Shown in pieces: positions 1 through 29,116 of a stretch of 29,116 nt of DNA (position 1 is the first letter of the stretch; every line of letters begins with the position of its first letter). A program made the translations under genes and the position numbers. The notes under the pieces were generated by a model. That model was given only the letters and a program-made list of their open reading frames with translations. It ran no database searches and was not told the DNA's origin. Origin of the DNA: a virus; the IMG/VR virus record IMGVR_UViG_3300017956_000085, positions 1 to 29,116 of that record. The stretch is one strand, 5' to 3'.

Positions 1-3000
1 GAAGTTTCCCTATCAGCAGGACCTTCAGGTTCAATGTTTAGGGGGAACTTCATAATTGTTGCACCGCTGGTAATTGTTGCACCAGCAAGTTGTTCAATAC
101 GGAATCTTCCCAGATAAGGAGAATTCTGAACGTCCAGATATGCCGTGTTGGACATCGGAGGTTCGGAAGTTGTTCTAGAGGGGTCGAAGTAGTACGAAAT
201 ATTGGTAACTTCTTCGTTAACTGCAAGAGAAACGTAAGGTTTGACACCACCAGTAACAACGCCAGGAGTACCAGAACGCTCAATAGCATTGAAAGAGTAT
301 TCCAGTTTATAGAGATTATCTTTAGAGAATGTTAGATAATAACCAACCATCGACGGGTCAGATACGTCAAAGACGTACTGGTGACCGTAGAACATCGGAA
401 GAACAGGTGTCTTAGCAGAAACCACTACATTATTTGCACCACCATTTGCTTCGGCGGGGTTATCTGTAGGAACTCCTCTCAGAGAGTATGTAAATTCTCT
501 GCTGGTGAAGACTTCCTTAACGAAGAATGAACCGTCATAGTCATTAGCAGTACCATCACCACTGTTACCAGTAATGTGAATGATTTCATTGGGTTTGAGG
601 TAATGTGCAGTTGCGGTTGTTACATATGCAATATCTGTGTTATTAATTGCACTATACTTAACAATTTTGGTCAGATTAGTCACCAAAGTAATTTTGGTGA
701 CACCAGTCAAACCACTAATAGTCAGAGTGCTATATTCGGAGTTGAAAGAAAGTTGGTCAGAGGTCAAACTGACAACAGAACCAACAACAAACTCAGAGGA
801 GCCACTGATATCATCGATTCTTACGCTGTAATCTGGGTCACTATGGGGTTTGAATCTTGCAAACTCATCAAGATTATTTGTTGCAGATGGGTCAATCAGA
901 GTGAAGTCTTCTTGTGCAAGGTTGAAATCAAAGACGCCAGGAGTAGTGTTAATTACTTCAGCAAAGACATATCCTTTAATTTCGTTAATATCATTGACAT
1001 TAGTTTTCAGTTCTCCAGAATCAATATAAGTATCCCACTCACCAACAATATCAGCAATGTCAATTGTATTCGGATGTGCAGTTGTATCAACGTCAATAAT
1101 CTTTGCTTGTGCTGCAATAGTGCCAGCATTCCAGACCTGAAGTGTTGCACCCTTAGTGAAGTTCACAGGGAAAGCATTTGTAGTCAATCTTTGTACGTTG
1201 TTGACCTTGGTTGTGGTCGATTGTGCAATAAAGAACTTACCATATGCCTTAGGAGTTACCCGAACCTTCTTAGAACCAGGAGCAGGAATTGTAGCAGTTC
1301 TAGTCGCCCAAACATCAGTAATCTGACTTACCGTCATGATATCCTGAGTAAGAAGCGATGCTACGTCATTATAGTCAAGAACCTGATAACCTTCTGATGC
1401 TAGGTCATAACCAACAATGTTATTTGTTACCGAAGCACCTCTAGTGATTGTAGTATCATCAGTTTTATTAAATACAATGCCATTATTGGTTGTAGAGAAT
1501 CTACCAGTTCTTTCGTTTGCAGTTACCTTATCTAACTTGTGCAGAATTGCATCTGTATGAATGTAATCGGTACGACCATAATACGCAGTGTATTCTGCAG
1601 TAACAGAAGGTGCAGTTTGAGACAGAACTCTATCACTAATCTTAACACCATCAATATAACCAGAGAACTGAGTCGATGCATCATAGGCACCAGCAGTATT
1701 GGTGAATCCAGGAGCGTTAGCAACGAAGAAGTTATTATTCAGATTAATAGAAGGAGCAGTTGCTTGGCAAGCAATAGTACCATCAACAGCAAGAGTGTAT
1801 GTATTACCACTCTTAGTCAGCGAAACAAAGTGCCAAGTATCAGTCGAAATTACACCAGCGGGTGAAACAATCGGAGAGCTACCATAAAGTGCTGTAGCAT
1901 TAGCATACAACAGAATTGCATTAGTATTGCCAGAAGAACCAGTTCTATCCCAAACAACACTGATGCCAGGTCCAGTCCAGTCACCAAATGTAAACAGGGC
2001 AGGATTTGCTCCAGTATAACCAGCAGTTACATACTGAGAACTTGCATTGAAGAAACCAGAGACCGTGAAGTCTTTGCTGGTCATGTCACCAAGACCATAC
2101 AGAGTTGCGGTGTCTCCACTTTGTACATTCAAGTATGCTGCGGAATATGTTGCAGCATTGATGTCATAACCTTGTACATCCAATGCAGTATTAGAACCTC
2201 TACCGATAGAACCTGCACTATCACCAGTCCAAGTTACGTTAGTAGTCTTTTCAGTTGTGTCTCCAAACCCTGGGGAAGAACCATCAAGTTCAAAATCAAA
2301 TAGTGCAACAGTTCTATTGTGCTTCTGCTGACCAACAAGAACATGGTCTCCAGAAACATCAGAGTGAGATGCATACCAGGAACCACCCTCAGTACCACGC
2401 TCATAGTCAACCTTATAATTGGTTTGAACGCTACCATTATAAGAAATCTTGAGGAAGTGGTTAATTACCTTCTTATCACTTGCTCGAACAACTTCAAGAC
2501 CAACGTTAAGGTGGTTAAAGAGGTCAACATTACCCGAAACCATCTTAATGCTGTCAATATTGACATTACCACAATCATAGATGTAGCTCCAGATAGGAGC
2601 AACTCCAAGACTGTACTTACCTACCCAGAAATTCTTACGCTCAAGATTAGTCTTATTAACAAGTTCAGCACTAATCCACAGTTCATTAAATTCGTCAATG
2701 ACCATGTGTGCATTATCAAGTGCAAACCCAGCATTAGAAACTTGCTGCAGGGTGTTACTTACAATACCAAACTGAGTCAGTTGACACTTACCAATAACCA
2801 ATGATTTGTCATCGCTGGTCGAGTTAGGGGCAGTTTCCATCAAATAGTAAATTCTATCGATGTCCTGACCAGTAGTTTCGTGGTGTACTACGATATCAAG
2901 CAGTTTCTCAGAACGAGTCAGAGAAGTGAATTTTCTCTTAGCAACAAAGTTACCCAGTTCATTAAGAACGATGATAAAAGCATCATATGCAGAACTGGTG

Positions 3001-6000
3001 TTAGTATCTGTATATCCACCAAGGATATAACGGTCTGTTGTCAGTTTTGTCAAAGACGTGATGTAATCACCACGAGAAATACCAGAAATACCAGCATACT
3101 CACGCTGCCAGTCGAGAGTTGCAAGAAGACCAGTGTTATTTTGGTTATACTTAGCAACGATGATGTCTGGATTATGTGCGGGGTTGATTCCACTGGGTTT
3201 TGTATGTCCTGCGACGATAACGGTGTTAGCGTCATCTTCATCGACATAAATTTCCGTCAATTCACAATAAGAATCTCCAGTAATATTGGGAGAGTTAGAA
3301 CGGAGCGACTTTTCCCAAACTTTGATACCAGTAGAGTTGTACTTAGCAACAAAACCGTAGAAGTTACCAACAGCATCCTGAGTCTTACCTACAACATAGG
3401 TATCTTTGTTAGAAGTTGTGGTGACATTATGAATAACGGTCTCCTCACCAGTACCATTGATTGTGTTGAGGAAGTAGTCTGCCTTCTTAAAGATTTGGGG
3501 GTGAGATACCAGGATTCTGGGGTCAGTTGTGAATCCATTACCAGAATTGATAATATTAAATCCAACAACGTTACCAGTTGCAGTGTCTAGTTTGGGTTCA
3601 ATAACTGCGTCTTGTCCAACGCCATCAATTTCAACAGTGATAGGTACTTCTGAGGTATAACCAGTACCAACTTGAGTAACATTCAGTTCTTCAATACCCT
3701 CAACAACAGATACCTTAAATTCTTTATTGGTATTTGCCTGAATTGGTGTATATTGAACATTGATGATGTCAGCAATCTTCAGGTCATGAGGGTCTGCACA
3801 AGTAATAACGCCATAAGGAACGTCATTAATCATTTCAAAGGTGTAAGAATCAATCGTCTTACCCTTAATTTCAGAAACTCTCGCAGAAATTCCATATCCA
3901 TCAGTATCGGTATCATCAAAGACCAGTACGTCATTTACCTGATAGGATTGACCAGGGTTTTCAATAATAAAACCGTCAACCTTAGCGTCTTCAAACTTAG
4001 TAGTCGTTTCTACTTCAATATCGACTCTAGAATCAAATTTGACAGTCGGGAAGTAATCAAATACCTCAAGACGGTCCTCTTCTTCAAGTTGATTGACCGC
4101 AGCTGCCTCAGTGGTATCAATAATAGAGTCTCTGTTCTCGTCTTCGGGTTCTAACTGAATAAAGTCACCATCTTCAAAGGTGATTGTGTCAGTTTCAGCG
4201 TTAGGAGTTCTTTCAACGTCAATATCAACATTCTCATAAGGGTCACGGAATCTAACAACACCACCAGGGATATTTTGCTGTACCGCAGTCTGCTGGAGGT
4301 TCCACTTATCAACAACAGAGTTCCAAGAGGGACCAAGAACATAGGGGAAGACTGGATTGCCTGCTTCAGAAGCATCAATGGTAACGAAATAGCAATATCT
4401 GCCTGTTGGGAAATCAGGAGTCTTAGCAAAACGACCGTTGTACTGGTCAAGGTCACCAGAACCAAAGTTGTACTGATAATCTTCAACAAAAGAACCTTGT
4501 ACATACTCGGTCAAAGAAGGACCATCAATACGAGCAGGGGTGGGATTTGTATCTGGATGATAAATTAGGTTTGTTTTTAATGCATAAGACGATGACATTC
4601 TCCTGATTGCAGAAGACTGGTCGGTTGGGTCATCATAACCATAAGGACCGTAAATAGGGTTACCATCAAATGCCCAACCAATAATTGGGGAGTGCTGAAG
4701 ACCAACCTCTTGCTCTCTAATCAATCCGTTAGAGTCAAGAATCATATTGTCACCCAGAACGTATCTCAGACGCTGAGGGTTGGCAATGTGAGCATACTCA
4801 CCACCATACTGAGTGTTATATCCTTCAAAAACAGCACCATATGCTTCGTCAAAGTCACTATTTGCTTGGAGGTTATAGGTCCACTCAAATACTTGAGAAT
4901 CGAACTCAGCGCCACTACCAACGGATGTCAGAGTAACAATTGTGGTGCCAGATTCGTATCCAATACCTTTGTTGAGGATTTCGATGCCAGTAACACGACC
5001 AGCATTCTCGCCATCGGTATCAATAATAGCACGAGCAACAGCACCAAAACCTTCGCCGTAAATAGCAACTTCAGGAGGAGTGGTGTATCCATTACCTGCA
5101 GCAACAATAGCAATGGAGATAATACGACCATTATTAACGATTGCTTGTGCAGCAGCACCAGTACCAGAGCTTAGAGTGATATTTGGTTTGCTGGTGTAAG
5201 AAACACCACCATCACTAACAACAATCTCCTTAATAGGTCCACGAACTTGTGCTCTACCTGTAGCACCAGAACCGCCACCACCAACAATCGTAATATCGGG
5301 TCTAGAGGTAAAACCTGTGCCACCAGAGTTCAGTAGAATTCTAGAAACAACACCTTTAGTTACAATAGCAGTTGCAGATGCTCCTTCGCCTCCGCCTCCA
5401 ACGATAGAAACAAGAGGTGAAGATGTATATCCAGAACCACCGTTCAGTACCTCAATTTCGGTTACAGAACCATTAACGATGACATATCCTTCTGCACCAG
5501 TACCACCACCACCGCTGATGCTAAGAACTGGCGGAGAAGATGCATCATAACCTTCACCAGCATCAGTAATATTAACAGATGTCAGAGAACCATAGATTTT
5601 GGTCAGTTCAGACTTGTATGACCAAATAGACACACCATTTGCCCAAGTACCGAGAGGACCAGGAGTAATGTTGTCTTTTGTAGAAATTGTTTCTGGGTTT
5701 CTGGGAAGTCTATACAGTTTTCTCTGGTTTCCAGGAATCAGAGCAGTTTCATTGAACGGACCAACTTTATAGTTGGGAATACCAGATGCTGCGATGTAAA
5801 CGTAGTCAGTATTGAAGAACGTATTTTGGATGTTTGTGGTATAGTTACCAATAATTTTTTGAATGGACTCAGTGTCAGATTTACCACGGTTAAGGTCAAC
5901 CGAAATCAAAATATTACCTTGAGGAGTGGTAGATGCTGGTTGGGGAAGTTGATACTTGAAGATATAAGCATCTTCTCTAGATTGAACCAGGAATGTACCG

Positions 6001-8993
6001 TTGTACAGGTTAGGGTTTGCACCATAAACCGTAACTTGGTCTCCAACCAGAAGACCATGGGGGTTAGTGCATGTTACGGTAGCAATTCTGTCTCCAACAC
6101 CACCAAATTCAACGCTCTCAACCTGAACAAGTTTTTTGACGTTGTAAATCCAAGATTTCAGTTGAGGAATGTCTTCAGTAGAACCAAGTTTAGAAACGGT
6201 CAGTTTATCACCAGACAGATAGTAAGAACCATCATCGGTCAGTACTGTTTGTTCTGCTTCAACGATACCAACAATCTGAACGACAACTTCCTGAGCGGTT
6301 CCTTTATTGATGTATGCATATGTGTCAGATTGCACCTCTGTTGCAGCATCCCACTTCCTAGAAGTTGTTCCGTTGATGCCACGAGTACACTCAATGAACT
6401 GGTTTAGGGACTTTTCCTTATAACGAACCTTTTCCTCACCATTGATTACAAATACACCGTTTCTCTCAGGCCAACCAACAGTAGAGTCAACAATAATAAT
6501 CTCATCCTTATCAGTAATACCTTCGCAAAGGCGTGTCTTGTAAGGAATTGCAAAAGAACCTTCGATTGTTTCCTCGGACAGAATCAGTTCAAAGATTTCA
6601 TAATCTGAAGTACGAATAGTCAAATAGTTTTCAATCAGAGCACTTGCTGCTTTGACGTTAGTGTCAACAGCATCTGCATCTTGGGTCAGAAGACCATCAG
6701 TGATATTTCTTGGGTCACCAGAAATCAGAATACAACGAAGAACTGTATCAATAGTCCAAGTCGCAGCAGAAGGTTTAACAATCTGCTCCTTAGGGTAGGT
6801 AATTTCAATATCCTCACCGTAAATCAGTTTGAATAGGAATGCAACCGAATCTTGAGTACCCTTAGATGCATAAAACTTTCTAATATTCTTGATGATGTTA
6901 ATAACATCAATCTTCTCATAATCAAAGTAAGGAACATTGGGAAGATACTGTTCAGCAAACTTAGAAATCATTTTCTGAACGAAGAGACCGTCCAGAGAAC
7001 TAACTCTAGGGGAGAATGTTGCTGTGAGTGTGTGTGCTTTTGCAGTAGTGCTATTTTCAAAGATAGCATTACCAGTAGAATCATATTCTACAAGTCCACT
7101 TACACCTCTAACACAACCCTCAAACTTTGCTTGAGTGTATTCTTGACCTTGCTCAAGTACTTTGAAACCTGTAACTGCAGCAAAACCAACTTCAGCAGAT
7201 GCTTTTGCTGAGGGAGGTCTTTGGATAATGATTTTGGGAGGGTTGGCAGTAGAATACCCAGTACCAAACTCAGTAATATTAATATCAGTGATAGAACCAT
7301 TAAAAATGGTTGCCACGGCCTTAGCACCAGTACCACCAATAGGAGCACCAGTTACAGGGTCAGTACGGTCATCAATAATATAAATCGAAGGAACGTCATC
7401 AAAACCGATGCCACCGTTCAGCATCTCAACATCAATAACACGACCTGCAGCATCAACGGTAACGTCAAGTACCTGGGCCTGATTGTGCTCAACTACACGA
7501 ACTCTAGGGGGATTTGCCTGACTATATCCCCTACCAGCATTATTTACAGTTACACTATCAATTTCACCCTTGCTGTTAATGGTGCAAGTGATATTTGCAG
7601 TAATTGGGTTTTCACCAGTAGGTTCATCAATGTAGATAGTCGGTGCTACAGAGTATCCTTTGCCAGGATTATCGATATTGATGGTGCTTGCAATAATTGC
7701 GCCATTACCATCAACATTAGGTTGGGTTAATGTGCCACCACCAGGAACTTCAAATGTAATTCTAGGAGTAAATGTATATCTAGAACCAGAGTTCTGGAGT
7801 TCCAGACTAATTACCTGACCATCCTCACTTACAGTTGCCGTTGCCGTTGCAGCTTCTCCAGCAGCGTCTGTAGGTGGTTCAATATTTACAATAGGAGGAT
7901 TAAGGTTACTAAAACCTTTACCTCCACTTAGAAGGGAAATGCTTTGTAGTCCATTGACAAGAGCAGATGCAACAGCACCGCTTCCATTGTCAGAAACAAT
8001 AGTTACCTGAGGAGGATACTCAAGTTTGTAGTTAGAACCACCATTAGTAACTTTAATGCCTGTAATTTCACCAGTATCAGAAATCTGAGCAACTCCAGAT
8101 GCACCACTACCATAGGAAAGGATAGGTGCTTCAATAGAACGAACGTTTGCTCTAGAACCCAAAGAAGGGGGATTCGTAAAGATGATGGTGTCACCGTTGA
8201 TATTGTAATCAACCTTGGGTTCCAAAAGTTCATTATTCAGAACGACCATCGTATACTCAGTCAAAATAGGACTGTACGAGAAGTCGTTTACAGTGATATT
8301 GAAGGTTTTCGTAGTTCCATCAAATTGACTATCAAGATTGTCAATTACCTGAATGTTATCTTGGAAGAAACCTTTGAGATATACAATGCTAGTCTGTTCA
8401 GACGAATCATTGAGCTGAGGAGACCTAGGAGGCGTTGTAAGGGTGATTGTAGAGGTATTCAGTACATAATCAACACCAGGCACCAGATACTCGCCATAAA
8501 CGCGAACCAGGAGGTGATTAGCACTAGGGGGGACAACCAGATTGCTCTCTGTGGTTACAGAGAAAGTAGATGTAATACCGTCGAAAGAATTATAAGGGTT
8601 TACCAGAATTTGGAGTTTATTGTTAAACTCAGCGTATGAAATACCAGGGGTCAGAGATACTTGAGGCGAACTCGTTGCCTTTTCATAATAAACGATTTCG
8701 TCTTCCAGAAGAAAACTGCCATTCTGTTCCAGGAAGTTTTCAACAGACTCAACGATGATTGTCGAATCCGTAGCAGAGATGCTATTCAGGAGTTGCGTTC
8801 TTCCCTGAATCAGGTTGATATCGTACCTGTCGATATTTGCATAGTCAAGCAGATTTGACAGGATGTCCTGGGACAAACCAGTCTTTTCTTGAGACTTGTA
8901 GTAGTACTCAAGAAACTTGACGAAATGAGGGTTTTCGTCTCTGATGTACTGGGGCATTTGCCCCGCAACAAGCTGGGAAACCGTAGTATTCAT
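1..8993 (-). CDS. Giant mosaic virion structural protein (tail/baseplate), partial at window edge
   Basis: Reading right to left from the ATG at 8993, one frame stays open to base 1, giving at least 2,997 residues; the C-terminus is outside the window. Visible parts, in order: an N-terminal segment (about 1-60) starting MNTTVSQLVAGQMPQYIRDE; glycine-rich repeats of the type GxGY..PP.V.I.GGGG.GA (about 295-630); a helical segment (about 660-740); a second repeat array (about 1138-1358); a YHYH-domain-like stretch around IIGWAFDGNPIYGPYGY (about 1433-1456); propeller-like repeats such as DTYVVGKTQD and DRYILGGYTD (about 1858-2180); and a LamG/concanavalin-like domain (about 2230-2450). It starts 26 bases after gp6, the place of the T4 gp7-gp8 wedge genes, so a tail or baseplate role, perhaps host or glycan contact, is inferred. 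I cannot assign it to a specific T4 protein. Confidence 0.9.
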   Translation of the reverse strand, partial: MNTTVSQLVAGQMPQYIRDENPHFVKFLEYYYKSQEKTGLSQDILSNLLDYANIDRYDINLIQGRTQLLNSISATDSTIIVESVENFLEQNGSFLLEDEIVYYEKATSSPQVSLTPGISYAEFNNKLQILVNPYNSFDGITSTFSVTTESNLVVPPSANHLLVRVYGEYLVPGVDYVLNTSTITLTTPPRSPQLNDSSEQTSIVYLKGFFQDNIQVIDNLDSQFDGTTKTFNITVNDFSYSPILTEYTMVVLNNELLEPKVDYNINGDTIIFTNPPSLGSRANVRSIEAPILSYGSGASGVAQISDTGEITGIKVTNGGSNYKLEYPPQVTIVSDNGSGAVASALVNGLQSISLLSGGKGFSNLNPPIVNIEPPTDAAGEAATATATVSEDGQVISLELQNSGSRYTFTPRITFEVPGGGTLTQPNVDGNGAIIASTINIDNPGKGYSVAPTIYIDEPTGENPITANITCTINSKGEIDSVTVNNAGRGYSQANPPRVRVVEHNQAQVLDVTVDAAGRVIDVEMLNGGIGFDDVPSIYIIDDRTDPVTGAPIGGTGAKAVATIFNGSITDINITEFGTGYSTANPPKIIIQRPPSAKASAEVGFAAVTGFKVLEQGQEYTQAKFEGCVRGVSGLVEYDSTGNAIFENSTTAKAHTLTATFSPRVSSLDGLFVQKMISKFAEQYLPNVPYFDYEKIDVINIIKNIRKFYASKGTQDSVAFLFKLIYGEDIEITYPKEQIVKPSAATWTIDTVLRCILISGDPRNITDGLLTQDADAVDTNVKAASALIENYLTIRTSDYEIFELILSEETIEGSFAIPYKTRLCEGITDKDEIIIVDSTVGWPERNGVFVINGEEKVRYKEKSLNQFIECTRGINGTTSRKWDAATEVQSDTYAYINKGTAQEVVVQIVGIVEAEQTVLTDDGSYYLSGDKLTVSKLGSTEDIPQLKSWIYNVKKLVQVESVEFGGVGDRIATVTCTNPHGLLVGDQVTVYGANPNLYNGTFLVQSREDAYIFKYQLPQPASTTPQGNILISVDLNRGKSDTESIQKIIGNYTTNIQNTFFNTDYVYIAASGIPNYKVGPFNETALIPGNQRKLYRLPRNPETISTKDNITPGPLGTWANGVSIWSYKSELTKIYGSLTSVNITDAGEGYDASSPPVLSISGGGGTGAEGYVIVNGSVTEIEVLNGGSGYTSSPLVSIVGGGGEGASATAIVTKGVVSRILLNSGGTGFTSRPDITIVGGGGSGATGRAQVRGPIKEIVVSDGGVSYTSKPNITLSSGTGAAAQAIVNNGRIISIAIVAAGNGYTTPPEVAIYGEGFGAVARAIIDTDGENAGRVTGIEILNKGIGYESGTTIVTLTSVGSGAEFDSQVFEWTYNLQANSDFDEAYGAVFEGYNTQYGGEYAHIANPQRLRYVLGDNMILDSNGLIREQEVGLQHSPIIGWAFDGNPIYGPYGYDDPTDQSSAIRRMSSSYALKTNLIYHPDTNPTPARIDGPSLTEYVQGSFVEDYQYNFGSGDLDQYNGRFAKTPDFPTGRYCYFVTIDASEAGNPVFPYVLGPSWNSVVDKWNLQQTAVQQNIPGGVVRFRDPYENVDIDVERTPNAETDTITFEDGDFIQLEPEDENRDSIIDTTEAAAVNQLEEEDRLEVFDYFPTVKFDSRVDIEVETTTKFEDAKVDGFIIENPGQSYQVNDVLVFDDTDTDGYGISARVSEIKGKTIDSYTFEMINDVPYGVITCADPHDLKIADIINVQYTPIQANTNKEFKVSVVEGIEELNVTQVGTGYTSEVPITVEIDGVGQDAVIEPKLDTATGNVVGFNIINSGNGFTTDPRILVSHPQIFKKADYFLNTINGTGEETVIHNVTTTSNKDTYVVGKTQDAVGNFYGFVAKYNSTGIKVWEKSLRSNSPNITGDSYCELTEIYVDEDDANTVIVAGHTKPSGINPAHNPDIIVAKYNQNNTGLLATLDWQREYAGISGISRGDYITSLTKLTTDRYILGGYTDTNTSSAYDAFIIVLNELGNFVAKRKFTSLTRSEKLLDIVVHHETTGQDIDRIYYLMETAPNSTSDDKSLVIGKCQLTQFGIVSNTLQQVSNAGFALDNAHMVIDEFNELWISAELVNKTNLERKNFWVGKYSLGVAPIWSYIYDCGNVNIDSIKMVSGNVDLFNHLNVGLEVVRASDKKVINHFLKISYNGSVQTNYKVDYERGTEGGSWYASHSDVSGDHVLVGQQKHNRTVALFDFELDGSSPGFGDTTEKTTNVTWTGDSAGSIGRGSNTALDVQGYDINAATYSAAYLNVQSGDTATLYGLGDMTSKDFTVSGFFNASSQYVTAGYTGANPALFTFGDWTGPGISVVWDRTGSSGNTNAILLYANATALYGSSPIVSPAGVISTDTWHFVSLTKSGNTYTLAVDGTIACQATAPSINLNNNFFVANAPGFTNTAGAYDASTQFSGYIDGVKISDRVLSQTAPSVTAEYTAYYGRTDYIHTDAILHKLDKVTANERTGRFSTTNNGIVFNKTDDTTITRGASVTNNIVGYDLASEGYQVLDYNDVASLLTQDIMTVSQITDVWATRTATIPAPGSKKVRVTPKAYGKFFIAQSTTTKVNNVQRLTTNAFPVNFTKGATLQVWNAGTIAAQAKIIDVDTTAHPNTIDIADIVGEWDTYIDSGELKTNVNDINEIKGYVFAEVINTTPGVFDFNLAQEDFTLIDPSATNNLDEFARFKPHSDPDYSVRIDDISGSSEFVVGSVVSLTSDQLSFNSEYSTLTISGLTGVTKITLVTNLTKIVKYSAINNTDIAYVTTATAHYLKPNEIIHITGNSGDGTANDYDGSFFVKEVFTSREFTYSLRGVPTDNPAEANGGANNVVVSAKTPVLPMFYGHQYVFDVSDPSMVGYYLTFSKDNLYKLEYSFNAIERSGTPGVVTGGVKPYVSLAVNEEVTNISYYFDPSRTTSEPPMSNTAYLDVQNSPYLGRFRIEQLAGATITSGATIMKFPLNIEPEGPADRET

Positions 8994-9019
8994 TCTGGTA
9001 TTATCTACTATTAGTTAAA

Positions 9020-11056
9020 TCAGAAACAAGAAGCCAAGTCGAACAATCCGCCTGTGGTATCAGGAATGATTGGAGTCACTGTTTCAGGGATGCTTAAGAA
9101 GACTTCTGGCGTCAAATTATTTATCGGAATAACCGCAGGAGGTGTTGTGCCAATCGGGGCAACTGTAATCTCGGGAATAGGCAGAGACAGGATTGTTCCA
9201 GTGTCAGAAGGATAAACTGTAGTAAAGTTATCAGGAATAACTTGTACAGGAATTTGAAGGTCAATACCACCTTGCCCAGAACCGACTACAACGGTTGTAT
9301 CACCAACCACAACCTGTGTCTGGTCACCAAAAATATTAATAGTTGCATTAAGGTTTCCTGTGGTAATAACATTCACTGGACCGAAACAAACTCTACCTGT
9401 GGAATAATCTACTGTACCTGCGGTTCTATTTGTATAGACTTTGCTAGTACCAGAGTTATAGAAGGTCATCAGATTGCCAAAACCATCATCTTCAAAATAT
9501 TGGTCAACATCAGGTCTATCAATGGTTCTAAAGGAACCAGAAAGGAGAATGGGTTCTTTAACACAATTTCCAGAACCATCATTGCTTGGATTTGAGTCAT
9601 AAAGACTTGTACCAAAGTCAATACAGTAGGTGTTGGTCTGACCTTGTAAAGGATAGATGTACTTCAGCAATGTTGCCTGTACAGAAGAAGTGTCAATCGA
9701 GTTATCTGCAAGTTCAATCGCTTTTTGTAGTTTTGACAGGGAGAAAGAACCACCAAAGTTGTTAATATTCTCCTGCCCCGCATATTGAGCAATTCCCTGA
9801 CTAATCAGAGACTGGAGTTCCGATTCAGACAGACTTGTCGAGTTTTTATCGTATAGAACGAAAATATCGGTAATCAGATACATGTAATCTGGGTCAATGA
9901 TTACAGGTTCGATAGATGCCATCGCATACTTTTTCAAGTTGTTCTGGATGGACTTTTTAGTTGTATTATTGAGGGTAGTATTGTTCTTTGTCTTAATCGC
10001 AATGTAAACCTTGCCATAAACGGGCGGATTCATCTCTTCTCCACCAAAAGCAATTACACTATCAGCATTGGTGTAGATTTGTTTGGTGATTGTCGAATAA
10101 TCCTCGGCAGTAACTGCTCTATACTGAGTGGAATAATATCTCGGGGCATTGTACTTAATACTTGCCAGAGATTCTGCGCCATCGCCGTAGCGAGTTCTTT
10201 CTTTGAGGGTCAAATCAATATCGGCAGCACCGATATTCCGATTTCCGCTAGTAACAATCTCACCAGAGAAAGTTAGATTGTTAATATCGTTCGCATCGGT
10301 TCCATTACAGCGAATATATTCAATTTCAATTACTTCACCGTCTACAAGTGCTCTACCAATAGTACCATCGCCAAATTTTAGTTCATATCTCGAATCTTCA
10401 ACTTCATTCAAGAAATAGACTCTAGATTCTGAGTTGAGGTCAACAATGTTCTCTACAAGATTGTAAGCATCAACCTGTTGGGACTGTGCATTGGGTCTAA
10501 TCTTGACTACAAGAGTTGTAGTGTCAATTTGGTCGGCAGGAATGATATATCTCTGCTTCTGATAATTATTAACCGTGTATTTGTACGTAATAATCGAACC
10601 CTCATACAAAAGGCAATCATGGAAATGTGCCTTACCACTCGTATCAACCGTGGCGGTTCTGTCAGATTGACGTACAAACGAATATTTGCCACCTGCTGCT
10701 ACAATGCCCTTTTTAAGGGTCACTGTCTCTGGATATACACCATTTTCAATATTTACGCTCACTGCGATGTCAACACACGCTTGAGCTGCTCTAAATGACC
10801 GAGGAACGTAGTTTAGAAGCTTTGCAATATTAACAACGTTGTCTCTTGACGATGCGCTGTTAATGAAAATCTCGTTCAATGCCATATTAGCGTTGAACGA
10901 GTTATAGTAAGTATTATATGCTAGTACATCAACCAAGTACGACAATGTACTACCTTCAAAATCATAATCTGTGAACTCAGGACGAGTCCGCATGTATGAT
11001 TTGATGGATGCTTTAATCTCATCAAAGGTTATTGCTGTTAGATTGGTTGGCAGCAT
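9020..11056 (-). CDS. gp6: Baseplate wedge protein gp6
   Basis: 678 residues. The N-terminal part, with TFDEIKASIKSYMRTRPEF followed by a stretch containing LSYLVDVLAYNTYYNSFNANMALNE, is the characteristic opening of T4-like gp6, the wedge protein whose dimers tie the baseplate ring together. The central part (TRYGDGAESLASIKYNAPRY, then AVTAEDY) is also typical of the gp6/J-like baseplate family. The last 100 or so residues are rich in proline, threonine, valine and isoleucine and look like a low-complexity extension. The gene starts 2 bases after the gp25 stop, the arrangement seen in T4-like cyanophages, and is followed closely by the giant structural gene, so the three are probably co-transcribed late. 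The start is the first ATG after gp25. I am very sure of the family. Confidence 0.95.
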   Translation of the reverse strand: MLPTNLTAITFDEIKASIKSYMRTRPEFTDYDFEGSTLSYLVDVLAYNTYYNSFNANMALNEIFINSASSRDNVVNIAKLLNYVPRSFRAAQACVDIAVSVNIENGVYPETVTLKKGIVAAGGKYSFVRQSDRTATVDTSGKAHFHDCLLYEGSIITYKYTVNNYQKQRYIIPADQIDTTTLVVKIRPNAQSQQVDAYNLVENIVDLNSESRVYFLNEVEDSRYELKFGDGTIGRALVDGEVIEIEYIRCNGTDANDINNLTFSGEIVTSGNRNIGAADIDLTLKERTRYGDGAESLASIKYNAPRYYSTQYRAVTAEDYSTITKQIYTNADSVIAFGGEEMNPPVYGKVYIAIKTKNNTTLNNTTKKSIQNNLKKYAMASIEPVIIDPDYMYLITDIFVLYDKNSTSLSESELQSLISQGIAQYAGQENINNFGGSFSLSKLQKAIELADNSIDTSSVQATLLKYIYPLQGQTNTYCIDFGTSLYDSNPSNDGSGNCVKEPILLSGSFRTIDRPDVDQYFEDDGFGNLMTFYNSGTSKVYTNRTAGTVDYSTGRVCFGPVNVITTGNLNATINIFGDQTQVVVGDTTVVVGSGQGGIDLQIPVQVIPDNFTTVYPSDTGTILSLPIPEITVAPIGTTPPAVIPINNLTPEVFLSIPETVTPIIPDTTGGLFDLASCF

Positions 11057-11057
11057 T

Positions 11058-11477
11058 TTAGAAGTCTCTTGCTAGAATGAAATCAATTTCATAACTAATG
11101 TTTTCCCCAACAATTTGGTACTCCAAGTTTACTTGGATGCTGTTTTCCTCATAATTAGGAATGAGGTCCAAATTTGTCACGATAATTCGACTCTCAAAGT
11201 TTCTAATGGTCTGACGAATCTCATCTTCGATAGAGTTGAGTGTAAATGCGTCTAACTGTTCAAACAAAGCCGCATATACATCAGAACCCAGGTTGGGAGC
11301 AAAAGGACGCTCCCCCTTACGAGTCAAAATTAAATTTTTAAGTGATTGCTTGATGGCATTCTCATTGAGAACCTTACCACAATCATTTGTTAAGGGATTA
11401 CGCGCAAAACTGACTGCAATATCTAAAAAAGACTTGCTAAATTGAGATTTACTCGTATTAATCGGTTTTAGTGCCAT
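11058..11477 (-). CDS. gp25: Baseplate wedge protein gp25
   Basis: 139 residues, the normal length of the gp25/GpW family, which forms part of the inner baseplate wedge and helps start sheath assembly. Family signs are the early segment SFARNPLTNDCGKVLNENAI, the block LILTRKGERPFAPNLGSDV, in which the arginine-glycine-glutamate-arginine core is typical, and the later pattern IRNFESRIIVTNLDLIPNYE. It lies directly upstream of gp6 with 2 bases between them. The ATG at 11477 is preceded about 29 bases upstream by a late-promoter-like box, which supports this start. In T4 gp25 was once thought to have lysozyme activity; nothing in this sequence argues for catalysis. Confidence 0.95.
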   Translation of the reverse strand: MALKPINTSKSQFSKSFLDIAVSFARNPLTNDCGKVLNENAIKQSLKNLILTRKGERPFAPNLGSDVYAALFEQLDAFTLNSIEDEIRQTIRNFESRIIVTNLDLIPNYEENSIQVNLEYQIVGENISYEIDFILARDF

Positions 11478-11505
11478 CCCACCTACAGGAGTTTTTCCTA
11501 ATATG

Positions 11506-11513
11506 TATTTAGC
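11506..11513 (-). promoter_or_regulatory. Candidate T4-type late promoter before gp25
   Basis: The minus strand reads GCTAAATA, one mismatch from the NATAAATA pattern described for late promoters of T4-like cyanophages (T4 itself uses TATAAATA). It sits about 29 bases before the gp25 ATG. No -35 element is expected for this promoter class. The motif is short, so chance occurrence is possible. Confidence 0.4.
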
Positions 11514-11534
11514 ACTGAAAACCGAGACGTTTAT

Positions 11535-11681
11535 TTACTTTCCTTGACCACGATATGGTTTACGTGCTTTATTACGGGAGGTAGCAGCATATTTTGTATT
11601 CTTGCTGTTACCCTGACGAGTACACTTCGGGTTCGATTGAATAATTTTCTTACCAGAAAGACCAACTTTTGCTTTTGCCAT
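11535..11681 (-). CDS. Small basic conserved phage protein, 48 aa
   Basis: A short frame from ATG (MAKAKVGLSGKKIIQSNPKC) to TAA, ending KARKPYRGQGK. It is rich in lysine, arginine, serine and asparagine with almost no acidic residues, so it probably binds nucleic acid or sits in the virion; this is inference. I recall near-identical short basic proteins beside the gp25-gp6 block of other T4-like cyanophages, but could not check. It lies alone between the PAAR gene and gp25, and an extended -10 promoter lies about 25 bases upstream. No enzymatic motif is visible. The sequence is clearly non-random and the frame is the only sensible one in this 240-base gap. Confidence 0.8.
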   Translation of the reverse strand: MAKAKVGLSGKKIIQSNPKCTRQGNSKNTKYAATSRNKARKPYRGQGK

Positions 11682-11704
11682 TGTAAATGAGCGAGTACCT
11701 AGTA

Positions 11705-11713
11705 ATTATACCA
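11705..11713 (-). promoter_or_regulatory. Extended -10 promoter candidate before the small basic gene
   Basis: The minus strand reads TGGTATAAT, a perfect TATAAT with the TGn extension, about 25 bases before the start of the 48-aa gene and just after the PAAR stop codon. No good -35 was seen, which is usual for extended -10 promoters. Confidence 0.5.
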
Positions 11714-11716
11714 CAT

Positions 11717-12409
11717 TTACGCCATCATGGCAGCCTGGTCTGAAGCATTTAGTCTTGCTGACCATTGCTGACCTGCTGGAGAAGGTGTAATGCTGCCTGC
11801 GTTGGCACCAGCACCTGCTGCTGCGTCTGCTGACTGTGTACCTACATCTGCTGCGGCATCGCCAGCAGCATTTTCTGCATCTGCTCCATCATCTCCACCA
11901 CCAACAATGACATTTGCAGAACCTGCAGCAATTTTACTGAGGCAAGGCGGACCTAGAGGGTCTCCAACCCGTGCCAGAGGGCGACCATTGACCAATACAT
12001 TCTTACATGTGGCAATTACTACTCTAGGGTGACCAACACCTTTCTGGTCTTCAGCAGTTAGCATACTACAAGGTGCTGTAATGACTGTAGGAGCGCATCC
12101 TGTGGGACTACAGCAGTTCGAGATGACCGTATGCATAGTTGCAGACGTATGGTTCGTTAAAACGTCTCCATCGAGCACAGGGACGATGCTGTTAATGAAT
12201 ACATTTCTCAGTGGAAGTGTTCCAAGAGGTGCAATAGGAAATCCAATCCACAGACAAGTTGCATCTTTTGTTGCCAGAGGTTTTACAATAGCAGTAGCTG
12301 GTGTTACACCACATGGGTCAACTGCTTTATTGTGAACATGACCTTCAATTGGTCTCCCATGACCAGTGCAAGTACCCTGATAAATTGCTGCGGGTTTTTT
12401 ACCTGTCAT
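11717..12409 (-). CDS. PAAR-repeat spike-tip protein (T4 gp5.4-like position)
   Basis: 230 residues from the ATG at 12409. PAAR proteins fold into a small cone that caps the needle of contractile tails and sharpens it for membrane puncture. Seen here: GHGRPIEG (about 16-23) near the N-terminus and VNGRPLARVGDPLGPPC (about 140-156), with many cysteines and histidines spread through a glycine-rich body, as in metal-stabilised PAAR tips. Residues 171-230 form an alanine- and aspartate-rich low-complexity tail. The start was chosen because TAATG couples it to the stop of the upstream structural gene; a longer GTG-started reading (from 12457) would add 16 residues of poor quality. In T4 the PAAR gene 5.4 also lies just before gene 6, so context agrees. 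Confidence 0.88.
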   Translation of the reverse strand: MTGKKPAAIYQGTCTGHGRPIEGHVHNKAVDPCGVTPATAIVKPLATKDATCLWIGFPIAPLGTLPLRNVFINSIVPVLDGDVLTNHTSATMHTVISNCCSPTGCAPTVITAPCSMLTAEDQKGVGHPRVVIATCKNVLVNGRPLARVGDPLGPPCLSKIAAGSANVIVGGGDDGADAENAAGDAAADVGTQSADAAAGAGANAGSITPSPAGQQWSARLNASDQAAMMA

Positions 12410-14709
12410 TATTGTAAAGAGGGTACAGATACAGTAGGAGTATTTATTTGCGGACACATAAAATCATATGGATTGCCAAATGCCTTAAGTGCATAACCAT
12501 AAGTATCCACAGTTGCGGTCAAATTATTGTAAATTGTAAGGTCTGAGGATAGTTCCCACCCACTACATCCTGGTCCATGAGGTCCTGTAATGGTATATGA
12601 CCTAGAAGTAGTGTAAGTAGTACCATCTGGGTGTTCTCCATCGTCTCCAGGGGTGGGAAGACCCGTAGGTGCCTCTGCATAAGAACCAGAACCACCCTCA
12701 CAAGGACATTCCCACTCAAATCCAGTCTGCCCACTTACCTCAGGACACCCACCACAATCACCAATCGTGACCCCAAGAGTGATATTTGCGGTAATTTTGT
12801 CCCTCATGTCATTTTTGAACTGCTTGATGATGTATTTTTCATGGGCAGTAGCGCAAGGAAGGTCAAAAAAACTTCCAATGACTGTATATTTCTTCTGAAC
12901 GTTGTATCTGGCAATCTTTTCTTCCGTAATTGACTGTACTGAGTGGTCAAATTCGTTGTTATTGAACGTATCTTCAATTTGTTTGTACTGATTTCCGAGT
13001 TTTACCAGACTTGAATCGTCAACTGTGTCGGGATTATTCAAAAAATGCTGTGAAATGTACGGTTGCATGAAATTATATGCAATCGGTTCAAGAACTTCTG
13101 CACTACCCTTCTGTTTTTCGAGGTAATGTTCGCGCTTATTCCGATTTGTATCATACACAAAGTCAACAAATGCATCAGTTGACACATCTACAGTGCGTTT
13201 TTCGTTTTGCCAGTCAATCAAACTGGTAAGTTCGCTCGTTTTGAAGTCTCCAAAGATGATATTACGAGATTCTTTGTCCATTGCTTCGGAGATTTTTTCC
13301 CAATGTTGCGTATTTGGATTGTCTTCGTGCTTAGTTTCGGGCCAAATTGTCTTGACATCAATTCTATCTGCGGTATGTACGCCTAATTTGGGTGCATTAG
13401 CACCTCCTTCATACCCTCTTCCCGCATATTTGATGTTAACATCAACTAAAGTACCGCCAGACCAAACGCCTTCAATCTCAGCAGGGCGATATTTAACTCT
13501 ATCTGTAGAATAATCCGCTGGTGGTAGCACATAAAGATTGGGTTTGGGGTAAAAATCATCATAACCAGAGCCACCAAACTCAATTGTAACGTCAGTTAAC
13601 CTTCCAGAAGTGATTGTTGGTGTCAAAACGGGCTCTCTAATCTCATAATTCCACCCAGTTTTGAAGTCGGAGCGGATTTTTCCAATCATATATTGGATTT
13701 CTTTCTCTCTAAACTCATATCTTCCGAACAATCCCGCTTTATCTTTGATTCCTTGACCCGCTTTTACGCGAATTACGTGCTGCTGTTGCCCTTGAGTGCC
13801 TGCTCCTGCCCAAAATGGACCAGCAGTTGCGGTATATGTGCCGTCATAAGTGAAATCTTCTCCGCTTCCCTCCAAATTAATGAGATGATACTTGTTATAA
13901 TACAGAGATGAGTGCTTAATTTCCGCAACTGTCCACCCATTAATGGTATCACCGACGCGAATTCCGTTAATTGACTTTGCTCCAGGACCAGTTGGCGGAT
14001 TTGTGTACTCAAACATGATGGACATACTGGTAGTATGCGCTGTCCACAGCAAAGGATAACCATCTCTGGCATTTCCCTGCGAAGTATCATCGGGTGTCGT
14101 ATATGAAATATAGGTAGTTTCTACATCACATGGACAGTCAATTGGTATATACGTTGTAGTTGTGGTTGTTGTTTCGTCTGTACCTTCAGGAAGATAGTCT
14201 GGTTGACCTACAGTCCCCGATTCAGGAGTCGTAGAAGTCTGTGTTTCGGTCACAGTTTTCAACAACCAGCAAGGAACACCGACTTTATGGTCCGATGTAT
14301 CAAACAAATAATAGAACCACTCGTCTGAAGTGATGGGTTCAAACGAAATATCTGTAGGAAAAAAGTTTAATGCAGCAGTATAACTCGCAAAACCACTAGA
14401 AGAGAGAGGAACTCCTACTCTAGTACCAATATCTTCGGAGCTAATTACGTCTCCAGCAGTTCCTTTATCGGATTTTTCTTCAATAATAGTGCCTCTATAC
14501 AGAATTCTATCCCGACACCAATTATCTTCTTCAATCGGCCATGTAGCAGGGTGCTCATAAACTGCACTGTTTTGAGATTGCCCAGCAAATTGATGCCCAA
14601 ACTCCATCGTAGCACCCCCTGAGGGAGGTGTCCAAACATCACAATGACTGGTATTAGGGTATCCAAAGGTGCTACCAGAAATAGAACCGTCTGTAGTGCA
14701 GCATGCCAT
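12409..14709 (-). CDS. Virion structural protein, 766 aa, probably baseplate/spike associated
   Basis: I do not recognise a named family. The protein is rich in threonine, serine, glycine, tyrosine and aromatic residues, with several cysteine pairs (CGGCP, WECPCEGG, PIDCPCD) that could bind metal or form disulfides in the particle. Two segments, VTIEFGGSGYDDFYPKPNLY and VDVNIKYAGRGYEGG (roughly residues 375-450), have the same glycine-rich repeat as the giant structural protein of this window. It starts by a TAATG overlap with the 135-aa gene upstream and ends by another TAATG overlap with the PAAR gene, so the three are translated together. In T4 the gene near PAAR is the hub/lysozyme gp5; no lysozyme motif is seen here, so a gp5-like role is only a possibility. 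Confidence 0.8.
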   Translation of the reverse strand: MACCTTDGSISGSTFGYPNTSHCDVWTPPSGGATMEFGHQFAGQSQNSAVYEHPATWPIEEDNWCRDRILYRGTIIEEKSDKGTAGDVISSEDIGTRVGVPLSSSGFASYTAALNFFPTDISFEPITSDEWFYYLFDTSDHKVGVPCWLLKTVTETQTSTTPESGTVGQPDYLPEGTDETTTTTTTYIPIDCPCDVETTYISYTTPDDTSQGNARDGYPLLWTAHTTSMSIMFEYTNPPTGPGAKSINGIRVGDTINGWTVAEIKHSSLYYNKYHLINLEGSGEDFTYDGTYTATAGPFWAGAGTQGQQQHVIRVKAGQGIKDKAGLFGRYEFREKEIQYMIGKIRSDFKTGWNYEIREPVLTPTITSGRLTDVTIEFGGSGYDDFYPKPNLYVLPPADYSTDRVKYRPAEIEGVWSGGTLVDVNIKYAGRGYEGGANAPKLGVHTADRIDVKTIWPETKHEDNPNTQHWEKISEAMDKESRNIIFGDFKTSELTSLIDWQNEKRTVDVSTDAFVDFVYDTNRNKREHYLEKQKGSAEVLEPIAYNFMQPYISQHFLNNPDTVDDSSLVKLGNQYKQIEDTFNNNEFDHSVQSITEEKIARYNVQKKYTVIGSFFDLPCATAHEKYIIKQFKNDMRDKITANITLGVTIGDCGGCPEVSGQTGFEWECPCEGGSGSYAEAPTGLPTPGDDGEHPDGTTYTTSRSYTITGPHGPGCSGWELSSDLTIYNNLTATVDTYGYALKAFGNPYDFMCPQINTPTVSVPSLQ
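12441..12448 (-). promoter_or_regulatory. Candidate T4-type late promoter before the PAAR gene
   Basis: The minus strand reads AATAAATA, an exact match to the NATAAATA late-promoter pattern of T4-like cyanophages, about 31 bases upstream of the PAAR start. It lies inside the last codons of the preceding structural gene, which is common in compact phage operons. Confidence 0.45.
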
Positions 14710-15116
14710 TACTTTAAGTCCTCCAGTCTCTTGTAGATATCATCAAAAACTTCTTTAATTGACAGATACTCATCTGTACCTGGCGGTTTATACTTAATAT
14801 CGTGAAAATTGGGTATCTCTTTCAGTCTGTTCTGCAGGGTTTCGATTGCCTCATTGTGCATCTGAAGCACTTTGTTAATAACTTCTGCCTGTATAGTGAC
14901 ATTATACTTCAGTTCTTCATACTCTTTGGCAAATGGAACCATCCATTCGGGTATCGGATACCGTTTATCAGGGTCCTGTAACTTCTCATACTCTGAATAT
15001 GCTTGTTCAATACTCTGAAACTTTTCACCAGACCAGTCACCCTGATGCATTGGGTCCTGAAGTTCAGGATTGTGGTATCCAAACGGATTATCGGGGTCTT
15101 TTTGCTGTTCAGTCAT
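14709..15116 (-). CDS. Conserved hypothetical, 135 aa, coiled-coil, structural operon
   Basis: The first half is acidic and rich in proline, glutamine and tyrosine (NPFGYHNPELQDPMHQGDWS). The second half (about 65-105) is a predicted amphipathic helix, with leucine, isoleucine and valine at heptad-like spacing in VINKVLQMHNEAIETLQNRL, suggesting oligomerisation. No transmembrane segment or catalytic motif is visible. Its stop overlaps the next start as TAATG, and its own start lies 8 bases inside the end of the oxygenase-like gene upstream. Being first in the structural group, it may be a small virion or assembly protein; this is inference from position only. Confidence 0.75.
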   Translation of the reverse strand: MTEQQKDPDNPFGYHNPELQDPMHQGDWSGEKFQSIEQAYSEYEKLQDPDKRYPIPEWMVPFAKEYEELKYNVTIQAEVINKVLQMHNEAIETLQNRLKEIPNFHDIKYKPPGTDEYLSIKEVFDDIYKRLEDLK

Positions 15117-15804
15117 AGTTGTTCAAGTCTACACACATGAGGGCGTAGCGGTCCATTTCACCAGTCTTGTACCATTCTGGTTCTATGTATGCTGCATGCC
15201 ATAGCCAACCATCATACCAGGACACACGATTATACTTCATCTCCATTACATGCCACATTTCCCAGTTATCATCGCCCTTAAAGCATTGCCAGGGTTCAAC
15301 GGTCCTGGGACGCTCTAAGAACTCCCTAAAGAAATCATATCCACCGCCGTAGGCGGTACGCGCCGATGGGTCGTTTCCGAAGCGCGGTGACCTATAAAAA
15401 GCAGTGCCCCCATGACACTCTTTCGTTAGCCACATGCTAAAGACGTTCTGACACTCATCGGTGTGTGGCAGATAGTTCTGTCTACGAGCTGCCATGTCCC
15501 CATTGTATATGTTAGTCCCGTAGTTAAAAAACCCGTTGGGCACATACTTCTTATATTCTCTCTCAATGGGTAGCAACCACACTGAAGGAATCCATTGACG
15601 CTTCCCAGGAGCTTGGTCGATATCCCATTCTGCTGACGAGCCGACTGGGAAAGATTCCTGTAAGAATTGGGTAAATTCATCAGGACGTAAGAGAAAGTTG
15701 TCAAAGTGTATGAAACGTACTCCTTCGACAATCTCCTCCGAGATTTCCATACGTGGGTTAATCTCTTGGACGTACTCTAGGGTTTCGCGGTCAATGTACT
15801 TCAT
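15109..15804 (-). CDS. 2-oxoglutarate/Fe(II) oxygenase-like protein (DUF6445-like)
   Basis: 231 residues. The pattern of the double-stranded beta-helix oxygenases is visible: PHTDE gives H114 and D116, LWHAAY gives H203, and R219 could hold 2-oxoglutarate. The segment ECHGGTAFYRSP (about 129-140) after the HxD resembles the DUF6445 group of predicted oxygenases. The substrate is unknown; phage members might act on protein, nucleic acid or a small metabolite. It starts by an ATGA overlap with the AbrB-like gene and overlaps the following gene by 8 bases. This is one of four oxygenase-like genes in the window and the only one with HxD rather than HxH. Fold assignment is fairly sure, function is not. 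Confidence 0.75.
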   Translation of the reverse strand: MKYIDRETLEYVQEINPRMEISEEIVEGVRFIHFDNFLLRPDEFTQFLQESFPVGSSAEWDIDQAPGKRQWIPSVWLLPIEREYKKYVPNGFFNYGTNIYNGDMAARRQNYLPHTDECQNVFSMWLTKECHGGTAFYRSPRFGNDPSARTAYGGGYDFFREFLERPRTVEPWQCFKGDDNWEMWHVMEMKYNRVSWYDGWLWHAAYIEPEWYKTGEMDRYALMCVDLNNYD

Positions 15805-15968
15805 TCTGTTAGTCGCTTTGTTAAAATCCAGACGCCATCTTCGTCTATTTCATGGTCGAGCTCGTCTCCAACCTCCCACCGAAGTTCTTCGAGAAGTTCC
15901 TCAGGTATTGGCAGAAACAAATCGCCGTGCTCGTCCTCTTCGATAGTTATGGTAAATCTTTTTGACAT
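15801..15968 (-). CDS. AbrB/MazE/SpoVT-like small protein, 55 aa
   Basis: From ATG at 15968 the frame reads MSKRFTITIEEDEHGDLFLP, then IPEELLEELRWEVGDELDHE and ends GVWILTKRLTE. The pattern LP..LLEELgWevGDeL..e....G.w.L.K is that of the swapped-hairpin AbrB fold found in MazE antitoxins and transition-state regulators. These proteins dimerise and bind DNA, and antitoxin members also bind a toxin. No MazF- or PemK-like toxin lies next to it; its neighbours are an oxygenase (ATGA overlap) and a 70-aa unknown (4-base gap). It could be a stand-alone transcription regulator or an antitoxin against a host toxin. The very acidic composition is notable for a DNA-binding protein. Confidence 0.75.
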   Translation of the reverse strand: MSKRFTITIEEDEHGDLFLPIPEELLEELRWEVGDELDHEIDEDGVWILTKRLTE

Positions 15969-15972
15969 ATTG

Positions 15973-16185
15973 CTACAATGGGGTTATCGGCATCGTTGAC
16001 GGATTTACTTCTTTCCACTCCTCCCACGCAGAGAGAACGTCATTAGCGTCCCTTGTCAGACCCGCAGAGCACAGGTAGTCGGCACAGGCATACATCCGAT
16101 TGTCTAGGTGTCCCTCGTGACGTATCAGAGTCTCCAGCGCCCACGTACGGTCATCTTGACGGTCTTGGCGAATCTTCCAGTCCAT
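15973..16185 (-). CDS. Hypothetical protein, 70 aa
   Basis: Start placed at the ATG at 16185 (MDWKIRQDRQDDRTWALETL); an earlier GTG at 16233 would add 16 residues of the type VFHGLLRYKK and cannot be excluded. The protein is rich in charged residues and tryptophan, is probably helical, and has two cysteines (ACADYLCSAG). No family recognised. It ends 4 bases before the AbrB-like gene, so the two are likely in one transcript. No membrane segment or signal peptide. Confidence 0.6.
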   Translation of the reverse strand: MDWKIRQDRQDDRTWALETLIRHEGHLDNRMYACADYLCSAGLTRDANDVLSAWEEWKEVNPSTMPITPL

Positions 16186-16402
16186 AATTTTTTCTGGGGA
16201 AATTTTTTTATAACGAAGTAATCCGTGAAACACCTTATATAGCAGGGACTCTCGGAGAAAATTTTTTTTATTAGCAGAATATCACACTCGCTCTTGGGAA
16301 CCTTTGTAGGTTAGGGAAGTAGTCGATTTTAATATGACGCCCCCCGAGGGCCGCCCCGCCCGCCGAAACCCGTTGGTATGACTGCGATTTGGGCGATGGG
16401 CG
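16186..16402 (-). other. 217-bp non-coding gap with a GC-rich G-quadruplex-like block
   Basis: No convincing gene. The plus strand at 16340-16371 has C-tracts of 6, 4, 3 and 3 (40-45, 54-57, 59-61, 69-71), so the minus strand has four G-tracts with loops of 7, 1 and 8 bases. To its left, in minus-strand reading, come an AT-rich run (TAATAAAAAAAATTTT) and a weak -10-like TATATA near 16235. The GC-rich block stands out sharply from the AT-leaning surroundings. It may end the upstream transcript or form a structure in single-stranded DNA or RNA. Confidence 0.5.
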
Positions 16403-16543
16403 TTACATTTTATCGCCCCACATCTGCTCCAAAGTGTCATCCACATCCCCAAGAATAGCACTCACCCAATCATCTTCAGGCAGTTGCTCAGTGTATGCTT
16501 CAGACAGAAGTTCGTCAGTGACGTTGATAGAATCCTTGTACAT
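16403..16543 (-). CDS. Hypothetical protein, 46 aa, acidic
   Basis: Reads MYKDSINVTDELLSEAYTEQ from the ATG at 16543 and ends TLEQMWGDKM. Strongly acidic and probably helical; no family recognised. Although short, it is supported by its own near-perfect sigma70 promoter, whose start point would fall only a few bases before the ATG. An upstream in-frame extension to 16585 would overlap the promoter and was rejected. It is followed by the 217-bp non-coding gap, so it is probably a single-gene transcript. Small acidic early proteins of phages often bind host enzymes, but nothing here shows that. Confidence 0.6.
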   Translation of the reverse strand: MYKDSINVTDELLSEAYTEQLPEDDWVSAILGDVDDTLEQMWGDKM

Positions 16544-16556
16544 GTTTGTCTCAGTT

Positions 16557-16585
16557 AGTATAATCGAAAAGGGGCAGATTGTCAA
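16557..16585 (-). promoter_or_regulatory. Sigma70-type promoter, TTGACA-N17-TATACT
   Basis: On the minus strand TTGACA (16580-16585) is followed by exactly 17 bases and TATACT (16557-16562). It would begin transcription near 16550, just before the 46-aa gene. The -35 box overlaps the stop codon of the upstream gene. A match of this quality suggests recognition by the unmodified host RNA polymerase, an early promoter. Confidence 0.75.
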
Positions 16586-16992
16586 GCGAACATGAAACCA
16601 TCCTCAAACTCGTAAGTGTTGTAAACGGGGGAAGTTCCTGCCTGTCCGATGAACTTATCGACGAACCATTGGAAGTTCTTTTGATATACACACTCACCCT
16701 TGATTGCGTGCTCAGAGAGAATAGCATTCAGGCGAGATTTGGTGGTGTTAGACTGCCAACCGCCATCGAAGATTTGAACGAAGTCCTCACCAACGGTGGC
16801 AATGTGGTTGCCGTGGAGATACACTTTGCTCTCGTTAGTTTCAGCAATGAACTCTACACGAGTGTTTGCAGATTGCCAGTTCAGGTTGTTAGAAATGGCG
16901 TTGTTCATTTGCTGTTCGATTTTACGCATGAGAGGGGCGATTCCTTTGACCCTCTTAATATACACGGAAACCGCCCCCTGTGCCCTAGCCAT
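16582..16992 (-). CDS. Conserved cyanophage hypothetical protein, 136 aa
   Basis: Start taken at the ATG at 16992 (MARAQGAVSVYIKRVKGIAP), which overlaps the upstream stop by 8 bases; the longer TTG reading (from 17016) lies inside the upstream gene and has no support. The centre, ESKVYLHGNHIATV followed by FVQIFDGGWQSNTTKSRLNA, is a compact aromatic and glycine pattern that I remember as recurrent in phages of this group, without a known function. The C-terminus is YEFEDGFMFA. No catalytic motif, membrane segment or signal peptide. Likely soluble; possibly an early host-takeover protein, by position only. Confidence 0.75.
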   Translation of the reverse strand: MARAQGAVSVYIKRVKGIAPLMRKIEQQMNNAISNNLNWQSANTRVEFIAETNESKVYLHGNHIATVGEDFVQIFDGGWQSNTTKSRLNAILSEHAIKGECVYQKNFQWFVDKFIGQAGTSPVYNTYEFEDGFMFA

Positions 16993-17188
16993 GTGCCACT
17001 TCTCTGAGTGGCACAATTTCCATACGCCAACCGATATATTTGATGTAATCGAAGGGCGACATTCTCTCAGTCTTAGGGTATCTTTCCCCTCGCAATTCTC
17101 TGAGGGAATCTACATACGTTTCTAGGGCATTAATCGACGTGAAAGAACAATCTTCGGTGTTGTCTTCGTTGTAGAGAATGAACAGCAA
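16985..17188 (-). CDS. Hypothetical protein, 67 aa, TTG start
   Basis: The frame begins at a TTG at 17188 (MLFILYNEDNTEDCSFTSIN if read as Met). This start is chosen because the leader contains AGGAG seven bases before the TTG, because it follows the upstream stop by two bases, and because the next ATG would remove two thirds of the protein. The product is soluble, mixed in charge, and ends IVPLREVAHG. No family recognised. The overlap of 8 bases with the next gene and the 2-base gap to the previous one show a coupled operon of three genes started at the 17413-17441 promoter. Confidence 0.6.
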   Translation of the reverse strand: MLFILYNEDNTEDCSFTSINALETYVDSLRELRGERYPKTERMSPFDYIKYIGWRMEIVPLREVAHG

Positions 17189-17190
17189 AA

Positions 17191-17385
17191 TTAGTCTCCT
17201 GAGTATACGTAATAGAGGAATCCTTCCGCTAACAAATACCCTGCTAGATTGCTGGCATCAGTATCATCCCAGCATTGCTCAGTATCTAATAGAAACTGAA
17301 ACAAGTCCAAACCATCATCAACTGTAAGGAGTCCTTGTTTCCATTTAGTCCAGAACAGTTGGTATTTCTGAGGACCTGTAATCAT
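17191..17385 (-). CDS. Hypothetical protein, 64 aa
   Basis: Starts at ATG 17385 (MITGPQKYQLFWTKWKQGLL) with a fair ribosome site, AAAGGA, 6 bases before it. Rich in leucine, tyrosine and tryptophan, probably a small helical globular protein, ending FLYYVYSGD. No family recognised. It is the first gene downstream of a strong sigma70-type minus-strand promoter, so it is likely transcribed early together with the two genes after it. Confidence 0.65.
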   Translation of the reverse strand: MITGPQKYQLFWTKWKQGLLTVDDGLDLFQFLLDTEQCWDDTDASNLAGYLLAEGFLYYVYSGD

Positions 17386-17412
17386 TCGTTTCCTTTGAAC
17401 CCTTACAGAGTC

Positions 17413-17441
17413 ATTTTAGCAAGAAAGTGTCAGTCTGTCAA
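17413..17441 (-). promoter_or_regulatory. Sigma70-type promoter, TTGACA-N17-TAAAAT
   Basis: The minus strand has TTGACA (17436-17441), a 17-base spacer and TAAAAT (17413-17418). It points into the operon beginning at 17385. This is a near-consensus host-type promoter and is half of a divergent pair with the plus-strand promoter at 17635-17663. Confidence 0.8.
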
Positions 17442-17524
17442 GTCGTTCGAGTCTATCAGAATTGCTAATCTTTCTGGGGTTGACAACTCGATAGGTCGTA
17501 CGCTAAGACTTCTGAACTATCGCT

Positions 17525-17533
17525 ATTATACCA
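17525..17533 (-). promoter_or_regulatory. Second minus-strand promoter candidate (extended -10)
   Basis: The minus strand reads TGGTATAAT, a perfect -10 with TGn extension, about 90 bases upstream of the near-consensus minus-strand promoter. No clear -35. It could be a tandem promoter for the same operon. Confidence 0.45.
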
Positions 17534-17584
17534 GGAAAAGAACACAAACCCATGTTTTTTTCCATATTTCCTAATTATTCCGCG

Positions 17585-17628
17585 TTTTCCACAATTTACA
17601 CAATACCTGTGGAAAAACCTGTGGAAAA
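17585..17628. promoter_or_regulatory. Cluster of three DnaA-box-like sequences
   Basis: TTTTCCACA at 17585-17593 on the plus strand, and its exact reverse complement TGTGGAAAA at 17608-17616 and 17620-17628. All three fit the DnaA-box pattern TTWTNCACA, and TTTTCCACA is, from memory, the form common in cyanobacterial origins. The last two copies are a perfect 12-bp tandem repeat of ACCTGTGGAAAA (17605-17628). The block lies in AT-rich DNA directly upstream of the plus-strand promoter. It may be a DnaA-controlled operator or part of a replication origin. Confidence 0.55.
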
Positions 17629-17634
17629 CTATAC

Positions 17635-17663
17635 TTGACAGAACAGAGAGTTTATGATACAAT
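17635..17663 (+). promoter_or_regulatory. Sigma70-type promoter, TTGACA-N17-TACAAT
   Basis: TTGACA (17635-17640), 17 bases, TACAAT (17658-17663); the longer string TATGATACAAT gives a second overlapping -10. Transcription would begin near 17670, about 24 bases before the ATG of the plus-strand oxygenase. It sits 6 bases after the last DnaA-box-like sequence, so a protein bound there could repress or activate it. Confidence 0.8.
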
Positions 17664-17693
17664 AGATAGAAAAGTATTGCGGTGATTGAGTTA

Positions 17694-18374
17694 ATGACCA
17701 TTGACGTGAACAGAGGAAACATTGTAGAACTATTTCCGCGTCCTGTTGTATTCTATCGTCTACCTGATGAACAATTTGAAATCCTTCAATCTATTGCCAG
17801 TAAGGTAAAAGAAAACAGAGGAGAATACACTCATGTACATAACCCACAAAATGGAAAGTTAAGTCACTTTCTTGATAACTCTGATGACAATATCTTTGAC
17901 CAATTTGATATAGGTTGGTACAAACAGTGGTTAGAAGATTGTGCTAAAGATTTCGTTGAGAATGTTAAAGGTTTAACCTTGCATGGTAGTGATATGCAAT
18001 GCGTACACTGTTGGATGAATCAAGCAGATAGAATGGCACACCAATATGTACATAACCATACATGTTCGATTGTTAGCGGCACTCACTACATTCACTTCGA
18101 TAAGAGTAAGAATCAACCGTTGAGTTTTTATAACCCTTGGGTGAATCAGGGACCATTACAACCATCGCTAGATTTGCAGTGGAAAGAACATACAAAGTAC
18201 AATTATCCTTCTATTCAAGTTGTGCCAGATGAGGGCGATTTAATACTCTGGGACAGCAACATTTACCACGGCTATGATATTGACGTTGTGGGCAATCGTA
18301 CAACATTTAGCATGAACTTTATGCCCTATCGTATGATGTACGGCAACTACGGTTTCTCACTCGTTAGAGACTAA
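17694..18374 (+). CDS. Fe(II)/2-oxoglutarate oxygenase, PF13759-like, the only plus-strand gene
   Basis: 226 residues from ATG 17694 (a GTG at 17682 would add four). The C-terminal half shows the pattern of the phage 2OG-FeII_Oxy_5 type: YVHNHTCSIVSGTHYIHF (H120, H122), LSFYNP (143-148), GDLILWDSNIYHGYD (H192) and NRTTFSMNFM (R202). Such enzymes hydroxylate a substrate with iron, oxygen and 2-oxoglutarate; cyanophages often carry several, with substrates unknown. It has its own near-consensus promoter next to DnaA-like boxes. Its end overlaps the end of the next gene, another oxygenase on the opposite strand, by 11 bases. An expression pattern apart from its neighbours is likely. Family is fairly sure, substrate unknown. 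Confidence 0.85.
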   Translation: MTIDVNRGNIVELFPRPVVFYRLPDEQFEILQSIASKVKENRGEYTHVHNPQNGKLSHFLDNSDDNIFDQFDIGWYKQWLEDCAKDFVENVKGLTLHGSDMQCVHCWMNQADRMAHQYVHNHTCSIVSGTHYIHFDKSKNQPLSFYNPWVNQGPLQPSLDLQWKEHTKYNYPSIQVVPDEGDLILWDSNIYHGYDIDVVGNRTTFSMNFMPYRMMYGNYGFSLVRD

Positions 18375-18975
18375 TCTGGGCGCTAGTTGTTTCTATTCCC
18401 TGTGAATGTTCGTTGATGTCTCCCGTTGGAAGTGTATTAAACGATATACTCCAACGGTTGTTATCTTCAAACTGTCGTTGTGTACCATGCACCAAACCTG
18501 AAGGGAATAACAGTAATCTTCCTCCTACAAATGGTGCTTCCCATCTATAGTTTGGTTCACGTCTATAGGGTTCGATTCGTGCTACTTTATGCGTGTAGTA
18601 TGGATTTTCAAATATAGTGGGCGCACCATCTTTACTCGCATAGAATATACCTGAAACACACGACATTGGATGGTCATGTGAATGATGTGCCTGCTGACTT
18701 CCTCCCCAATTTGCATTAGCCCAGCATGTAGTTATCTCTAGTTTGTCACATGCAAACGTCCAATGTTGTCGTGCTTCTTCTAAACAATCATTGAACCAGT
18801 TGACTACATCTTTCAAGTACAATTCCCGATGCATTTGTGTATGCGTATGGGACAATCCTGATGGACCCATGTAACGAACGTGTCGTGATAAAAAATTATC
18901 CAACCCTACCCAATCGAGTAAGGAAGGATACTCAAACTCTAACACTTCTACAGGGAATAACTTATGCGTTTTCAT
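18364..18975 (-). CDS. Fe(II)/2-oxoglutarate oxygenase, PF13759-like
   Basis: 203 residues. Metal-site candidates are in HHSHDHPMSCVSGIFYAS (H97-H102; H100 and H102 most likely), FPSGLVHGTQR (H163), and R174 in NNRWSISFN for 2-oxoglutarate. The segment after the first motif, PTIFENP, matches the family pattern. It is clearly related to the oxygenase at 27151-27756 (both have F.SGL.HGT.R followed by a hydrophobic strand) and more distantly to the convergent plus-strand one. The start overlaps the previous gene by 14 bases. The facing gene ends 11 bases inside this one, so full-length transcripts of the two would be antisense to each other at their ends. Confidence 0.85.
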   Translation of the reverse strand: MKTHKLFPVEVLEFEYPSLLDWVGLDNFLSRHVRYMGPSGLSHTHTQMHRELYLKDVVNWFNDCLEEARQHWTFACDKLEITTCWANANWGGSQQAHHSHDHPMSCVSGIFYASKDGAPTIFENPYYTHKVARIEPYRREPNYRWEAPFVGGRLLLFPSGLVHGTQRQFEDNNRWSISFNTLPTGDINEHSQGIETTSAQISL

Positions 18976-19174
18976 TGACGATTTCTATCTCATTCCAGTA
19001 TTGAGTGGGCACAACTATGCACACTTGATTAGTTCTTCTCTTGCAACAATGCTGGTCTTCTTCACACTTAGTGTACTCCCTAATGCATAGCGTCAGGTAG
19101 TAATCAGGGTCGATAAAGTTAATATAACCCTCGTGTTCTTTCCATCGAATGTGTTGACCAGATTGCAAGTTCAT
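18962..19174 (-). CDS. Conserved hypothetical, 70 aa, cysteine-containing
   Basis: Begins MNLQSGQHIRWKEHEGYINF and ends QYWNEIEIVNENA. The first half looks like a small beta-barrel strand order (IRWKEHEGYINFIDPDYYLT), as in SH3-like folds; the middle has four cysteines (LCIREYTKCEEDQHCCKRRT) that could bind a metal. I recall similar short proteins in other T4-like cyanophages but know no function. It overlaps both neighbours (by 4 bases upstream, 14 downstream), so it is translated as part of a coupled chain. Confidence 0.7.
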   Translation of the reverse strand: MNLQSGQHIRWKEHEGYINFIDPDYYLTLCIREYTKCEEDQHCCKRRTNQVCIVVPTQYWNEIEIVNENA

Positions 19175-19386
19175 TTGAATCCTTTGCCAGTGGTTTTCGA
19201 TTTATCTATCACTTCCACTCGGTCAATGTGTTGAGGGAAGTTCCATTGAGCAATCAGAACATCTTCGTAATCGTCTAACACTTTGACGCTACCATCTACG
19301 CACCATACTTTATATCGATGGCGGTCATATGGCGCTTCAGAAGTGTGAGTGAACTTACGTTGAGTTTCATGCGCGGGAGTAATCAT
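19171..19386 (-). CDS. Conserved hypothetical, 71 aa
   Basis: Start at ATG 19386, which forms an ATGA overlap with the stop of the upstream gene; four more residues are possible in frame but would break this pattern. It reads MITPAHETQRKFTHTSEAPY, continues with DRHRYKVWCVDGSVKVLDDY and ends SKTTGKGFK. The centre suggests a small beta-rich domain. No catalytic motif, no membrane segment. It overlaps the next gene by 4 bases. Function unknown. Confidence 0.7.
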   Translation of the reverse strand: MITPAHETQRKFTHTSEAPYDRHRYKVWCVDGSVKVLDDYEDVLIAQWNFPQHIDRVEVIDKSKTTGKGFK

Positions 19387-19589
19387 AATGCCTCCCAAAA
19401 GTCATCCCAATCTTTCTTTGAATCCGTCACATCTGTCACGTTCTTGATGTTATTCTCTTTCTTGATTTGACGCTGGAGCTCATAATAAACCATCCACAGT
19501 TGACGTGTCATGTAACTCTCGTATTCGTTACCTTTTAGTGAATCAATTAGAAGTTGAGTTGTGGCAAGTTGTTGTTTCAAACTAAGCAC
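19383..19589 (-). CDS. Hypothetical protein, 68 aa, GTG start
   Basis: Starts at GTG 19589 with a GAGGA-like ribosome site in the end of the upstream gene, then SLKQQLATTQLLIDSLKGNE. It appears almost wholly helical (leucine, glutamine, lysine), ending DSKKDWDDFWEAL, an acidic aromatic tail typical of small interaction proteins. It overlaps the upstream stop by 8 bases and the downstream start by ATGA. No family recognised. Confidence 0.65.
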   Translation of the reverse strand: MLSLKQQLATTQLLIDSLKGNEYESYMTRQLWMVYYELQRQIKKENNIKNVTDVTDSKKDWDDFWEAL

Positions 19590-19776
19590 GATTCATCCTC
19601 TCATAGCGACGACGTTCTATGTATTCTTCGTAATCATCAGGAGAGAGAATATCGTCCCAGTCACCATCACTTTCAACGTTGTTATAGCGACGAATAATGT
19701 CATCGGAAGTCCTTGCACATTTCGTCGTAGGATGCACCAACGGGGATTTGTTTGCAGAATCGGGAGAGTTTGTCAT
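19582..19776 (-). CDS. Hypothetical acidic protein, up to 64 aa, start uncertain
   Basis: The C-terminal 40 residues (DDIIRRYNNVESDGDWDDIL then SPDDYEEYIERRRYERMNRA) are acidic, then basic, and look like a genuine phage protein. The N-terminal 25 residues, from ATG 19776, are less convincing and overlap in another frame the small membrane gene at 19700-19861. A later non-ATG start, after the stop of that gene, is possible; the leader there has AAGGA, but the ATG following it is out of frame. It is followed by an 8-base overlap with the GTG-started gene. Function unknown. Confidence 0.6.
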   Translation of the reverse strand: MTNSPDSANKSPLVHPTTKCARTSDDIIRRYNNVESDGDWDDILSPDDYEEYIERRRYERMNRA

Positions 19777-19861
19777 TTTGAAGATTAGAGACCGTTTGAA
19801 TAGCAGAGGTGCCAATCATTGCACCGAAGATGATTACAACAGCAGCAAGAGTTAGGCGCAT
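19700..19861 (-). CDS. Small single-pass membrane protein, 53 aa
   Basis: Reads MRLTLAAVVIIFGAMIGTSA from ATG 19861, then a soluble part ending VGASYDEMCKDFR. Residues 3-20 are a clean hydrophobic segment, a signal anchor, with a short polar tail holding two cysteines. It begins 10 bases before the upstream stop and overlaps the next gene by 77 bases in a different frame. A membrane segment of this quality in a 53-codon frame is unlikely by chance. It may be anchored in the host inner membrane, for instance in superinfection exclusion, but this is a guess from topology. Confidence 0.65.
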   Translation of the reverse strand: MRLTLAAVVIIFGAMIGTSAIQTVSNLQNDKLSRFCKQIPVGASYDEMCKDFR

Positions 19862-20064
19862 TGTGCTTCCTCAAGAAGGTGGGGATAGTATTCTTCGACT
19901 TCGGAGATTAGTTCATCGATAGAATACTTGTCGTAAGATTCTTGCATGTTATCATACAAGATTGCCATCATAGTCTTGATGTCCATATCATCAAGAATCT
20001 GTTGAATCATTGCATCTTGCAGTGTATCACGGTCGATGATGTTGTCGTTGGGAGTGTTAGTCAT
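19852..20064 (-). CDS. Hypothetical protein, 70 aa, acidic helical
   Basis: Begins MTNTPNDNIIDRDTLQDAMI and ends YYPHLLEEAQCA. Strongly acidic with a regular helix pattern (LQDAMIQQILDDMDIKTMM, then YDKYSIDELISEVEEYY). Proteins of the type SIDELI.EVEEYYPHL are frequent in this phage group but lack a known role. It starts 4 bases after the preceding gene's stop and overlaps the next start by 10 bases. No motif or membrane segment. Confidence 0.7.
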   Translation of the reverse strand: MTNTPNDNIIDRDTLQDAMIQQILDDMDIKTMMAILYDNMQESYDKYSIDELISEVEEYYPHLLEEAQCA

Positions 20065-20067
20065 GAG

Positions 20068-20229
20068 TCAAACAGAAGGAGTAACGTTGATTTCTTTAAT
20101 GTTCAGTCCACAGAGTTGATTGTAGACGCGATTAAGTATCAGTTTGTCCGCAGTCTTTGCACGAGATTGTTCATACCAAACAGTCACACATCCGTCGTTA
20201 GTTTCAACTTGAACTCTGTAGTTTTTCAT
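20068..20229 (-). CDS. Conserved hypothetical, 53 aa
   Basis: Frame from ATG 20229: MKNYRVQVETNDGCVTVWYE, then QSRAKTADKLILNRVYNQLC and INVTPSV before the stop. The alternating hydrophobic start followed by a helix is a beta-beta-alpha-like arrangement. It fills its gap exactly, 4 bases before the next start and 11 bases after the previous stop. No family recognised. Confidence 0.7.
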   Translation of the reverse strand: MKNYRVQVETNDGCVTVWYEQSRAKTADKLILNRVYNQLCGLNIKEINVTPSV

Positions 20230-20240
20230 GATGATGTTAA

Positions 20241-20420
20241 TCAGAGACCGTTGAGGAAGTCAGCGAGTGCCTCATCATACTCCTCTTGAGTATCAAAAAC
20301 ACGACCGTGAATGTTAAGAGGAAAAGTCTTCTTAACACCTGCAGATGCTACCACGCGGCAGTCTGCTTCATCGTAACCCATTTCGACGAGAGTAGCAACG
20401 TAGGGATTGGAGATTGTCAT
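20241..20420 (-). CDS. Hypothetical protein, 59 aa, UBA-like opening
   Basis: Frame from ATG 20420: MTISNPYVATLVEMGYDEAD, ending EEYDEALADFLNGL. The segment ATLVEMGYDEADCRVVASAG resembles the helix-turn of UBA/TS-N-type domains (xLxxMGYxxxxCxxA), but the resemblance is short and may be chance. Followed after 11 bases by the 53-aa gene and preceded after 28 bases by the 73-aa gene, so it is probably in the transcript started at the 20677-20720 promoter. Confidence 0.7.
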   Translation of the reverse strand: MTISNPYVATLVEMGYDEADCRVVASAGVKKTFPLNIHGRVFDTQEEYDEALADFLNGL

Positions 20421-20448
20421 GTGTTTGTGTTAGTTAAGAGTGAAAGAT

Positions 20449-20670
20449 TCAGGCGGCGCAGAAGTTCTCTTCAGCGACAGTTTCCCATGCTTTGTAGAAC
20501 ATATCCCAAGCAGCGTTATCTGCAACGAAAGAGTGAATATCTGCCTGCTCGCAGATGTAATCGTAGCACATGTCAATGTCGGGGTTCATTTCATAAAAGA
20601 AACCAGACATGCTGTTGATTGCATCAACAAAAGCAGAATCTTCGATGAGGGATTGGAAAGCGTTTTTCAT
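20449..20670 (-). CDS. Hypothetical protein, 73 aa
   Basis: Starts at ATG 20670 (MKNAFQSLIEDSAFVDAINS) with AAAGGA 7 bases upstream. The protein is acidic, aromatic and helical, with two cysteines in DMCYDYICEQADIHS, and ends ETVAEENFCAA. It is the first gene after one of the two copies of the 34-bp repeated promoter element. No family recognised. Confidence 0.7.
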   Translation of the reverse strand: MKNAFQSLIEDSAFVDAINSMSGFFYEMNPDIDMCYDYICEQADIHSFVADNAAWDMFYKAWETVAEENFCAA

Positions 20671-20676
20671 GGTGTG

Positions 20677-20734
20677 TTCCTTTGACTCTTATAGAATACA
20701 CGATTCTGGGCGCATTTCAACCGATTGTGTGCGC
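20677..20734 (-). promoter_or_regulatory. Promoter module with 34-bp repeated element (copy 1)
   Basis: Bases 20677-20710 are identical at 33 of 34 positions to 21550-21583. On the minus strand the module has TTGAAA (20715-20720), 16 bases, TATTCT (20693-20698), then AAAGGA as ribosome site. The palindrome AGAATCGTGTATTCT spans the -10. An inverted repeat, GCGCA (20710-20714) and TGCGC (20730-20734), brackets the -35. It drives the 73-aa gene and those after it. Confidence 0.6.
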
Positions 20735-20749
20735 TTTGCTGACTGGCAC

Positions 20750-20767
20750 ACGCGGCGTTTGCCGCGT
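20750..20767 (-). terminator. Perfect 7-bp GC-rich hairpin after a stop codon
   Basis: ACGCGGC, a 4-base loop, then GCCGCGT. It begins inside the stop codon of the 78-aa gene, in the direction of transcription. No U-run follows, so if it ends transcription it is not a classical intrinsic terminator; it may instead protect the 3' end of the message. Confidence 0.5.
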
Positions 20768-21003
20768 TACATGCTATAGTTAGTCAGAACGTGTTCAAAG
20801 TTAATAGCACTGATGCAATATCCCGTCGCACATGTAATCTCTTCTACTAAATCATCTTCATCATCTGCCTCCCAAATACCCAGGGGATGTTCACCAGTAA
20901 CCGCTAAAATGTGCTCGTATCCTTGTTGTTCCGTCTTAATATAGTCTAGAGAATCATCATCAGTGGTGAAGTCGAAAGTGATGTCTTTGACGAGGAATTG
21001 CAT
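20767..21003 (-). CDS. Hypothetical protein, 78 aa, very acidic
   Basis: Reads MQFLVKDITFDFTTDDDSLD, then EADDEDDLVEEITCATGYCI in the middle and ends FEHVLTNYSM. The order beta strand, acidic turn, helix, beta is plausible for a small domain. High aspartate and glutamate content suggests a DNA-mimic or binding role, but there is no sequence proof. It starts 3 bases after the membrane peptide gene's stop and is followed by the 20750-20767 hairpin, so it ends its operon. Confidence 0.7.
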   Translation of the reverse strand: MQFLVKDITFDFTTDDDSLDYIKTEQQGYEHILAVTGEHPLGIWEADDEDDLVEEITCATGYCISAINFEHVLTNYSM

Positions 21004-21006
21004 GAC

Positions 21007-21177
21007 TCAGTTGTTGTTAGGTTGAACGATTGCAGATGCGTTGTAGAGCATGTCGGCAGTGAATTGCCGCGCACCATTACTATTCCAGAACAGAACAGCG
21101 ATGACAATGAAGAGGAGGAATTTCACTTGGTTTGCGTAGAAGTTTGCAGAACGTTTCTTGTTGAGAGCTCTAATCAT
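21007..21177 (-). CDS. Small single-pass membrane protein, 56 aa
   Basis: Frame from ATG 21177: MIRALNKKRSANFYANQVKF, then the hydrophobic LLFIVIAVLFW (about 21-31), then a polar tail ending NASAIVQPNNN. The basic residues before the hydrophobic segment predict an N-inside topology in the host membrane. It overlaps the upstream gene's end by 8 bases. I recall very similar short proteins in cyanophage genomes, with no known function. Confidence 0.75.
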   Translation of the reverse strand: MIRALNKKRSANFYANQVKFLLFIVIAVLFWNSNGARQFTADMLYNASAIVQPNNN

Positions 21178-21316
21178 CGATTAGGGAGAGTTGTTCAAAC
21201 TTAAGGTGGTCATCGCAAGAGTCATCGTCTTGCAAATCTATCATGTCGGTGTCAACATGCTTCAAGAGTTTGCCAAACAAAAAATCAACAAACTCTCGGT
21301 CTTCGTTAGTAATCAT
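21170..21316 (-). CDS. Hypothetical protein, 48 aa, acidic
   Basis: Frame from ATG 21316, coupled by ATGA to the preceding stop: MITNEDREFVDFLFGKLLKH, then DMIDLQDDDSCDDHLKFEQL and ending SLIDD. Acidic and helical. The ATGA start and the 8-base overlap with the membrane gene make the frame credible despite its length. No family recognised. Confidence 0.65.
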   Translation of the reverse strand: MITNEDREFVDFLFGKLLKHVDTDMIDLQDDDSCDDHLKFEQLSLIDD

Positions 21317-21540
21317 CCGCCGAACATTTCATCGAAAAGGTCATCCATCTCTTGCGCTTCGTTGTGGCGGTCGAGTTGGTTACGCATTGCAATCAGTGCT
21401 TGCTGAGTGTTACGCAGTTTCAGCATTTCCTCGTTGATGTAGTGCAAACGGTTGTTAATTTGGCAACGGTCCATACCATCAACGGTGGGAACATCGTACA
21501 CTGTGTTGTTAATCTTGCGAGGTTGGAGAGTAACGGTCAT
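21313..21540 (-). CDS. Hypothetical protein, 75 aa, coiled-coil
   Basis: Begins MTVTLQPRKINNTVYDVPTV; residues about 28-62 (CQINNRLHYINEEMLKLRNT and following) form a long charged helix with leucine and isoleucine spacing compatible with a coiled coil, ending DDLFDEMFGG. It is the first gene after the second copy of the 34-bp repeated promoter element, with AAAGGA as ribosome site. Function unknown; it may be a dimeric regulator or adaptor. Confidence 0.7.
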   Translation of the reverse strand: MTVTLQPRKINNTVYDVPTVDGMDRCQINNRLHYINEEMLKLRNTQQALIAMRNQLDRHNEAQEMDDLFDEMFGG

Positions 21541-21549
21541 TTGCGTCGT

Positions 21550-21606
21550 TTCCTTTGACTCTTATAGAATACACCATTCTGGGGCACCTACAAGCGCCTG
21601 TGTGCC
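21550..21606 (-). promoter_or_regulatory. Promoter module with 34-bp repeated element (copy 2)
   Basis: Same design as the module at 20677. On the minus strand: TTGTAG (21588-21593), 16 bases, TATTCT (21566-21571), then AAAGGA. The inverted repeat GGCAC (21583-21587) and GTGCC (21602-21606) brackets the -35. The palindrome around the -10 is preserved apart from one base in its loop. It lies between the stop at 21610 and the start at 21540. Confidence 0.6.
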
Positions 21607-21609
21607 ACT

Positions 21610-21819
21610 TTAACCACTGGTCCAGGTCTCAAGGTATTCTCTAATCGTAAAGTGCGAATCCGTGCAGGTTTCTTCCACTAACTCATCGACACTCATTTGC
21701 TTCAACTCTTCCAAATATACCTCTGGAGGAGTATCAGTATCGGGGTCGTAATCGTCGTGGCAGAGAAACACATACTCATTGTAAAGTGCTTCGATTAAAT
21801 CTTCTTTAGTGTACTCCAT
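21610..21819 (-). CDS. Hypothetical protein, 69 aa, acidic
   Basis: Start at ATG 21819 in a TGATG overlap with the upstream stop (a GTG one codon earlier is also possible). Reads MEYTKEDLIEALYNEYVFLC, then DDYDPDTDTPPEVYLEELKQ, ending REYLETWTSG. The opening resembles small helical phage proteins of the type YT.EDLIEAL. Strongly acidic, no motif. The stop is followed by a hairpin and promoter module, so it ends an operon that starts at 22200. Confidence 0.7.
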   Translation of the reverse strand: MEYTKEDLIEALYNEYVFLCHDDYDPDTDTPPEVYLEELKQMSVDELVEETCTDSHFTIREYLETWTSG

Positions 21820-21986
21820 CACTCTAGTGCAAAGTCTCCATCTTCCAGGGGAACGTCAATATCGAACTCAAACAAATAGTAGTCGTGACTTACATTCAGT
21901 TCGTTGCAGAAAGACTTAAATTGCTTCAAAGTCTTCTTGCTGTCAAACTCAACAATGTGGTGGTCAGTTTCAAACAGGACGGACAT
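21819..21986 (-). CDS. Hypothetical protein, 55 aa
   Basis: Start at ATG 21986, one base after the upstream stop; a longer reading would overlap the upstream gene. Reads MSVLFETDHHIVEFDSKKTL, then FCNELNVSHDYYLFEFDIDV, ending EDGDFALE. Alternating strand and helix pattern. No family recognised. Coupled to its neighbours on both sides. Confidence 0.65.
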   Translation of the reverse strand: MSVLFETDHHIVEFDSKKTLKQFKSFCNELNVSHDYYLFEFDIDVPLEDGDFALE

Positions 21987-21987
21987 T

Positions 21988-22200
21988 TTAGAAAGAGGAA
22001 TCAACAATGTGAGGAGTGTAATTAACAGCAGCAGGTGCAGTGTTAATCTCGGTCAACTTGCGCTGGAGTTTGTCATGAATAGCGAGCGCACTTCCGTGTG
22101 CTTTTGCTATCCTGTACTCATCGCCAGTTGATAATAATTGAAGTGCAGATAGCAGAATACCTATCTCGTCTTCATTGAGGACTACATTGGTTTCGTACAT
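21988..22200 (-). CDS. Hypothetical protein, 70 aa
   Basis: Begins MYETNVVLNEDEIGILLSAL and continues QLLSTGDEYRIAKAHGSALA, ending TPHIVDSSF. The first 45 residues look helical, of the type NEDEI.ILL.ALQLL..GDE, which I associate with small regulatory proteins, but no family can be named. It starts 9 bases after the palindromic GTTACGAAGTAAC element, which probably controls it. Confidence 0.7.
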   Translation of the reverse strand: MYETNVVLNEDEIGILLSALQLLSTGDEYRIAKAHGSALAIHDKLQRKLTEINTAPAAVNYTPHIVDSSF

Positions 22201-22208
22201 GTCTCAGC

Positions 22209-22225
22209 GTTACTTCGTAACTATA
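22209..22225 (-). promoter_or_regulatory. Palindromic 5' element TATAGTTACGAAGTAAC (copy 1)
   Basis: On the minus strand TATAGT is fused to the perfect inverted repeat GTTAC-GAA-GTAAC, ending 8 bases before the ATG at 22200. The same 17 bases recur at 27096-27112. It could be a -10 box with an operator at the start point, or a leader hairpin. No good -35 is seen here, and the element overlaps the upstream stop codon. Confidence 0.5.
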
Positions 22226-22514
22226 ACAGAAATTCGAGCGTTCCAGTGGCACCAGTGGTCACTTTTTCAAGTGGTCGTTGCATAGCGGAGTATGCTGTAA
22301 TCTGGTCTACAGTGATAGGTTTGCCAGGCATCTTCGCATTGACAGGAGATACAATCTGCCCATCTTTCTTGCGAATAAAGCCCCAGACGCTCTTTATGTC
22401 GCCTTCTTTATATGTGAAGGTTCCATGATTATGTATCCAAACTCTGAAGAATTGTCGGTTGAAATCTTCTACGCTGTAACTGTAATTGCGTGGAGCAGAG
22501 AAAGGAAGGTCCAT
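22221..22514 (-). CDS. Hypothetical protein, 97 aa, start uncertain
   Basis: From ATG 22514 it reads MDLPFSAPRNYSYSVEDFNR, then FRVWIHNHGTFTYKEGDIKS and VWGFIRKKDGQIVSPVNAKM, ending TGATGTLEFLL. An ATG at 22529 would add 5 residues and overlap the HicA-like gene by 13 bases. The central part looks like a compact beta domain with tryptophan and arginine-lysine patches (WGFIRKKDG), possibly nucleic-acid binding. It follows the HicA-like gene in the same transcript, the place where a HicB antitoxin would be expected, but it does not resemble HicB. Confidence 0.7.
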   Translation of the reverse strand: MDLPFSAPRNYSYSVEDFNRQFFRVWIHNHGTFTYKEGDIKSVWGFIRKKDGQIVSPVNAKMPGKPITVDQITAYSAMQRPLEKVTTGATGTLEFLL

Positions 22515-22516
22515 GA

Positions 22517-22735
22517 TTAGTCGTTGCATTGTTTCAACCACTTGCGTAGGTCGGAAGACATTCCAGGAGAAATCGTGGAGCGTCCCTTACTACCGTGGAT
22601 GGGAAGTGTGAAAACTCGTTGAGAATTTGGGTGAGTAACTTTCTTGTGCTTTTTACCATTAACGACTGTGCCGCCGTTAGTAGCAATCAACTTGATTGCT
22701 TCTTTATACTTAAGGGGAGCAGTTTTGTTTTGCAT
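22517..22735 (-). CDS. HicA-like mRNA interferase toxin, 72 aa
   Basis: From ATG 22735: MQNKTAPLKYKEAIKLIATN, then GGTVVNGKKHKKVTHPNSQR and TLPIHGSKGRSTISPGMSSD. The order Lys-x-x-Glu helix, GGTVV strand, a histidine after a glycine turn (H30), a TLPIHG strand and a final ISPG helix is that of HicA, a small double-stranded-RNA-binding fold whose toxin members cut mRNA with one histidine. The canonical GSH is replaced by GKKH, so catalysis is uncertain. No HicB is visible next to it. It may be an orphan toxin for host shut-off, or an RNA-binding protein without cleavage. Confidence 0.75.
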   Translation of the reverse strand: MQNKTAPLKYKEAIKLIATNGGTVVNGKKHKKVTHPNSQRVFTLPIHGSKGRSTISPGMSSDLRKWLKQCND

Positions 22736-22956
22736 AGTCCTATTGTAAGGCATGGCGGGGCAGGCAACCCGCAGTGTTCACAAACCGACACACTTGATTT
22801 TAATGGGGTTTGCTGGTATCCTGTCTGGTCTCAGTCTCGTCTCGCTGAGAACCCTTGCCACCACTGGACTAAAACGTGATTTTTCTGCATTTTTATTTGC
22901 AAGGGGGGATAGGTCATGCCTGCGGAAACCGATGCGGAAAAAAGAGAAAGTGTAAA
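22736..22956 (-). other. 221-bp gap: hairpin, -10 candidate, no convincing gene
   Basis: Between the helicase stop and the HicA-like start. It holds an inverted repeat GCGGG (22755-22759) and CCCGC (22768-22772) and a minus-strand TACAAT (22742-22747), which lies only 6 bases before the HicA ATG, so a message begun there would be almost leaderless. A weaker inverted repeat, CTCAG and CTGAG around 22839-22858, and a run of six G at 22903-22908 are also present. Confidence 0.4.
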
Positions 22957-24198
22957 TTAAGCGAAAACAGAAGGAGGAACGCCCTCAATGAAGATTGCAT
23001 CGACAACGTTCTGCAAACGCTTGGCAATTTGCTTGCCAATCTTACCAGGCATGGGCACAGTTACGAATCCACAAGGTTTCTTGTAGAAGGAAAATGCACC
23101 AGCAGGGTATTCACCAGCTTCGACAGATTTGCGGTCTTCGTTGTCAACACGAATCACGCGACCGATAGTCTGTGCCATCTCAATGATGGGCAGATTGCGA
23201 AGCAAAACGGCGTGAGTCAGTCCAGGGCAGTTGATACCTTCAGACAGAATAGAATAGTGGAAGACTACAAAACGCTTGGAAGAATCAGCACCGTACTTAC
23301 TCAGAGTCTCGAAGAATACCTCGCGAGATACTTTCTTGTCGTTCACATATGCACCGTGCTTGCTAGTGATGTGGAGAACTTCGTAACCCATTTCAGTCAA
23401 CTGGTGGATGCAATCAGTCTGCGAGAGCATACGCCACAGCACCTTAGTGTTAGGAGCAGCAACAAGAACCTTTGCAGACTTTTGAGGGTCGAGAGAAGTA
23501 ATCACACCGATGAGGTTAGACTTATCTACCTCGTGAGCGTTAGAGTTATCGCGCAGCAAATCTGTCTCGAAAGGTACAACGGTAGGAGGAACGATTGCAC
23601 CCTGCTCGATGAGTTCGGGAGCAGGCACATTGCACAGGACGCCACCATAAACGTCGCTGTTATTCATGCCACGAGCATATGCATTGCCACGACTATTACG
23701 AGGCGTTGCAGTAAAGAAGTAGCGGCGCTTAGCATACTGAGCAACAGCAAATACGCTGGTAAAGAAATGCTTACCAGTGGCGTTGTGTGCTTCATCGAAA
23801 TAGATGCAATCGATGTCGATGCCACTATCAACAACACGGGGCAGACTGTGGTAGGTAGTGAACACCAACGTGTGCTTAGGTGCGCCGTGCTGGAAGACAT
23901 TCCACGAAGAAATGTCGTGAGGTTTAGTAGAGTGAAACTCTCTAGTCTCTCCACTATGAACATGCATCACAGCAGCGTCAGTGATAAACTCAGAGAACTC
24001 CTGATGAAGTTGGTTAGCGAGCAAGATGCGAGGAGCAACTACAACAATGGTCTGAGGATTTGCTGCTTGCTGCAACAACCACTGACAATGTGCAATCATG
24101 ATATACGTCTTGCCGCCACCAGTAGGGCAATAGATTTGCCCAAACTTTTGCTCTTGCATAACAGTCAGGGCGCGTTGCTGGTGGGGGCGGAGTTGCAT
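22957..24198 (-). CDS. SF2 (DEAD/DEAH-type) helicase, UvsW-like
   Basis: 413 residues from ATG 24198. Motifs: PTGGGKT (Walker A, 25-31), VVVAPRILLANQL (Ia region, 52-64), FDEAH (134-138), FTATPR (162-167), LSEGINCPG (318-326) and QTIGRVIR (343-350). These define an ATP-driven helicase like T4 UvsW and RadD/RecG-type remodelers, which unwind branched DNA or RNA in repair and replication restart. It is shorter than T4 UvsW and lacks an extra N-terminal domain. A start at 24222 was rejected because it directly abuts a perfect TATAAT; the chosen ATG has AAAGG 6 bases upstream. It is the downstream partner of a nuclease-like and a ligase-like gene. Confidence 0.92.
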   Translation of the reverse strand: MQLRPHQQRALTVMQEQKFGQIYCPTGGGKTYIMIAHCQWLLQQAANPQTIVVVAPRILLANQLHQEFSEFITDAAVMHVHSGETREFHSTKPHDISSWNVFQHGAPKHTLVFTTYHSLPRVVDSGIDIDCIYFDEAHNATGKHFFTSVFAVAQYAKRRYFFTATPRNSRGNAYARGMNNSDVYGGVLCNVPAPELIEQGAIVPPTVVPFETDLLRDNSNAHEVDKSNLIGVITSLDPQKSAKVLVAAPNTKVLWRMLSQTDCIHQLTEMGYEVLHITSKHGAYVNDKKVSREVFFETLSKYGADSSKRFVVFHYSILSEGINCPGLTHAVLLRNLPIIEMAQTIGRVIRVDNEDRKSVEAGEYPAGAFSFYKKPCGFVTVPMPGKIGKQIAKRLQNVVDAIFIEGVPPSVFA

Positions 24199-24222
24199 GA
24201 ATTGCCTTTGCTTGATGAACAT

Positions 24223-24260
24223 ATTATAACAGCATCCCACCCGCTAGGGCAAGATGCTGT
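24223..24260 (-). promoter_or_regulatory. Promoter with hairpin bracketing the -35, before the helicase
   Basis: On the minus strand TTGCCC (24247-24252), 18 bases, TATAAT (24223-24228). The inverted repeat ACAGCATC (24229-24236) and GATGCTGT (24253-24260) is a perfect 8-bp match with a 16-base loop that contains the -35. A transcript from here would begin inside the first codons of the longer helicase reading, which supports the 24198 start. Confidence 0.6.
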
Positions 24261-24286
24261 GCAGGTTATGTGATTGTCACATGATA

Positions 24287-24940
24287 TTAGAACTGCTGCA
24301 ATTTGAAGCGAGAGTTACCCTTAGCAGACACAGATAGCGAACCAATGATAACCTCGGTCATGTGCTTGTCTATCACTTTCTCACAAGGAATAGAGGTGGC
24401 ATAGTAACCATTAGCCAGGTTAGATTGCCAGTCTTCCTTCTTAACGAAGGCGTGACATACAAAGAAACCTATACCATCATCAGTGTAATCCCAGGAGACA
24501 AATAGATAGTCACCGTCACGCTTAGAGAGTTCACCACCACGCCAAATCGTGCTGTAGTTACCCTTAGTGTCGGGAGAACACTTACTGACCTTGACTTCTA
24601 CAACTCCCACACGTTGAGGGAGTTGAACCATCGCTTCCTCTACAATAATGTCGGGGTCGTTATCACTATCAGCAGTACGGAAATAGTATGTTAGTTCATA
24701 CTTTTCGTTCAGAACTTTACAAATCTCTTCGGCAATGATGCCACTAACTATCTCCGACTTTGTTTTGTTACTGATACCTTTGTACGAAGATAGCATCTTG
24801 AAGAGTGTATTGACGTTAGTCAATGCAGTCTCCCATGCTACATCATCAAGGAAATAATCCATGACTTTCATAGGTTCAACCTTCACAATGTCAATGGGCA
24901 TAGTAGGGTCAATCGCGAGATATTTGTGGAGTTCGTTCAT
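24287..24940 (-). CDS. Putative PD-(D/E)XK nuclease, 217 aa
   Basis: Start at ATG 24940 in a TGATG overlap with the upstream stop. The core DSDNDPDIIVEE (PD at 96-97) followed by GVVEVKVSK (E115-V-K117) fits the PD-(D/E)XK metal-dependent nuclease fold, with an N-terminal helical region containing SEIVSGIIAEEICKVL (about 62-77) that matches the helix before the core. The rest (YLFVSWDYTDDGIGFFVCHA) fits the central sheet. Such enzymes cut DNA in restriction, repair or replication. The neighbouring helicase suggests joint DNA processing, or attack on host DNA. The assignment rests on one motif, so it is probable, not proven. Confidence 0.65.
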   Translation of the reverse strand: MNELHKYLAIDPTMPIDIVKVEPMKVMDYFLDDVAWETALTNVNTLFKMLSSYKGISNKTKSEIVSGIIAEEICKVLNEKYELTYYFRTADSDNDPDIIVEEAMVQLPQRVGVVEVKVSKCSPDTKGNYSTIWRGGELSKRDGDYLFVSWDYTDDGIGFFVCHAFVKKEDWQSNLANGYYATSIPCEKVIDKHMTEVIIGSLSVSAKGNSRFKLQQF

Positions 24941-25191
24941 CAGCAGGCGAGACACATTGCAGAGTTAAAGAGTTGTGCATCAGTGTGCATGTCGGTCACA
25001 ATGTAACCATAACCCTCAACGCGAGAATCTACTTCACGTTGGAAATCTTTCTTGTTGATGTAACGCTTGGACTGTCGTGCATTGCAGAAAGTGACAATCT
25101 TAAGCATCAGACGGTCGCTGATAGTGCCATCCGCATACTTAACGGGATAGAAATCAACCATCATGTTGGCGTCTTTGGATTGCAGTTGCAT
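24940..25191 (-). CDS. Hypothetical protein, 83 aa
   Basis: Begins MQLQSKDANMMVDFYPVKYA, then DGTISDRLMLKIVTFCNARQ and ends NSAMCLAC. Basic in the centre (CNARQSKRYINKKDFQREVD), compatible with nucleic-acid binding, with cysteines near the C-terminus. It is coupled to the nuclease-like gene by TGATG and follows the ligase-like gene by 13 bases, with AAGAGAGA as ribosome site, so it may be a partner of either. No family recognised. Confidence 0.65.
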   Translation of the reverse strand: MQLQSKDANMMVDFYPVKYADGTISDRLMLKIVTFCNARQSKRYINKKDFQREVDSRVEGYGYIVTDMHTDAQLFNSAMCLAC

Positions 25192-25204
25192 GTCTCTCTT
25201 TCGA

Positions 25205-26164
25205 TTACTCCGTAATCATAGCACGGTGGGCACGGGTCTGGGCGGCGAGGTGGACACTTTGCCCAACTGTCACACTGTCCCAGTCCTTGGGCGAGTTGAA
25301 GTTAGCTACACTGAACAGACGACGATTAACGAGTTTGATTGTACCAAACTTGCCAGACATAACGTAACCCTCATGAGAGTTAGTGTTGCCGATAGTAGGT
25401 TCAATCCACTCATCAAATCGCATCTCGTTGAGTAACAACGTCTTGACGTGAGTGATGATACCGAAGACCCTAGATTGCACGGGGCTCATGCAATCAAACT
25501 GTTTGCTCTCACGGATACACTTATTGACTGCAATTACTGCTGCATCAGACTCTTTCTTGCTAGGATTAGGGAGGAAAGGTACAAGCAGTTCTGCAAGATT
25601 AAGCAGGTGGTGGATTCTGCGACGACGGGTAATAAGAGTTGCATCGGTGTTAAGGAAGCGAACTTTTGGATTGAACGTGTCATAACTGAACCGACCGAAA
25701 TTAGCAGTCAGTTCACTCATCTTATCACCAGTGTAATAGGTGTGAGCAGCGAATACAATAGACTCGCCAATCGAATTGGGAAACTTATACTGTACGCAGT
25801 TAGGTTTGTAGGTGTCAGTGCCACCGTAACCAATGAAATCACCCTGCCAGATATAACCCAGATTCTGGGGGAGATTGTCTAAACAGACGTGAAGAATAGC
25901 GGCAACACGTTGATTGTTACCGTGATTAACTTCGATGTCGTTGTGTGTATAGTTAATCTTAATCTTGACCTTATTAAACACACTCTTCGTCCCTACAAAG
26001 AACTTACCATTCTCTGGATTCTTGCCAAATACAATAGCAGGAGCGCCATCATATTTGACAGAGAAAGTAGCATTAACGTCACGCAGGCACTTGATAGCCT
26101 GGCGGGCAGATTGTCTGCCGCGAAGTACAGAATCTTCGGGATGTTCGAGGTGTTTGTTTTGCAT
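25205..26164 (-). CDS. Ligase/nucleotidyltransferase-like protein (KxDG and EGxV motifs; DUF6267-like)
   Basis: 319 residues from ATG 26164. I see the signature order of the covalent nucleotidyltransferase fold (DNA/RNA ligases, capping enzymes): FSVKYDGAPAIVFG with KYDG at 37-40 (motif I, the lysine that would carry the nucleotide), IWQGDFIGYG (105-114; motif III-like, D in place of the usual E), HEGYVMS (264-270; motif IV) and TIKLVNRR (275-282; motif V). I recall phage proteins of unknown function, perhaps DUF6267, with a similar opening, but could not verify it. Activity could be RNA or DNA joining or nucleotide transfer. It lies upstream of nuclease-like and helicase genes. The last 25 residues look like read-through into former intergenic sequence. 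Confidence 0.7.
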   Translation of the reverse strand: MQNKHLEHPEDSVLRGRQSARQAIKCLRDVNATFSVKYDGAPAIVFGKNPENGKFFVGTKSVFNKVKIKINYTHNDIEVNHGNNQRVAAILHVCLDNLPQNLGYIWQGDFIGYGGTDTYKPNCVQYKFPNSIGESIVFAAHTYYTGDKMSELTANFGRFSYDTFNPKVRFLNTDATLITRRRRIHHLLNLAELLVPFLPNPSKKESDAAVIAVNKCIRESKQFDCMSPVQSRVFGIITHVKTLLLNEMRFDEWIEPTIGNTNSHEGYVMSGKFGTIKLVNRRLFSVANFNSPKDWDSVTVGQSVHLAAQTRAHRAMITE

Positions 26165-26169
26165 AACTA

Positions 26170-26553
26170 TCAGCGGATGTAGAGATAAGCGCCAGACCAA
26201 TCTGCACGGGCAAGACATTCTTCACGAGACTCAATGCTCAGAAGATTATAACGAACTCCCTTTGCAGGCGTCTTCCAAGATGCAGACTTGTAGACTTCGC
26301 CAGTCTTCTTATCAACGAAGCAGTGAACACTACGGGACCCGTATTCAGTCTCCATGATGAGTTTGTGATACTTACGACCAGACTCAATGTAGAACTTATA
26401 ACCAGAATCTTTACGATTGCGACGCTTGTAATCATCTTCCAGAGCATCACACAGCATCAAACAATACTTAGTGACATTCAACTGAATAGTGTTTTGTGCA
26501 TCACGTTGAGCACAGAAGTCGGAGAACTCTTGGCGAAGTTGAGTAGCAGTCAT
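26170..26553 (-). CDS. Conserved hypothetical, 127 aa
   Basis: From ATG 26553: MTATQLRQEFSDFCAQRDAQ, then CLMLCDALEDDYKRRNRKDS and GYKFYIESGRKYHKLIMETE, ending WSGAYLYIR. A helical N-terminal half is followed by a beta-rich half with YHKLIMET..GSRSVHCFVDK. The pattern is memorable as conserved in marine phages, but no function is known. Start chosen by a GGGAC-type ribosome site and the promoter module 11-65 bases upstream; the longer in-frame reading crosses that module. It ends 5 bases before the ligase-like gene. Confidence 0.75.
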   Translation of the reverse strand: MTATQLRQEFSDFCAQRDAQNTIQLNVTKYCLMLCDALEDDYKRRNRKDSGYKFYIESGRKYHKLIMETEYGSRSVHCFVDKKTGEVYKSASWKTPAKGVRYNLLSIESREECLARADWSGAYLYIR

Positions 26554-26563
26554 GTCCCTTGAT

Positions 26564-26618
26564 TTGTATGAATACAATATAGCATGGCACAGGGCAGGTC
26601 GCAACCCATCCTGTGCCA
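26564..26618 (-). promoter_or_regulatory. Promoter with hairpin bracketing the -35, plus operator-like palindrome
   Basis: On the minus strand TTGCGA (26599-26604), 17 bases, TATATT (26576-26581). The inverted repeat TGGCACAGG (26585-26593) and CCTGTGCCA (26610-26618) is a perfect 9-bp match with a 16-base loop holding the -35. Downstream of the -10 is a second perfect palindrome, TTGTATGAATACAA-type (26564-26577, arms of 6), at the likely transcription start. Confidence 0.6.
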
Positions 26619-26630
26619 CTAGGTCAACCG

Positions 26631-27083
26631 TCACACTGCCAGAGCACCGCTGGGGATTTCAACTTCGCGAGTCATGTGCGGGTCTACACTATAACCAACT
26701 TGATGGCAAGTCCACTCGCCATCTTTATACAAATAGGCGTATTCTCCACCACAGTTGTCATCAGTGTAGACCAGGAAATCGTTCAGATTATTGTGAAGAA
26801 CAGGAGGGCAATCTTCGTTACGTCCACTATAGTATTGAGGACCATATTCTTCTACTTCTTTATTCTCAACCACATAATCCGCGATTTGCTTACCAGTCCA
26901 ACGGTCTTTAGTCCAGCAGCAAGACATATCGCCACCGTCAATCAGTTCAGCAATCTTAGACTTATTGTTGTAATGAGTCTTCAGAATACGACCCAACCAC
27001 TCAGGATAACCGTCCCAGTGGTGATACACAGAGAGGATAGATTCGTCTGCAAGTTGAATACCAATGCGGGAACGAGTTGCCAT
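26631..27083 (-). CDS. Conserved phage/bacterial hypothetical, 150 aa
   Basis: Begins MATRSRIGIQLADESILSVY and continues HHWDGYPEWLGRILKTHY, an opening I know from a widespread family of phage and bacterial proteins of unknown function (MATRS.IG......I.SIY.HWDGYP...G..L). Residues around AELIDGGDMSCCW continue that pattern. The second half (YLYKDGEWTCHQVGYS) is beta-rich. No catalytic residues can be named. It follows the second copy of the GTTACGAAGTAAC element and its stop overlaps no gene but is followed within 13 bases by the hairpin-promoter module. Confidence 0.8.
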   Translation of the reverse strand: MATRSRIGIQLADESILSVYHHWDGYPEWLGRILKTHYNNKSKIAELIDGGDMSCCWTKDRWTGKQIADYVVENKEVEEYGPQYYSGRNEDCPPVLHNNLNDFLVYTDDNCGGEYAYLYKDGEWTCHQVGYSVDPHMTREVEIPSGALAV

Positions 27084-27095
27084 GTGCTTTTGTTT

Positions 27096-27135
27096 GTTAC
27101 TTCGTAACTATAGCACCGCCAGGGCGACCCCACAA
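27096..27135 (-). promoter_or_regulatory. Promoter TTGTGG-N17-TATAGT with palindromic element (copy 2)
   Basis: On the minus strand TTGTGG (27130-27135), exactly 17 bases, TATAGT (27107-27112), followed by the perfect inverted repeat GTTAC-GAA-GTAAC (27096-27108), the same 17-base string as at 22209-22225. The -35 lies in a small hairpin, ACCCC (27127-27131) and GGGGT (27138-27142). It drives the 150-aa gene. Confidence 0.6.
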
Positions 27136-27150
27136 GGGGGGTTGTGACAC

Positions 27151-27756
27151 TTATTCAACTGGCACACCCTTTTCTTTAGGTGAAGCATGCACATTGAACG
27201 CCAAAGTTAATCTTTCTGTGTCTACTTGTCGTGTTCCATGTAACAAACCAGAAGAGAATACCTTGATAAATCCTTGACATCCCTTCATTCTTGCATCCAT
27301 TTCATTAAAGTCGTTGCGTTTTACGCACCCTGGTTGTACTGGTTGCAGGAATCTATGCGGGTTGATGATATAGAAATCGAATTGGTCTGACGCAATAATA
27401 TCAACGGTGCCAGAGATTACACTGTTTTGATGTGTATGAACCTCTTGACACCACTGCGGTTCGTAATAGTTTAGCCAAGACGATTGGATGTGGTAATCGA
27501 TATTATCTGTGTCATATTCCATACGATTGATGTATGCTGACACACAGTCCAAGATAGGTTCAACCAGGGGTTGCATCTCTGGTTGTGAGAGTATATCTGC
27601 TGCCGTATTGACAGTAGACAAACACCGCGTTTCATACGAATGTTTGCCTACTTCAAAGCACAACTCTTTTGCCCAGTCTTGCATATCTTTTGACACAAGT
27701 TCTTCAACTTGGTCATAAACAATTAGACTGGGAAAGAGGTGTAATTCAGATGCCAT
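27151..27756 (-). CDS. Fe(II)/2-oxoglutarate oxygenase, PF13759-like
   Basis: 201 residues. Candidate metal ligands are in EVHTHQNSVISGTVDIIA (H107, H109) and FSSGLLHGTRQVD (H173), with R182 in ERLTLAFNVHA for 2-oxoglutarate. FYIINP (about 128-133) corresponds to the F.NP segment of the family. It is closest in the window to the gene at 18364, sharing the F.SGL.HGT.R block. Substrate unknown. It starts by a TAATG overlap with the 44-aa gene upstream and ends before the promoter module at 27096-27142. Confidence 0.82.
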   Translation of the reverse strand: MASELHLFPSLIVYDQVEELVSKDMQDWAKELCFEVGKHSYETRCLSTVNTAADILSQPEMQPLVEPILDCVSAYINRMEYDTDNIDYHIQSSWLNYYEPQWCQEVHTHQNSVISGTVDIIASDQFDFYIINPHRFLQPVQPGCVKRNDFNEMDARMKGCQGFIKVFSSGLLHGTRQVDTERLTLAFNVHASPKEKGVPVE

Positions 27757-27890
27757 TATGATTGGGTTGTGTAATCAATATCGATGTCAAATGACAAATC
27801 ATCGTAATCGTATTCAAATTCAAGTTCTTCTAACAAATCTTCAATCAATTCGTCGTAGGATTGATACTCGAACTCGTCCATGATTGTCAT
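27756..27890 (-). CDS. Hypothetical protein, 44 aa, extremely acidic
   Basis: From ATG 27890 (TGATG overlap with the upstream stop): MTIMDEFEYQSYDELIEDLL, then EELEFEYDYDDLSFDIDIDY, ending TTQS. More than a third of the residues are aspartate or glutamate, with regularly placed tyrosine and phenylalanine. Such composition is seen in DNA-mimic inhibitors, but this is inference from composition. The stop overlaps the oxygenase start as TAATG. Both overlaps make the frame credible. Confidence 0.65.
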   Translation of the reverse strand: MTIMDEFEYQSYDELIEDLLEELEFEYDYDDLSFDIDIDYTTQS

Positions 27891-28090
27891 CAGTTAAAGT
27901 TGTCGTAGTCTGTAGTTTGATTCCTTTGATTGCGAGGACGGTCCTCATCCATAAAGGAATTGTTGTAACCATAACTGTCAAAGTATTCGCTGCCAGTTTG
28001 TTTTTTAGTGTTCCTTTGACGTTTCTCTCGCAGAGATTTACCGTAAGAGGAGTGGTTATAGTTACCACCGCGACGATAAGTTCTACCCAT
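27890..28090 (-). CDS. Small basic hypothetical protein, 66 aa
   Basis: Reads MGRTYRRGGNYNHSSYGKSL, then REKRQRNTKKQTGSEYFDSY and ends NQTTDYDNFN. The N-terminal 35 residues are strongly basic with Arg-Gly and Tyr-Ser content, the C-terminal part is acidic and polar; it is probably disordered and nucleic-acid binding. I recall similar MGRTYRR-type proteins in cyanophages, function unknown. It is followed by the very acidic 44-aa gene, so the two could bind each other. Confidence 0.7.
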   Translation of the reverse strand: MGRTYRRGGNYNHSSYGKSLREKRQRNTKKQTGSEYFDSYGYNNSFMDEDRPRNQRNQTTDYDNFN

Positions 28091-28132
28091 GTGTCAGTTG
28101 TGTTTTGAAATTAAACTACATTGTATGTATAA

Positions 28133-28840
28133 TCAAGAACCCCATAGATTCTTGAATGGACAACGTTTCTCATCATTTGCTAATGACCAGGAAACGCCAG
28201 GGAGATAGTCTTTAAGCATGGTGTTTTGCCTTGCATGACGTATCACCTCAGATTTGGGTTCGGCACATTCTAGGCGGTAATTCTCGCCTGCTCCGCTGAA
28301 CCTCACACACCATAATGCATCCCCCCTCTTGATGTCAACCGTTTCACCCATTTTAGATACAAACGGTGTGAGGATTGGACGCACCCACTTACCTAGTGGG
28401 AAATGTGCAGGGATAATCTCTCTATCCAGACGGATTTGTTCCATCCAGATGTCTCGATGTTCAGTCCATAGTAATACCATGGGGCCAAACTGTTGGACGA
28501 GAGTATCACCAACCACATCAGAATCGCCCATGAACTCTTTGAAGATGTTCACATCAGATTCTATAATCAACCTATCTTCATGTAAGCGATAGGTTGCATC
28601 AAACTGAGCATAGAAAACAAATGTATTCTTTGCCCAAGACTTCCAAGCAGGACAGCGATAATGACTATAACTATCCTGCTGAATGTAATCCAGATACGTT
28701 GTTGGTTTAATATACACCCCCTCAGCAAATAGAGGGTGAGTTATACCATCATCGGTCGAAGGATTCATGGGATGAAAGTACACTGTCTTTGTAGACCGAT
28801 TTGTACTCTCGGGGTTTTTCCACAAGTGCTTCAGGTTCAT
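28133..28840 (-). CDS. Hypothetical protein, 235 aa
   Basis: Not recognised. Begins MNLKHLWKNPESTNRSTKTV, has an aromatic-rich middle (HYRCPAWKSWAKNTFVFYAQ, then QFDATYRLHEDRLIIESDVN) and ends RCPFKNLWGS. No catalytic motif or membrane segment is clear; two CP pairs and several tryptophans suggest a compact fold. The chosen ATG overlaps the upstream gene by 92 bases; an ATG at 28768 (MNPSTDDGITHPLF) would cut this to 20 bases and cannot be excluded. Neither start has a good ribosome site. Confidence 0.7.
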   Translation of the reverse strand: MNLKHLWKNPESTNRSTKTVYFHPMNPSTDDGITHPLFAEGVYIKPTTYLDYIQQDSYSHYRCPAWKSWAKNTFVFYAQFDATYRLHEDRLIIESDVNIFKEFMGDSDVVGDTLVQQFGPMVLLWTEHRDIWMEQIRLDREIIPAHFPLGKWVRPILTPFVSKMGETVDIKRGDALWCVRFSGAGENYRLECAEPKSEVIRHARQNTMLKDYLPGVSWSLANDEKRCPFKNLWGS

Positions 28841-28985
28841 TGATAACCGTCAATTCATCGAAATAGTATCCACAACCACGGAGAAAGTCTCCGCAGTTAC
28901 CAACAACATCATCAAGGAAGGTTGCATTAAAATCTTTTTGTGTAGTAGCACCATCTTCATCGCGAGCAATCAACGTGAAGTTCAT
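28749..28985 (-). CDS. Hypothetical protein, 78 aa
   Basis: Starts at ATG 28985, coupled by ATGA to the partial gene upstream. Reads MNFTLIARDEDGATTQKDFN, then NCGDFLRGCGYYFDELTVIN and ends SVLSSHESFDR. The beta-beta-helix order around FLRGCGYYFDELTV looks like a conserved cyanophage small protein, function unknown. Its last 30 codons lie inside the longer reading of the next gene in another frame, so either this overlap is real or the next gene starts later. Confidence 0.65.
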   Translation of the reverse strand: MNFTLIARDEDGATTQKDFNATFLDDVVGNCGDFLRGCGYYFDELTVINEPEALVEKPREYKSVYKDSVLSSHESFDR

Positions 28986-29116
28986 CGACATTCAACCTCT
29001 TGGGCGTCATTTACATCAGGTAGTTTATCAGCGATTTCCTCCTCTGTCAACCCCTCTGCTCTCCACTTCCTAGCAAGTTGTGCGTCCAGTACACGAGTTG
29101 GCACACCATAGAGACC
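28982..29116 (-). CDS. Partial gene, C-terminal 44 aa
   Basis: An open frame enters from the right edge and ends with TGA in an ATGA overlap. Visible: GLYGVPTRVLDAQLARKWRA, then EGLTEEEIADKLPDVNDAQE, ending VECR. The part LARKWRAEGLTEEEIADKL looks like a short helix-turn-helix (a helix, GLTEEEIA, a helix), but too little is present to assign it. The N-terminus lies outside the window. Confidence 0.6.
   Translation of the reverse strand, partial: GLYGVPTRVLDAQLARKWRAEGLTEEEIADKLPDVNDAQEVECR

Follow-up and report, generated by a model that had tools for sequence, protein, structure and literature searches.

The stretch of DNA analysed here (the window) is, judging from its gene content, a 29-kb contig of a T4-like cyanophage. 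It encodes baseplate wedge proteins of the gp6 and gp25 types together with another baseplate wedge protein, a Kyanoviridae Gp96 protein, a DNA helicase and several 2OG oxygenases. Three of its genes are PF13759 2OG-Fe(II) oxygenases, namely the one listed in Table 1 and those at 18364-18975 and 27151-27756. A preliminary description of the window had drawn attention to three exact copies of TTTTCCACA, one direct and two inverted, the last two lying within a perfect 12-bp tandem repeat, and to a near-consensus promoter beginning 6 bases past them. All of these features were located (Table 1). The accompanying statement that the oxygenase to their right is the only plus-strand gene agrees with the list of open reading frames, the small frames having been checked in part.

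Table 1. Features at and around the box cluster, in window coordinates.
Feature	Position	Strand	Remarks
Small early gene, phrog_14990, function not assigned	17191-17385	-	Downstream of the leftward promoter
Leftward sigma70-type promoter, TTGACA-N17-TAAAAT	17413-17441	-	
Conserved core, TTGACA-N18-TAAGACT	17480-17512	+	From alignment with relatives
AT-rich stretch, candidate unwinding region	17553-17580		Adjoins box 1
DnaA box 1, TTTTCCACA	17585-17593	+	Exact; aligns with boxes found in relatives
Perfect 12-bp tandem repeat, ACCTGTGGAAAA x2	17605-17628		Contains boxes 2 and 3
DnaA box 2, TTTTCCACA	17608-17616	-	Exact; 23 bp from box 1
DnaA box 3, TTTTCCACA	17620-17628	-	Exact; 12 bp from box 2
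Rightward promoter, TTGACA-N17-TACAAT	17635-17663	+	Precedes the flipped oxygenase gene of the window phage
2OG-Fe(II) oxygenase, PF13759, phrog_81	17682-18374	+	Neighbour, not part of the element

The three-box cluster at 17585-17628 is beyond chance. At least two boxes within 44 bp were found in none of 400 first-order Markov sequences of the length of the window, and two boxes in none of 20,000 simulated sequences with the local AT-rich composition. The spacing between boxes 1 and 2 is the commonest one among relatives. A fourth copy of TTTTCCACA in the window, at 28816, is isolated.

A blastn search with the region matched the non-coding stretch to the left of the oxygenase, and not the oxygenase itself, in S-ShM2, S-MbCM6, S-MS29 and ACG-2014d. 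Judged by these alignments, the boxes make up one end of a conserved non-coding element of about 200 bp (about 17410-17630), the parts of which come in a fixed order: the leftward promoter, a core of the form TTGAC..TAGG..GTGCTAAGACTACA, the AT-rich stretch, and the boxes. The consensus of the core among relatives is TTGAC-N17/18-GTGCTAAGACTACA, and it may be either a protein site or a rightward promoter of the extended -10 type. Each genome has the full core at a single place, with shorter parts of it recurring a few times by chance, and the idea that it represents a common promoter class was rejected for this reason. In Syn10 (L460, about 1554-1598) the core region has an extra palindromic copy, GTGCTTAGCAC, directly before GTGCTAAGACTACA.

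Conservation of the boxes was assessed by a search independent of them, in which a pattern for the core only, TAGGNNNCGTGCTAAGACTACA, was scanned over 2.9 million viral contigs. This recovered 32 non-identical viral elements with sufficient sequence. Every one of them has two or more exact copies of TTTTCCACA within 200 bp to the right of the core, and none has an exact box within 200 bp to the left; for 300 permuted 9-mers used as a control, the average was 0.17 of the 32 and the best 10. The boxes are inverted or direct, and there are ten arrangements of number, direction and spacing among the 32 elements, the spacings being 11-13, 23-24 and 31-32, with 67-73 to an outer box. Given that the layout varies while the boxes stay, it is the protein site itself that is conserved. 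Because the 32 elements are related, they do not count as that many independent events; independent retention is better gauged from the changes of arrangement.

The element of S-MbCM6 matches 137 phage records, at one place in each, all of them from Synechococcus phages or cyanophages. Ten of these were inspected closely, mostly ones in which the match stops short of the first box or close to it; all ten carry one exact box or more, and nine of them carry at least two, S-SSM4 having one. Overall, at least one exact box was found in 17 of the 17 phages examined, these being the window and 16 named isolates, and the isolates checked span about 13 genera. The synteny is also constant, in that the element adjoins the baseplate-wedge/PAAR block; in S-ShM2, S-MbCM6, S-MS29 and ACG-2014d it lies between this block and a block of small genes. 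The 64-aa gene that flanks it in the window gave no BLASTP match to its counterparts in S-ShM2 and ACG-2014d. In six complete genomes (Syn9, S-PM2, S-ShM2, S-MbCM6 and two more), an nhmmer profile gave a single strong match per genome, with E values from 2e-49 to 2e-14; the element lies at about 52.6 kb in Syn9 and about 19.3 kb in S-PM2. Such a genome, of 155-196 kb, holds just 4-8 boxes, and tight clusters of them occur only in the element or within about 0.7 kb of it. Conservation in relatives, on which the preliminary description had staked its interpretation, is therefore clear, the element and its boxes being kept across Synechococcus phages. Profile and box searches did not find the element in the Prochlorococcus phages P-HM2 and P-SSM2.

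In some phages a second pair of TTTTCCACA lies leftward of the element, at a distance of about 0.2-0.9 kb (4867-4891 in L127, which is S-ShM2; 46602-46631 in G005; near 4239-4247 in L130). Among the matches listed, close pairs of TTTTCCACA are also seen in many unrelated viral contigs that do not have the core, and these are possibly further phages with DnaA-box elements.

Other identities for the element were tried and rejected. A structured non-coding RNA is not indicated: RNAalifold gives hardly any consensus structure for either strand, and there is no credible Rfam match. The boxes are direct in some phages, so that a hairpin, or a terminator, is not the conserved thing. The S-PM2 record places two tRNAs, tRNA-Asn and tRNA-Leu, over or next to the element (NC_006820, 19177-19333; L338, 4178-4334); ARAGORN finds no tRNA on it, and the annotations are probably mistaken. 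Small ORFs are annotated over the element as gp86/gp87 in Syn9 and SShM2_079/080 in S-ShM2, and several such small annotated genes are probably spurious.

The DnaA box published for cyanobacteria is TTTTCCACA, with support from EMSA and footprinting (PMC4674748). It was the commonest box-like 9-mer around dnaN at 30 loci of the host family, and was present within 500 bp upstream of dnaN at 20 of them, in a sample that is rich in low-GC genomes and covers marine Synechococcus thinly. A search of eight phage genomes for a DnaA domain found none, which makes the DnaA of the host the likely ligand. On these grounds, host DnaA very probably binds the boxes of the element. The likeness extends to the cyanobacterial oriC, which lies next to dnaN and where exact copies of TTTTCCACA likewise form a small cluster in non-coding DNA. 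In vitro, DnaA domain IV binds the Cyanothece boxes, two of which are separated by 2 nt (PMC4674748), compared with 3 nt between boxes 2 and 3 of the phage. Unlike the cyanobacterial oriC, the phage element has no dnaN neighbour, has a conserved core of its own, and shows no turn in GC skew.

On balance, we consider that the element recruits host DnaA and most probably serves as the primary replication origin of the phage, a reading to which we give slightly better than even weight. It is suggested by the single copy, the fixed place, the combination of core, AT-rich stretch and boxes, and the independence from any neighbouring gene. In such a scheme, host DnaA would bind the two to four exact boxes, which lie near one another, in many cases inverted or at a spacing of 12 bp. 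We infer that it would then open the adjoining AT-rich stretch, perhaps aided by transcription from the promoter-like core, and that a phage replisome of the gp59/gp41/gp61/gp43 type would load there to carry out the first round, with recombination-dependent replication taking over afterwards. Counting against an origin, the AT-rich stretch is unexceptional, in that 0.5% to 65% of 300-bp windows hold one equally unstable, and the element was not found in P-HM2 and P-SSM2. Inspection by eye revealed no clear DnaA-trio array around the element.

A phage origin was among the possibilities raised in the preliminary description, which had named the lack of a skew signal near 17600 as a point against its interpretation. 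There is indeed no such signal: cumulative GC skew does not turn at the element, and third-position skew has no step there in the expected direction. However, about 90% or more of the long-ORF coding is on one strand, which would hide a replication skew and makes this test a weak one, and not every origin shows a turn. The possibility of an origin gains strong indirect support from the conservation, the single copy, the fixed place and the identity with the host box; the skew counts against it.

T4 replication starts at RNA-primed origins without DnaA, which is a further point against an origin fired by DnaA in these phages. The T4 origins lack DnaA boxes and rely on MotA middle promoters, and to our knowledge T4 does not borrow the replication starter protein of its host. 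The element resembles the R-loop origins of T4 (oriA, oriF and others) in that it belongs to a T4-like phage and has a possible promoter followed by an AT-rich stretch, and differs from them in carrying DnaA boxes. P1 oriR, pSC101 and RK2 oriV, at which DnaA works together with iterons and a Rep protein, are also foreign replicons with host DnaA boxes, but no iterons were identified at the phage element and no Rep candidate is known. A 2010 review reported no motA homologues in cyanomyoviruses (PMC2984593). According to the same review, one theta origin had been predicted for Syn9, a member of the same phage family (Weigele 2007, as cited in PMC2984593); the predicted place may be the element or may lie elsewhere.

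The alternatives give the boxes other roles. Host DnaA could act as a transcription factor on the leftward early promoter, which is conserved and would drive an operon of small genes towards the baseplate genes. The promoter reads TTGACA-N17-TATAAT in Syn9, S-MbCM6, S-MS29, S-H35, Syn10 and S-SSM4, and of the 12 phages scanned, 11 have this sequence or a near match on the left side of the core. DnaA is an established regulator of transcription, and early expression would then follow the replication state of the host. We regard both this control and its consequence for early expression as unlikely: DnaA-regulated promoters usually have their boxes nearby, whereas here the distance from promoter to boxes is variable, at about 115-240 bp, with the conserved core in between, and S-PM2, the one exception in the scan, has the element without such a promoter.

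It is less likely again that the boxes capture DnaA, with replicating phage copies drawing it away from the host oriC and so stopping host initiation, as the preliminary description had also envisaged. The boxes are exact and of the high-affinity type, many phage copies are made, and titrating sites such as E. coli datA are well established. Set against this, the element has just two to four boxes, at one place, and tied to the core and the AT-rich stretch; a sponge requires neither a fixed place nor a core.

Slightly more doubtful still is an R-loop origin of the T4 kind. In this case the promoter-like core, acting rightward, would prime replication across the AT-rich stretch, and DnaA would be a helper or a brake. 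The core, here in the form TTGAC-N17/18-TGCTAAGAC, does lie ahead of the AT-rich stretch and the boxes, always in that order, and it has no rightward gene to serve in relatives; but its -10 is poor (TAAGAC), and in some phages TTGTGT replaces TTGACA. This reading overlaps with that of an origin fired by DnaA.

Control of the oxygenase by DnaA, which the preliminary description had placed among its explanations, is very improbable as the reason for the boxes: they do end 6 bp before a good oxygenase promoter in the window phage, but this promoter was not seen in the aligned relatives, which keep the boxes with no rightward gene beside them, the 2OG gene that lies close to the element in S-SSM4 and ACG-2014d being leftward. 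The oxygenase is therefore a neighbour, and any effect of DnaA on it could be a secondary one in the window phage.

Our search of the literature on DnaA in cyanophages found no earlier account of the element, which should be useful as a family marker. If the preferred reading, that of a replication origin bound by host DnaA, is right, these viruses may be a T4-like group with a host-dependent replication trigger, namely a conserved single origin fired by host DnaA, although we propose this tentatively and at somewhat less than even confidence. It would link the phage to the replication clock of its host, and would couple phage replication to the cell cycle of the host as well as, in cyanobacteria, to light. 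The element also offers a precise place at which to test the start of replication in T4-like cyanophages, which are among the most abundant viruses in the ocean.
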